A program made the position numbers and the translations under genes. A DNA stretch of 64,000 nt from Porphyra umbilicalis. Lineage: Eukaryota; Rhodophyta; Bangiophyceae; Bangiales; Bangiaceae. Location: assembly GCA_002049455.2 (NCBI GenBank), contig KV918776.1:372001-436000 (forward strand), written 5' to 3'. Each line of letters starts with the position of its first letter. Positions within the stretch are counted from its first letter, which is position 1. Below are positions 1 to 64,000 of this stretch, piece by piece. The notes beneath the pieces were generated by a model that was given only the letters and a program-made list of their open reading frames with translations, was not told the DNA's origin and ran no database searches.

Positions 1-1500
1 TATCTCCCCTCGGACGAAGACAAAGCGCTGGTCTTCGGGGAGCGTGGGGGCGGCCGCTACCCACCAGTGGGCGGGTACCCCCCCGACGGCAGCGGCTGTC
101 GCTCGTGCGGGCCGCGGTGGACGCCGCGGCGGAGGTGGGCGGAGCGCCCCCTACGCCAGCAAGCGGCGGTCACGTCGGCGACCGCCACCACCGCCGCCAT
201 GGCCGCCTTCCTCATCGTCTTTTTTCTGATCTCCCGCTCGTACGTGCGCTCCCAAGCGGCGCCGGTCGGGAGGCGGTGCTCGACTTGCCTAAGTATCTTT
301 CGTGGTGTGAAAACAGTTTTATCGTTTTGCAATTCCAGTATATTTTCGCGAACGCGCTTTCACCTAACATAATTCTCTTAGACCAAGGTAACAACTGTGT
401 TCTCATTCTTGTACTTTGTCGTTTCAATAGCGTCGCGGTCAGGCCAGACACTGGCGCACGAACCTGGAGTCACCCACGCCTCAGCCGAGCCTCGGTCGAG
501 CACTCTCAGCGGTTCGCCACGTCTGACGAGCAACGACAGAATCGGCAGGTTCAGTCAATGGGGTGCGGTGGCGGCAAGCCACGGCCTCCCCCCCCCCCAC
601 ACCAAGTGCGCGTCGTCACTGACATCGGCGGTGGGCGGTGCGCGCGGCGGCGGCCGTCCAGGCGGCGAGCGGCCACCCCCCTCCGCCGCCGCCGGTGGCC
701 ACGCCCGTTTTCGAGTCTCGCCACCTTTCCCGGCGCACCGTTACGCCCCCCCCCCACCTGCGAGAGGGGAGACCGGCAGACGCCCGGCGGTGACCCACCA
801 GCCGCGCAACCGACGCCCCGCCCCATGAGGCCCGTTGCGGCGGCGGGGGCCCCGGCCCCTACCCGGGGGTGGGGGGGGGAGGAGGGAGCTCCCACTCGCC
901 CCGCGTGGGCGGCCGCGGGGGGGTGCGCCAAAGCCCTCCACCGGCGGCCCGGCGGCCTGCCCGTCGGGGCCGCCCCTGGACGGACGCCGGGGATCTGGGG
1001 GGCGCTGACCACTGGGCACGCCGCCACCCACTGACGGCGGGGATCCGGGTGGGGCACCGCGGCGCCCCGCAAAAGGCCAGGCGCGTGGGCCCGCCCTCCC
1101 CCCCCCCCCCCCCAGCGGGGCCGGATCAGGCGGCTGCCGCCGTGCCAGCGAGCGGGCGGCCCACGGTTCCCGAGCGCCGCGCCCGGCCACGCCGCGCGCG
1201 CGAGCGACGCGCTTGCCCCTGGGCGCGGCGGCCGCGGCAGAAGTGGGAGCCCTCGGCGGGGGACTGGCGGGGGGGAACACGCCCAAACCGGGGCGGGCCG
1301 CCCCCGCCTAGACCCGCCGCTGGCGCGCGGTGCTCTGCCGCCGCTGCTCCCGCCGCCCGCGTGCGGGCGCGGTCAACCGGGGGGGGGCACGCCACCGGGG
1401 AGCGTAGAGGGACACGGTGTCGGGGTCTGCCGGTCCCGCCGCCCCCACCGCCGTTCCCAGCGTGCGTGCCCGCCGCGCCCGGGGGGCACCGTCGCTGCAG
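1..1500. other. GC-rich low-complexity DNA, no gene recognised
   Basis: No protein family is recognisable in any frame. The stretch is extremely CpG-rich with C or G runs (for example about 1099-1113). All frames stay open mainly because TA-containing stop codons are rare at this composition, so the long open frames here are not evidence of genes. Confidence 0.6.
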
Positions 1501-1502
1501 GA

Positions 1503-1655
1503 TGCAGCTCAACAGAACGCCGAACAGAACGGTTTGTTCGGGAACGGACAGAACGCCGAACAGAACGGTTTGTTCGGGACCGGGCAACAGAACGCCAATC
1601 CGTTTGGGCGTCTGTTCGGGCAACAGACGGCGTCTGTTCGGGCAACAGACGCCGA
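1503..1655. repeat. short tandem repeat with CCGAACAG / CTGTTCGG motifs
   Basis: About four imperfect units of roughly 22-40 bp carry CAGAACGCCGAACAG, GGTTTGTTCGGGA and the inverted motif GTCTGTTCGGGCAACAGAC (1610-1628 and 1632-1650). A related palindrome lies at 2787-2803. One plus frame reads as a short GLFG-containing peptide, but the flanking sequence does not support a gene. Confidence 0.7.
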
Positions 1656-1689
1656 ACCGATGACGATTCTGCTCTCTTCTGGGGGATCC

Positions 1690-2860
1690 GTGCATGTGCC
1701 AGGACCTGGAGCGCGTGGAGGTTGAAATTGATGTGTTAACCAAGAAGGATGAAAATGATGAGCTGCGCCTAGCAGAAACTTACAAGCAGATGTCATGGGC
1801 TTCCTGGTTGGACAGTACAACATCGTTACAAGGACAGCAAAACAGTCCGTGTCCTCCTCGGGTTGTCGACTGGGGAATCTCTCGAAGGGACCTCAGCGCG
1901 ACAAGAAGCCTTCCACCACACGCTCGCAGCCACCCACGCCGCATGTGGGTCCTAGTTGCCGACTTCTTGTCGGACAGATCCATGGCCCCCCTTCTCGCTA
2001 CACGCTGCCCCCTCTCCTCTCCCCCCACCCCCTTTCCCTTTCTCCCCCTCCCCCCCTCCCCCCCTCTACCCCTCCCCCTCCCCCCCCTTGCTCATCGGCC
2101 AGATCCTTTTTTCCCACATGCTTTGTGCATGCATCGTCTCAGAGGGTTGTTTTCCTCCTCTCATCGTACATTCGGCGTCTCCCTCTCCACGCTCTCATGC
2201 CTCCTCTCCACAGTCATGAGCCGTTCTATTTTTTCTTGCCCCCACCCCGCTCCACTTCCACCGATTACTCTCGGTTGCACGACCATGGCATCGCGGCAAT
2301 GCCGTCTCTTTTTCCGCACGTGATCTGACATTGTTTTCTCCAAAGGACCGGTGTGACCACGAACACTCTGACGTGCTTCTCTCTCCAACGTGTGCATTGT
2401 GCCTTCTGTTCAACCTTACGTGTCCTCTTTGTAGTCTTTTTTGACGTGTATCTGTCTTGCGAAATTCATGTAGACGCGTTGAGTCCGGTGTTGCAGCTAT
2501 GAATAAAATGGAGGTGCTCTTTTGCTGATGCATCTGGGAGGTGCTGTCCATTGGTTCAACGGTCAGCACGAATCGATTCAACAGATCACATGTACTTGGA
2601 AACAAGCCTGTAAGAATTGAGATACCTGAACTGCGCTGTGTCTCATTAAGTCGTTTTCAGCTGCATCCCTCAACACGACTGTCTGGGCCGCTTGCCTCGG
2701 CTGATCCGCCCGTTTCTTCTTCATGAGCTCGTGATCCAGATCCGTGCTCCCGAACAGGTTCCGAACAGAAGTCGCGTCTGTTGAGGGTCTGTTTGGAACA
2801 GACGTCCGGGCAGAATGGCTGTCGTTTGAGGCTGCTTCCTGCAGCAACGACGGCAACGGC
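1690..2860. other. lower-GC island, no gene recognised
   Basis: GC drops sharply compared with both flanks. A pyrimidine-rich C/T tract covers about 1998-2100, and an AATAAA hexamer lies at 2502-2507, which could be a plus-strand polyadenylation signal. A short plus-strand open stretch from about 1694 is acidic and possibly coiled-coil, but it has no matching upstream exon that I can identify. The palindrome family of 1503-1655 reappears at 2787-2803. Confidence 0.45.
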
Positions 2861-3035
2861 GCTTGCGGCCGCGACGGCGGCCGGGCGGCCGCGCGTGGCC
2901 GCCCGTGGTCCGCCCCCCCGCCCGCCCGACCGCCGGTGCGCGCCACACGTCTGGCGCTCGCGGGAGGGTGGGGCGAACCCCCCCCGCGCGGGCTCCCACG
3001 CGCGGTCGCCCCGCCACGCGGATCTGCCGCCGTCA

Positions 3036-3082
<47 letters not shown>

Positions 3083-3228
3083 AGCGGCCGCCGCGCCCCG
3101 CCCGTGCGGCTGTGCGGTTGGGGGGGGGTCTGGGCCGCACGCCGCGGCTCGGGCCGACGGTGGCGCGGCAGGCACTGGTGCCGGCTGCCACCGAGGTGAG
3201 GTGGGGAGGCGGAGATGGGGTCTCGGGG

Positions 3229-3264
<36 letters not shown>

Positions 3265-4926
3265 ACCAGAGTGCTTGACGGCTTCCGGTAACGGCGCACC
3301 GGTGGGGCAGGCCCCCACCTCCACGGGGGTTTGCACCGCCGCGCGGCGCCCCCCCCCCCGCCCCCCCCTCCCCAACGTTGGCGGCGCGCCGCGCGACAGG
3401 TGGCACCCGACGCGCCGCCCGCGCCACATGTGCGGCGACCGCGGGGGGGGGTGGGGCGAGAGGTGTGCGGCTGGCGGCGGCTGGCGCGGTCGCGTCGCGG
3501 CGGGGTGCCCATGGCGCGCCGCCACCAGCGCGTCGCGTGTGCGCCACGGCACGTCACGCACCGGTGCAAGCGTCGGTCAGGGGGGCGCGGCGGCGGTGGG
3601 GGCGCCGCCTGATGGGGGGGGAGGGGCACCCCGCCCCCCCACCGGGCGGCGGGGACCTCGTCTAACCGTTGCCGCTGCCGGCGGTGGCGGTGGGGGACGG
3701 GAGCGAGGCAGCGGCCGCGGGGCGCGACGGTAAGGCCACACACACCCCGCCGTCGGCGCGGGCGGGGCGGGGACGGGGCGGGTCCCCCCCCCCCTCCGCG
3801 CGCGGCCGGCGATGGCCTAGGCGCTCGCCCCGTTCCCCCTCTGGGTCTGACGCCACCCGCGCATCACGTACGGGGCGTACAGTGCCGTCGACGCGCGCGT
3901 GACGGCCCGCGGGGCCCGCCCCGCACGCGGCACCGGGGGGGCGGGTCACGGGGGTGGCAGCGCACCCGGCGGCGCTGCACGCCGTACGGGCTGCTCCAGC
4001 GGCGCTGGTGGCGGTGGGTGGGGCGCGGCCCCCCCCCCCCAACCCCCCCCCCTGCTGGGGGGACCCGCGTGCACCGCGTGCGCGTGCGGTCGCTCCACCT
4101 GTTGACACACAACCCCCCTGGGTGCGACGACGCGCCCCCGTGTGCGCTGCTGTTGTCCTCCGTCAGAAAGGGCGGGGTGGGGGGGGGGGGTGGGGTTGGG
4201 GTGAGTGCGCCGCGGACGCGTGGCGCCGGCAGACGGCGCGTGGTGTTCACGCGCAAGGCGAGCGCGGCACTGCCCCCCCGCCGGGTAGTGCGCGCCGGCG
4301 CCCGCTCTGCCGACTGCGGCTGCCGGCGGTGCTGCCAGTCGGTGTGCACCGCCGCCGCCGCCCGTGTCGTTGCTCCGTCGCGGGGGGAGTGGGGGGGGGG
4401 GGGTGAGGGGCCGGCGGCACCCGGGCGCGCGTCGGTGCGCGGGCGCGGGGCGTCTTTTTGGGTTGTGACCCCGCCGCCGCGGCGGTCGGGAGGGGGCCCC
4501 CACCGCCACGGGGATTGTCGGGGGGCGGCGGTCGTGCCCACTCGGTTTCGGTGGCGAACGTGCGTCGACGGGAGCGGAGGGCGGGTGGCACCTGGGCTCT
4601 CCCCCCCCCCACGGCGGCCACGACTCTCTCGATTCCCCCGCCGTCGTCAACGCCGCGGGCGGCACCCGCCGACGTGGGGGCGGCTTTCCCCCCCAAGCAC
4701 GGGGCGCGGTCGGTGCCGCTCTGCCGGCACTCCCACCCGCCTGTTGCTGCCGCTGTTGGCGGGCGGTGTTGACGACGCGGCGCCTCGCCGGTAGGTGGTG
4801 TTGCCCGTCCCCTCTGCTTTGCGGGGGGAGCTCCCTCCTTCCTCCACCGCCGACACACCCCGCCCGTCGACCCGACGCGCGTCGACGCTGCCCGACGGTC
4901 GGGCGCCCGTGCGGTGCCGTGCGGCG
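2861..4926. other. GC-rich low-complexity upstream region of the cellulose synthase gene
   Basis: No gene is seen. It contains a (GGC)n tract at about 3037-3083, a 29-base G run at 3233-3261, and many shorter C/G runs. It may include the promoter and 5' leader of the gene at 4927, but no TATA box is visible. Confidence 0.5.
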
Positions 4927-7200
4927 ATGGTGTTTTGGAGGCGAGCCGCCCCGGCAGAGGAAACGGATGTGGCCGACGCCGAGTCGGTGCCGCCCCCCGG
5001 CGCCGCGCATGGCGTCACGGGCGTATCGGTGACGGCCGTGCCCGCCGCGCCCCTAGTCCCAACGGTCGTCCAGACGTCCGCGGCGGCGCCGACGGCGCTG
5101 GCGGATGTGGCCATCCACCCGGCGCCGCCGCCGCGGAGGGCGCCAACGACAACGACGATGCCGCTGTCGAGGTCGGAGGATGCGGGCAACAACCAGTTTT
5201 CCCAATCCGCCGTCGCCTCGTCGGCGTCCCGCTCGTCGGGGCCCGGCTCGACAACGTCGACGACCGACTCGGAGCTCGACTTGCGGGTGCTGTCTGCGCG
5301 GGCGGCAGAGGACTTTTCCATCGGCCGGTGGGCCAAGTTCTTCACCCGCTACCACTTTATTTACATCTTCCTCCTCGTCCTGTGCTTCCTCTTTTACGGC
5401 TCGTCGGTGGCGGCGCTGATCATCTCCGTGTCGCTGCTCGAACTCAACATCATCGCCACGATTGTGTTTGCGGCGGTGCTCGGCGGCCAGCTGCTCTCGT
5501 CGCTGCCCATGTGGATAACGCTGCTCTTTTGGCGCGCGTGCCCGCCCATGGAGGGCACCATTGGCGTCGACGCGCACGGGCGGCTGCCGAGCGTGGACGT
5601 GGTCATCACGGTGTACAAGGAGGAGACGGAGATTATCGTGGGCACGCTCCTCGCCACGCAGCGGCTCGAGTATGACAGCAGCCGCCTGCACATTTACCTG
5701 CTCGACGACGGCCGCCGCCCCGAGCTCGCCGACATTGTTCGAGAGATGGGCGCAAGCGGCGCCTTGCGCCACCCCCTAACGTACCTGACCCGCGAGAGCA
5801 ACGCCGGTGCCAAGGGCGGCAACCTCAACCACTGGCTCCGCGCGTCGGCAGAGATGGCGGGCGAGTTTTTTGTGACGCTCGACGCAGACATGCAGCCGTT
5901 CCCCGACGCCCTTGCCATCCTGTTTGGCCACTGGTACGGCTATGACCGGGCGACGCGGGAGCGGCTGGCGTTTGTGCAGGCCCCCCAGTTCTTCCGGCAG
6001 CGCAAGCCCGGGGGCTTCCGTGACTCCTTTGACGTGTGCCTCATGTTCTTTTGCAAGACCCTCAACCCGTCGATGAACCGCTTTGGCTGCGTCATCTACG
6101 TTGGCTGCTGCGCGCTGTGGCGCCGCGACGCCATTGAGTCGGTCAATGGCTTCCACGAGGGCCACGCGACGGAAGACGCGGTCACGGGCTGCACCGTCCA
6201 CCGCACGCACGTGCCCGGCACCAACACCACGTGGCTCTCCAAGTACCTGTCTGTGCCCATTGCGGCGGGGCTGTCACCCCCGACGCTGCCGGCGCTCCTC
6301 GACCAGCGCCTGCGGTGGTACCTCGGCCTCATCGAGATGTTTGTACACCACCGGGGGTACCTGTTTGCGTCGCGCCTGACGCTCATGCAGCGGATTGCGT
6401 ATCTGGGGTCGGCCGGCAACTGGATTGCGGGGATTGTCAACTTCCTGGCGCTGCTGGCGGGCACCGTGACCATCTTTGCCATGATCATTGTGCAAGCGGC
6501 GGCGGGCGACTTGAACAACTCACGCTTTGCGTGGGCGTTTTGGTTCTCCACGTTTGCCTGCTTCATCACCTTCTTTGCGTGGCTGCTCCTGCCCGGCGCC
6601 GGGTGGGTGGCCAAGATCCGAGGCTCCCAAATGAGCTACATGTACACGTCAACCTTCATCGCCGCCATCTTCAAGTACTTTGGCGTCAACATTGCGGTGC
6701 AAAAGACGGCCGCCGACGTGGACGACGAGCGGCGGGTGTGGCACCCGCTCATGTGGATCAACGTCTTTGCGCTGGTGATCGTCTTTGGCGTCGGCGGCGT
6801 CGCCATCTGGCAGGTCGTCAACACGCCCGGCAAGAAGGAGACGGGGCCGATCCTGCAGATTGCCGTCTACCTCGGCGTCTGGGCGTTTTTGCACTGGCCC
6901 CTGTGGCTGGCCCTGGTCGGCTACCGTGCCAAGGAGGACGACTTTTACGCCAAGGAGGCGGAGGGCTTGCCCGACTACACGGACGTGGCGGTCAACAAGC
7001 TCGTCAACCAAACCCGCCGACGGACAATGGGCTCTGTGGCGGGCGGTGACGGGACCGCCGGCTCAGAGTACACCCGCTACAGCATTCGCCACGGGACGAT
7101 GAGCGAGCGGTCGTTTGAGGAGGTCCGCGACATGCTCGACGAGTATCGGCGGAAGAAGCGGGAGAGTACGGCGTCCAACCCGGTTTCGCCACCAGTTTGA
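4927..7200 (+). CDS. Cellulose synthase-like family 2 glycosyltransferase (GT2), multi-pass membrane protein
   Basis: The 757-residue single-exon protein starts at the first in-frame ATG (4927). An acidic, disordered N-terminus of about 130 residues precedes two or three membrane segments (about 140-205). The cytosolic GT2 domain then shows the full catalytic set: DDG at 260-262, DAD at 319-321, the FVQAPQ acceptor motif, TED at 415-417 and QRLRW at 460-464. About five further membrane helices follow (about 490-665), then a charged tail. This is the layout of processive beta-glucan synthases that use UDP-glucose at the plasma membrane. The plant CESA zinc finger, P-CR and CSR inserts are absent, so it resembles bacterial, oomycete or red-algal CESAs rather than land-plant ones. 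Cellulose is the likely product; another beta-glucan or mannan cannot be excluded from sequence. The frame is intact despite high GC. Confidence 0.93.
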   Translation: MVFWRRAAPAEETDVADAESVPPPGAAHGVTGVSVTAVPAAPLVPTVVQTSAAAPTALADVAIHPAPPPRRAPTTTTMPLSRSEDAGNNQFSQSAVASSASRSSGPGSTTSTTDSELDLRVLSARAAEDFSIGRWAKFFTRYHFIYIFLLVLCFLFYGSSVAALIISVSLLELNIIATIVFAAVLGGQLLSSLPMWITLLFWRACPPMEGTIGVDAHGRLPSVDVVITVYKEETEIIVGTLLATQRLEYDSSRLHIYLLDDGRRPELADIVREMGASGALRHPLTYLTRESNAGAKGGNLNHWLRASAEMAGEFFVTLDADMQPFPDALAILFGHWYGYDRATRERLAFVQAPQFFRQRKPGGFRDSFDVCLMFFCKTLNPSMNRFGCVIYVGCCALWRRDAIESVNGFHEGHATEDAVTGCTVHRTHVPGTNTTWLSKYLSVPIAAGLSPPTLPALLDQRLRWYLGLIEMFVHHRGYLFASRLTLMQRIAYLGSAGNWIAGIVNFLALLAGTVTIFAMIIVQAAAGDLNNSRFAWAFWFSTFACFITFFAWLLLPGAGWVAKIRGSQMSYMYTSTFIAAIFKYFGVNIAVQKTAADVDDERRVWHPLMWINVFALVIVFGVGGVAIWQVVNTPGKKETGPILQIAVYLGVWAFLHWPLWLALVGYRAKEDDFYAKEAEGLPDYTDVAVNKLVNQTRRRTMGSVAGGDGTAGSEYTRYSIRHGTMSERSFEEVRDMLDEYRRKKRESTASNPVSPPV

Positions 7201-8336
7201 GGGGCGTGGAGGGTGGGTAGGCGCCGACGGGTTTCTCTTTTCTTACTTTCGCAGTGATCGTGTACCGGATACTCTCCATTTTCGACCGCTGACCACTGTA
7301 CGCTTTTCGTTGGACGCCCGCAGCTGGCGCGCCGACAGTCGCTGCCGCGCGGGTGGGCCTGTGTTTGGCGCGTCGCCCGACGACGTGCGAGCAGGCGGCG
7401 GACACTACAGTCATGTGTGGCGGACCGCACCCGCCGTCCGCTCAACAGCGACCTTTCGGCCTACCAACAGACTCGACGTCAATGTCGAGAGCCACAGTCA
7501 AACCTCGGTCGCCACAACCACATGGATTGCCTAAACCATCCTTTTTTTATTCTGTATTTGGTGCTCACGGGCCGCTGCGCCCGCGACCCCCCCCTCGTTC
7601 CTCGTACAGTATCTACGAGGAGCCCCACGAGGACACACACCCACTGTATGTCGTCGGCCCACGAGGTTGGCTTTCAGTGTCCCATCGGGCCAGGCGTGGC
7701 AGGGCCGAACACGAAGCTCGACGGCGGCGCCCCACAGCGGAGTGTCCGCCGCACCGGCACGCGGCGCTGCAGCTAGGGATGTGGCACTGGGCCACGTCCC
7801 GGATCTGCGCCGCCGCACTCACGACGTGCGCGTCACTGTGTTCTCGGCGGGCAACTGAAAGGGCCACCGCAGCAGTAACACAAGCCTAAATTGATTGGCG
7901 TGGGCGGCGGTGGGGCACCACCGCGAGGTGGCAGTGCCGAGCGCGCAGCGATGCTCGCAAAGAGGAGTCTGCAGTACGGTCAGTGCATTCCACTCCCAAC
8001 TGGACGCAACAGCGGACCGGGTGTACAGGGAGCGACGGAAAGACGGCAGAGGAGGGGAACGCACGCGCTAGGCAGTCGCCCGTGAGCACCAGTCGGCAGA
8101 GAAGAGCGGGGTGGAAGCGATGTGCGGTTAGACGGCGATGACGAGGGCAGCCCGGTAGCCGGAGGGAGGGGGCGGCGCCCTGCCTCGTCAAGGAGCCGGG
8201 GACTGGAGAAGGAACGGTACGCAAAGAGACCAGCACGTCGCTGCACGTTTACGCTATGGGAGCTGGGGGATTGCCCACCGAGCCTCAACGAGGCCACAGG
8301 GTTGGTCGCAAGCCGTACCCCCGTGGGCCACCACAC
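7201..8336. other. intergenic, no gene recognised
   Basis: Moderate-GC spacer holding the 3' ends of the plus-strand glycosyltransferase gene and of the minus-strand small ORF. It has a T-rich stretch at about 7540-7560. No RNA gene or repeat was recognised. Confidence 0.5.
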
Positions 8337-8780
8337 CTACCGCTTGGCGGCAGTGCCCCCCGCCGGCCGAAGCCACCACTGCCCCACGGCCGCACCTCCG
8401 TACGACCCAAATGGCGCACCTCGCAGTCGTGACGCCGCCCCCCCCGTCACCTCACGCCGGCTGGTCGGGGGGTGGCGGCGGCGGACCCTCTCTGCCACCA
8501 ATGCCCGCCGGTAGAGCCGCATCTGGCGCACCCGCCGCCGCCATGCCGCCGCCGCCGGCGGGCGGGGCCGGCGCCCCCCCCCCCCCGCCTCCCCCTCCCG
8601 CAGGTGCTTGGGCAGCCGCCGCCAGGCGTCCCAAAACTCGTACCCATCCTTCTCAAAGCTGCCGCCTCGCTGCTTGCTCCGCTCCACCACTTGCAGATAC
8701 ACCGCGAGGACGGATAGATTAAAGGCGCCGAGGGCGGCGATGCGGGCAACGACGCGGCCGCCGCGGCTCAGGGGCGCCAT
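8337..8780 (-). CDS. Hypothetical small protein with one N-terminal membrane segment
   Basis: The 147-residue ORF starts at an ATG at 8780. Residues about 8-32 form a hydrophobic helix (RIAALGAFNLSVLAVYL), followed by a conserved-looking polar segment with KDGYEFWDAW. A Pro/Gly-rich stretch encoded by C/G runs comes next, then an Arg-rich tail that may not be genuine. The arrangement suits a small organelle or ER membrane protein, but I do not recognise the family. It is divergent from panC, sharing about 720 bases of upstream DNA. The last third could be an intron or a wrong frame, since a GTGAGG sequence lies in it. Confidence 0.4.
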   Translation of the reverse strand: MAPLSRGGRVVARIAALGAFNLSVLAVYLQVVERSKQRGGSFEKDGYEFWDAWRRLPKHLREGEAGGGGRRPRPPAAAAWRRRVRQMRLYRRALVAERVRRRHPPTSRREVTGGAASRLRGAPFGSYGGAAVGQWWLRPAGGTAAKR

Positions 8781-9504
8781 CGTCAAGTGCCCCTGCAGTC
8801 AGGAGAAGGAGGGAAGCTTTCAAGCAAGAGTAGAAGGAAGACGAGCGCATCAAATCAAAAGGACAGGACGCAGGGAGGGAAAGCAGCGACGGGAGGAGCG
8901 AGGTGGGGTCGGGGGGGGATGGGATAGCGCGCGATTCAGAGCTGCGACGGGGGCGCCCGGCAGGTCAGTGCCAGGGACGGAAGCGAGCCGCAGGGTCGAC
9001 TGGTTGGCCGCTCCCCTGCAAGAGGGCAAGGGCAGGGAAGGAGGCAGTGCACGTCGCCGTAATGGAACAGTAGCCTGGTGGGCGCGCGGCGATCGTACGC
9101 TCCCAGTGGCACGGCTGCTGGGGCGAAGCGGTCGAGGTGGAAGCCTGCCACAGCGGACACCCGCCGCTCTGTATCGACATGCAAAAGCGCGGCCCACACG
9201 GATTAGGTCGATGCATAAGATTTATTACGTGTGTACGGTCGACGACTTGACGCGACCAATCGGGTGTATTGGGGTTGCCGGCGTCACAATCGCCGACTGC
9301 GCCGGATCTCGAGGACCGCGACCGCTCCCTGGACGCTGCCATCATCCGTCTGCTTGCTGGTCGACTCCTGGCATGACGGGTCTGCTCCGTCGCGCCGTCC
9401 CCCGTGGTCGGCGTCGGCGACCTCTTCCATTCAGCAACACGTGCCCTCTATCCCTCACTGGCGGTTTTCTGTCAGCGCCAGTGTGCTACCTGCCGCCCCC
9501 TATC
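8781..9504. promoter_or_regulatory. shared upstream region of the small membrane ORF and panC
   Basis: Divergent intergenic region. It holds a short AT-rich patch near 9215-9235 (AAGATTTATTACG) but no clear TATA box. Assignment as the promoter region rests only on gene orientation. Confidence 0.35.
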
Positions 9505-10788
9505 ATGCCCGACGGCGCGGCCGCTCCTCGGGCCGGCGACGCCGCCGCCGACGGTGGCGGCGGTGGGCCAGGGCACGCGGCCGCGGCGGCGGCGGGCGTG
9601 ACCATCCTCTCGTCGGTGGGGGAGATGGTTGCCGCCCGGGAGCGGCTACCGGCGGGCACGCGGGTTGGGCTGGTGGCGACCATGGGCGCGCTCCACGGCG
9701 GCCACTTGGTAAGTGTGGCGCGGCGCACGGGGGACGGCTCTGGTGGATGGGGGACGGTGGTGGGGTGTGGGCTGCTTGCTTTGGCGGCAGCGGTGTTGTG
9801 TGAAAGCTCTGGTGTGGGGCTCTGATTGGATACCTGCCTGTGGTTCTGGCGCTGACGAGCACCGTCATGCTGCCTGATCGCTCTGTCGCATCGGCCACCT
9901 GCTTTTTCCTCCCCTGCCATGCATCCCAATCACCGCCACACGGCCAAAACCCCCTTTTATTCGCAGGAGCTGGTTCGCCGCTCCCTCGCCGACACGGACG
10001 TCACCATCGTCACCATTTACGTCAACCCGCTGCAGTTCTCCGCCACCGAAGACCTCGGCACCTACCCCCGCACCGTCGACGACGACGTGGCGCTCCTCAC
10101 CCCCCTCCTCGCCGCCCCCGCCGACGCCGGGACCCCCCCCCCCCCCCACCTCCTCTTCACCCCCACGGTCGCCGAAATGCGGCCGGCGGGGGCGACGACC
10201 ACCGTCGCCACCGCCGTCGGGGACGCGGCCGCCAACCCCTCCTCGGAAGGGGCGTCGCGCCCCCACTTTTTCGGCGGCGTCGCGACGGTCGTGGCCGCCC
10301 TGCTGCACCTCACTCGCCCGACCGTCGCCTTTTTCGGCGAAAAGGACGCGCAGCAGCTGGCGGTCGTCACCGCCCTGGCGCGGGACCTCCACTTTGGCAC
10401 GACCATCGTCGGCGTGCCGACGGTGCGGGAGGCCGACGGCGTCGCCGCCTCGTCCCGCAACGTCTACTTGACGGCCGCGGGGCGGGCGGCGGCGCCGGCG
10501 CTGTACCGCTCCCTCGTCGCCGCCCGCGACGCGTGGGCCGAGGCGGGGGAGACGGCCGCGTCGGCGCTGCGCGCCGCCGTGCGGCGGGGGGTGGACGCGG
10601 GGACGGCCGCGTCGGGCGGGCGGGTGCTGTACGTGAGCGTCGCCGACCGGTGGTCCATGGCCGAAGTCGACGGCGCCGTGCGGTCGGCGGCAGACGTGCG
10701 CGCGACGGCGCCGGGGGGGGAGGTCGTCGTGTGCGTCGCGGTGCAGTTGGGCGCCGCGCGGTTGATCGACAACATTGTGTTGCGGTGA
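9505..10788 (+). CDS. panC: Pantothenate synthetase (pantoate--beta-alanine ligase), two exons
   Basis: Condenses pantoate and beta-alanine with ATP to give pantothenate, the vitamin B5 precursor of coenzyme A. Exon 1 is 9505-9708 and exon 2 is 9967-10788; joined they give 341 residues. The splice falls inside the nucleotide-binding signature and restores it: MGALHGGHL from exon 1 joins ELVRRSL from exon 2. Further family hallmarks are VNPLQF, GEKDAQQL, VREADGVAASSRN (the KMSKS-like loop) and a C-terminal region ending LIDNIVLR. The Ala/Gly-rich N-terminal 30 residues could be a leader, but no clear transit peptide is visible. Length is slightly above the usual 280-310 because of that extension and a Pro-run insert near 10136-10148. 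The next gene, cornichon, converges on it. Confidence 0.95.
9709..9966 (+). other. panC intron, 258 bases
   Basis: The donor is GTAAGT directly after CACTTG; the acceptor is TTTTATTCGCAG before GAGCTGGTT. It is phase 0. Removing it rebuilds the conserved GHLELVR motif, which makes this the best-supported intron in the window. Confidence 0.93.
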
Positions 10789-11376
10789 CGGTGGGTGGGG
10801 TGGGGGGGGGGGGGGGGGGACCGCGGCTGTCGCGGCGGAACAGCGAGCCACCCGCAGCCGCCGCCGCGGGCCGCCATGCTGGGTACGGCCTCTCCACACA
10901 GCACCCACACACGCACGAAAAACTACAACGGTACAAGTCGCGCAATGGCGCGGCCGGGCGCAGCGGGAGGGGGTGGTGGCCACGACGCCGTTGCAGCGGC
11001 AGCCGAACAGCCCCGCACGGGGCGCCCACGTCGCTGCCGTCCCCCGCCCCGTCGAAAAGCAGCCGCCCGCCCACACCGTCGTGCGCCGACACCCCCCTGT
11101 CCAGCAGAGCACCCCAGCCGGGGCTCCCCCACACCCGCCACCACCGCCAAACCCCCGCCGTCGCTCCCACCGCCGTCCCCCAGCCCGCCTGCACCGCCCC
11201 CCGCGCACACTGTAAACGGACGGGTCGCGTGGTCAGGTGGGCGCCAGCGCTTTGCATGCAGCGCCCGCCGCGCGGGGGCGAAAGCCCCCCCCCGCCCCCA
11301 GCCTCTGCCCCACCGGCAGCGACGCTCCGCCCGCCCCCCCCCCCCCCGCCCAGCTCCTCGCCGCGCAGCGCGCCGT
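10789..11376. other. convergent intergenic region, low complexity
   Basis: It lies between the 3' ends of panC (plus) and cornichon (minus). It has a G-rich stretch at about 10797-10820 and long C-rich tracts, and no gene is recognised. Long open frames across it are compositional. Confidence 0.5.
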
Positions 11377-11793
11377 TCACGACACCTCCAACAGCATCAT
11401 AATGAAGCGGTAGAGGTAAAAAAAAAAGCTCAGCAAGAAAAACCCAAGCTTCACCTCACAATACCGCCGCTCCCGCCCGAGCGACCCGAAGATGCGGGTG
11501 TTGTCGAGCAAATGCCGCCCACCCCGCACCGCCGAAATGTGCCAGCCGAGGAGCGGCACGTTGAGGGCAACGGCCACCCACTCGGCACGCAGCAGGAGCA
11601 AGGCGGTCATGGCCGCGTGGATGCCAATCGTAAAGCCGACGAGCCCGTTGACGCGGGAGCACAACTCGATGGGGTTGACGTGGTCCATGAGCAGGTCGGA
11701 AAAGAGGATGAGCGTGTAGACGGTGATGAAGAGCTCGCCCGAGATGGCGAGGAATATCGCCACCCAAAAGGTAACGTCGAGGGCGACGCCCAT
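11377..11793 (-). CDS. Cornichon / Erv14 family ER cargo receptor
   Basis: The 138-residue protein matches the usual length of cornichon proteins. These sit in ER-derived COPII vesicles and help export selected membrane cargo. The start is the ATG at 11793, directly before GVALDVTFWVAIFL. Family features in order are a first hydrophobic segment, the loop NPIELCSRVN, AEWVAVALNVPLLGWHI in the second or third segment, the acidic/aromatic DNTRIFGSLG loop, and the final KLGFFLLSFFFYLYRFIM helix. All membrane segments are intact and the ORF has no frame problems. It is divergently oriented to the HGSNAT-like gene. The assignment rests on several family-specific motifs, so it is firm; which cargo it carries cannot be told. 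Confidence 0.95.
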   Translation of the reverse strand: MGVALDVTFWVAIFLAISGELFITVYTLILFSDLLMDHVNPIELCSRVNGLVGFTIGIHAAMTALLLLRAEWVAVALNVPLLGWHISAVRGGRHLLDNTRIFGSLGRERRYCEVKLGFFLLSFFFYLYRFIMMLLEVS

Positions 11794-12354
11794 GGTGGCG
11801 GGGGGTGGTGAAGAGAGGGGAGCGCGCCCCACGGGAGGGAGCGGCCAGCAGCAGAAAAGGGCCGGTGGCAGACACCAAGACTGACAGAAAGCGGCCAGGG
11901 GACGAGCACCGCAGTGGTGCAGCGGGCGGGGCCGCAAAAGGACCTCGACAGGAACACACTGTCAAGGATCAAAGAGCAGGCACGAGGGCACCCGGACTCC
12001 CACCGCCGGCGTGCCAGACAGTGGCGGGACAGGATCGACACGGCGGGCCAGCCGCTGCCGCTGTCGGGACAGCAGAGGGACGAGACCAGACCCGCCCGCG
12101 TACGAGACGCGGCCGTTTCGCCGCGTCAGCGCCAAGTATTGGGTACTGGCGGCAGCAATTGTATTGCGATCTCTACAAGCTGACGACTCAGCCGCGATCA
12201 ATTCCATGTGGTCAGCGCTCACTGTCGCGGCTCTCGAGAAGACCCGCCTCGAGAACGAGCACCAACCGACCGCGGGATACTTACGACCATGCCACCGGTT
12301 TCCTTCTCTTCTCTCCCCGTGTCGCGTACCCCGCCCCTGTTGCAATATCTTCCC
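11794..12354. promoter_or_regulatory. bidirectional upstream region (cornichon / HGSNAT-like)
   Basis: A 560-base spacer between divergent genes, with lower GC than the coding flanks. No TATA box is apparent. Promoter role is inferred from orientation only. Confidence 0.35.
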
Positions 12355-12648
12355 ATGCACCCGTCCGTCACCGCCATGCCCCCCCCCGGCCACGCCCCCC
12401 CCGCTCCCTCCCCACCGACGCCCTCCGGGGCGTTGCCGTCGCGGCCATGGTCCTCGTCGAAGCCGCCCCGACCGCGTACGGTTGCCGCCTCTCCCACGCC
12501 CCGTGGGGCGGCTTGACGCCCGCCGACCTCGTCATGCCCCTCTTCCTCTTTTGCACGGGGCTGGCGCAGGCGGGGCGCCTGGGTGCGGGCGCCGTCGGGA
12601 CCCCGCCCCTACCCACGGGTTGTGGTGGCGGTGGCTACGCCCGCCTCG

Positions 12649-12680
<32 letters not shown>

Positions 12681-12775
12681 TCGGCGGGCGGGACCGACGA
12701 CGGCGGCGGGTGTGGGGTGGCGCCCCTGCCCCCGGCGGCGGCGGCGGGTGCGCCCGCGTCCCCAACCCGTGTCCC

Positions 12776-12811
<36 letters not shown>

Positions 12812-14142
12812 CTCCCTCACCGCCGCCACCCGCCGCGCCGCCGCCCTCTTTGCGGGGGGCCTCCTCCTCGGCAGCGTCCGCGGCGCGACGGGCGGCGGCG
12901 GCGTGACGGTGGGGGTGGATTTGGCGACGCTCCGCCTGCCGGGCGTGCTGCAACGCATCGCCGTTGCGCAGTGGGCGTGTGCGGCGGTCGTGTGGGGGGC
13001 CGTGGGGGGGGGAGACGCGGCGTACGCGCGCCTGCGGGGGCGGCTCGGCAGCGGCCCGGCCCGGCCGTCGGCGTTGACCGGCGGGGGCGCCGGCGGCCAG
13101 CCGGCGGCGCTCCCCCCCCCCGCCCCGCGCCGCTCCCCCTCCCACCCAGTGGCGCGCCGCCGCCGCCGCCGCCGCCGCTGCCGCCGCAGCCACCACCGCC
13201 GCCACCACCCGCGGCGGCCGACCGCCAGCGCGTCGCCGCCGGGCGGGCCGCCCTCGCCACCGCCGCCGCCCTCACCGCCGCCTACACCAGTGTGCTCGTC
13301 ACTGCCCACACGTGCGGGCGGCGGGTCGTGCCCGCCTCCCCCGCCGCCGTTGCGGTCCTCACCTCCCCCGCGTGCAACGCGGCGGCGGCGGTCGACACGG
13401 CGGTCGTTGGGGCCGCCCACCTGTACCCACACCCGCCCTACCGGCGGCTGCCACCCTGCTCCGCCGCCGCCCCGTGTTGGCACCCGGGGCCGCGCGGGGC
13501 GCCCGCCCTGCGGGCGGGCGCGCCACCCTGGTGCGCCCGCCCCGCCGACCCCGAGGGGCCCGTCTCGTCACTGACCGCCACGGCGGCGGCGCTCGTCGGC
13601 CTCGCGTATGGGTGTTTGGGCGGCCGCACGCGCCCGGCGGTGGCGGCGGGGGGGGCGGCGGCGGTGGCGGCCGCCGCCGCGGCGGGCGCCGCGTCGGGGT
13701 GGGCGCCAATCATCAAGGCGCTCTACACGCCGGGCTACGCGGCGGCCACAACCGCCGTGGCGGTCGGCGTGCACGCGGCGCTGACCGCCGCCGCCGCCGC
13801 AGGGGCCGCCGCCGCCGCCGGGGGTGTCGACGGCGGGGCGGCGGCGAGCGGGGCGGGGGGGGGGGGGCGCGCGCGCGGCGGGCGGCCGCGCGCGGGGTGG
13901 GGGTGCTCGCCGCCCTCGGCCGCGCGGCGCTGCCGCTGTATGGGCTGTTTGGCGTCGGCCTCGCGCCGGCGCTCGTGGCGGCCGTGTACTGGGGGGGGGA
14001 CCCGTCGCGCAACGCCGTGGCGGCGGTGCGGGGGGGGGCGGTGGCGGTGCTCGGCGCGGACGCGGGGGAGGTGGCGTACGGGCTGGCGCTCGTGGGGGTG
14101 GCGAGCTGGCTCGCCGTCACGTGGTATCCGCTGGGGACGTGA
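12355..14142 (+). CDS. Heparan-alpha-glucosaminide N-acetyltransferase-like (HGSNAT/YeiB-type) multi-pass protein, frame-changed
   Basis: The family transfers acetyl groups across membranes. Three adjacent plus-strand frames carry consecutive pieces of it. Frame one has TDALRGVAVAAMVLVE, HAPWGGLTPADLVMPLFLFC and LRLPGVLQRIAVAQ. Frame two has CNAAAAVDTAVVGAAHLYP and PADPEGPVSSLTATAAAL. Frame three has LPLYGLFGVGLAPALV and ends WLAVTWYPLGT. The order matches the family. The frame changes fall at or near a C run (13112-13121) and a 13-base G run (13855-13867). They could be homopolymer miscounts, unrecognised introns or genuine lesions. The first in-phase ATG of the domain is at 12447, inside the first helix; upstream ATGs at 12355 and 12376 are in another frame, again separated by C runs. 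Low-complexity Gly/Pro loops are inserted between helices. Confidence 0.75.
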
Positions 14143-14309
14143 GGGCGCGCACGCCCCCCGCCCCGACGTGCGCAGGGACCCCGAGGTGGGCTCTTGTCGC
14201 GGACTGCGTGCCACGCCGCGGTGGAGCCGACCGCCGCGTCAAATACATGTCATTTCGACGCCTGTCTACACGCGCGCCGCTCTGCACTCACCCCACCCTC
14301 TTCCCCCTC

Positions 14310-17300
14310 TTACGGCTCCACGCCGCAGGCGCCGGCCCCCCCCGCGGCCGCCGCCCGCTCCGCCGCCACGACAAACGCCTTGCCGAGGGCGGCGAGTGCG
14401 CGCGCACGCTCCCGCCGCACCGCCCCCGGCGTCGTGGCGCGGGCGCCGTCTGGGAGGTCCGCCCGCCCCGCCGCCGCGGGCCCCGTCGCCCCGCCGGTGC
14501 CACTGCCACCGGCACCCGCGGCGGCAGCGGCGGCCGCCGCCGCCTCTGCGGCCGCCACATCCGCGGCGACGCGCGTCGGCGACACGGCCCGCCGCGCCAC
14601 CCCCCCCGCCGTCGTCTGGATGTCGGCCGCACACAGGCGCCACAGCGCCGTGACGGCGCGGCGCGCTTCCGCGGGCGACAGCTCCCCGTCGGGGCCGCTG
14701 CCGCCGCCGACCACCGCCCACCGGCGGCGGATGCGCGCATAGGCGGTGGCGGCAGACGTGGCGGCGGCGGCGGCGAGGCGGCGGGTCGACTGGAGGCCCG
14801 TCCAACACAGGCGTTTGCCGAGGACGAGCGTCGGCGCCGCGTCGCCGCTGCTCCCACTGCCACCGCTGCTGCCGCTGCCGGCCGTGGCGGCCGAGACGGA
14901 TAGGGTGATGGAGTTGAGGGTGCGCTGGCCTTCGGACACGTACACCTTGCCGACGGCGTGGAGCATGGGCACGGCAAACGCCCCGGGGCCGCCGTCGGGG
15001 TCGTCGGCGCAGAGCAGGCGGGCGGCTTCCTCGTCTGCCCACGCCATAAAGGCGTCCTTGTCGCCCTCGACAAACGGGGCCAGCAAGTCGATCAAGTCGG
15101 TCGTCAGCGTGGCGACGCGCGTCGCCTGTGCCGCTCGTCGGGAGGTGGTGGTGCCTGGCGACGGCGGCACGGGGGACAACGGCAGGGCGCCGTCGGACGT
15201 GGCGCCGCTGCCGCTGTCGCCACTGCCCGCGGGCGGCGACGCCACGTCCATCACCTGCAACCGGCCGAGCAGGTGCACAAAGCGCTCCCCGCCAAAGGCG
15301 CGGTAAAAGATGGTCGCCGCGTCTGGTGCGTCCCGCCCCACCTCCCCGCCCCCGCTGTCTCCGGCGCTACTGACGCTGCTGCGCGGCGACAAGCCGCCCG
15401 CCCCAGTGTGGACGGCCAGCAGCATGTGGTAGGCGGCCGACAGGCGTTGAAAGTTGGCCGTCGCGTCGGGCTGGTCGGGGTGCAAGTCGGGGTGAACGTC
15501 CCGGGCGCGTGCGTGGTAGGCCCTCTTGAGCCGCGTCGGCGTCGCCGCCGCCGGCGGAACGCCGAGGATGTCGTACAACTCCGCCGCTTCGGGGTCGACC
15601 TCCTCTGCCGGGGGTTGGCGCCGCCCCGCTTCGTCGCTGATCCGGTCGTCGCTGTGCCCGTCGGCGGAGCCGGCCACCCGTGTTGGCGTGGACGGCGGCA
15701 CGCCGTCGGGTAGCGGCGACGCCGGCGGCGAGTTGTCGTCATGGTCCAACCCCCCCCGGCTGCCGACGCGGCCAAACCAAAGGCGCAACGACCGCAGGCT
15801 GCGGTGCCGCCGCATGGGCGTCGGCACGGGCGACGCGTCCGCGTTGGCGCCGGCCGCTCCGCCGTCGGCGCCGGCGAGGTGGTTGAGCGACTGCGTGCGG
15901 GCGCCCATGGTCCGGCGGACGGCGGCGACGCTCGAGCGCCGCGCGCGGCGCCGCGCGCCCGCGCGCCCGAGTGGCGTGGTGCCCCGGTCCGCCCCTCTGC
16001 GCGCCGATGGGGTGGGGGAGGTCGGCGGTGTCTGCGGGAGGACGCCGACCGTCACCACTTCCAGCGGCGAGGAGAAGACGGGGGCCGACGACCACGGCGA
16101 CGCGGAAGCATTGTCTTGGCTTGCCGCTGCCCGACTCGGAAAGTGCAGGAGGCCAGCCGACTGCGGGCGGCCGCCCAACTCCCGTGAAAGGGGCACACCA
16201 GAATCCTGACGGAACGGCGTGCCCGTATCCCGGCGGGCGGTGGCGGGCCCTGCCAGTGGCACCGGCGACATTGCCGGCGACGACTCGCGGTCGTCCCAGC
16301 CCGTCCCCGACCGTGAGACAGAGTGCAAAACGTCGGCCGAGCGGGGGCGGGGGGACAAGTCCCACGCAGCAAGCTGCATGCCCCACATGGGAGCCGGCAG
16401 CCCCGTTCCACGCGGTGCGCCGACGCCCGCTGCTTGCGGTGCAATCGCGCCGGTATCCCGGCGTGCCGAGATGCCCACCCCCGCCGCCCCGTCGTGCATC
16501 GCGCTGCGGGGGCGGGCATCGCCGAGGGCCGACTTGCCCCCGTGCCGTTCCGGCAGCCCCGTGTCCCGCCGTGCACCGAAGCCGGCGACGCCGGCCACGT
16601 GCGGCGCCGTTGCACCCGTATCTCGGCGGGTTGACAGGCCCACCCCCGCCGCCCCGTCGTGCATGGCGCTGCGGGGACGGGCGTCGCCGAGCACCGACAT
16701 GCCCTCCTCTCGTTCCGGCAGTCGCACGCCCAGTCGTGCAGTGGCGCCCGCTGTTGGTGGCGCGGTCGTGCCCGTATCCCGGCGCGTTGACAAGCCCATC
16801 CCCGCCGCCCCGTCGTGCATCGCGCTGCGGGGGCGGGCGTCGCCGAGCGGCGTGCCCCCCGGCCGTGCCGGCAGCCCCGTGTCCCGCCGTGCGCCAACGC
16901 CCGCCGCTTGCGGCGCGGCCGCGCCCGTGTCCCGGCGCGTCGGGATGCCCACCCCCGCCGCCCCGTCGTGCATGGCGCCGCGGGGGCGGGCGTCTCCGAG
17001 CGGCGTCGCGTCCCGGTCTGCGCTCCACCCCGCCCACGTGGCAGGCTCCGCGTCTGGCGCCGCGGAGAGCGCCGGCGGTCGCGCCGCACCGACCGTCACC
17101 ACGGGCAGCGGCACCGGGGACGGGCAGGTCAGCGGCGGCGACGCCACCCCGCTGCTGGCTGCGCCCGGCCGCCGCGGCGCGCCGCCGAGCACGTCGAGGA
17201 GCCTCCTCCGGCGGGCGGCCGATGCCATCGTCTCTGCCAACGCGGCGGCGCGGGAAGGGGACGGTGGCCCGCCGCTCCCCCCGACCTCGGCGCCCTCGAG

Positions 17301-20167
17301 GGAGCCCCAGCTTTCGCCCTTGCCGTGGATGCTCGCCGACAAGAGCTCCCGCGACGGGAGGAGCCCGGGGATGGACAGCGGCTGCTCCGCCGACGCTGAG
17401 GACTGGCAGGAGAGCATCGACGCCGGACCGCCGGTTGCTGCGGCGGGCGGCAGCTCGTGCGGCGGCGGCGTCGGCGAAAAGGGGAGGTCCCACCGCGGGC
17501 CCGCCAACCACGGGTCGGAGAGGTCTGCGCGCGGCAGTGCCGCGTGGCCCTCGTCGCCCGTGACGACAACGACTTGGGGGGGAAACGGGTGGGGGGGGGA
17601 AGGCCCGTGTAGACCGCCTCTGACGCGTCGCTTGGGGGGGGGGGGAGGGGGGGGGGAGGGGGGGTACTAGCCGATGCGTCGCTCTCCGAGGAGTTGTCGC
17701 CACTGACGGAGGAGCCGCTCTCGTCAGAGCTGTCAGAGCCGTCAGAGCTCTCAGAGCTACCCGAGCCGTCGGCCGCTGACGACTCTGACGGCGTGCCACT
17801 ACTGGCCATCGAGCTGTCCGTGTCGTTGCCGTCCTGCGATGCCCCGACGCCCGGCAGCACAACAGCGACTCGGCCGCCAGCGGCGGCTCCCAGCTCTTTG
17901 TCGGTGGCGGACCCCGGCGCGGGCGGCTCGGCCGCCTGTGACGGCCGCGGAGGCACCGATACGTGCCGCGGTCCGTGGCGGACCCGCCGGATGTCGCCGG
18001 CCGGTCCGCGGCGCCCGGGCCAAGACCGCGACCTCGGCGGGAAGGTGGCCGTCTTGGCCTGCGCCACCTCTAGCGGATCACCGGTCACCGCGGCGCGAGG
18101 CACGGCCTCGGCGGCATCGACGACAACCGCGACCGGCACGGCCTCGACCGCCTCGACGACAACCGCGACCGGCACGGCCTCGGCCGCCTCGACGACCACC
18201 GCAGACGCCGTCTGTTCGGCGGCAAACTCGTCCGCCGAGGCTGGCTCACAGGCAGCATCTGGCACCGCTTCCGGAAAAGGAGGCAGTACGTTGGCATCCC
18301 CCTCGGGACCCGTTGGGGACGGCGGAAGGGGTGGCAACGGTCCAGACGGCACGCCGCCCAACGATGACTCGGAAGAAGAGGAGCGCGTCGAGGTGGAGGA
18401 TGACGCGGATGCCAACGCCATCCTTGTCACTGCCGGACCAACGCCCGCCGCCCGATCCGCGTCGACCTCCTTCCCAGCCGCCACCACCGCCACGTCGGCG
18501 GCCACGTCCTCTGGTGGCACCGCCTCTGGCACCGGCGGGATCGAGCGGTAGCTGAGATCCGCCCCCGGCACGCTCGACGTAAACGTACGGGTGACGACCC
18601 GCCCCGCGCTCGACGCTGGCGCGCCCAACGCCAGCGGCACCGCCGCCGCCTCCGCCGCCGCTGCCGCCACCGCCGCCCCCGCCGCCTTGTGGTGCACCGC
18701 CGCGATGCGGCGCGCCGACGCTGCCGCCTCGGCTGCCGCCGCCAGCCCCTCATCCCCACCATGCTTGGCCGCCACCACCGCCGCCCGCACGTCCCCCCCC
18801 CCTAACTGCAGCAGCACCGCGGAGCGGGCGAGGGACCGCCGCGCCCGCCCTGACGAGTCCGCCCCGCCCCCCCGCGCCGCGTCGACGGCGGCCGTGTCGG
18901 CGGCCAGCGCCTGCCGCAGCAGCGCATACGCGCGGGCGGTGTGGGCCCACCCGTCGGGGGGGGACCCTGCCGCGCCCGCCGCGTCGAGGCGCGCCGACCA
19001 CCGCCGCACCGCGTCATTGTCAGAGCCGCCCCAGGCGGGGGGGGCGATGAGCGAGAGGGCGTCGGGGGGGACGGGCGGGGCCGTCGGGCTGCGGGGGGGG
19101 GTCGTCGAGCGCAGCGGCGGGGGCGCCCGCGAGTTGGACGAGGGCGGCTCCGCCGCGTCCTTGTCGTACATCCCGCCATCGTCGGCGGGCGCCCCGTCTA
19201 CGTGGGCGGCCGCTTGGAGGCCTTGGACGCGCGCGAGCGCCGCGACGAGCGCCTTGTGGTCTGGGCAGTGGGTCAACCCCGTCTGGAGGGCCTGCCACGC
19301 CCCCCGCGTGTCGCCCGCCACGACGAGGGCGTCTGCAAGTCGATGCCACGCCGTCGCATCGTCGGGCGCCGCGTCGGTCGCGAGCCGCGCGTCCCGCACC
19401 GCGCGGCGGGTGTAGGCCGCGGGGAGGCTCGGGCAGGCGGCGCAGCAGCTACACCCAGCCGCGCACGCAACGCCCCGGGGGGACGCGAGGAGCGTCGAAC
19501 AGCCGGCGCTCGACGCCGACGCGCCGCCGCCGCGGTCGCCGTCGGGCACGGACGTCAACCCCGAGTTGATCGTGCTGATGCGTGAAAAGGCAAACACGTC
19601 GGCTGGGACGGCGGCGCCCGACGCGGCGGCGGTCCCGCCACTGGCACCGCCCCCGCCGTCACCGTCGTGGTCGCCCCGCGCCGGCCGCCGCGAGGAGCTC
19701 GCCACCCCCGACTGCCGCCTCCGCCGCTGCCGCGGCCGACCCCCCTCGCTGCCGCTCGGAACGGATCGCCCGTCCCCGCCCGTGTCGCCGTGATCGCTCC
19801 CTTCGCTGCTTGCGTTGCAATCGTGGAGGAGGGCGGCGGCGGCGGCTGCCTCGGCCGCCGCCGCCGCCGCTTGGGTGGCCAACGCCAACCACGACGCGGA
19901 GCGGTTGCCGTATAGCCGCGCCGCCGTGTCGCCACGGGGGCGCCGTCGCCCATTGCCGCTGCCGCCGCCGCCGCCGCCGCCGCTGCCGCTGCCACTGTTG
20001 CGACGAGCGGCCGCACGCAGGCCGACCGTGTAGGAGCGCACAGCGTCGCCGTACGCGCCGCGGCGGTACGCGCTGTTGCCGGCGCGGCGGGCGGCCTCGT
20101 CCGACCGCCGGACCGACGTCAGGGGGGGAGGACCCTGCGGAGTTGGGGGAGCACAAGGAACCGCCAT
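14310..20167 (-). CDS. TPR + J-domain + DnaJ-X co-chaperone, very long, frame change in the middle
   Basis: J-proteins activate Hsp70 ATPase. The gene starts at ATG 20167 (MAVPCAPP). A TPR motif lies at residues about 21-50 with a second helical pair before 19,870; another TPR-like region lies at about 19,190-19,420 (DDATAWHRLADALVVAGD). Long Ser/Pro/Ala-rich disorder follows. At 17.57-17.69 kb the reading frame changes beside C-rich codons (G runs on the plus strand) and continues as PFPPQVVVVTGDEGHAAL. A four-copy repeat comes next, then the J-domain (about 15,425-15,590) with HPD at 15486-15494. The C-terminal DnaJ-X region follows, with FYRAFGGERFVHLLG and an ALWRLCAADIQTT segment. DnaJ-X occurs in plant and fungal J-proteins of the Caj1/Djp1 kind; TPR plus J recalls DNAJC7. 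Two genes are possible, but no terminator, promoter or start separates the halves. Total is about 1,950 residues. Confidence 0.75.
16430..17015 (-). repeat. four-copy 150-160 bp repeat inside the J-protein gene
   Basis: Each unit encodes a block containing LGDARPRSAMHDGAAGVG, then RRDTG and AGVGARRDTGLP. Copies centre near 16,500, 16,665, 16,825 and 16,975. The blocks stay in frame, so this is a coding repeat in the linker between the TPR and J regions. Confidence 0.85.
18098..18215 (-). repeat. 39-bp tandem repeat, three copies, in coding sequence
   Basis: It encodes a 13-residue unit of the form VEAAEAVPVAVVV repeated three times with small changes, within the disordered linker of the J-protein. 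Confidence 0.8.
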
Positions 20168-21390
20168 GGCCCGCCGCTGCTGCCGCTACACGCCGTCAGA
20201 TCCCCGGGGAAAGAAGGAAATGAGCAAAACAGTGTATGAGCGGGGGGCATCTAGTCCGCCGACCTCATCAAAGAGACAGGAGCGGCCGGTACGGAGCGGC
20301 TTCGCTGTGCGCGCGCGGCAGGCTAGACAGCGCCAACGCCCAGCGGCGCTCGTACCCCGCCGCAGGCACCGGGTGCGATGGAGGCGGGGGCGGTCGTCTG
20401 GCGGGTGCGCCTGGGAGAGAAGCAGTGGCGTCGCAGAGTGCGGGTCTCATGCGTGGATTCTGGTTGAGGTGCGGTGCAGCACCCAAGCCACTCGGGGGCT
20501 GCCCTCTGGCCTGTGGACCGTGGGCAACGGGTGGCAGCCCCCGCACGAGGCCCCCACGGGTGGCCCGGGCCCCTAAAGCCAGACTCGGTCCACCCGCTCG
20601 TGAATGGTCCGAAATGTGACCGTTTGCGGCGGCACCGCCTCGTGATGCGTATTGCGCTACCCGTTGTGCCCACCTCATCACTCTAGTCAGGCGTGCCAGG
20701 CGCCAACCCCGGTGCGCGCCGCTACGCGGCGCGCGCGGATCGCGACAGCGTAAGTCTCTGGGAGTCTGCGCCCCCTGACCATCCGAGAAGCAGGTGGCGT
20801 TTTACGGCCGGCGCGGAGCACCAAGCAAGTCCCCGGTGTCAAGCAGCTGCCTCGCGGCGGGCCTGCCACGCCTCGCCCAGACCGACAGGCGGCACCGCAG
20901 CTAGGCAGAGACCGCGGCGCCCCTCTGACCAATGAAATGGCCCATCGGCTCACATTGGGAGGAGGGCCGCGCACACGTTCGTGGCGTCAGCCACAGACAA
21001 GAGGCCGCCTGTGCAGCGCGCCCTTTTGCCCGAGCATGGGCAGATGGACAGTACGATTGGACAAGAAGTCACCTCAGCTCGTTGCTGAGGAGTGAGAGGT
21101 GCCGCGCAACCCCAGTCAATTGGGGCCGTCCACTATCATAGTCAACTTTGACTAAAATGCCCAACGGATGCCAACCCCGTTGGGAAACCGTTGGAGGTTG
21201 ACTTCGGGCAATGCCCCAACGGAGCCGAGCGCGTGATTCTGACGAGGTCGCGCGCAAGGACAGAGCTTCCTGGCCACAGATGTGCTATCCGTGATGACCG
21301 ATTGGCTGACTGCAAGGTGTGTGCTGGAATTGTAGAAGGTCACCCTGCATTTGTAAGGATCCCACTAATTTCTTTCCAAGACTTCCTCAG
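20168..21390. promoter_or_regulatory. divergent upstream region of the J-protein and cyclin genes
   Basis: It has mixed GC, falling toward 21 kb. No ORF of interest is seen. It contains a CCGTTGG-rich repeat at 21155-21228. The first exon of the cyclin gene probably lies somewhere in the right half, but I could not place it. Confidence 0.4.
21155..21228. repeat. CCGTTGG/CCAACGG-rich dispersed element, copy 1
   Basis: It carries several CCAACGG and CCGTTGG heptamers together with GTTGGGAAAC (21179-21188) and GTTGGAGGTT (21190-21199). Both decamers recur in a similar heptamer-rich stretch at 49938-50082. Confidence 0.55.
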
Positions 21391-22690
21391 CGGGCCGACA
21401 AGCCCGTCAAGCGTAGACCGCACGCGACGGCGGTGGAAGCGCCATGTGGCTCTGGCTGTGTCATCGCCGCGCAGTCAGCGGAGCTCAGAGCCGATCCTCG
21501 CCTCTGGCGGCGGCGTGCAGCCGCCGGTGCAGCCGCTCCCCCCCCCCGACGCGGGCGCGTCGCTCTTCTACGGCACCTCCGCGCAGCCGTTCCCCCTCGC
21601 CGCCTACACGACGCGCCTCGTTGCCTACGCGGGGTGCTCCCGCGCGGCCCTGCTGTCGGCCCTCGACTTGCTGTGCCGCGCGGGGATGGCGGATCCGCTC
21701 CTCCGCCTCTGCGACCGCAACGTGCACCGGCTGCTCGTCGCGGCGATCGCCGTCGCGGCCAAGGTGCACGACGATGAGGTGTTTTCCAACGCGCACTACG
21801 CGGCCGTGGGGGGGGTCCCCTCCGTGCCGGAAATGAATGCGCTGGAAGCGTACATGCTGCGGGTGCTCGGGTGGGGGGTCGGCCTCGACCGTGACGGGTA
21901 CCGCCGGTGGGAGGTGGCACTGCTGCTGCATGTGACGAACGACATGCGGGCGGCGGGGCAAAGCCGGGGAGTCGTCGGCGCCACCCCGCTGCCGGCCAAC
22001 GCGGCCGGTGGCGGCGGGGGGGGGGGGGGGGGGGCGCACCGGGCCTCGGTGGCGTGCCCGGCGTCGGCGTGCCAGGGGTGGGCCCGGTGCCGCCGGCCAG
22101 TGTCGTGGGGGACGATGGCAAGCCGGGCGCGTCGTATCGCGTCAGCGCGCCCGCTGGCGGGACGGCGCCGACGGTGCCCGTGACGCACGGCTTCTACGCA
22201 GTTGGCGCGTGAGTGGGTGGCGGCGAGGGAGTGGGGGCGCACTCCCATCTCGGTCTCCCTTTCGCTGCGTTGTCCTTTTTTTTTTTCTCTCTCTCTGCCG
22301 CTTTGTTCTCCTTTGTCCGTGCGCGTGTGGGGGGTGGGTTTGCTCTGTAACAACTTTCAACCTTTTCTTTTTTGTGTGTTTGTCGCTCGTCGTGCCACCG
22401 CCCGCGGTGCCGTGCGTGGCCCTCACCGCGGACGGGTCTGGGGCGCGCAGGCCCCATCGGGGTTGCCCCGTGCAGTGGGGCGGGTCGACGGGACGATGAA
22501 AGACGCGGTGCGAGCGGCCTCGCCGGCGTCGGCGGGTGGCTTGATCGGCCACATCTGCTGGTGGAAGGGTGCCTCGATTGACGCCACCGCCCCTGCCTAC
22601 CGGCCGTCCGTGATGTATGGGCGACTGCGCTGTACATGTGCTTTACACGGCCCGCCCGTTATGCCCCCGAGCGGGAACACCACACCCTAA
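21391..22690 (+). CDS. PHO80/Pcl-type (P/U-type) cyclin, 5' exon missing
   Basis: Regulatory subunit type that partners Pho85- or CDKA-like kinases. The cyclin box runs about 21,560-21,930: LFYGTSAQPFPLAAYTTRLV, then NVHRLLVAAIAVAAKVHDDE, FSNAHYAAVGGV and EMNALEAYMLRVLGW. These are family hallmarks. No in-frame ATG precedes the box, and acceptor-like CAG/AAG sites lie near 21380-21390, so an upstream exon is likely. A 19-base G run (22016-22034) separates the box from a tail in another frame (APGLGGVPGVGVPG to HGFYAVG). That tail runs into a GTGAGT donor at 22209. Splicing to an acceptor at 22475 continues the frame as GRVDGTMKDAVRAAS, then GHICWWKG, to a stop at 22690. Cyclin identity is secure; the tail and last exon are moderate inferences. 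Confidence 0.8.
22209..22475 (+). other. probable cyclin intron, 267 bases
   Basis: GTGAGT donor, a T/C-rich tract at about 22256-22310, and the acceptor CCCCGTGCAG. Phase 2 on both sides gives a continuous frame, and the size matches the panC intron. The long distance between the T/C tract and the acceptor is a weakness. Confidence 0.55.
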
Positions 22691-23777
22691 TTTGTGCACG
22701 CGGCACCCTACCCCGGTCCCCGTTCTACCGAACCGAAACAGCACCTACTCACGCAGACACTGCTGCTGGTGCCGTCGCCCCCTCTGCCGGCGCCCCCCCG
22801 TCGGCCGGCACGTCGGCCAGCACGTCGACCGGCACGTCGACCGGCACGTGGATCTCATTCGTTTTGGTCCACGGCAAACTAAAAGGCGACCTCCGCCGCC
22901 GCCACCGCGACGCGGCTGTCGCGCGCTCAAAGCCCCCGCCTCGGCCGGCCCCAGCCGCCGCTCGAGTAGCGACGTAGCGTGGCGCGTGGCGACGGCCGCG
23001 TCGCTGTCGTCGGCGGAGCGCTCGCGCCGCGACGGCCGTGGCCCCCACTTAATGGTCATCCTCTCGGTTGGGGGCAGCGATGATCCGATTCCTGCGAAGC
23101 AAACTCCATGTATATTTAGTTAAAATCCTTTGCAACTGTTCATAGCCCCCCATGTCAGCGCTCGACGTAACCACATGAAACACACTGAAATGCTGACACG
23201 ACTGACAGCGTGGGATAAGAGCGGATACGATCACCGAGGCTGCGTGTTAGACTAGAGGTGACGAAGCCTGTCACTTTGACGATGATGGTACACAGAGAGT
23301 TCCACATTGACGACAGCGTCATGTTCGACAGCCTACGGCTCGTGCCAGTATCGCGTGCACAAATGAAGCGGTGAACGAAAATTCGAATGGGGGTTGCTGT
23401 CCTGCAGCCTGGTAGGCGCAGAAAATATGAGCCTCACGCACAAGAGCTCGACTTACGATCACTAGGAGGATGCGGTGGAAAAGTATTGCTAAACGATCCA
23501 GATGCCCTTGTGGGACCAATCTTGTTTGCTATCGACGAAAAGCTCATTGTGACTCTTGAATTGTTTCGCCGGATATACAACATATATTCGCCCTTTCATC
23601 GCTCCCTGTTTGGGTGAATTCAAAGGAAAAAAATATGTGTGTGCATGGTTCTGGGGCCCGCCGCGGCGGTCGGCAGTGCATCGCCCGCGGGCACCGCCAA
23701 TCCCCCGCAACCATTTTGGCGTGGCGCCCCGGTTGGTGGGGCCGCTGCCGGCCCGCCGGCCGGCACAGCGGCGCTTG
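22691..23777. other. intergenic, no gene recognised
   Basis: It starts with GC-rich DNA holding a 12-bp tandem motif of ACGTCGACCGGC type at about 22797-22850. It continues into a lower-GC island (about 23,050-23,640) with only short, unconvincing open frames. Confidence 0.45.
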
Positions 23778-24730
23778 TCAAACGCCCCGATCTTTCGGCC
23801 GAAAATCGACAAACCCGCCGGTTGCGTGTGACCCCTCCGGAGCCGCGGCGCAAGTGGCGGAGGCGACGGCTGCCGCCGCCGCCACTGCCGCCGCCGCCAC
23901 CCACGGCGGCGGAGGCGGCGACCTCCCCCTCTGCCGCGTCGCCCTCGTCGGTCTCGCTCCTCCCCCCCCTCCCTCCCCCCCCGCGGACCGCGCGGCCGCC
24001 GCCTCCTCCGCCGTCAACGCGCGGAGCCGCGTGCGCACGGCGGTGACGTCACCGCCGTGCGCACGCGGCTCGGCGAGGTCATGACCTCGCGCGTCAGCTC
24101 GGCGCCCAGCCCCCCCCCCCCCCAGCCCCGCCCCCCCCCCCCCCGCCCGCTGCCGCCCGAGCGTCGCCGCCGCCACAATTAAAGTGTTGTTCCGGGCACT
24201 CTGCAACGCGGACGCGTCGCGCGCCTCGGCGGCCAGCTCCGCCGCCCGCCGGTCGGCGGCGAGCGACTTGGCGACCGGCACCACCCCCGGGGTCGTTACG
24301 GGAATTTGCCGAGCTTGCCCCACACCACCGCCGTCGCCGCCGTTCCCGTGCCGAGGCGCATGCGGACGCGGAGCTCCGCACCCGCCACCGCCGCCGCCCC
24401 CCGCCGGTCACCCACCGCTTCAAGGCACTCGGCAAGCGACCGCCTGAGCGGTGCGGCCGGCTGCCGCCGCCGCGCTGCCGAGCCGCAACAGGCCCGCCGC
24501 GGCGGCTGCCCGCCAGCGGGCGGCTTCGGTGGGCGTCGTTGTCGCCGCGAGCAGCCGCCACCAACTGTGCACTTTGGTGGTGTGTTGGCGGCGGGCGGCG
24601 GCGGGGCGGCCGGCCGCGGTGAGCACAACGCGAGTTGGTTGCGGAGCGCCTGCTACGTCGCGCCATGGCCGGCGGCGGCGGCGGCGGCCGCCGCCGCACG
24701 GATGGAGCGGAGAGTGGGAGTGGGTGCCAT
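23778..24730 (-). CDS. Hypothetical alpha-helical (TPR-like?) protein, unresolved frames
   Basis: An ATG at 24730 opens MAPTPTLRSIR plus an Ala run, then stops. Other minus frames then carry helix-rich stretches in order: WWRLLAATTTPTEAARWRAA, then LAECLEAVGDRRGAAAVAG and ELRVRMRLG, then KSLAADRRAAELAAEARDAS. Spacing of Ala, Leu and Trp resembles TPR or HEAT-like solenoids, but no family signature is certain. Frames alternate near C/G-rich stretches (24105-24145 holds two long C runs), so introns or homopolymer errors must intervene. The region is convincingly coding-like in pieces but I cannot give an exon model. Confidence 0.3.
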
Positions 24731-24944
24731 GTTGGAAGAGGAGGAGGGGCGAAGAGTGGAGCTGATTGGCTGAGAGTGTCAGGAAAAATGTTTTCTTCTG
24801 TTTTTTTTTTGCCGTTCTGAGAGACACAGATGGGGACCTTCCAGGCCGAAGAAAAAGGAATCCCCAAGTTCAGTAGATGCGCTTATTCTTCTTGTCCATT
24901 GTCATGTTGATTTCTCTCTCAGAAGCTCATCGCCTCACTCTACC

Positions 24945-26712
24945 TCACGGTCTCGTAGCCTTAAGGCCGGAAAAAGGGGCTTTAACTGGGCGTGCATCCC
25001 CCCCACGCGGCCACCTCGTTCCGTCCACCAGCGGCGGTGGCGGCGGCGTCGGCGGCAAGTGGGCGCCCCCCGCCAAGTCGTACGGGGGCGCGCGCGCGGT
25101 CCGCCGCGGCCGCCGCCGCGCGGGCCGCCGACTACGCCGGCGCCGCCGCGGCGACGCCACCTCCGCCGGCGCCGACGACGATGTCATCCACCGCGGGTGG
25201 GGCCCCGTCCCCCCCCCTCCCCACCGGCGGCCCAAAGGGCCAAACGAGGGCGCCCGCAGGTGACCCGTGCCTCAAAACCACCGAGCCGGGTGCTGTGTGA
25301 GGGCCGTCTATCTCAGCTTTGTGTTTGCAGCGCAGCCGGGTACGGGCAGCGCGCAGAGGAGCGGCGCCCCCTGTGCCTATCGCGGCGTCTCGCGGCCGCT
25401 GTGAGCGCTCCAATCGACAACTCGTGGTGCAGATCAAACAAGCAACAGCGGTCCCCTTCCGCTCCCTTTGTGGGCCGACCCGCGGCATGCCTCTGCCAAC
25501 AGCCGCGGACCAAGCATTCACCTGCCGCCGCCCTCTCCTCGAGTCGCGCCCCACCATCCGCCGCCGCCCTTACGCGCCCGCCGGGTCTGGTGATGGCGAC
25601 GGCACCAGCCACGGGTAGTCCAGCACGCGAGCATTGTCCTCCTACCCGTCGTCAAATGGGCGGCGTGCTGCTTTTGCTCGTCGTCCACGTTGCAACGGAG
25701 CTCGCGGTGGCGGCGGCGGACGCGGTGCACCGGGTGGACGTCTTTCCCCACAGCTGTTGAGGCCGTGCACGCGGTGCTGCTGGAGGTGCTGTTGCGGGGG
25801 CACGTGCGGGACGGCGTGCTGCTTTTGCTCGTCGTCCGCGTTGCAGCGGAGCTCGCGGTGGCGGCGGCGGACGCGGTGCACCGGGTGCCCCAGTTGTCTT
25901 GGCGTGCCGCGTGGCCGCCGGATTGACGACTTGCTTGACCACCCGGCGGCCACCAATCCTCGAAAAGTGGCCCAAAGCCGCCGGGCTGATTGGGACGCTG
26001 CCCTCCCGGCGGCACCCAGTTCCGCCTCGGCGAAGGCTGGCGATTGGGATGGAAGCCACCGCCGCCGTGGCCACCGGGCTGTTGATCTCCTTGACCTTGA
26101 GAGCCCGGCGGCGCCCACACGTCGCGGCGGGGAGATCCGTCCCTGTCCCGCGAGTCCCGTCCCCGGCCGCCGTAGTCGTGGTCCGGTTGGAACGACGGCT
26201 CCCAGTGGCCGCCGGCTTGAGAAGACCGACCAGCCGGCGACGCCCAGCCACAGCGGCGAGGAGAAACTCGACGGCCGCCCGTATCCCACCCCCGACCGCC
26301 CGCCGTGTCCGCCGTTGCCGTCGGGCGGTTGCTCCCAACGGCCGCCGGATTGGTTTTCCTGCCAGGGAGCCGGCGGCACCCACTCGTGACGCGGCGAAAG
26401 CGACGCCCGTCCCGCTCCCCCGCCCAAATGTCCGCCACCTCGGTTGGGATCAAACCTTGGTCTCGGCCCCCAGCTGCCGCGCGTCGGCAGTGACGACCGT
26501 CCCGCCCCCCCGGCCCAATTTCCGCCGCCCTGCTTCGGTGTAGGGTTGGGCGGTGGCCCCCGGGCGCCGCCGGCTACAGGCGGTCCTTGGCCAGCCGGCG
26601 GCGCACAGCTACCAGACACAGAAAGCGCGGGCCCCCCGTGCGGCGGGGCCGACGTTGAGCACGGTGGGCAACCCGCGAGATGGCAAGAGCAGGTGCACCG
26701 CGCAAGCACCAC
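24945..26712 (-). CDS. Low-complexity Pro/Gly/Arg-rich protein, unresolved
   Basis: Between 26.5 and 25.9 kb the minus strand encodes repeated blocks with a tryptophan-proline core: HEWVPPAPWQ, DVWAPPGSQG, NWVPPGGQRP and DWWPPGGQAS. These are separated by RGGG/GGHGG spacers and spread over two frames. That suggests one disordered RGG-like repeat protein whose frame changes along the way. Downstream, a piece with AGALVWPFGPPVGRGGDGAP could be its end. No start, stop or family can be fixed. Confidence 0.3.
25662..25887. repeat. 75-bp direct repeat pair
   Basis: 25662-25736 and 25813-25887 are the same 75-bp sequence with two differences, set 151 bp apart. The unit contains GCTGCTTTTGCTCGTCGTCC near its start and CGGTGCACCGGGTG at its end. 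Confidence 0.9.
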
Positions 26713-28465
26713 GAGCCGCTCTTGCCCGGTCCGGCTTACGGGTCATGCTCGGGAAGGGGGGGGGGAAGGAGGCCGGCTTTTGAAGGCCGGGGGTGGAGAC
26801 GGGGACAAGGGGGGAGTGGTGGCCAGAGCACACGGGCGCGCCGCCGGACCTCGCGGTACACCGGCGGCGTGCCGGTTGGAAGAGGCGCGCGCGGGAGGCA
26901 AGAAGGAGAGAATCAGCGCGAGAGGGGCAGGGGGAGGGGGGGGAGCCGCCGGCGTCTCACGCTCAGGCACGCCGGCGGCAAGCACGTGATCGGTGGCGCG
27001 CAGGCGGTCGTTGGGGAAAGAGGGCGGGAGGGCGGCGCGCCCCCGCAAGCTGCGCCAATGCTCGAGCGTGCCCGGGGGTCCCAACGACCTCGTGCGCGCT
27101 GGACGAGGGGTCGGGGCAGGGCGCAGAGCGCAGCGGGCCCGAAACACACAAGGTGTCTTCGAGCGCGCACGAGGTGCGACAGGACCCCCGGGTGACGCCT
27201 CCCCAGCCGCAATCCACCGCGCAGCGCAGCCCACGACGCGGCGCGGACTGGCGCGCGCACACCGCCTGTGGTGTCCCGCGCGCCTTCCACGGCCCCACCG
27301 GGTCCGGAAAAGGGTCACACCCCCTCCCGATCCGCAGTGGTCACGGGGTGGCCCCAAATGATCGGTTGGGCGGGAGGGGGGCACACAGGACACAGAAAGC
27401 AACACAATCTGATCACGGGCCGGCCGACCCCTCGCCGCATCGGATCCGCCTCCCATCTGAATTATTCTGAAACAAACCCGCGAGCCAATGACAAGACTCC
27501 ATACGCATCCAATGTTTTCAATATTTCCCCATGTCAAGCAAACAAATCGTGAGACTGGTTGCAGGATCGGACCAGTTTTCTGGCGTCGGACCAGCGACAC
27601 TGCCCCAATGGATTTTTGCACCAGCCCGCCTTCAGGGTCTGCCGACGCCTGGTCCAACCCATGGCGTCGGCCACCGTTGCTTCTGGAAGCACCCGAAAGG
27701 CGGTTCGGAACGGACCGCGCGGTCCTCGACTGGGGCTCGTCGCGACAGCGCAACGCATCACGCACCCGTTCAGGGGACCTCGACCGACACCAGCACGTCT
27801 GTTGTGTCCCGTGAGACTCGGGTCTGAGACAAGTGTGCCAAGTTTCTCCCGCCGTGCTGACTCTGGACGCGTGGTGCGACCACTTCGTCCGATGTTCACA
27901 ATTCGTGTCTCTATTTCAGACGTGTGTGCCAAAAGTGTCTGTTATTGGCGCGATTTGGAAGGTTCCACTGGGATCATAGACACTTCGACTCACGATCTCT
28001 TCCGCACGGCAGCCTTTTCGTCCGGTGTGTCTTGGCATCGAGACTGCTTCACGATATGCACGAATTTCGACCTCTTGGGGACGAACGTTGCTGGGCGCGC
28101 ATCCCCCATCTTGCTTTCCCCATCTGGTGATCATGTAGCCCTTGTTTCCGGTAACTCCAGGAGGGCAGAGGGCCCTCTTGGATGAGAAAAATGGGGGGCC
28201 GCTTACCGCCCTCCACGTAAGCAAACGTGGCATATTCCATTTTAGAATTCAGATCTTGGGGGAGACGTTGTTGGGTGTGCTCTAATGCACACGTCCGATT
28301 GGCCATACACGCCGTGCACGTGCTGAACACGCTCGAATATCGCCCGTTTAGACAGGGTCTGAGAAAGAATTTGAGCAGCAGGAAACCGTGAATCGGTCTC
28401 AGACAACGGGGCTGATGGACCAGACCAGACTAAGACACAATTGGACGGCACTGTAACTGCCAGGC
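26713..28465. other. no gene recognised; GC falls from left to right
   Basis: GC-rich low-complexity DNA gives way after about 27.35 kb to near-neutral composition. That composition continues through the Ulp1/HNH gene. Overlapping open frames on both strands at 27.5-28.2 kb show no recognisable domain. Confidence 0.45.
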
Positions 28466-31400
28466 CTACCACAGATTACGCACAGCGGCAAGCACATCCG
28501 GGCTAGCCTCCACAAAAACCTCCCCAGTCAACAATCTCCATTCTACAAGTCCTCCCGTCAGGCGATACCGCTCCTCCCCGGACAAACAAACGGCTGCGAC
28601 CGTTTCGCGTGAGACTTGTAGGACCCGCGCAGTCTCAGAGATGCTCCTCCAGATGACGATGGGCCCATCTCCTTGTCGCGTCCACACCCAGTGCCCATTG
28701 GTCGGGCCCATGGGTGGGGATCGTGTGTGCCTCTTAGTAGTCCAGTGGATAGTGCCTGGTGTCAGCTGCAATTGTCGATCGGATGAAAAACCTACGATCT
28801 CACCCGCGCGCGGATCGCCGTGGAAGTGGTGGCAGAAGGTTGTCTCCCAGGTCTGGATGAATGTACGGCCGCCCGTTCGTTGAAGCGCGTACCCGAGCTT
28901 ACGCCCAGACACCGCCGCTCGTGGCGGGGTGTTGTAGGCGATGGGCGCCAGCGCAACACCTCCTCGTCGCGTCTTAAATCGCCCCTTGTTTGACAGCCAC
29001 AGTTCTTGGTCCTCGTACTGCGACCACTCCTCGCCAGGTAGATCGCCAAAGTGCCGCTCCCAATGTAGGCTACAGAGTTTTACGCCGTCGATCGCAGCGG
29101 CATGGGTCTGCGACACGGTCAGCAGAGGGTACTGCTTGCACAACCCCAGCACCGCACATTCCGCATTGACGAAAAAGGTCCAAGGGTCGTCTGCCGACCT
29201 GCGACACCTCACCGCCTCACCGGCATACTTTTGCACCCGTCGAAGACCTCTTAAGGTGTTCTCCGCAGTGGTAACAGGTTCCAGGTTCCAGTAGATGTTG
29301 TTCTCCGTATTTCCGTCAACGTGGTCGATGACGTGGAAGGCGGGAAAATCGAAGAAGAGGTAGTAATACACACGATAGGTGAGGAACGCCGATGTCCTGG
29401 ATGTGGTGGAGAGCATGCTACGAAACTTCGGCCCGAGCTTCTCGTTGTCGTAGTCGGGAATTTGAAAGCGTGGGGGTCCGTTGAGGGTCCGCACCCGCGA
29501 CAGGGAGCTCAAAACCAACCTGCTGGTCCGGGGACGTGGCATGCCTTCGTACACATGCACACCTCTACGACGCGGGTCGGGCTGCCCGCGCGTATACTCT
29601 TGTGGAGGTCCTTTGATGACAACGGCAGCGTAAGCCGCCTGGCGCCGTAGCCAGGCTGCCGCAAGGAGTGACCCACGAACTTGTGCGCCAGGGGCGGCGA
29701 TGCTGGAGAGTTCCATCAGAAGCAGCTGATCCTCGCTCAATATCACCGTCTGCTGCTGTACTGCGGCATGTACGTCGCCGAAGGAAAGTGCAGCCGTGCG
29801 TCGCCGGCAACGGATGCCACGCCCGTGAACGACCGGCGTCGCACCACGCACAGCACGACGCACCTTGCGGCCGGTGCATTTCTCGGCCGCAGCGGGAACA
29901 GGTGACGGGAATGACGTCGAACAAGCGGCAGCGGCGTGTGAGGTTGTGTGCAAGACGTCGTACTCAGGCTCTTTAGCACCGCCGTCACCGTCGTACTCAG
30001 AGGATGATGCGAGAACACAAATTCGAGCGCAGGTGTCTGCGCTCATCCGCGAAGTAGAGGACGAAAACGAAGGCGGAGCCCAGGATGCGGACGACGCGAA
30101 AACGCTGGACGTCGAATTAGTGCTACAAGGAGAAGGTTCAGCAGAATTCACCCCGCTGATGTCGTCCTTGCCGTCGTCGGCGCCGCTGACGACCCCTTCG
30201 TCGCGCTTGGCCTCTTTGGGGCCGCACAACGGTGCGCCTTCGTCCATGGAACCACTTTCCGTTCCCCCGAGGTTCTGTGGTGGAAGTGATGGACGGCCGG
30301 CCGTACCGCATACGACTTGTCCGCACTCCAATGGTGCTGGCGTGGGTTGATCAACCAGAAACCAGTTGTGGAGATGTGGCTTGCGGATTGGCGGCCTAGT
30401 CCGCCCTGCCTTGGCGCAGTATTCTTGCTCGGCGGCGTCGTACGCCAGGCACTCCAATTGGTCATCTTGAGACGTAAAAACCCCAGATCGCCTTGCCGCC
30501 GTCAAGAGCCGCCCGTGTAGAACTCGCCTGCGTGAAACGGGGTCGATGCGCGGGATATCGGCAACGGCCTTGCCTGTTGCGACCACACCGCCGTTGAAGA
30601 GCATGAAGATTCCGCAGTTGTTCCCGTCCGACTGCTGCTGATGTCCTTCTGGCGTCGTCAGGGCTGGCTTCCACGGAGCGGGTGGGGCGACGAGACCCTG
30701 GAGACGTGCCAGGTAGTCCACCAGCCAAGTAACGTCGTCTGCCCATTCTCGTTCTTTTCTTGGGCCGTTGCACGAGGTCATGCTGTCAAAGATCTGAACC
30801 GTACGGTCGGTGGCGAAGACAACGGCGGCAGCCCAGTGGTTGTCGTCGATGTTGAGCGGAAAGAAGATGGAGCTCGCCTCACCAACGCGCAGATCACCGA
30901 CAAATACAGCTATTAATCGCAAGAGGTTGTCATTGCCAGCGCCCGCCTCACAGGACTTACGGTACTGGCGTGCGAGCGTGAAGAGTTGAGGGTGTGCCGA
31001 GGATGCTCGTCGTGTCCAGAAGGTGGTCTCAGCGACGATGTTATCTTCGGTGAGCCAGTTGCCGGGGTGTAGTGCGGTCAGGGCGCCCGGCACGTCCTGC
31101 GGCTTGAGGCCGAGTACAGTGATTGAAGCAGGATGTCGGTGAGCCCTAAGGTTGTCGTGGTTGCAGTTCTCGTAATGCTCCACCTCGGCCGTCGCGAGCT
31201 CTTGGCTCTCATGCTGTGGTGCGCCCTCCAGCACAGACGTTGTGAGTTTTGGAGCCTCACGGGGCGTTAAGGTGCTACAAGGACCAGTGGGGCCCCCGGC
31301 GTCAGGACCACTGTCAACGCCCGCAGCCCAGCAGGCCTCGTCCTTCCGGACAGGATCACCGCCGCCGTCAACACCGCCCGCTGGACCTCCATCAGTGTCT

Positions 31401-31801
31401 TGGATAGGAAGAACTCCGCCGTCCGTACCACCATCAGCACTCGCTACAGTGCCGTACACAATAATGGTCTCGGCATCTTGCTCCGGCTGCACCAGAGAGG
31501 GTGCGTTGGCGACGAGGACGTTGTGCGCCTCCGCCAGCCTGTTCCTTCTAATCATTCGAGCAAGGGTCTGGCCGTTGTCCGCCGTAGGTGTTTTGGAGTC
31601 ATGTACCAATCGGACAGGTCGCTCCGCAAGACGACGACGCTGCTTGTCGATGGCTTGTTGGCGCCGGTGCTCCTTCTGCTTCTTCATGCGGTGCTTCTTG
31701 TACGCCTTTTCGTCTGGCCACTTCACTGGCCGTCCTCGCTTACGGCGCTGCGGATTGTTGTCACCACCATCGCCATTGGAGCGCGAACCGCCTGCCTGCA
31801 T
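28466..31801 (-). CDS. Composite protein: AT-hook, Ulp1-type (C48) cysteine protease, HNH endonuclease with NUMOD-like modules
   Basis: Intact single-exon ORF of 1,111 residues from ATG 31801. Residues 19-30 (RRKRGRPVKW) form an AT-hook, followed by a basic, possibly coiled region. A C48 protease core covers about 230-440: PGNWLTEDNI, then NHWAAAVV with His322, IFDSM with Asp339, and QQQSDGNNCGIF with Gln390 and Cys396. This is the complete catalytic set of SUMO-type proteases. A Ser/Cys-rich linker follows. An HNH domain at about 790-850 has IDHVDGNTENNIYWNL (Asp826, His827, Asn834/835, Asn839). A NUMOD4-like piece follows (EEWSQYEDQELWLSNKGRFK, 924-943), then a NUMOD1-like helix-turn-helix (SISETARVLQVSRETVAAVC, 1053-1072). 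HNH/NUMOD belongs to homing endonucleases; Ulp1 domains often ride on eukaryotic transposons. GC is far lower than in the host genes. Host function or mobile function is undecided. Confidence 0.9.
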   Translation of the reverse strand: MQAGGSRSNGDGGDNNPQRRKRGRPVKWPDEKAYKKHRMKKQKEHRRQQAIDKQRRRLAERPVRLVHDSKTPTADNGQTLARMIRRNRLAEAHNVLVANAPSLVQPEQDAETIIVYGTVASADGGTDGGVLPIQDTDGGPAGGVDGGGDPVRKDEACWAAGVDSGPDAGGPTGPCSTLTPREAPKLTTSVLEGAPQHESQELATAEVEHYENCNHDNLRAHRHPASITVLGLKPQDVPGALTALHPGNWLTEDNIVAETTFWTRRASSAHPQLFTLARQYRKSCEAGAGNDNLLRLIAVFVGDLRVGEASSIFFPLNIDDNHWAAAVVFATDRTVQIFDSMTSCNGPRKEREWADDVTWLVDYLARLQGLVAPPAPWKPALTTPEGHQQQSDGNNCGIFMLFNGGVVATGKAVADIPRIDPVSRRRVLHGRLLTAARRSGVFTSQDDQLECLAYDAAEQEYCAKAGRTRPPIRKPHLHNWFLVDQPTPAPLECGQVVCGTAGRPSLPPQNLGGTESGSMDEGAPLCGPKEAKRDEGVVSGADDGKDDISGVNSAEPSPCSTNSTSSVFASSASWAPPSFSSSTSRMSADTCARICVLASSSEYDGDGGAKEPEYDVLHTTSHAAAACSTSFPSPVPAAAEKCTGRKVRRAVRGATPVVHGRGIRCRRRTAALSFGDVHAAVQQQTVILSEDQLLLMELSSIAAPGAQVRGSLLAAAWLRRQAAYAAVVIKGPPQEYTRGQPDPRRRGVHVYEGMPRPRTSRLVLSSLSRVRTLNGPPRFQIPDYDNEKLGPKFRSMLSTTSRTSAFLTYRVYYYLFFDFPAFHVIDHVDGNTENNIYWNLEPVTTAENTLRGLRRVQKYAGEAVRCRRSADDPWTFFVNAECAVLGLCKQYPLLTVSQTHAAAIDGVKLCSLHWERHFGDLPGEEWSQYEDQELWLSNKGRFKTRRGGVALAPIAYNTPPRAAVSGRKLGYALQRTGGRTFIQTWETTFCHHFHGDPRAGEIVGFSSDRQLQLTPGTIHWTTKRHTRSPPMGPTNGHWVWTRQGDGPIVIWRSISETARVLQVSRETVAAVCLSGEERYRLTGGLVEWRLLTGEVFVEASPDVLAAVRNLW

Positions 31802-32013
31802 GTGGACGGCCCCTGCGACAAGTGGCTGTAAAATGCCAGGTCACATCTGTTTTGCGAGAGCAGCGGAATAGAAAACGGATGCAAAGAGGAGGGTCGGATG
31901 CAAAGAGGAAGGTCATTAGGAAAGGTACGCTACTTTGTCAGGCATCTTTGCAACCCACATCTCACAACACTCGGAATCGGTCCAGCGTCCTACCAGAAAA
32001 GGGACGGACAAAA
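31802..32013. other. upstream flank of the Ulp1/HNH gene
   Basis: It contains a direct repeat of GGATGCAAAGAGGA at about 31877-31907 and runs directly into the 73-bp minisatellite. No terminal inverted repeat was found on either side of the gene. Confidence 0.4.
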
Positions 32014-33165
32014 GGCCACCAGCGCAGCGCGCGTCCGCCGGGCCACGCGCCGCGCGGGCCAGGGGACGGCGCATTGCCGGGCACAAGGCCACCAGCGCAG
32101 CGCGCGTCCGCCGGGCCACGCGCCGCGCGGGCCAGGGGACGGCGCATTGCCTGGCACAAGGCCACCAGCGCAGCGCGCGTCCGCCGGGCCACGCGCCGCG
32201 CGGGCCAGGGGACGGCGCATTGCCTGGCACAAGGCCACCAGCGCAGCGCGCGTCCGCCGGGCCACGCGCCGCGCGGGCCAGGGGACGGCGCATTGCCTGG
32301 CACAAGGCCACCAGCGCAGCGCGCGTCCGCCGGGCCACGCGCCGCGCGGGCCAGGGGACGGCGCATTGCCGGGCACAAGGCCACCAGCGCAGCGCGCGTC
32401 CGCCGGGCCACGCGCCGCGCGGGCCAGGGGACGGCGCATTGCCGGGCACAAGGCCACCAGCGCAGCGCGCGTCCGCCGGGCCACGCGCCGCGCGGGCCCG
32501 GGGACGGCGCATTGCCGGGCACAAGGCCACCAGCGCAGCGCGCGTCCGCCGGGCCACGCGCCGCGCGGGCCAGGGGACGGCGCATTGCCGGGCACAAGGC
32601 CACCAGCGCAGCGCGCGTCCGCCGGGCCACGCGCCGCGCGGGCCAGGGGACGGCGCATTGCCTGGCACAAGGCCACCAGCGCAGCGCGCGTCCGCCGGGC
32701 CACGCGCCGCGCGGGCCAGGGGACGGCGCATTGCCGGGCACAAGGCCACCAGCGCAGCGCACGTCCGCCGGGCCACGCGCCGCGCGGGCCAGGGGACGGC
32801 GCATTGCCGGGCACAAGGCCACCAGCGCAGCGCGCGTCCGCCGGGCCACGCGCCGCGCGGGCCAGGGGACGGCGCATTGCCGGGCACAAGGCCACCAGCG
32901 CAGCGCGCGTCCGCCGGGCCACGCGCCGCGCGGGCCAGGGGACGGCGCATTGCCGGGCACAAGGCCACCAGCGCAGCGCGCGTCCGCCGGGCCACGCGCC
33001 GCGCGGGCCAGGGGACGGCGCATTGCCTGGCACAAGGCCACCAGCGCAGCGCGCGTCCGCCGGGCCACGCGCCGCGCGGGCCAGGGGACGGCGCATTGCC
33101 GGGCACAAGGCCACCAGCGCAGCGCGCGTCCGCCGGGCCACGCGCCGCGCGGGCCAGGGGACGGC
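32014..33165. repeat. 73-bp minisatellite, about 15.8 copies
   Basis: Unit starts fall every 73 bp without exception: 32014, 32087, 32160 and so on to 33109. The unit begins GGCCACCAGCGCAGCGCGCG and ends GGGCACAA. Copies are almost identical; the main variant is CCGGG versus CCTGG before CACAAGG. The period is not a multiple of three and no frame has a stop, so all six frames look open. That is not evidence of coding. Confidence 0.97.
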
Positions 33166-33529
33166 ATACATGCAGACACACGGTACGCATTCATACGTCT
33201 TAAGAGAGCGCCATGTCGCACACGTACCTGCGCCGCCACACGTCTGTGCTGCTGGCTGAAGAGGACTGCCGTTGTGAGAGCTGATGGTCGCCAGGACCGG
33301 CGAAGATACCGTGGCCTCTTATACTGCCGACCGGGAGCCCCGCATGCCGTAGCGAGCGCACATGGCGTGCCTGGCTGTGTGTGCCGCGAGCGGTCCTACG
33401 GCAGCTGGAATGAGGCGGGTGCTGGTACAGCCTGCCTCGATTCCGGGTGTGTGTGGTCTGCATTTTTGAGCTGGACACGGCCTGGGGCAGCCTGGAGACC
33501 CACAGGAGCTTTCAATTTAGCGAACACAT
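33166..33529. other. unique spacer after the 73-bp array
   Basis: Near-neutral composition. No gene is recognised. Confidence 0.4.
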
Positions 33530-33785
33530 TTCGGTCTGACATGCGCACATTCCTGTCTGACATGCACACATTCCGGTCTTACAGGAGTGCATTTCGAACT
33601 CATACTCACATTTTCATCTCACTGGTGAGCTTTTTCGTTTCTCGTGATCGTACATCTGTCTCACACGAGCGCCGTTTCGTCTCCCTCGCGAACTATTCCG
33701 TCTCTCGCGAGCGTCTGTTGGTCTCACGCGAGCTCCTTTTCGTCTGACACTCGAGCTTCTTCGTGTCTCGCGAATTCTTGTGGCG
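33530..33785. repeat. decayed 21-22-bp repeat array (GTCTCACGCGAGC family)
   Basis: About 12 diverged units share an ATTTCGGTCTGAC / TTTCGTCTCACGCGAGC core. Read on the other strand this is the same motif as the clean 21-bp array at 42549-43150. Units differ at many positions, so it looks old. Confidence 0.75.
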
Positions 33786-33992
33786 CCTTTCGATAAAGTC
33801 CTCATTACCTTTGACTCTGATCATATTTGTGTGCGACCTCCCAGGTCAACCGAAAAGCCGAGAGCAGGGCAACGCCGTCGTTATTTCTCCGACGACTGCT
33901 TGTACTTGTGAAATTTTCGAATAAGTTCATAGCCAACACGGCCACCCCCCCACTTCGCAGTAGCCACCCCTGCCGCTGCCGCCGCCGACGAA

Positions 33993-34150
33993 ATGAAAAC
34001 CCGCCCCGCCGAAGTGGCCACACACGCCGCCGACACGACCGCCCTCGCCACCGACATGACCACCCCCGTCGCCGAGACGGCGGCCCCTGCCGCCGAGACG
34101 GCTAGCCCCGTCGCGGAGACGTCTAGCCCCGTCGCCGAGACGACTAGCCG
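33993..34150 (+). repeat. short coding-like tandem repeat (ETAAP / ETSSPVA)
   Basis: Units of about 24-30 bp with a GTCGCCGAGACG core encode PVAETAAPAAETASPVAETS in one frame, starting from an ATG at 33993. The frame leaves the repeat without any recognisable domain. Confidence 0.6.
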
Positions 34151-34189
34151 TCGGCAGAGGACATTGTGTGGCGTCAGAAGACAGGCTGG

Positions 34190-34729
34190 ATGCGGAGCAG
34201 TACTGTCGAGAGCGTCAACGCCGCCCTTTCCGTCGTCCCGCCGTACAAGTACTGTCCTGGCACGCGTAAGGAGCCATTCGGGTCAAATGCGAAAATCATC
34301 AAGGACCAGTACGCTAAGTTTGCACCTCGCCAGTTCGCACCGGACAAGTTTGAGGTCGCGACTGACGGCCACTCGGGAATGGCCGCGCGGCTCTGGCAGC
34401 AGACGACCACGTCGACGGGGGATAGCAAAAGCACCGAGTTGCTTGGCTCGGGGCCGGGATCTACGGCAGCCATCCAAAATGTCACCACAACCAACCTGCC
34501 ACCTGTGCAGATCTCATCAAGCACGAAGGTGAGGTGGTCGGCGATGGTGCATTCCAAGCCGCTTTCCAACGCCCTCCCGGGGCCACCCTTCATCAAGCAC
34601 CTGCCCCAGCGGCCCGAGGACAGGGTTCTGCTAGCCAGAAAGATGCCTGTACCGAAGAACGGGAACGAGTGGGACACTCAGACTATCACGTGCGACGCAC
34701 ACTGGCAAATAGACCTTCACAGGACGTGA
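34190..34729 (+). CDS. Hypothetical protein, 179 residues
   Basis: ORF from ATG 34190 to 34729, with a stop codon shortly upstream in frame. The amino-acid mix is balanced, unlike the compositional frames elsewhere (KYCPGTRKEPFGSNAKIIKD, FAPDKFEVATDGHSGMAARL). No family was recognised. The preceding ETAAP repeat lies in another frame and could be an upstream exon, but I see no convincing junction. It might also be a decayed gene. Confidence 0.3.
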   Translation: MRSSTVESVNAALSVVPPYKYCPGTRKEPFGSNAKIIKDQYAKFAPRQFAPDKFEVATDGHSGMAARLWQQTTTSTGDSKSTELLGSGPGSTAAIQNVTTTNLPPVQISSSTKVRWSAMVHSKPLSNALPGPPFIKHLPQRPEDRVLLARKMPVPKNGNEWDTQTITCDAHWQIDLHRT

Positions 34730-34951
34730 GCACAGCCATGCACGTACACTCGGTCGAGCCGCTCTTTGACAGCGTCCCGTCGTCCCCAAACGCGGTGGCC
34801 GCCCGCGCAGTACCATTGTCGTACCGGGCCGGCATACCCACCTGACCTGACCCCTCCGAGCGGACCCGCGAGCGAACCGTACGCTGCTTCCAGGAGAGGC
34901 GCGTCTTGAGGCGCTTAGAGGACGTGCTGACCGCTCCACCGAGTCGTCGTC

Positions 34952-35287
34952 CTAAAACTGCTGGACGTCCAGGCGGTCGACGTCGGCGTCCGCCTTGTCC
35001 GACTCCTCCCCCAAGCCACACTCGGTCATGTTGTCATCGTGGTTGATCTGCCGCTTCTGCAAGCCCGCGCTCTTGGACCTCGGGGGTGGCAGCGTGCCCA
35101 CAGCCCTCACCAAGCGCCGAACCTGCACCGGCTTCACGCCGACGGAACGGAAGTCGGCCTGTGTGACCAGCTCCAGGTCCTCGACCGTGTCCACGCCGAG
35201 GATGTCGACGATGCCATCCGCATAGTCGCCCATCCGGTTATGCTCCAGCCAGGTACGTACTGTGTCCACGGTTACGAGTGACGACAT
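34952..35287 (-). CDS. SAM (sterile alpha motif) domain protein, 111 residues
   Basis: Starting at ATG 35287 (MSSLVTVD), residues about 6-64 match a SAM domain, a five-helix module for protein-protein or RNA contacts. The pieces are VRTWLEHNRMGDYADGIV, LGVDTVEDLELVTQADFRSV and GVKPVQVRRLVRAVGTL. A polar, acidic tail follows (ESDKADADVDRLDVQQF). The open frame extends 38 codons upstream to 35401, so a longer protein or an upstream exon is possible. There is no second domain to suggest a specific role. It sits in the lower-GC accessory region between minisatellites. Confidence 0.7.
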   Translation of the reverse strand: MSSLVTVDTVRTWLEHNRMGDYADGIVDILGVDTVEDLELVTQADFRSVGVKPVQVRRLVRAVGTLPPPRSKSAGLQKRQINHDDNMTECGLGEESDKADADVDRLDVQQF

Positions 35288-36324
35288 TGCGTGGTAGCCT
35301 TTGATGGACGTGTGCGGGGAGTTGGAGGACCGGGTGGAACCCAGAGTGGAGCAGCAGGCTACATCGCACCGCATACGCATGGGAAGCAGCTTGCCACCCA
35401 TCGTGGTCGGCTACTCGAGGCATCCTAGTCTGATGAGCGGCTCACATGAAGAGCCGAGTAGCACGCACACAGCCGGTGCGGATGCAACAGTGATTCGAAC
35501 AGTGCAAACAGCCGGGTGTTGAGGGGCGGGTGAGTAGATTCATGGACAGCAAACGATTGTACGAAAAGAAGCGAATGTCAGCGGCAGGACATAACCCGGA
35601 GGCTCTGTGTCAAGAGAATGGCATGAACTACCAGACGCGCACACGTAAACTCATGTGGGCTCGTCAATGACAATACAGTGGGTCAAGACAGACGACATAT
35701 ATCGTCCAGGCATAGGAACAGTGGTGGGCATGTGACCGCCTGCACTCTGACATGACGTCACACTCCGACTGCGGCTGAGCCCAGGGCGCACTGTAGTCGA
35801 AGACAGCACAGCTACAAAGAAAGCTCGTTCAACACAGCAGTAGGGCCATGGAGGTGTCACTGGGGGTGCTCTGGTCCTATGGACGGGTACCCAGAGGGCT
35901 ATAGCCGCGCGTTATCATCGGAAGTACAATGGGAACGCGGCCCAGTGTCAAGAGGAAGGCATCATACTGTAGAGGGGTACACTGCGCGTCCCATGGAATC
36001 TTCGCAAGGTTGAGCATGCGGAGGTACAGAACGTACACGGACATGGGCCAAGTGAGCGTCAGGAGGGTGGCACCAACCGCTCATATTGCTGGCGTGCAGG
36101 AAGCGTGAAGCGGACAAAGCGGTGCCAACGCCGGCGCCAGCGACGGCCAAGATCACGTCGTTGACCTGGCTCGACCGACAGAGTGGGCCTGACGGATCTG
36201 CGAACGGTCTGTACGACAACTGACATCGCAAGCATTGGGGATGCTGGACCGAACATTTTTCAGAGCGGGCTGTCTCAGTTCGAACGACCTGAAAACATAT
36301 GAGGATTCCGATTGTAGGCGCCAC
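35288..36324. other. no gene recognised
   Basis: Lower-GC DNA between the SAM gene and the decayed 21-bp array. Open frames are short and overlapping, and no RNA gene or inverted repeat was seen. Confidence 0.45.
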
Positions 36325-36480
36325 ATTTCGATCTCACTCAAGCGCTGTTTAGTCTCACACGCGAGCTTTCCTGTCTCTCGCGAGCGCATGTCGGTCTAAC
36401 ACGAACACATTATCGACTCACTCGGATGCTTTTTCGTCTCACGCGAGCGTATTTCGGCCGCACACAAGCGCAATCACGTA
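36325..36480. repeat. second decayed 21-22-bp repeat array
   Basis: About seven diverged units such as CATTTCGATCTCACTC and TTTTTCGTCTCACGCGAGCG, the same family and orientation as 33530-33785. It abuts the 61-bp minisatellite. Confidence 0.75.
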
Positions 36481-36504
36481 TGCAAAGAGAGACGGGGCCT
36501 GCTG

Positions 36505-39500
36505 TCGCGCGGCTATGGACCGCCCCTGTTGTGCGGGGGCGGGCCGAGCCGCGGCGGCTGCGCTGCCCCGCGGCTCTTGACCGCCCCTGTTGAGCGGGGG
36601 CGGGCCGAGCCGCGGCGGGTGCGCTGTCCTGCGGCTCTGGACCGCCCCTGTTGTGCGGGGGCGGGCCGAGCCGCGGCGGGTGCGCTGTCCTGCGGCTCTG
36701 GACCGCCCCTGTTGTGCGGGGGCGGGCCCAGCCGCGGCGGGTGCGCTGTCCTGCGGCTCTGGACCGCCCCTGTTGTGCCTGGGCGCGCCGAGCCGCGGCG
36801 GGCGTGCTGCCCCGCAGCGCCCCGCCCCCCTGTTGTGCGGGGGCCAGCCGAGCCGCGGCGGGCGTGCTGCCCCGCGGCTCTCGACCGCCCCTGTTGAGCG
36901 GGGGCGGGCCGAGCCGCGGCGGGCGTGCTGCCCCGCGGCTCTTGACCGCCCCTGTTGAGCGGGGGCGGGCCGAGCCGCGGCGGCTGCGCTGCCCCGCGGC
37001 TCTTGACCGCCCCTGTTGAGCGGGGGCGAGCCGAGCCGCGGCGGGTGCGCTGTCCTGCGGCTCTGGACCGCCCCTGTTGTGCCTGGGCGCGCCGAGCCGC
37101 GGCGGGCGTGCTGCCCCGCAGCGCCCCGCCCCCCTGTTGTGCGGGGGCCAGCCGAGCCGCGGCGGGCGTGCTGCCCCGCGGCTCTGGACCGCCCCTGTTG
37201 TGCGGGGGCGGGCCGAGCCGCGGTGGGTGCGCTGTCCTGCGGCTCTGGACCGCCCCTGTTGTGCCTGGGCGCGCCGAGCCGCGGCGGGCGTGCTGCCCCG
37301 CAGCGCCCCGCCCCCCTGTTGTGCGGGGGCCAGCCGAGCCGCGGTGGGTGCGCTGTCCTGCGGCTCTGGACCGCCCCTGTTGTGCGGGGGCGGGCCGAGC
37401 CGCGGTGGGTGCGCTGTTTCGCGTCTCTGGACCGCCCCTGTTGTGCGGGGCCGGGCCCAGCCGCGGCGGGTGCGCTGTCCCGCGGCTCTTGACCGCCCCT
37501 GTTGAGCGGGGGCGAGCCGAGCCGCGGCCGGTGCGCTGTCCTGCGGCTCTTGACCGCCCCTGTTGTGCGGGGGCGGGCCGAGCCGCGGCGGGCGTGCTGC
37601 CCCGCAGCGCCCCGCCCCCCTGCTGTGCGGGGGCCAGCCGAGCCGCGGCGGGCGTGCTGCCCCGCGGCTCTGGACCGCCCCTGTTGAGCGGGGGCGGGCC
37701 CAACCGCGGCGGGTGCGCTGTCCTGCGGCTCTGGACCGCCCCTGTTGTGCCTGGGCGCGCCGAGCCGCGGCGGGCGTGCTGCCCCGCAGCGCCCCGCCCC
37801 CCTGTTGCGCGGGGGCCAGCCGAGCCGCGGCGGGCGTGCTGCCCCGCGGCTCTGGACCGCCCATGTTGAGCGGAAGCGGGCCCAGCCGCGGCGGGTGCGC
37901 TGTCCTGCGGCTCTGGACCGCCCCTGTTGTGCCTGGGCGCGCCGAGCCGCGGTGGGCGTGCTGCCCCGCGGCTCTTGACCGCCCCTGTTGAGCGGGGGCG
38001 AGCCGAGCCGCGGCCGGTGCGCTGTCCTGCGGCTGTTGACCGCCCCTGTTGTGCAAGGGCGGGCCGAGCCGCGGCGGGTGCGCTGTCCTGCGGCTCTGGA
38101 CCGCCCCTGTTGTGCGGGGGCGGGCCGAGCCGCGGTGGGTGCGCTGTCCTGCGGCTCTGGACCGCCCCTGTTGTGCGGGGGCGGGCCGAGCCGCGGTGGG
38201 TGCGCTGTTTCGCGTCTCTGGACCGCCCCTGTTGTGCGGGGGCGGGCCCAGCCGCGGCGGGTGCGCTGTGCTGCGGCTCAGGACCGCCCCTGTTGTGCCT
38301 GGGCGCGCCGAGCCGCGGCGGGCGTGCTGCCCCGCAGCGCCCCGCCCCCTGTTGTGCGGGGGCCAGCCGAGCCGAGGCGGGCGTGCTGCCCCGCGGCTCT
38401 GGACCGCCCCTGTTGAGCGGGGCGGGCCGAGCCGCGGCGGGCGTGCTGCCCCGCGGCTCTCGACCGCCCCTGTTGAGCGGGGGCGGGCCGAGCCGCGGCG
38501 GGCGTGCTGCCCCGCGGCTCTTGACCGCCCCTGTTGAGCGGGGGCGGGCCGAGCCGCGGCGGCTGCGCTGCCCCGCGGCTCTTGACCGCCCCTGTTGAGC
38601 GGGGGCGAGCCGAGCCGCGGCGGGTGCGCTGTCCTGCGGCTCTGGACCGCCCCTGTTGTGCCTGGGCGCGCCGAGCCGCGGCGGGCGTGCTGCCCCGCAG
38701 CGCCCCGCCCCCCTGTTGTGCGGGGGCCAGCCGAGCCGCGGCGGGCGTGCTGCCCCGCGGCTCTGGACCGCCCCTGTTGTGCGGGGGCGGGCCGAGCCGC
38801 GGTGGGTGCGCTGTCCTGCGGCTCTGGACCGCCCCTGTTGTGCCTGGGCGCGCCGAGCCGCGGCGGGCGTGCTGCCCCGCAGCGCCCCGCCCCCCTGTTG
38901 TGCGGGGGCCAGCCGAGCCGCGGCGGGCGTGCTGCCCCGCGGCTCCGGACCGCCCCTGTTGAGCGGAAGCGGGCCCAGCCGCGGCGGGTGCGCTGTCCTG
39001 CGGCTCTGGACCGCCCCTGCTGTGCCTGGGCGCGCCGAGCCGCGGCGGGCGTGCTGCCCCGCGGCTCTTGACCGCCCCTGTTGAGCGGGGGCGAGCCGAG
39101 CCGCGGCCGGTGCGCTGTCCTGCGGCTGTTGACCGCGCCTGTTGTGCAAGGGCGGGCCGAGCCGCGGTGGGTGCGCTGTCCTGCGGCTCTGGACCGCCCC
39201 TGTTGTGCGGGGGCGGGCCGAGCCGCGGTGGGTGCGCTGTCCTGCGGCTCTGGACCGCCCCTGTTGTGCGGGGGCGGGCCGAGCCGCGGTGGGTGCGCTG
39301 TTTCGCGTCTCTGGACCGCCCCTGTTGTGCGGGGGCGGGCCCAGCCGCGGCGGGTGCGCTGTGCTGCGGCTCAGGACCGCCCCTGTTGTGCCTGGGCGCG
39401 CCGAGCCGCGGCGGGCGTGCTGCCCCGCAGCGCCCCGCCCCCCTGTTGTGCGGGGGCCAGCCGAGCCGAGGCGGGCGTGCTGCCCCGCGGCTCTCGACCG

Positions 39501-39840
39501 CCCCTGTTGAGCGGGGGCGGGCCGAGCCGCGGCGGGCGTGCTGCCCCGCGGCTCTTGACCGCCCCTGTTGAGCGGGTGCGGGCCGAGCCGCGGCGGGCGT
39601 GCTGCCCCGCGGCTCTCGACCGCCCCTGTTGAGCGGGGGCGGGCCGAGCCGCGGCGGGTGCGCTGTCCTGCGGCTCTGGACCGCCCCTGTTGTGCCTGGG
39701 CGCGCCGAGCCGCGGCGGGCGTGTTGCCCCGCGGCTCTTGACCGCCCCTGTTGAGCGGGGGCGAGCCGAGCCGCGGCGGGCGTGCTGCCCCGCGGCTCTT
39801 GACCGCCCCTGTTGAGCGGGGGCGAGCCGAGCCGCGGCGG
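36505..39840. repeat. 61-bp minisatellite, about 54 copies, with higher-order structure
   Basis: GACCGCCCCTGTT recurs every 61 bp (36518, 36579, 36640 and onward), with rare 1-bp indels. At least six unit variants differ at set positions: GTGCGGGGGCGGG, GAGCGGGGGCGGG, GTGCCTGGGCGCGCC, and so on. Variants are arranged in blocks; a run of variants near 37.98-38.40 kb recurs at 39.07-39.49 kb with an offset of about 1,093 bp (18 units). Long open frames on both strands are a by-product of stop-free GC-rich units. Confidence 0.97.
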
Positions 39841-39851
39841 GCCCGCTTGGT

Positions 39852-39860
39852 TATTTATAT
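39852..39860 (+). promoter_or_regulatory. TATA box (TATTTATAT)
   Basis: An isolated AT-rich octamer in GC-rich DNA, about 12 bases after the last 61-bp repeat and 74 bases before the ATG at 39934. It would place transcription start near 39885 with a short leader. Confidence 0.65.
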
Positions 39861-39933
39861 AGTACGGCCATCAGCAGAGCGGGCCTCATCTTTTGCCGCA
39901 TTCGCCTGGTTCGGAAGCAGAACGCCTCTTGCA

Positions 39934-40890
39934 ATGGACCCCTCCGCGCCCAGCGGTGCCGCGGTGACGGGAACCCGTGTCGGTGGCGGCGGCGGGGACG
40001 CAGTCGGTGTCGGTGGGGGCGGCGACCGCCCCGGGTTCGGCGGCGGCGGGGACGCGGTCGGTGTCGGTGGGTGCGGCGCCCGCCCCGGTGTTTGCGGCGG
40101 CGGGGCCCGCGGCGGCGGGGGTGCCGTCGGTGTCGGTGGCGGCGGCGCTCGCCCCGGTGTTGGCGGCGGCGGGGACGCGGTCGGCGTCGGTGGCGGCGGC
40201 GCCCGCCCCGGTGTTGATGGCGGCGGTGGGGACGCCATCGGTGTCGGTGGCGGCGGCGCCCGCCCCGGTGTTGGCGGCGGCGGGGACGCGGTCGGCGTCG
40301 GTGGCGGCGGCGCCCGCCCCGGTGTTGGCGGCGGTGGGGCCGGCGGCGGCGGGGGTGCCGTCGGTGTCGGTGGCGGCGGCGCTCGCCCCGGGGTCGGTGA
40401 CGGTGGGGGTGCTGGGGGCGCCCGCGACCGCCTTCCCGTCGCGGGCGGTGGTGTTTCTCGCGGTGCGCGCAGGCGCCGGGCCAGGGCGGGCGCCCCTGCG
40501 TCGGCTGTCGGCTCGAGTGTCAGTGGCGGCGGTCGGCGTCGCGGCCATCCAGACGGGGTGCGCACCGGCGGCGGCGGCGAACTGATGCCACCGCCCCTGC
40601 CGCTGACGGTGCGCACATCAATGCGGACCCTGACGGCACACACGCCGCTGCAAGACGCCCTTCTGTTGACGCGTGGCGAGCTGAGGCGGGCGCGCGCGAG
40701 CGCGGCGGACGCTGACGCTAGGGTAGTTACCGCTAGAGAGCGCCTGACGAAGGCCAAGGAGGTGGCGGCGGTGGCGGCCCAGCTATGTGATTCCGTGCTC
40801 CAGAGTGAGCAGGCGGCGCGCGCGGCGGTCTTGCGGGAGATGCGTGCTGTCGTGGGGGGGGGGAGTGCGCTGCCGCCGCCGCCGCCGTAG
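39934..40890 (+). CDS. Gly-rich repeat protein with C-terminal coiled coil
   Basis: The 318-residue ORF starts at ATG 39934, downstream of a TATA box. Residues about 12-150 are imperfect 18-residue repeats built on DAVGVGGGGARPGV. A short Arg-rich stretch follows. The last 90 residues form a clear heptad-type helix with LLLTRGELRRARASAADADA and ERLTKAKEVAAVAAQL, ending in polyproline. No family was recognised; it resembles a disordered-plus-oligomerisation design such as a wall or scaffold protein. No signal peptide is visible. Another plus frame across the repeat reads as Ala/Pro/Ser repeats, but only this frame has the ATG, the coil and the stop in one piece. Confidence 0.6.
   Translation: MDPSAPSGAAVTGTRVGGGGGDAVGVGGGGDRPGFGGGGDAVGVGGCGARPGVCGGGARGGGGAVGVGGGGARPGVGGGGDAVGVGGGGARPGVDGGGGDAIGVGGGGARPGVGGGGDAVGVGGGGARPGVGGGGAGGGGGAVGVGGGGARPGVGDGGGAGGARDRLPVAGGGVSRGARRRRARAGAPASAVGSSVSGGGRRRGHPDGVRTGGGGELMPPPLPLTVRTSMRTLTAHTPLQDALLLTRGELRRARASAADADARVVTARERLTKAKEVAAVAAQLCDSVLQSEQAARAAVLREMRAVVGGGSALPPPPP
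39970..40400 (+). repeat. 54-bp coding tandem repeat, about eight copies
   Basis: Units contain GTCGGTGTCGGTGGCGGCGG and GCCCGCCCCGGTGTT and keep the Gly-rich frame in phase, with some short insertions. Confidence 0.8.
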
Positions 40891-41701
40891 GAGTGTGTTT
40901 TCTGTCGGCGATTGGTTTTTTTCTCGCTTCTTCGGCAATCCCCCCCGCCGTCCTGCTTAAAGCGTGCGTGTATTATTCTTTTCACGGAGAACCCCTGGCA
41001 ACCTCCCTCCCCCCCCCCCCCCCCTCCCTCCACTGAGCCAGTGCCGTCGCCGCTGCCGGGCACGGTCCTGCCAACGCCGCCCGTGTCGCCGTCGCCTGTG
41101 CCGCCTGCCCGACGCGGCGCTCGATCGGGGGGACGGGGGGAGGGGTCCGCCGCCGCCCTCCCGGTCGGCGGCGGCGGTGATGTGCAGGACGGCGGGCGGA
41201 GACGATTCGGCGGCGGGTCCGCCGCGAGCAGCAGCGCCGCCGACCGTGGCGCCGCAGCCGCCGCGCCCGCGTCCAGCAGCGCGGGCGACACAACCCCGCG
41301 AGCAGCGGCAGCAGCCGCGCCACGTGCGGCAGCAGCGCCGACGGGCGGTCGGCGAGCGCCGCGGTGGCGGTGGTGACGACCATCACGCCCGTCGAGTGCG
41401 TCGGGTGGGTGAGGGAGACGGCGCGGCCACAGGGGGACGGGTGGGAAGCGGGGATCCACAGGGGCTGACGACGGTCGGGACGCAAACACGAGGACCAACA
41501 GAGGCCGGAGGCCGGCAGCACGCTCGGCGACAAGCTCAGCCCCACGGTCGGGTCCACGGCCGTCACACCGAGCCAGGCGACTACCATCAGGGAAAAAAAA
41601 ACACGCCACGCCGCACGACGCACACAATCACACACGCTCGTGGCGAGGTCCCGTCAGCCCACATGCGTCCCGGAACCGCCCCCCCCCCCCCCCATCTCCG
41701 G
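40891..41701. other. possible minus-strand exon(s), unresolved
   Basis: After a T-rich acceptor-like tract (minus strand, ending GATGGTAG near 41582) the minus strand reads SPSVLPASGLCWSSCLRPDR and GVMVVTTATAALADRPSALL. These look coding but match no family. Beyond about 41290 the frame breaks up. Confidence 0.25.
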
Positions 41702-42545
41702 TCAAGCCGGCCCCGCATCCAACTCCCACACTCGCAACCCCGGCTGCACGCGGCACAGCGCGTCGACGGTCTCGGCGACGGCCTCGGCTTCTGGCGAGTC
41801 CCCCCCCCCCCCCCCCCCCCCGCCGGCACCATTGTCAGCGCCAGCTCCTCCAACAGCGGCAACGACGCGAGCAGGTACACGCCCGTCCCCCACTCGCCCG
41901 CCCACCCGTCCACGGTCAGGCGGCGGAGGCCCGGCGACGCGTGGGCGACCGCAAACACCAGCGCCGCGGCGGCGCCGACGCCAAACGTCGGCCCCCGCAG
42001 CTCGAGGTCGACGCGGTGGGGGGGGGTAAACGCCGCCGCGGCGGCGGGCGTCCACTTGCCGCCGACTAAACACAGGCGCGTTCGTGAGGGGAGGGCGGAG
42101 AGGGCGCGCCCGAGGGCGACGGTGGGCGCGTCGCGGCCGCCGCCGCCGCCGCCGCCGCGGCGGCGGGCGCGCGAGGGGGGGGGGGGGGGGGCGCCACCGT
42201 CAGGTCCGTCGTGTCGCGCAGCGCGGCTGCCCACAGGCCGTCGGTGGCGGCGGCCGGCTCGTCGAGGCGGCCAAAGGTGACGGCCGCGGGGGAGCGGGCG
42301 CCCGCCCGCAGCGCGGGTGAGGAGCACCGGCAGACCCGCCGGGGCCACGCCGGGGAGCGTCAGCGCGGTGAGCGGGCACGCGGCGCACAGGCCCGCCACG
42401 GCCGTCACGCCGTCCAGCTTTCCGTCAAGCACCGCCTCGCGCAGGCGCGGAAACGAAAAGCCCACCCGCCCGTCGGGCACGGGTGCGCCGCCGCCGCCGC
42501 CGCCGCCGCTGCCGCCGCTGCCCGCCGCCGCCGTTGCCGGCGACG
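41702..42545 (-). CDS. Leucine-rich-repeat-like protein, several frame changes
   Basis: Minus-strand pieces in three frames give consecutive LRR-type segments. They are FSFPRLREAVLDGKLDGVTA and LTALTLPGV; then RSPAAVTFGRLDEPAAATDG; then GRALSALPSRTRLCLVGGKW, VDLELRGPTFGVG, LRRLTVDGW and LPLLEELALTM; then AETVDALCRVQPGLRVWELD to a stop at 41702. Hydrophobic spacing resembles RNI/AMN1-type or F-box-associated LRRs. Changes of frame occur near 42320, in the 42180s G-rich stretch and at the 22-base C run 41800-41821. The start is missing: the frame runs upstream into the 21-bp minisatellite. It could be a real gene with homopolymer miscounts or a decaying one. Confidence 0.4.
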
Positions 42546-42548
42546 CCG

Positions 42549-43150
42549 CGTGAGACGGAAATGCGCCCGTGTGAGACGGAAATGCGCCCGCGTGAGACGG
42601 AAATGCGCCCGCGTGAGACGGAAATGCGCCCGCGTGAGACGGAAATGCGCCGTGTGAGACGGAAATGCGCCCGCGTGAGACGGAAATGCGCCCGCGTGAG
42701 ACGGAAATGCGCCCGCGTGAGACGGAAATGCGCCCGCGTGAGACGGAAATGCGCCCGCGTGAGACGGAAATGCGCCCGCGTGAGACGGAAATGCGCCCGC
42801 GTGAGACGGAAATGCGCCCGCGTGAGACGGAAATGCGCCCGCGTGAGACGGAAATGCGCCCGCGTGAGACGGAAATGCGCCCGCGTGAGACGGAAATGCG
42901 CCCGCGTGAGACGGAAATGCGCCCGCGTGAGACGGAAATGCGCCCCGCGTGAGACGGAAATGCGCCTGCGTGAGACGGAAATGCGCCCGCGTGAGACGGA
43001 AATGCGCCCGTGTGAGACGGAAATGCGCCCGCGTGAGACGGAAATGCGCCCGCGTGAGACGGAAATGCGCCCGCGTGAGATGGAAATGCGCCCGCGTGAG
43101 ACGGAAATGCGCCCGCGTGAGACGGAAATGCGCCCGCGTGAGACGGAAAT
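42549..43150. repeat. 21-bp minisatellite, about 28.7 copies
   Basis: Near-perfect head-to-tail copies of a 21-bp unit with core GTGAGACGGAAATGCGCC. A few units are one or two bases shorter or longer (about 42649 and 42940). Plus frames read as MRPRETE or RRKCARV heptads, minus frames as SHAGAFP. There are no spacers, so it is not CRISPR. The decayed arrays at 33.5 and 36.3 kb are relatives in the opposite orientation. Confidence 0.97.
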
Positions 43151-43298
43151 CAGTTGGGCGCGCCAGGTAGTGAGCGGTATGGCATGAGGGCGCGACAGAA
43201 GCGGCGAGCAAGCATTGACTTGTGGCGCACGCCTGCCGCCGCATGCTGGGGGCGCCGTGTTCTGGACGGGGGAGGAGACGGGGCCTCGGTGTGTCGTC

Positions 43299-43306
43299 TA
43301 TAAAAG
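43299..43306 (+). promoter_or_regulatory. TATA box (TATAAAAG)
   Basis: Canonical TATA element in GC-rich surroundings, 149 bases after the 21-bp array. It probably drives a plus-strand transcript. The downstream gene could be the large dehydrogenase-like protein at 44.4 kb, with an unplaced first exon, or a short unknown ORF. Confidence 0.65.
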
Positions 43307-44355
43307 CCTCGAGGCGACGTGGGTCCCGAGCGAGTGCCCCTCACTACCCAGTGTTGCTTGTGCCTTGAACGAACACCCATCCCACAACCGGGGTACGACC
43401 CGCGGGGCGTCCCAGCCAACACTCCCACCCCACCGGCAGCGCACAGACGTTGTTTTCCTTGTCCCGCCAAGCCGGGCGGGTCAAGCTCCTTGTCACCCTA
43501 TACGCCCCGCTGACCGTGGCTGCGCGGCGCTGTGTCGCCCGCACCGCCCGATGGAATCGATGCGAGTCCACCCAAGTCCACCACGCGTCTGTTCAGCAAA
43601 CACCATGCATTATTGAAAACATACCCGCTGCCCGCTACAGACGCTGTCCGTCAGCCCCTCTGCCGCTGTGGCCACCCTCCCCCAGGCGCCGCGAGCAGCT
43701 ACGCCGGGCGCCACTACGGTTTGGCCCTACCGGTGCCGACGCGCGCCCTCCCCAGCCCCGTCCGTGCCTCCCCGCCCCGCCACCATCGCCACCGCGTCCG
43801 GCCGCGCACCGCGCTCCGACGCCCGCGGGGCACGGGCGGCCACGACGCGGCGCGCGTGGCGCCCCGCCGCCCGGCGGTCGACCGCCCCCGCGGCCGCCGC
43901 GCGTCCGCTGCCGCATGGGTCGCCCGCGCCGCCGCCATGGTCGGGCGCCGCCGCCCCCCCACCGCGCGGCCGGCGCGGTGGCGCGGTGGCCACCGCCGCT
44001 GCGCCCGCGGCGCCTCGAATCAATCGGTTGGTAAACGGGGAGGGGGGGGGTGGCGGGGGGAAGCGCCACGCGCCACGCGACGCGTGCCCCACGCCTCCTT
44101 CCGGTGGTGGGGTGCGGCCGGCAGCGCGGCGCGCGGCCGCCGCCTCGGACCGCCCGCGGGCCGTGGCGGCGCGCAGCAGACAGGGGGGGTAGACCATATC
44201 CGCACAGTGCCCGCTGGCGGCCCCACGCGGGGCGGCCGCTCGTGGCGGCATGCCGCCCAAGGCGGCGCGGCGGCGACCACACGGCCCCCCCCCGCCGCCG
44301 CGCCTCCCACGGGCGACGTAGGCACCCGCGTCTGCGGCCCTGACCGGCACCGGCG
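43307..44355. other. probable 5' exons and introns of the downstream gene, unresolved
   Basis: Early part has short open frames with Cys pairs (CCLCLERTP, CFPCP near 43350-43470). The rest is GC-rich low complexity. No signal peptide could be identified for the secreted-type protein that follows. Confidence 0.3.
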
Positions 44356-45482
44356 GTGGGGTCCCCCTGCCGTGTGGCGACCGCCGCCCGCGCCGACTGT
44401 GTCGCTGCGGCCGACCGGGACGGGGACGCAGGGCGACGCGTACCCCGACCCGCTGGTGGCGCCGGCTATGACCACCGCGCGCACGCGGTGCCCGGCCCCA
44501 AGGGGTACAACGCCCTTGATTTTAACGGCGACGGCAAGGAGCGTGTCACGCTCGACGGCCGCGGCTCCCACTCGCACTATTTCAATGCTGGCACCGGCGC
44601 CGCCGGCCGCATCGTCAAGTATCTGTGGACGCACGGCAGCAGCGGCGCTTGGATGGGCAACCAGCCGACCATGACAGCAACTTTCCCCCGCGGCCGCACG
44701 CCCGTCAAGCTCACCGTCACGGACAATACCGGGGACGTGGCGTCAGACGTGACGACCGTGACGGTCTCGGCCGGCGCATCCGCCGGGTGGTGGTGCTACT
44801 GGCTCGAGGGCGTCACCCGCTTGCCACCGCTGTGGCTCAAGGCCGCCCCGCGTCCCGTCTACGCGGCGCCGTCGGGGGCGGTGCGCTTTGGCGATGGCAA
44901 GTTTGGGTGGGCGGGCTACCCCAGCCCGTTTGGCACCGGCTGGGGCCTCCGCTGCGTCACGTCCGTGTCGGTCGGCCGCGCGGGGGCCTACCCGTTCAAG
45001 GTCACCGCCAATGGGCCCGTCGGCCTGTACGTCGGCACCAAGGCGGTGCTGTCCAAGCCGTGGGCGTCGGGCGCGCGCGCCGTGACGACGCAGTGGGCGC
45101 AGCTGGCGGCGGGCGCCAACGACGTGACGGTCGTGTTTTGGAAGCGGCACCCGAATTTGGGCACCGTGCAGCTCGACGCCCCGCCGGGCTCTTCCGTCGC
45201 GTATGCGGCGCCGCGGCTCCTCTCCGTGCTCGCGGGGCTGTCGACGGCCACGGGCGGCGCCGCCGGCGGGGCGACGGTGAAGCTCAGCGGCTCGGGCTTT
45301 TTCAACGGGGAGGTCGTCTACTTTGGCGACAAGGCCGCGGCGACGATCAATGACGGCGGCGGCTCGTCGTCGGATACGATGTACGTGCGGAGCCCGCCGG
45401 GGGTGGCCGGCACGACCGTGCCCGTGACGGTGCGGACGGGCAATGGCGTCAGCAACGCGCGCCCGTTCCGGTACGTTGCCGG

Positions 45483-45513
<31 letters not shown>

Positions 45514-47006
45514 AGCACGCACGTGCGGTACACGAGCAGCTTTCTCCAAAACAAGGGCGGCTCCAAATTCACCGCCGTCCCGCTGGCCACGTCCATCGCG
45601 CTCGGCGCCGACGGCGTCACCTACTTTGTCGGCTCCCTCAAGGGCAACGTGTACCAGGTGCGTGTGGCCGACCACGCGTCCATGACCGTCGCGTCGTGGT
45701 GCAAGGGCCCCTGGTCGGGCCCGAACCGCGTCATCACGGGGGTGGCGGTCAACCCCGCGCTCACGCACGGCTCGTTTGTGTATGCCTCGTCGAGCATCAT
45801 CAAGTACCGGTCCAAGGGCCTCTCCGTTGCGCAAGGCTGGGCCAACGGGCGCGTCGAGTTGTACAAGTCCCTGTCGAGCGGCGGGTGCCTCGTCAAAGTC
45901 AAGGACGTCATCACGGGCTTACCCGTCAGCGCCAATGACCACACGATTGCGGGCATTGCGTTTGACCAGCGGGGGGACCTGCTGCTGCAAGCCGGCGGCA
46001 GCACCAACGCCGGCTACAATGGCCCCGGCAGCGAATTGTCGGGGATGGTCGACGAGTCGCCCCTCTCTGGCGCCACCCTCATCGCCTACACGTCCAAAGG
46101 CGCCGCCTTTAACGGCCGCATCACGTACAACCAGATGGGGAACCCCGCGACGGCGGTGCAAACGGGCGGCGACGTGGCCGTCTACGCGGCGGGCCTGCGC
46201 AACAGCTTTGGCATCCTCCGCCACTCGTCGGGCACCCTCTTTGCGCTCGACAATGGGGGCAACAATGGCTACGGCCACATCCGCACGGGCTGCGGACCCG
46301 GCGCCCACAAGCCGTTTGCGCAGGGGGGCGACCCCGCCGACACGCTCGTCGCGCTCCGCCGGGGCGCCTACTATGGGCACCCCAACGTCAACCGCGGCCG
46401 CAAGGCGCCCGCGCAGTGCGTGTGGCGGCGGCCGTTTGAGACGGCTGGTGGGGCGACGGCGGCGCTCGCGACGCTCCCCTCGTCGACCAATGGCCTCACC
46501 GAGATGCGGTCGTCGGTGTTTCGGGGCGCCCTCAAGGGCCACCTCTTCTTCACCAAGTACGTTGGCGGCACGGCGGGCGCGGCGGGCATCATGTCGACGG
46601 CGACGGTCAAGGGCGGGGGCGGGGTCTCCAGGGCGGCGTCAGCTTCTTTTTTTCGTCGGGCGGCCTGTCGGTGGTGGCCAACCCGATGGGCGCCTTCCTC
46701 ATGACGCGCAACCAGCAGGGCTTCATCGCCGCCGCAGTGCCCGCCTACCGCCCCGGCGCGGCGCCCGAGGTGCTCGGCGTGGCGCCCGACCGGGGGCCCA
46801 AGCGCGGCGGCTACCGGCTGTACGTGGCGGGGTATAACTTTGGGGGGCGCCCGCAGGTGCGCGTCGGCGGCAAGCCGTGCACGGCCGTCACGGTCGTCGG
46901 CCCGCACGGGCTGACGTGCACGGCGCCGGCGGGGAGCGGCAAGGTGCCCGTCACCGTCAACGGCTCGCGCTCGTACGGCCATGACTTTGAGTACATGTTC
47001 ATCTAG
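44356..47006 (+). CDS. Multidomain extracellular-type protein: PKD, PA14-like, IPT/TIG, glucose/sorbosone dehydrogenase-like propeller, IPT/TIG
   Basis: The frame is open from 44356 but has no ATG, so an upstream exon is required. In order it has a PKD-like domain (ERVTLDGRGSHSHYF to VKLTVTDNTG), a PA14-like beta-barrel (GWWCYWLEGV, YPFKVTANGPVGLYVG, NDVTVVFWKR), and an IPT/TIG domain (VKLSGSGFFNGEVVYFG). A Gly linker follows. The six-bladed GSDH-type propeller has TIAGIAFDQRGDLLLQAGGS, AAGLRNSFGILRHSSGTLFA and LDNGGNNGYGH. A final TIG ends GSRSYGHDFEYMFI. The frame slips by one at a G-rich stretch (46611-46624); GLQGGVSFFFSSGG continues in the new frame. Such proteins act outside the cell on sugars or adhesion. 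A pyrroloquinoline-quinone enzyme activity is possible but unproven. Confidence 0.8.
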
Positions 47007-47900
47007 ACGGTGGGGGGGAGGGGGGGGGGGGGGGAGGGCCGACAGAGGGCGTGGACGGCGGCGGGCGGGGCGCCTCCGCCGACGGGCTCGGCGGGGCGGC
47101 GCGGCACGCGTGCCGCGCCTGTATCACAACCAGACCGACGGCGGAACAAAAAAGCGCCCAACCCACCCCGGCGCTGGCGAGCAACCGCCCACGGGCGCAG
47201 CAGGCGGCGCGGCGTCGACTCCCCCCTGCCCCCCCCCCCGCCGTTGGGTGAACCGGCTCCCCCCCGCCGTTGGGTGAACCTGCTCCCCCCCGCCGCTGGG
47301 AGAACCCGCTCCCCCCCCCCCCCCCCGCCACCGGGTCCACGCCCACCCCCCCCCGCCCCCGCGCGTCCGTCGACCCCCCCCCCCCCCCAGCGCCGCGGCG
47401 CCCCACCGCCGCGCCGCCGCCGCCACCCCCGCGGTCGGCGGCCGCCAGCGGCGGGCGGATCCCCGCCGCCGCGCGCGCGCGCGCGCGGCGGCCGTCGGCT
47501 TCGCAGCCCGCATGCACCCCCCCCCCCCCCCCCCCCCAGCGCCGCGCACCCCACCACCGTCCACGCGCGTGCGCCCCGCGGGCACCCCCCCCCCCCCCCC
47601 CGCCCCCCCCGCCGCGCGGTGCCAGTGTGGCGGCGGCGGCGGCGCGCCGCCCCCCCCCCCCCGCCCGCGGCGGGGGCGCGCGGCGCGCCCGCGCGCCGGC
47701 GCCGACGGCGGCGGCGCGCGCGGCGGCGCCGGCGGCCGCCGGCGCGGCGCGCGCGCGGGGTGCCGCCCCGCGGCGGCCGCGGGCGCCCCGCGGGGGACGT
47801 GGCCCGCCGCCGCCACGGGCGCGGGGGGGAGGGGCGGGGGGGGGGGGGCGGGCACGGCGCTCCCGGTGGGGGCGCCGTGCGTCCCGCCGCTGTTGCGCGG
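47007..47900. other. extreme low-complexity C-rich DNA, no gene
   Basis: Dense C runs (many of 10-17 bases) with an alternating GCGCGC tract at about 47466-47490. Long open frames on both strands are compositional. Confidence 0.6.
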
Positions 47901-48852
47901 CATCCTCAGGATCGCCCGAAGTCACTTTGAACACTACTTGGTAGACGAGCGCTACGCCCGCCCAGTGTTGCTTCATGAGCGACCAGAAAGCCCCACAGCG
48001 CGTTGATGAAATCTCGTGTCAGGTTCCAAGGTATCTGCAACAAGGCCGAACCGTATTGCTGCTCGACCCCTTTGCGTTCAGAGAGAGATCGAAAATGAGT
48101 ACATAACTCCTCTTTGCCCAATCTTTAAGGAGAAGTTCACATCCTTCGAGACATATGTTGCGAGACTCGCCGCAATGATCCCTCGGAGGTCTCGGGGAAG
48201 AAGTGGAGCAAGACCCTGACGGAGGAAAGGATGTGACACCGGCCAGCATTGAGGATACATGCCAAAGATGCATTGAAAGACACGGTCGCTTTATTGTTGC
48301 TCGGCGCGGGCACGGGTGGCAGAGCAGACACGAAATCGATAAGAAAGCCACGGTGCGCTACAGAGTCACGCAGACATGTAGCTAACTGCACACAGCCGCA
48401 AACTCTGACAGAGCTACAGGCCACCGGACAACAGCAAGCTCACCATGTCAGCGACTCGCGGACACCACGCATGCATGTGCGTATGACACAAGTTACTCGA
48501 CTTCGATGTCAGCAACACCCATTGGTTTGCAAAGAAACAGAAGCCAAGAAAGAGGAAGCCATCGCACATATGCATGGTAAGGATACATGGGGGACGGGCG
48601 AGCGAACACGAAAAAGAAGTACGTGGTCAGTTCATCCAACCCATCCACCACCCACCCACCGCGCGCGTCACACTATCCACACTGCGCCAGTGTGGATCCC
48701 CACCCAATCGCCACCACCACTAGTCCAGCGACTGCAAACGTCGTCCGGCCCGTCGTAGAGTGACTCCCCCCCGCCCCCGTGCGAGCTGGAGAGAATGCGT
48801 GGGATGGAGGGGATGCAGATAAGAATACGACAGGAACGAGGGCGGTCGGCAG

Positions 48853-48985
48853 GAGGGTGGGCGGGGCGATCGAACAGAGGGTGGCCGGGGCTTCCGGCCA
48901 GGAGGGTGGGTGGGGCGGTCGACCAGAGGGTGGGCGGGGCGGTCCGCCAGGAGGGTGGGCCGAGCGGTCGGCCAGGAGAGCGAGC
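48853..48985. repeat. 24-25-bp G-rich tandem repeat, about five copies
   Basis: Units begin GAGGGTGGGCGGGGCGGTC and end CCAG or ACA. They are imperfect. Confidence 0.85.
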
Positions 48986-49937
48986 GGGGATGTTGGCAGC
49001 ACTTGTGCACTTGGGCGGCAGCCAGGAGCGGGGCTGGGGGCAGCATGGCAGTCACCTGCACACATGCCGAGGGCGCGCATTGGCGCCGCCCAGCACTTCG
49101 AATTATTACTAATCGCCCCGCTATCCCCAAGCACAAGGCTTGACGTTTTCCAGCCCGCTGGTTGGCTGCCCGGTTGACCGGGGGCGCATCCTGGGTCCCC
49201 ATTGGTAGCAGACTATCATGCCAACAGGTACTGAACAAAGTCTGGCTGACACAAGCTACGACGGTGAGGCGTCCGAGCAGAGGTCTCCATGTGCCCGCAA
49301 GAATGCATACTGTGTACGCCAAGTCTGCCTTGAACTGGGTGTGAAGGGTGCCGTTTGATCGCGCAAGGAGGACCTGCCCCATGACCCTGCCAGAGCTCTG
49401 CACGGCAATGCCAGCAGCCGTCCCACTCTAGCGACACCGTTTGCGCCCCCATCCTCCCCGACCCCCTCGGCATGTATGTGCAGCCCCCCTCGCCCCCCCC
49501 CCCCTGCCAGCAGGAGAAAGGAGTGGGAGAGGACAGGAAAGGAGGCAAGCACAAGTGTCCGTGGTTGGGCGGTGCCCGCAGCTATTGGGAGTAGACGAGT
49601 ACGCACATGGGTAGGGGTGACCAGGTGGGTGGGGTAAGAAGGTCTCTGGGGGTGTCAGAAAGCCTTCTCAGACAGAGCCTTTTAGAGATCGACACAGCGA
49701 CATTTGCGAGGATGGTGTCACGAGGTTTGCTGCATGGAAAAACATTTCTCTCACGACCTCTCACGGTTCGCATATATTTTAAGTTCTCCGTGACCCAATT
49801 TGACAACGTGCTGTGCCATATACTATCCACCTCGTTTCGAGCCTTCATCGTAGTTGGTAGGAGTTGTTTCACTGTCAGATCTACTTTACTGTCCTTAAGG
49901 TGGCCCTGCCGCGTCTCTATCGTGTTTGCCACGGGGT

Positions 49938-50082
49938 GAAAAGCCCAACGGAAATGGCGTTCGTTGGGGCTCCGTTGGGCCCCGTTGGGCCCCAACGGAG
50001 CCCAACGGTTTCGCTTTCAGTTGGAGGTTCGGCCCAACAGGCATTCCGTTGGGGAACCGTTGGGCAGCGTTGGGAAACTTTG
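49938..50082. repeat. CCGTTGG/CCAACGG-rich element, copy 2, with hairpin
   Basis: It holds about ten CCGTTGG or CCAACGG-type heptamers. GGGCTCCGTTGGG and CCCAACGGAGCCC form a perfect 13-bp inverted repeat near 49970-50013. GTTGGAGGTT (50020-50029) and GTTGGGAAAC (50069-50078) are shared with the copy at 21155-21228. Confidence 0.65.
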
Positions 50083-51278
50083 TCCAAGCTGACGATACCG
50101 CTGCCTGCATCACGATGGTGCAGGCTGAGCAACCACAGCAGGGACTGTGGTTGCGCTTGGCCGGGGTGGCCAGCGGCAAGTCCATCATGGACTCAGGAGT
50201 TTCGATGATTGAAACCGACTCCGAGTCAGACCTTGGCTACGGCCATCCTGTGCAAGTGTTTTTCACTGTACTCAACTGCGCGCGGTTGGTTGGCCGTGCA
50301 CCTCCTTGATAGTTGTTGCGCTCATTGGCGTCCAGCTGTGGGCACGCTGCCGACCATTCGATTCGGTCCAGGTGACCTGGGGCCACGAGGCACGGGGAGA
50401 TACTGGACACGTACGCCAGCGGCCCGTGTGACTGATGACCTGCCACCGAGTGTCTGAGCTGGAACTTGGACCGCGGCCGCGGTGGCGGACTCGGGGCCGA
50501 CCGCTTTGCTTGCGCGGATCGAGGTGCGAGAAATTCCTCTTCTTGACGAGAGTGTTTCTTGTCAACTACGTCTTGGATGCAATCCATGCGCGCATTGCAG
50601 CCCAATGCCTGTAGGTGCGTGCATGTCTTCCATCGCCCAGGGCGCACAAACTGAAAGTTCCTTGCTGTACCAGGGATGAGCTTTATGGTCGACGAGACAC
50701 CACCGACGCCACACGCACCCGCGCGCCCGTTGCGGGTGGGGCGCAGAAACCGCAAGGTCCACCGCACCGGCGGCAGATCGACCACGCACGGCCGGCCATT
50801 GGGCCACGTGACACCCAGACTCTCGTTGCTGCAACATCAAAGCCACCTCCACGCCCGTCACAGCCGCAGGGTGCACAACCGTGCGCGCGGGCGGGTCGCC
50901 CACGAGGGCGGTGCCACCGGCTGTCATTCACGCGGTGGATGCGTGCGCGCGCGCGCCGTCTGCGGCGGCGGGTGGCCCCCACCCCCCGTGCATATCAAGG
51001 GCTGCTGACCGCGTGCCCCCGCGGTGGTCCGTCCTTGGCCACCACCATCGGGACCCGTCGCCGCTCGCCCCGCCTTCCACGTCGACCCGCCCCGTCGTCC
51101 CGTCGGCACGCACGCCGCCCGCCCACGACCGCGTGCGCGGCTAGCGACCACGTCCCCGCCGCCGGCCGCCACCCCCACCGCCGGCGCCGCCCCCTCTCCC
51201 CGCTGGCCCCGTCGGCGGGTGTCGCTCCCCTCTCCCCCCCCCACCCCCCCCCGACGCCCCTCCCCCCCCCCACCCGCC

Positions 51279-53105
51279 ATGAACCCCCCCCCCTCACCCC
51301 CAACGCTCGCGGCACGCCCGTCGCCGCCGCGCGCCCGCCACGGCCGCCACCGGCCTCGCGCTCGTCGCCGCCACCCACCACCTCCTCGCCACGGCTGTCG
51401 GGGTGCCGACCGACCCCCCGGCGCTTCGGCGGGTGCGGGGAGCGGCGGCGGCGGCGGCCCCCTCCCCGCCCTCGTCTCCCGCCGCGGGCGGGGTGGCAGC
51501 GGCGCGCGGTCGTCGCGCCGCAGCGGCTCGTCGCGCGGCAGCGGCTCGTCGCGCCGCCGCACCGCCGCGGCGGCAGCGGCGGCAGCGGCGGCCGCCGCCG
51601 CCGCCCGCCGCCGCCGACGCAAGCGGCGCGCCGGCAACCCCTTTTACGACGAGGACGACGAGGAGCAGTTGCAAGACGAGGGGGAGGACGCCACGGCGTT
51701 GCCCGACGAGGGCGACTCCGACTCGGACGGCGGCTTTTGTTTCCCCGCGTCGGCGACGCTCGCCGCCTGGGGCGCCGACGGCCCCGCCCCCGTGGCCGTC
51801 GGTCACCTGCGCGTCGGCGACGCAGTCGTTGCGGCGGACGGGTCGGCCGAGCCGCTCGTGTTGTGGAGCCACCGGGTGGCGGGCGGGTGGCACCCGTTTG
51901 TGGCGCTAACAACGGCGGCGGGGCCGGTACTGACCGCCACGGCGGGGCACTATGTGCCCGTGTGGTCGGCGGGGGGGGCGCGGGGGGGGGTGCTGACGCC
52001 CGCCGCCGCCGTGCGGGTCGGCGACTGCCTCGGCGTGGCCGCGTTGTGGCCACCGGCGGCGGCGGCAGCAGTGACGGCGGGCACCTGCGCTTCCGACGGC
52101 CGCGCGGCGGCGGCGGTGGCGGCGGTCAATGCCACACGGGCACTGGCGGCGGGCGGCGACGACGCCTGTGCGGGCATTGACGCTGGGGGCCTCCGCCTCT
52201 CCCCCGTGGTGGCAACTTCCTCCCGCATGGCGGCGGGCCTGTACGCCCCCCACACCCCCTCTGGTACCCTCCTCGTCGACGGCGTCGTTGCGTCGGCCTA
52301 CACGACGGCCGTGCCGCTGCCGCTGGCGCGGGCGGGGGTGGCGCTCGCCGCCGCGGCCGTGCGGTCGGGGGTGCTGACCGACGCGTGGGGGGGGGGGTGC
52401 TCGCGGGGGGTGGCCGGGGGGGTCCGTGCGCTAGCGCGGATGGTCTCGGTGGGGGGGGGGGGACGTGAGGGGGGGGCGTCGGCACGCAGTGCCGTGGCGG
52501 CCGTGAGGAGGCGTCGCCGGCGGCGACAGACGGGGTTGGTGGCGGAGGACGCTGGGCGGCGGCCGTGGGGACGCTGTCGCGGGCCGCCGCGGGCGCCGCG
52601 CGGCGGGCGGGGGGGGGGGCGCGTGGTCCGCCGCCCCACGGGCGGCGGCGCGGCGGCGGCGCACCGGTGGACGGCGCGCGCGCCCGCACGCATCCTGCTG
52701 GCCTGCCCCCTCGGATGGTGGGCGGGGAGGGCAGAGGGCGGCGCCGCCGGCCGCTCGGCCGACGGCCCGTCTGGGAGTGGGGCGCGGCCTGCACCACGCG
52801 GAGGGGCTGCGCTTCCACCCATCCAACGCTGCTCGTCGGCGAATGTACCATTGTCCTCTATTAATCCGCGCGGTCCTTGTCGTCGACTGTGGCCGCCTCT
52901 TGATGCGCGACGCAAGCCAGGAGTCTGTCTCCCGCCCAAGACGCGTTCCCTCCTCTGTGTGGTTCCCCTCTGTGTCGGCGCTCCCATGGGTGCGCGTGTG
53001 CCACCCACCCGCGACGGCTCGGTGTTTTTCGATGGCCGACGGTTCGGCCACGGATCTGTTGTTGCCCGTCGTCGCCTCATTTCGTCGCACGGTGGGGCTT
53101 TGTAA
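51279..53105 (+). CDS. Hog-type Hint domain protein (hedgehog autoprocessing-like)
   Basis: Hint domains cleave their own backbone by an N-to-S acyl shift. The domain begins at the nucleophilic Cys (51738-51740) in GGFCFPASATLAAWG. It continues with VAVGHLRVGDAVVAADGSAE, ALTTAAGPVLTATAGHYVPV (the Thr-x-x-His site), and PAAAVRVGDCLGVAAL. It ends with the Hog-typical GLYAPHTPSGTLLVDGV and VVASAYTTAV, to about 52,330. All key residues are present, so it may be active. Before it lies an acidic stretch (FYDEDDEEQLQDEGED) and an Arg/Ser/Gly low-complexity region. The in-frame ATG is 51279, but another frame at 51,345-51,410 reads like a hydrophobic leader (TGLALVAATHHLLATAVG), so the N-terminus may be spliced or frame-shifted. 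Sequence after about 52,400, through G runs, is probably not the true end. No hedgehog signalling domain is present. Confidence 0.78.
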   Translation: MNPPPSPPTLAARPSPPRARHGRHRPRARRRHPPPPRHGCRGADRPPGASAGAGSGGGGGPLPALVSRRGRGGSGARSSRRSGSSRGSGSSRRRTAAAAAAAAAAAAAARRRRRKRRAGNPFYDEDDEEQLQDEGEDATALPDEGDSDSDGGFCFPASATLAAWGADGPAPVAVGHLRVGDAVVAADGSAEPLVLWSHRVAGGWHPFVALTTAAGPVLTATAGHYVPVWSAGGARGGVLTPAAAVRVGDCLGVAALWPPAAAAAVTAGTCASDGRAAAAVAAVNATRALAAGGDDACAGIDAGGLRLSPVVATSSRMAAGLYAPHTPSGTLLVDGVVASAYTTAVPLPLARAGVALAAAAVRSGVLTDAWGGGCSRGVAGGVRALARMVSVGGGGREGGASARSAVAAVRRRRRRRQTGLVAEDAGRRPWGRCRGPPRAPRGGRGGGRVVRRPTGGGAAAAHRWTARAPARILLACPLGWWAGRAEGGAAGRSADGPSGSGARPAPRGGAALPPIQRCSSANVPLSSINPRGPCRRLWPPLDARRKPGVCLPPKTRSLLCVVPLCVGAPMGARVPPTRDGSVFFDGRRFGHGSVVARRRLISSHGGAL

Positions 53106-54153
53106 TTGACCCAAACTTTTTAGGTTTCAACGACAAAGGCGCTGCCGAGGTGTCCCGTCAACGGGGCCACCTCGCCGCCCATTGGCCGCCCCCCACCCGC
53201 GCTTGACCCCGGGTCACCGCCCCCCAATCAGCGGCCGCCCAACCTCCCCACACGGTCTGAGCTCCCGCCGCGCGGGGCCCAATGTGTGGAAACCCGCCCG
53301 AAAATAGCGGGCCTCTCAAAATCTCCAATCGGGCCCGCCGTGGAGACTGCGGCGCGCCGGCTCCGCCGCCACCGGCGCCAACGGCGGCGGCGCTGACCTC
53401 GCCGCCGCACCCCCGCCTGCCCCATCGGCGCGGTGTCTTGCTCCCCCCCCCCCTCCACCACCCCCGCCGCCCGCCCTTTTTTTTCGCTGGTCGACCGCGT
53501 CTCCCCCCCCCCCCCCCCCCCCCCCTTGCAGCCCCGGTGACCACCGGCGTCATGGCCCCTCCCCCCCGCGGGTCCTGCCCCCCGGCCTTTGTCGGCGGCT
53601 GGGCGGGCGGCGGCGCGGCGGTTGCCGCCGCGGGGCGGCCGCGGGGCGACCGCGAGCGACCGCGGGCGGCGGGGTGCCGGCGGCGCCTGCCGGCCGTGCC
53701 GGCGCGCCGCACGCGCGCGTGTGCGGGGGGGGGGGGGGCGCCGTCGAGGTGGGGGGGGGGGGGACGGGCGCGCGTCCCGGCCAGCGTCGGGCACCATCCC
53801 GCCGGCGGCCGCTGCCGCCGCTGCCGTAGCGGCGTCGGGCGGTGGCGGCAGCGGCAGCGGCGGCGGCGGCGGCGGCGGCGGCAGCGGCGGTGGCGACGGC
53901 AACGGCGGCGCGCCCGCCCCCAACGGCGTGGGCGCCCAAGACCCCGTGGCCGCCGTGCCGCCCCACCGGTCCGTGTCCCTCAATGGCGCCGGCGGCGACA
54001 CGGCGGGCGACGGCGGCGCCCCCCCCCCACCCCCCCCCCCCCCCCCCCCCCCCACCAGCGTGGGTGCGCCCATCCACCCCCCCCCCGCCCCCGTCGTTTG
54101 GCGGTCCCCCCCCCCCCCTCCCCCCCACGCCGGCTACCCCCGCCGGGGGCCTC
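53106..54153. other. possible upstream exon(s) of the La-related gene; C-run splice-like sites
   Basis: A 22-base C run at 53504-53525 followed by TTGCAG forms a textbook 3' splice site. The DNA after it opens an ATG at 53551. Another long C-rich stretch lies at about 54020-54056. No La motif or other domain was seen here. Confidence 0.35.
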
Positions 54154-54386
54154 ATGTCCGCCTCAGAGTCGGCGCGCTCCCTCGTCCTCCTCCGCCTGCC
54201 GCCGACCATCACCCTCAACGCGTTGCGCGCGGCCTTTGAGCGCTGGGGCCCCGTCGTGTACGCGTGGCTGCCCCGCCGCACGGGGTCGGGGGCGCTGCGG
54301 GGGCACGCAACGGTCACGTTTGCAGACCAGGGGGCGGCGGACGCGGCGCTCGCCGCGCACCGCGCGGCGCGGCGCGCGCGCGAGGC

Positions 54387-54417
<31 letters not shown>

Positions 54418-54765
54418 GCGGTGGGCCCCCCACCGTCGGGCGCGGCGGCGCCGTCGTTGTCGTCGCGCCGCCGCGGCGGCAGCCGCGGCGTCCTCGTCGT
54501 CCCCAAAGACCTCTTTGACACGGCCGCCGGCGGGCGCGCGCCCGCCGAGCGCGGCACGGTCGTTGAGTTGTCGGGCCTCGGCCCCGGCCAAACGTGGCGG
54601 GGGCTGTGGGCGGGCCTCGGCGGCATTGACCGGGAGGAGCTGGAAGCCGTCTATGCGGAAACGGTTGACCCAGAGGGGGAGGGCGTTGGCGACGAGGCCG
54701 ACGGCCTGTGGGATGCGGTCGACCATAGCTTTGCGTCTGCGTCGGCGTCGACGCCGTCGGCCGGT

Positions 54766-54803
<38 letters not shown>

Positions 54804-56047
54804 AGAGGCGGGTGCGGCAGCAGCAGCAGCAGCAGCAGCGGCGGCGGCGGCGGCGGCGGGGACGGCGCCCGCGGCGGCAGCGGTGGCACCCGACGGGGCG
54901 TTCGCCGACGGCGGCGCGGCGGCCCCATGGCCCGACGCGGCCGCCGAAGCGGCGGCGCTCGTCGAGGAGCGCGCCCTCCTCGAGCGCCTCCTCGCGCGGC
55001 GCCTCGTCGCGCCCGACGCGCGCCTCGTCTGCTTCCTCGCCTACACCAACGGGTCTGAGATGGCCTACGCCACCTTTCCCAGCCGCCGCGTCGCGGAAGC
55101 GTACGCCGCCTGGGTCGCCCGCATGCCCGACGGTTGGGAGGTCGACGGGGTGGCGGGCATCCGCGCGCGGCTGCTCGCCGAGCGCGAGGCGGACGCCTAC
55201 TGGGACGCGGCGGGCGTGAGCATCTGCACGCGGTGGAACCGCAAGTTGGGGGTTGCCGACGGGGGGTTGGCCGCGGCGGGCGGCCGCGACGGTCGGTTGC
55301 AGGGCGGGCCACCGCCCGAGGGCGGGGGGGCGGGGGGGGGGGGTGGGGCGGGCGCGACGCCCCGCACCGGCACCCGGCCGATGGTGCGTTGAGGGGGACG
55401 GGCGGCAGACGAGCGGGCACGAGGGGCGGGAGCCGGCGGCGGCTGCCGGTGAGGCCGACGCTGCGGCGTGGGAGCGGGCGCCTCCCCCCGCGGGGAATGG
55501 GACGGCGCCCCCCCCCCGGCGCCCCTCCCCACGCCTGTGGACTCCCACGGGGCGGCCCCCACCTACGCCCCCTTTGCTGGCTCTGCGGCGGTGGCGGGGC
55601 GCTCCCCCCCCCCCCCCCCGACCCCCGCCCCTACACGGCCGCCGCCACCTCCTCCTTCACGTCCCCCCCCCCCCCCCCCCCCCCCCTCAGCCCCACCCCC
55701 TCGGCGTCATTGTGTCGGTCACCCACATCCCGACGCGCCTCTCGTGGCGCACCCTCCTCCACGACCTCTCCGCCCTCGGGCCGGTCGTCTTTCTCCGCTA
55801 CCGCGCGCACGCGCCCTCGTGCTCGGTCCGCTACGCCGACGCGGCGGTGGCGGCGGCGGCGGCGCGCGCGCTCGCCGCCGGCGCCGTCACCGTTGGCGGC
55901 GTCACGGTCGACGCGGCCGTCTTAGCGGGCGCCGCCGAAGCAGACTACTGGGCGGTGGCGGTGGCGGAGCGGCGGGCCAAGGCCGCCGCCGCCGCCATGC
56001 ACGGGCCCGAGGTGTATGGCGCGCGGGGGGGGGGGGAGGGTGGCTAA
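54154..56047 (+). CDS. La/LARP7-related RNA-binding protein: RRM plus two xRRM-like modules, two exons
   Basis: Exon 1 (54154-55383) and exon 2 (55691-56047) join to 528 residues. Residues about 9-75 form an RRM with RNP2 LVLLRLP and RNP1 RGHATVTF. A first RRM_3/xRRM-like module starts at about 134 (GTVVELSGLG, REELEAVYAE) and is interrupted by an Ala-rich insert (about 202-250). It ends with VCFLAYTNGS, then MAYATFPSRRVAEAYAAW and LLAEREADAYW (Tyr349, Trp350). Exon 2 carries a second: GVIVSVTHIP, LGPVVFLRYR, CSVRYADAAVAAAAARA and AVLAGAAEADYWAVAVAERR (Tyr496, Trp497). The pattern LxGxxExxYW is the hallmark of the La/LARP7 C-terminal RRM that grips RNA 3' ends or hairpins (U6, 7SK, telomerase RNA). 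No La motif was found; it may be in an upstream exon or absent. Confidence 0.7.
55384..55690 (+). other. intron of the La-related gene, 307 bases
   Basis: The donor is GTGCGT after CGGCCGATG; the acceptor is a long C run ending CTCAG at 55690. Phase 0 on both sides moves the frame from the first to the second xRRM without a stop. The polypyrimidine tract is almost pure C. Confidence 0.75.
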
Positions 56048-58548
56048 CCGACGGCCGCGCCGAGGGGGGGCGCGCCTCCGGGGGGGTGGGTGCGGGGGGG
56101 GGGGGGGGAGGGTGCGGGGGGGATGGCCGGGGGGGGGGGGGGGTGGGGGGACGCCGGTCGTGACGGCCGGGGGGGGTACGGCTCGGAGCGGCGCGCGTGG
56201 AGCGAGGGGGTGTGGAGGTGAGACGGGGGGGGCGGCGGCACCGCACTTTTTGGGGCAACCGTAGGACGGAGGGGGGGCTGCAAGTGGGGGGAGGCTGCAC
56301 GCCGCTGTCTTTCAGGGCCGTGCCGGTCTATTTTTGTCCTCTTGCTCTTTCCTTTGTGGCGGCGCAGGCAACCGCATGGGTGGGTGCAGAGGGTGCGGGG
56401 AGGGGGACGTACGCTACGGCCGACTCGTCGGTGCGACGGGCAACGAGACGGGGTGTTTGTGGCCTGTACCCCGCTGGTAGAGAGCGCAGACCAAAGCGAC
56501 GCGTCGCTGGGAGGCATGCCGACACCGGCCGCCACGTCTGGGAGCATTCGTGCGTTGACAACCATGGTGGCACATCGCATCGGGCTTGGTTTTCCTAGCG
56601 GCCGTTGCTGAGATGCACGGCAGTGGGCCACCACAGCGTGTGTACCGCAAATGCCACACGAGAGCAAAGACAAGAGGTCGATCTTTTATGGGGCGCTACC
56701 GCAAAACAACCACCAACGCTGCGTCGAATAGAGGGTGTACGTGTCGCTTGGAACGCAAGGTGGCACCGAAGGCCACCCCCGCTGGTATCTATTCGCAGCC
56801 ACCGGTGGGATGGGGCCGACTTGATCCGTGCGCACGGGCAGAGCTCGCTCTACCGGACCTCTAGCAGTGACGGCGCATGGAGAAGCAGCTCGCCACTGAC
56901 TCTGAGGCCGGATGGTGTCCAAGAGAATGAGGCGGGGAGAGGGAGAGGGAGGCAGGGAGGAGAGACGGACGGAAAAGAATACGACGGTGCAGCGGTGCAA
57001 CAAAGGCAAAGCAGCACAAAAATACAAAAGCGAGGACAGCGACGGCAGAACACGAGGAACACGAGGTTTACCAGTAGGCCCCGGGCGGACGCTCGGGGGC
57101 CCCATCCAAACGCGATCGACCCACCTTGACTACTGGGAAAACAGGGGGCGAGGAGAGACCAGCAATGGGAAACAAAAACAAAAGGGTACGGCACAGCTGC
57201 GCCAGAGTGCATGCCGACGATCACGGTGACGGCACTGTTGCATGCATCGGCCTCGACGACGCCGCCGCGATCGGACCGTGGGATTTTGGCCAGCAGAACG
57301 GTTCATGGCCCAGTTTAATCCGTCTTCTCGGATAGCAAATCAAAGTCGTAATGCGGTTCGTCGATGGCCGATGACAACAAGTCCCTCATGACCCACAGCC
57401 GCAACTCCACAATTGCGGCACTTCACCAATGGCGCACCACGGTGCCTTACGAGCGTCGTGCCACGAGACGTCGATGTTGCTGAGCGGCATCCGGGCTGGC
57501 CGCTCATCGTTGTGGGTGGGGATCCCCACAGCGACCGAGGCATCAGGCCGCCTGCCTGGCGACCCGTCGCGCACCGGCGAGCCGGGGCGTCAGCGGCCGA
57601 GGCTGACGGCGGTGCACCGCGCCCGCCACCGCCTGCCATGCCGTGGGCGCTCCCCCCGCCTCGCGCCGCCGCGCCGGCTGGTGGCAGCGGGGAGCCGACG
57701 CGAGCCGTGGACTTGACGGTGCCGGCGGGGGCCTCGCCGGTGACCGTGGTTGCCGCCAGGTGCGCCCACTGCCGGCACCTACGTGGTTGGGTTTCCGTGT
57801 GGGGTCCGACGGAGAAAGCAGGCAACTGCTGATTCGTTCTGGGTACGAGGCGAGGCACGGTGAGGGACCGAAAGGGCGGCAGCGCCGACAGTTCCCAACG
57901 GGGGTGCCCACGGGGACATCGTCAGCCCCTGACCGACCGTGTGAAGGGACTGGCGGGCAGGGGGTGGGGACGTAGTCACTCCCGCTCAGGCGGGTTTCCG
58001 CTGGCAGTAAACGTGCCACTGGGGGACAACTCCCAGCATTTTCATGCACGTTGAGGCGGGACGACCGCAGTGGGGAGTCTGATGCCAATGCCGGCGTGCC
58101 CGCGCTTGGCGGTGGTGGACGCATCTGGTTCAAATCCTGCCACGCCCATTCGATTGACTATGCTAGGGAGAGCGCATGCATAGACGCAGGGCGCATCGCA
58201 GCAGGCTGTGTGGGCTGTGGCTTCCTCACGGCGGCAGCCAGCAATCGCTGCAGCAGGACGAGCCAAACGATACTCTTGAGCTGCCATGGAACCGAGTCCC
58301 GCTGTGTGTGAACAGGACAGTTTATTGTACGGAGTCCCTACACGGCCGACGAGCACAACACAACAGGCTGTAGAGAAGCGCACGGCCGCTGGCTTTCTTG
58401 AAAATGTACACACGGCACCCGCAGCGTTGACGAAAAAACCGACGCCCATTAATTGGAAGCGCAATCCGGTACGCGCCTCCCCCGCCACAGCCACCGCGTC
58501 GTCTCCCACCGCGAGACGCCCGCCGGCGACTCGAGCGGCAGGGTGCAT
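56048..58548. other. no gene recognised
   Basis: G-rich low complexity to about 56.3 kb is followed by moderate-GC DNA with overlapping short open frames. A GGTTCAAATCC sequence at about 58127 looks like a tRNA B box, but no tRNA fold can be built around it. Confidence 0.45.
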
Positions 58549-59240
58549 TCAGGCGGCAACAACCACCGGCTCTGGTGTCGGTACCGGCTCTTGGATCTCA
58601 CCCTCGGTTGACTCGCTACCCGCCCTCACCTTGCCCGCCTCCACATCCTCGGTCGTTGCTTCGACCGGTGCGGCACTCGTGCCCGAAAACCACCCGTCCT
58701 CAGCAGCGGCGCCAACGGTCGCCGCGAGGGCTGCGAGGAAGGCCAGCCACGCCGACAGCATGCCGATATTGAGGACGCCCCCAATATACGTACGGGGCGA
58801 CGACGCAACGCCGGCGGTGATACCCCACCAGAGTGCCAGGAACCCGCAAATGAAGGGCATGAAGTTCTTGATTGCCTCAATGTGGAGGAGCAGGGCCGCC
58901 AACGCAACGGTCGCCAGGATGAAGGAGATGACGCCCGCAGCCACTAGGTAGCCGATGCGCGACGGGCAGTCGTCGAGGACGTCGCAAAACTCCGAGTTGA
59001 ACCCACTGCAGTTGAGAAAAACGAGGGAAGGACAGAGCAAGGTAGGCAACGAATAAACGACAGGGTCAGTATCGACATGAGGGAACTACGATGAGAAGGA
59101 CGGCATGCACGCGGTTGGATGCTCTTCTTTTTCTCATCAAGGCCCGAAAAGGATACGTACAGGCATGTCAGGCTGCCGACGGCCACCAGCGTCAGCGCCA
59201 GCACCTGCTTGCCCTTCATCATGGCCACAGCGTGAGACAT
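58549..59240 (-). CDS. Four-helix (MARVEL-like) membrane protein, two exons
   Basis: Exon 1 (59240-59161) and exon 2 (59005-58549) join to 178 residues. The start ATG gives MSHAVAMMKGKQ, then helix 1 (VLALTLVAVGSLTCL). A small Cys-containing loop follows (NSEFCDVLDDC), then helix 2 (YLVAAGVISFILATVALAAL), helix 3 (MPFICGFLALWWGITAGVAS) and helix 4 (VLNIGMLSAWLAFLAALAAT). An acidic cytosolic tail rich in Glu and Pro ends the protein. The topology fits MARVEL/tetraspan proteins of vesicle or plasma membranes. The two Cys in the first loop could pair. Similarity at residue level is too low for me to name a family; splice sites are strong on both sides. Confidence 0.75.
59006..59160 (-). other. 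intron of the tetraspan gene, 155 bases
   Basis: On the minus strand the donor is GTACGT after TGCCT and the acceptor is TTTTTCTCAACTGCAG. Phase 2 on both sides restores a leucine codon and joins the first helix to the Cys loop. Confidence 0.8.
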
Positions 59241-59956
59241 GGTGACGACCGCGGGGGGGGCTGAGATGGCGCACGAGGCGGCAGAGGCGACGGGGTGGCG
59301 GCGGGGCCGGGCGGCTCGGGGAAGCGGGAAGCGGGAGGGTGGTCGAGACAGTGACGGCCGTGTGCGCACTATGCGCACTTGGGGGCGGTGGGGGTCGACA
59401 GGCAGCACGCACGCTCAAGAGGCGGGCCGGCGGTGGCAGCCTTAAACCGGGATCCGTGCGGGCCGCCGGTGGGGAGACACCCCCACGCCTCTGCTCCCCG
59501 TGGGCACCCCCCCTCGTGAGGGCGCGCCCCTCGCCCACCACCACCTCCACGGCCGCCACCCACCGTTTCATGTGGGGGGTGTTTGCGCTCGCGGACCCGC
59601 CGATTGGGACCCCCGCCCACTGGCGCGCGTGCAACGTCCGTCTGCATACCTGTCTGCACGCCAACTTCCCCCCCCGACCAGAAACGCACGCCCGGCCTGG
59701 CTGGCACGCAAACGGCTGCAACTGTCGCTCCTGGCCCAGTGGTGCCCCCCCCTACACCGCCTTTGGCGGGTGTGTCTGGTGTGGAGCGGCCCCGCCTCTG
59801 TCGGAATGGCTGACAGCTCACTGCGGGCCGATGCGCGGACCCACGCGCCCGCGCTCAGTCGAAGCCGCGGGGTGCCGGAGCGAGTGGCGCACCCTGCAAG
59901 CCTGGCAAGTTGGGGGCGGCGGCAGACACGGGATTGCCGCCCACCCACAGCGAGAT
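59241..59956. other. upstream region of the tetraspan gene
   Basis: GC-rich DNA without a recognised gene. Presumed promoter of the minus-strand gene, with no TATA box found. Confidence 0.4.
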
Positions 59957-60091
59957 ACAGCCGTTCTCTAAAAAAAAACCTCATTGCGATTGTCGCAAAA
60001 GAGTTCTAAATCGGCCTCTACGGGGTCGTAGAGGCCGATTTGGAACTATTTTGCAACAGTTGGAGTGAGGGATTTTTGGGAGAACGGCTGT
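59957..60091. mobile_element. 135-bp foldback MITE-like element
   Basis: Almost the whole element is one imperfect palindrome. The outer 12 bases, ACAGCCGTTCTC (59957-59968), pair with 60080-60091. The inner arms 59996-60022 and 60027-60053 pair over 27 bases with two mismatches around a 4-base loop. Intervening A-rich arms also match loosely. There is no coding capacity and no clean target-site duplication (TA on the left, TT on the right). A structured RNA gene is an alternative. Confidence 0.75.
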
Positions 60092-61316
60092 TTGCCTGGC
60101 TAAATCTGCCCCCAGCACACCGTCGTGTGCCGCTTGGATCCTCCAAGCGGCCCCCGCGGTGTCACCGTGGTACCGACCGGCACATTGGGTGAGACGCGCG
60201 CCAGACCGCCAACGCTGTCAGATGGGGCGCCGAGCCTCCACCAGCGACAGCCCAGGGGCCACGAAAATAATGCCTACCTGTGCGGGGCGCTACCGTGGCC
60301 CAACAGTGCCGCTTCATGACCAGCCCCGTGGGCAGATTGGGAGCGGCCATCGTCTCTCTTTCAGATCCACCTGCAGGTCAGCTGGCCGCCGCATTCGGGG
60401 CACTCGCTGCGCACACTCTAGAGTGTCTATTCTACTGGCCGCCTCATTTGAGCCGATTCCAGGGGGAAAAAAATGGGGAAAAAACCCGCACTGTAACCTC
60501 TCCTGGGCGTGCCATCAATTTTGGGGAAGTGCCATATGGGCCAACTCGGCGGCTGTGTACGATGAAAACTCGGAGGGGGTGCCCCAGACACCCCAAAGAG
60601 GCCGCGTTTCCAGGCCATATGAGAGGGAGCCTCATTTGAGCCTCATCTGAGCCTCATTTGAGCTTCGGGAGCAGTAGAATGGACACTAAACTTTAGCAGT
60701 GCTGTGTCAAATGTGGATCACCACCGGAAATGTTAACCAGACTGGAGGCCTCCCCACGGGGTTGTACGTGCCGATTCCGTGACCTGGATACAGGCACAGC
60801 GGGAATACTCTGCGTACCAGTTCTTAGATGACGGCCTACAGCAGGTCCAAGAGTGCCAAAAAAGGCATTTTTCTCCAGATGTATGCATGTAGGTCTTGTT
60901 GATTTGCTGACGAAGAATGGGACACCGGGCACAAACAGCCTTCTCTTGCTGTTTTTTATTCTCTTTTTCCTGTATTTCTTGGCCATGCCAGGAGGCGCCT
61001 CAGAAGGCGCTGCAGGCCCCCCAACCGCCAGAGCGTGGGAAAGGCACTGCAATGCCTCACATTGATTGGCGTGTGGCACGCCACGTCAAACAACCGACAG
61101 CATGATTGGCTGAGACGGATGATCAACATTCAAGACGCATCCCATTACACCAGTTCTTCTTCTTCTGCTCATAAATCACTATCAACACACGCTATGAGAA
61201 AGAAAAAACCACCATCGTACTCCTCATGCTCTCCTCTTTCCATACGTATGCACCGTATGTCGTGGAGCAAGTGTAGTGCTGAGAAGGTCGACAGAATGGT
61301 CAGCATTTGGAACAGA
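60092..61316. other. no gene recognised
   Basis: Moderate-GC DNA. It holds an 11-bp tandem motif (GAGCCTCATTT, about three and a half copies near 60628-60662) and a 14-bp palindrome ACACTCTAGAGTGT near 60411-60424. Open frames are short. Confidence 0.45.
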
Positions 61317-61558
61317 CTATGGCGCGTCGCCAAAGAATGATCGGATCCAAGCAAGTTCCACAGCGAGTCACAGCATGCTGTGACCGTGCTGTGACTGTGC
61401 TTTGAAATAATTTTGCATGCTGAGGGCTCCTGGATGGCTCTGTGGGAGGCAAGGGCGATCACAGCAATTTTAAATTCTGTGCTGTGCGCTGCTGTGATCT
61501 GCTGTGACTTGCTGTGAGCGTTTCTCAGATCCGATCATTCTTTGGCGACGCGCCATAG
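61317..61558. mobile_element. 242-bp MITE with perfect 31-bp terminal inverted repeats
   Basis: 61317-61347 and 61528-61558 are exact reverse complements over 31 bases; the arms contain TATGGCGCGTCGCCAAAG. TA dinucleotides lie at 61318-61319 and 61556-61557, consistent with a TA target site as in Tc1/mariner-type elements. The interior carries repeated TGCTGTGA motifs in both orientations and no ORF, so it would need a transposase in trans. Perfect arms suggest recent insertion. Confidence 0.9.
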
Positions 61559-61812
61559 CTAAAATTTAGTCTCGCCAGCCGCTGTGGGAGGCCGCCGCGC
61601 GCCGCGCGGTGAGGTCAACCCTTTGCACTCGGCCTTTTAGGGGGGACCGCTTTGTGCGCTGCGCGATCGTGCCGGTCCACCCTCTGTCTTTTAGAGCTCG
61701 GGCAGCAGGCACTATGTTCACCGCTCGCAGCCGTGCTGCTTTGCTGGCACGCCAGCAAGAGTACTGTGGATCCGACCTTCTTGCAGTCTGTGGGTGCAGG
61801 TGCTCACCCGCC

Positions 61813-62110
61813 AGATTGTGGCTGAGTCCACGGGCAGGCGAATGAGGTCCTTGGGTGGACCGAGTGAGTGTGGCCTGCGGTAAAACGACAGCCAGCGCAG
61901 GGCCTGATGGTCTGGTGGGTTTCTTTGCACAAGGAAGGCGGGCTCGATGTGACAGGGCGTGGGCCGTCGACTTTCCAGCAGAATAAGGCGGTGGCAGCCC
62001 GTGCAGACCTTGGGGATACCACCCAGCTGTGATTGCCATGGGGCAGAAGTGCAGTCGAAGCACGCTTGGTAACGATGATTTCGCGCTGGCGGTCGTTTGG
62101 AGGGACCTAG
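61813..62110 (-). CDS. Putative exon with two CxxC pairs, unknown protein
   Basis: The minus strand reads RYQACFDCTSAPWQSQLGG, then KVCTGCHRLILLESRRPTPC and LRWLSFYRRPHSLGPPKDLI. It then meets a GTGAGC donor-like site after ATCTGGCG. The two CxxC pairs spaced about 18 residues apart suggest a zinc-binding fold. A CGCTAG acceptor-like site lies near 62110. No ATG, no partner exon and no family were identified. Confidence 0.35.
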
Positions 62111-62998
62111 CGTACGGGAGAGACGTGCGCGGCAACGGCTCACGGACGCATGTTACGAGCGTCCTGGCTCTTTGGTCGTTAGGAGTACAACAGCTGGTGC
62201 GGCGACGTCGAGGAAGCGTCGCTCACGTGAACAACGCACGAGGCGCACGTCCAGGCCTATCAATTCCCGACTGTTCAGTCTTGCTCAAACGCTGGCCTCT
62301 TCTTGCGCTTTGCCCCTGCTCTTGTCGGGGGAGGTGCTGACGATGATGCGGCAAGGAGTGGTTGCGCAACGATTCAGTGGAGTGTCTACACACACTCCAC
62401 CGACGTTGGGAACCCTGCATCGCGCTGCTTCAAAAACGCTCCAGTAGAACAAGTGCCGCCATTTGACACAACATGTAAGAGGCAAACGACAATGGAGCCG
62501 CACACCCAGCACCGTGAAAAAAAAAAGTACGGGCAACAACCCCCCGCACGGTACGCGAGTCCATGAGCAACAGACTCCCAGTCAACGAGAAAGGTTAGCA
62601 GCACCAGCCGGCTCTCCCTCACCCACAGAGGGGGGGAACGCTGCCACGGGGCCCAAACGCAAAACACACAACAATAAAAACAAGCACAATATCGGTACAA
62701 CAGACGATGGAAAGGAACAAACGAAAAGAAGTCCAGTCAATCCACGGCGGAAGCATCGAGCAGCTTCCTCTCCGAGTCGCCCTACCTCAGAAGGCCTACG
62801 GACGCCCCCAGGCCGCCTTCACCTCGCAACTCCACGCTCCACCTCCGCGCCCCACCTTAACGCCCCCCCTCCACGCACCTCCTCCAGCCCCCATATCCAG
62901 CCCCCATCTCCAGCCCCCATCTCCACCCCCCACCTCCATCTCCGCCGCAGCCGCAGTCACCACCGCCCTCGCAGCGTCAACCCACCCGTCCGACCTCC
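62111..62998. other. 3' flank of the Pumilio gene, no gene recognised
   Basis: It contains a C-rich tandem motif of CAGCCCCCATCTC type at about 62885-62930. Nothing else was recognised. Confidence 0.4.
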
Positions 62999-64000
62999 TC
63001 AATCTCTCGGGAAGTTCTTTGGGAAGCGCTTGACGATCTTGCTGTGGATGCGCTTCCCGTACGGCGACGCCTTGAGCGCCGGCAAATGCGGACGTATAGC
63101 CTCGCACAGCTGCTCCAGCTGCGGGGATTCGGCGACGAGCAGCGCCCGCTGCACGGGGTAGTTGCCGAAAGAGTCAAAGATCAGCCGCTTGGTCGTGTCC
63201 GCGTCCGCCATCAGCTCCGCAATGACGAGCCGCCGGAGGTCGCGGCTCGCCAGCTGCAAGCACTTCTCAACAACGTTTGAAGAGAACTTTTGCATAGACA
63301 GCTCTGCAAAGGTACCTCGTAGCCGGATGACAATGTCAGATGTGTAGGCCGGCTCGTTGAGCTCTAGCACGTACTGCACCACGTAATTGCCAAAAGCGTT
63401 GGTGACCAGCGGCAGCGCCGCCGTCGTCACTCGCACCGCAACCTGGTCCCGCTGCGCAGGCGTAGCGTAGTCCATGCACCGCTGCATGACGCAGCAACCG
63501 TGGCGGTGCGTCGCAAGCTCAATCGCGTTGGTGACGACCGCGTCGTAGACAAACTGGTTGGCCGCCGCGTCCATCCGGTGGAGACATCGCTGGATGACGT
63601 GGTTCCCGTTGAGGTCCTTCATCAGGCTCACCGCCGCCGGCGCGAGCACAGACACCATCGCCGTGACCTGCTCCGGTGTCGAGAGGCACTCCACCATACG
63701 CTGCACCGCCCGCGTGCCGTGCATGTTCGTGCTCACGCTCGGCAGCGCGGGGGCAGTGCGGCCAAGGAGCGCCAGACGCTGCGTGTTGGAGCAGTACTCA
63801 AACACCTTTTGGCAGAGGTAATTCGCAAACGGGTCCGTCATCAGGTCGACAAATGGCCCGTACACCTCATCAAAGACGACGTTGATGCGACTCGAGTCGG
63901 CCTCCTCGAGCGCCGTTTGCAAATACCTGCAGCCGTGTTGATCCCGCGCCAGCTCATCGATGCGGCCAACCACCTCAGAAAAGGACATGAAGAGCGGCGG
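62999..64000 (-). CDS. Pumilio (PUF) family RNA-binding protein, 5' end beyond the window
   Basis: PUF proteins bind mRNA 3'UTRs and repress or localise transcripts. The frame is open to the window edge; an ATG at 63988 lies inside repeat 1, so the true start is probably upstream. Eight PUF repeats are seen with these base-contact triplets: GCRYLQ (1), NYLCQ (2), TRAVQ (3), NHVIQ (4), CCVMQ (5), NYVVQ (6), SNVVE (7), NYPVQ (8). By the known PUF code this predicts UGUAU?UA, the classic Pumilio element UGUANAUA; repeat 3 has Thr where Cys or Ser is usual. The C-terminus (SPYGKRIHSKIVKRF) matches the family closing helix and ends at 62999. Unlike many genes here, it has no homopolymer-linked frame change. 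Confidence 0.95.
   Translation of the reverse strand, partial: PPLFMSFSEVVGRIDELARDQHGCRYLQTALEEADSSRINVVFDEVYGPFVDLMTDPFANYLCQKVFEYCSNTQRLALLGRTAPALPSVSTNMHGTRAVQRMVECLSTPEQVTAMVSVLAPAAVSLMKDLNGNHVIQRCLHRMDAAANQFVYDAVVTNAIELATHRHGCCVMQRCMDYATPAQRDQVAVRVTTAALPLVTNAFGNYVVQYVLELNEPAYTSDIVIRLRGTFAELSMQKFSSNVVEKCLQLASRDLRRLVIAELMADADTTKRLIFDSFGNYPVQRALLVAESPQLEQLCEAIRPHLPALKASPYGKRIHSKIVKRFPKNFPRD

Follow-up and report, generated by a model that had tools for sequence, protein, structure and literature searches.

An open reading frame (ORF) on the reverse strand of the window, as we call the whole 64,000-nucleotide stretch of DNA that was analysed, encodes a Ulp1-type peptidase fused to an HNH nuclease. 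Tentatively, we regard this ORF and its relatives as a lineage-specific, multi-copy and probably selfish family of nuclear genes from a GC-rich eukaryote, probably a protist; the family would spread in a homing-like manner, and its Ulp1 domain would counter SUMO-type control.

A Ulp1-type peptidase and an HNH nuclease in one frame

The ORF and its parts are listed below.

28466..31801 (-): fused Ulp1-type peptidase / HNH nuclease ORF, 1,111 codons (Pfam and PHROG)
31622..31750 (-): basic N-terminal region, aa 18-60, with an AT-hook-like RKRGRP motif (by eye)
30572..30877 (-): Peptidase_C48 (Ulp1) match, aa 309-410, with H322, D339, Q390 and C396
29582..30301 (-): Ala/Ser/Gly-rich linker, aa 501-740, where differences between the two full-length sequences concentrate
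29255..29347 (-): HNH_3 nuclease core, aa 819-849, with D826, H827, N839 and N848 (Pfam, PHROGs and alignment to I-HmuI)
28565..28669 (-): weak NUMOD1/HTH-like stretch, aa 1045-1079 (profiles below cut-off)

The original prediction of an uninterrupted frame of 1,111 codons was borne out. No stop interrupts it (GC 0.60), and the probability of an equally long open stretch is about 1.7e-16 for independent bases having the ORF's own composition. Profile searches supported both predicted enzymes, Peptidase_C48 and HNH_3, in that one frame.

The peptidase match was well above the Pfam cut-off of 20.7, with 46.3 bits (E=6e-12) in the whole protein and 48.9 bits in the isolated piece. The complete catalytic set that had been proposed is indeed present: in a weak alignment with yeast Ulp1 (1euv, E=0.014), all four catalytic letters are found. 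The domain is predicted to act on SUMO or a related modifier. When the same piece was compared to phages with tblastn, no match was found at E<=1. Its AlphaFold2 model had a mean pLDDT of 33.3 and was unusable.

For the nuclease, the HNH_3 profile gave 23.7 bits with the whole protein (E=3.6e-5), just below the cut-off of 24.8, and 29.8 bits with a 372-aa C-terminal piece (E=4.8e-7), which exceeds it. Four PHROG HNH families also matched, with E values of 3.5e-6 to 1.2e-3. In a weak alignment to I-HmuI (1u3e, E=0.47), D826, H827, N839 and N848 fall on D74, H75, N87 and N96. The core had been predicted to consist of Asp826-His827, N834 and N839. Asp826-His827 and N839 are supported by the profile and by the I-HmuI alignment, but N834 is not conserved. 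Because this position is a histidine in all four paralogues that cover it, N834 is unlikely to be catalytic. Given the role of the matching residue in I-HmuI, N848 is the likelier metal ligand.

The DNA-binding modules proposed around the core fared less well. For NUMOD4, no Pfam profile match was obtained at E<=10, either with the whole protein or with C-terminal pieces. Of the NUMOD1-like module a weak hint is left: in a 94-aa piece, I-HmuI_NUMOD-like reached E=0.026 with 14.6 bits, below its cut-off of 27, and HTH_17 was also found below cut-off (E=0.089). The suggested AT-hook can be seen by eye as the RKRGRP motif at aa 20-25, without a profile match. Arginine and lysine make up 33% of aa 1-60, and the basic N-terminal region had no convincing Pfam match. 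A tblastn search of phages with the C-terminal piece returned 448 records at E<=10; among the best 20 of them, the best E value was 0.06 and identity was always below 60%. PDB profile searches with pieces A5 and A2 gave weak or chance-level matches, NCBIfam gave nothing meaningful, and the AlphaFold2 model of the C-terminal piece was unusable (mean pLDDT 29.4).

The linker has no Pfam match, and it bears on whether the ORF might be two genes, or one gene with an in-frame intron, joined by chance in a single frame. Its low complexity and variable length would agree with such a junction, as would the lack of a codon-position signal in six of the 11 ORF segments, among them all three beyond the HNH core. 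However, none of 500 shuffles equalled the codon-position signal of the linker itself, the linker is free of stops over 240 codons, and its length differs between copies by 24 whole codons. A chance junction is therefore improbable.

Two other ideas on the organization of the protein were rejected. For an internal duplication of the C-terminal half, the local score of 25 was reached by 1767 of 2000 shuffles and hhalign gave a probability of 0.3%; the halves of P0003, a partial relative described below, fared likewise, with 511 of 2000 shuffles reaching their score. As for the self-cleavage of a polyprotein at Gly-Gly, the protein contains 15 GG and no motif is prominent.

Genomic setting

Cornichon, PUF, cyclin and pantoate ligase ORFs mark the window as a eukaryotic stretch. 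Several of its ordinary genes are single open frames, and for this reason the window looks intron-poor:

4795-7197 (+): glycosyltransferase, single open frame
9919-10788 (+): pantoate ligase, single open frame
11380-11961 (-): cornichon, single open frame
44356-46701 (+): TIG/PKD protein, single open frame

A low-GC island and the absence of introns had been taken as signs of a foreign or selfish gene. The low-GC stretch is real, extending from 27.4 to 32.0 kb with a sharp drop at 27.4 kb, but comparable GC is also found at 33-36, 48-50.5 and 60-64 kb of the window. Other stretches or genes of the window share the low GC and the lack of introns, which makes these two features weak arguments for a foreign origin. 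What does speak for a foreign or selfish gene is its deviant GC3, together with the existence of multi-copy relatives, several of them decayed (see below). GC3 is 0.64 in the focal ORF as compared to 0.81-0.94 in nine other window ORFs, of which eight have a Pfam match above cut-off and one (TPR) a match just below it. A 152-codon ORF with a SAM-domain match (34955-35410, (-)), located inside the second low-GC stretch, has a GC3 of 0.84, like the other ORFs.

The neighbouring minisatellite was confirmed directly 5′ of the ORF, at 32005-33165, with a 73-bp unit present in 15.9 copies at 98% match. Other repeats were observed further away. A large tandem array of 61-bp / 304-bp units occupies 36501-39847, the short unit being present in about 55 copies. 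An array of a 21-bp repeat, with unit CGTCTCACGCGAGCGCATTT, lies at 42546-43150, and the unit also occurs at 33720-33739 and 36372-36454; it has 29 matches with at most three mismatches, as compared to 0.01 expected.

Between 26.5 and 34.5 kb, 20 inverted pairs were counted, two of which flank the ORF (17 nt at 88% and 14 nt at 86%), these being raw counts without a control; no clear terminal inverted repeats were found in this interval. Pfam scans detected no transposase domain in the focal protein or in the selected window ORFs, and no capsid, packaging ATPase, polymerase or integrase in the latter. Neither Rfam nor tRNA scans returned a match in the window.

Relatives, decayed copies and constraint

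In order to find relatives, 5.8 billion proteins were searched, candidates being identified by shared exact 5-residue words. In the first search, performed with the whole protein, the best 7,994 candidates by shared words were scored. The original prediction had proposed to look for the same architecture in other genomes. Within these candidates, one full-length relative was found, P0002, with 97% identity and a 24-residue in-frame length difference; all other relatives matched one half. The seven partial relatives from the 5.8 billion proteins comprise four that correspond to the HNH half (P0003-P0006) and three that correspond to the C48 half (P0007-P0009). Three of the seven (P0005, P0006 and P0009) are frameshifted with respect to the window ORF and need more than one frame to align. 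In P0003, D826-H827 and N839 are replaced, and the frame continues beyond the stop of the window ORF. P0007 keeps H322 and D339 and ends before the position of the cysteine, while P0008 ends at H322. In all three C48-half relatives, 12 residues precede the catalytic histidine that are missing in the window copy and in P0002 (30302-31240, (-)).

P0005, an HNH half, and P0008, a C48 half, are each listed on a contig of 15,220 bp. This equal length suggests that the two are one decayed copy that formerly had both halves, and the fusion probably predates the window copy. More generally, the occurrence of incomplete and disrupted relatives in environmental DNA points to a selfish gene family that pairs two enzymes in an unusual way. 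Searches of the viral_contigs collection with the window protein (P0001) and with pieces A4 and A2 gave no relative, and neither did searches of the genome_contigs collection with A4 and P0001.

We then asked how long copies would stay open under drift. The simulations started from the window copy, with kappa set to 1, 2 or 4 and 1000 runs per setting. P0003 is open over 362 gapless residues at 67% identity; drift kept such a frame free of stops in 4, 1 and 0 of 1000 runs. For P0004, open over 288 gapless residues at 73% identity, the corresponding values were 14, 19 and 8 of 1000. A separate run gave 0 of 300 (P0003) and 4 of 300 (P0004). By the same model, P0007 stayed open in 118, 97 and 76 of 1000 runs, and P0008 in 302, 272 and 254. 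These values are to be read with the model placing on one lineage all of a divergence that really arose on two, ignoring indels, and being applied to a database of open frames, which favours open copies. P0003 and P0004 are thus open for longer than drift gives, which argues for past constraint, and both look to have been constrained through much of their history; P0007 and P0008 give no such argument. As for the two full-length sequences, the window copy and P0002 differ by 10 substitutions, six in the 240-residue linker versus four in the remaining 871 residues (Fisher p=0.009).

The two full-length open sequences, which differ little outside the linker, along with long constraint on the paralogues, might also be expected if the family consisted of domesticated or ordinary host genes, with a chromatin or repair function using both domains and with normal pseudogenes as the decayed copies. 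However, the low GC3 of the ORF relative to its neighbours, the finding of one full-length relative among the candidates scored and the large share of partial or frameshifted copies in a small set of relatives make this explanation quite unlikely.

The foreign-looking GC3 would also fit a viral relic, namely a composite gene that a DNA virus or polinton-like virus (PLV) left behind after integration and that was copied with the surrounding DNA. Both HNH nucleases and Ulp1-type proteases are known from such elements: according to the available part of PMC11071308, a Ulp1-family protease is found in Polintons and HNH domains in the Tlr1-like helicases of PLVs, and the accessible text of PMC12220804 describes in a Symbiodinium PLV an HNH_3 with NUMOD4 and AP2. 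Nevertheless, the selected window ORFs scanned with Pfam have no capsid, ATPase, polymerase or integrase domain, the viral_contigs collection held no relative, and the HNH domains of PLVs are reported, in these partial sources, as fused to helicases and not to a protease. We consider a viral relic unlikely.

A possible selfish nuclear gene

A selfish, lineage-specific nuclear gene fits the data best, because two active sites are kept, several partial or frameshifted copies exist, past constraint was long, codon usage is foreign and the distribution is very narrow. The following steps can be imagined for it. The protein would bind DNA through its basic N-terminus and its C-terminal region, and the HNH domain would nick or cut a chromosomal target. 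Host repair would then copy the element into the break, resulting in homing-like spread. Meanwhile, chromatin or repair proteins would lose SUMO, or a related modifier, to the Ulp1-type domain, so that silencing would be blunted or repair steered.

It is possible, though we hold it to be doubtful, that the family represents a class of nuclear selfish genes that is new. A single protein of this class would cut chromosomal DNA with its HNH domain and, at the cut, take off SUMO-type marks with its Ulp1 domain, thereby overcoming host silencing or steering host repair to copy the element. In the part of the literature surveyed, no Ulp1-HNH fusion was found. If this proposal is true, a single selfish protein couples target cutting to the removal of SUMO-type marks, which would tie the mobility of DNA directly to the control of host chromatin. 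Phage-type HNH_3 nucleases would then also be represented among multi-copy genes of eukaryotes, with a regulatory enzyme joined to them.

Comparison with known systems

The protein resembles the I-HmuI-type HNH homing endonucleases of phages by its HNH_3 core, by the equivalents of D74, H75, N87 and N96 (weak alignment) and perhaps by a weak C-terminal NUMOD-like stretch. In contrast to these enzymes, the HNH domain stands here behind a Ulp1-type peptidase and in a eukaryotic context. Moreover, NUMOD4 was not detected, and about 195 residues separate the HNH core from the NUMOD1-like stretch.

Crinkler-type effectors have both HNH and Ulp1-like domains in their repertoire, as seen in the portion of PMC5289972 at hand. 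A secreted or inter-organismal effector of this type could therefore be envisaged, as HNH nuclease and Ulp1-type peptidase are given as alternative C-termini (PMC5289972, PMC3482391, both in part). However, the partial sources describe them as separate C-termini and not in one protein, whereas here both enzymes are in one chain, and the Pfam matches at E<=10 include neither a Crinkler header nor another effector leader. We consider an effector very improbable.

HNH genes of the polinton-like viruses of protists share the HNH_3 domain with the ORF and place it in a protist mobile element, in one case between NUMOD4 and AP2 (available part of PMC12220804). They differ by their reported fusions, which are to helicases in the text available, and capsid genes are absent from the ORFs scanned here.

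Finally, the Ulp1-bearing transposons of plants (Kaonashi/KIU in Vandal-type MULEs) also have a Ulp1 domain in the protein of a multi-copy element. As reported in the accessible part of PMC13317346, Vandal/Kaonashi elements escape silencing, no role is established for their Ulp1 domain, and no combination of transposase and HNH is mentioned; in the window, the scanned ORFs contain no transposase. An HNH domain joined to Ulp1 is not described in the parts consulted of the sources on Vandal/Kaonashi elements (PMC13317346) and on PLV HNH genes (PMC12220804, PMC11071308). By our comparison, these Ulp1-bearing elements and the PLV HNH genes are the nearest precedents of the fused gene.
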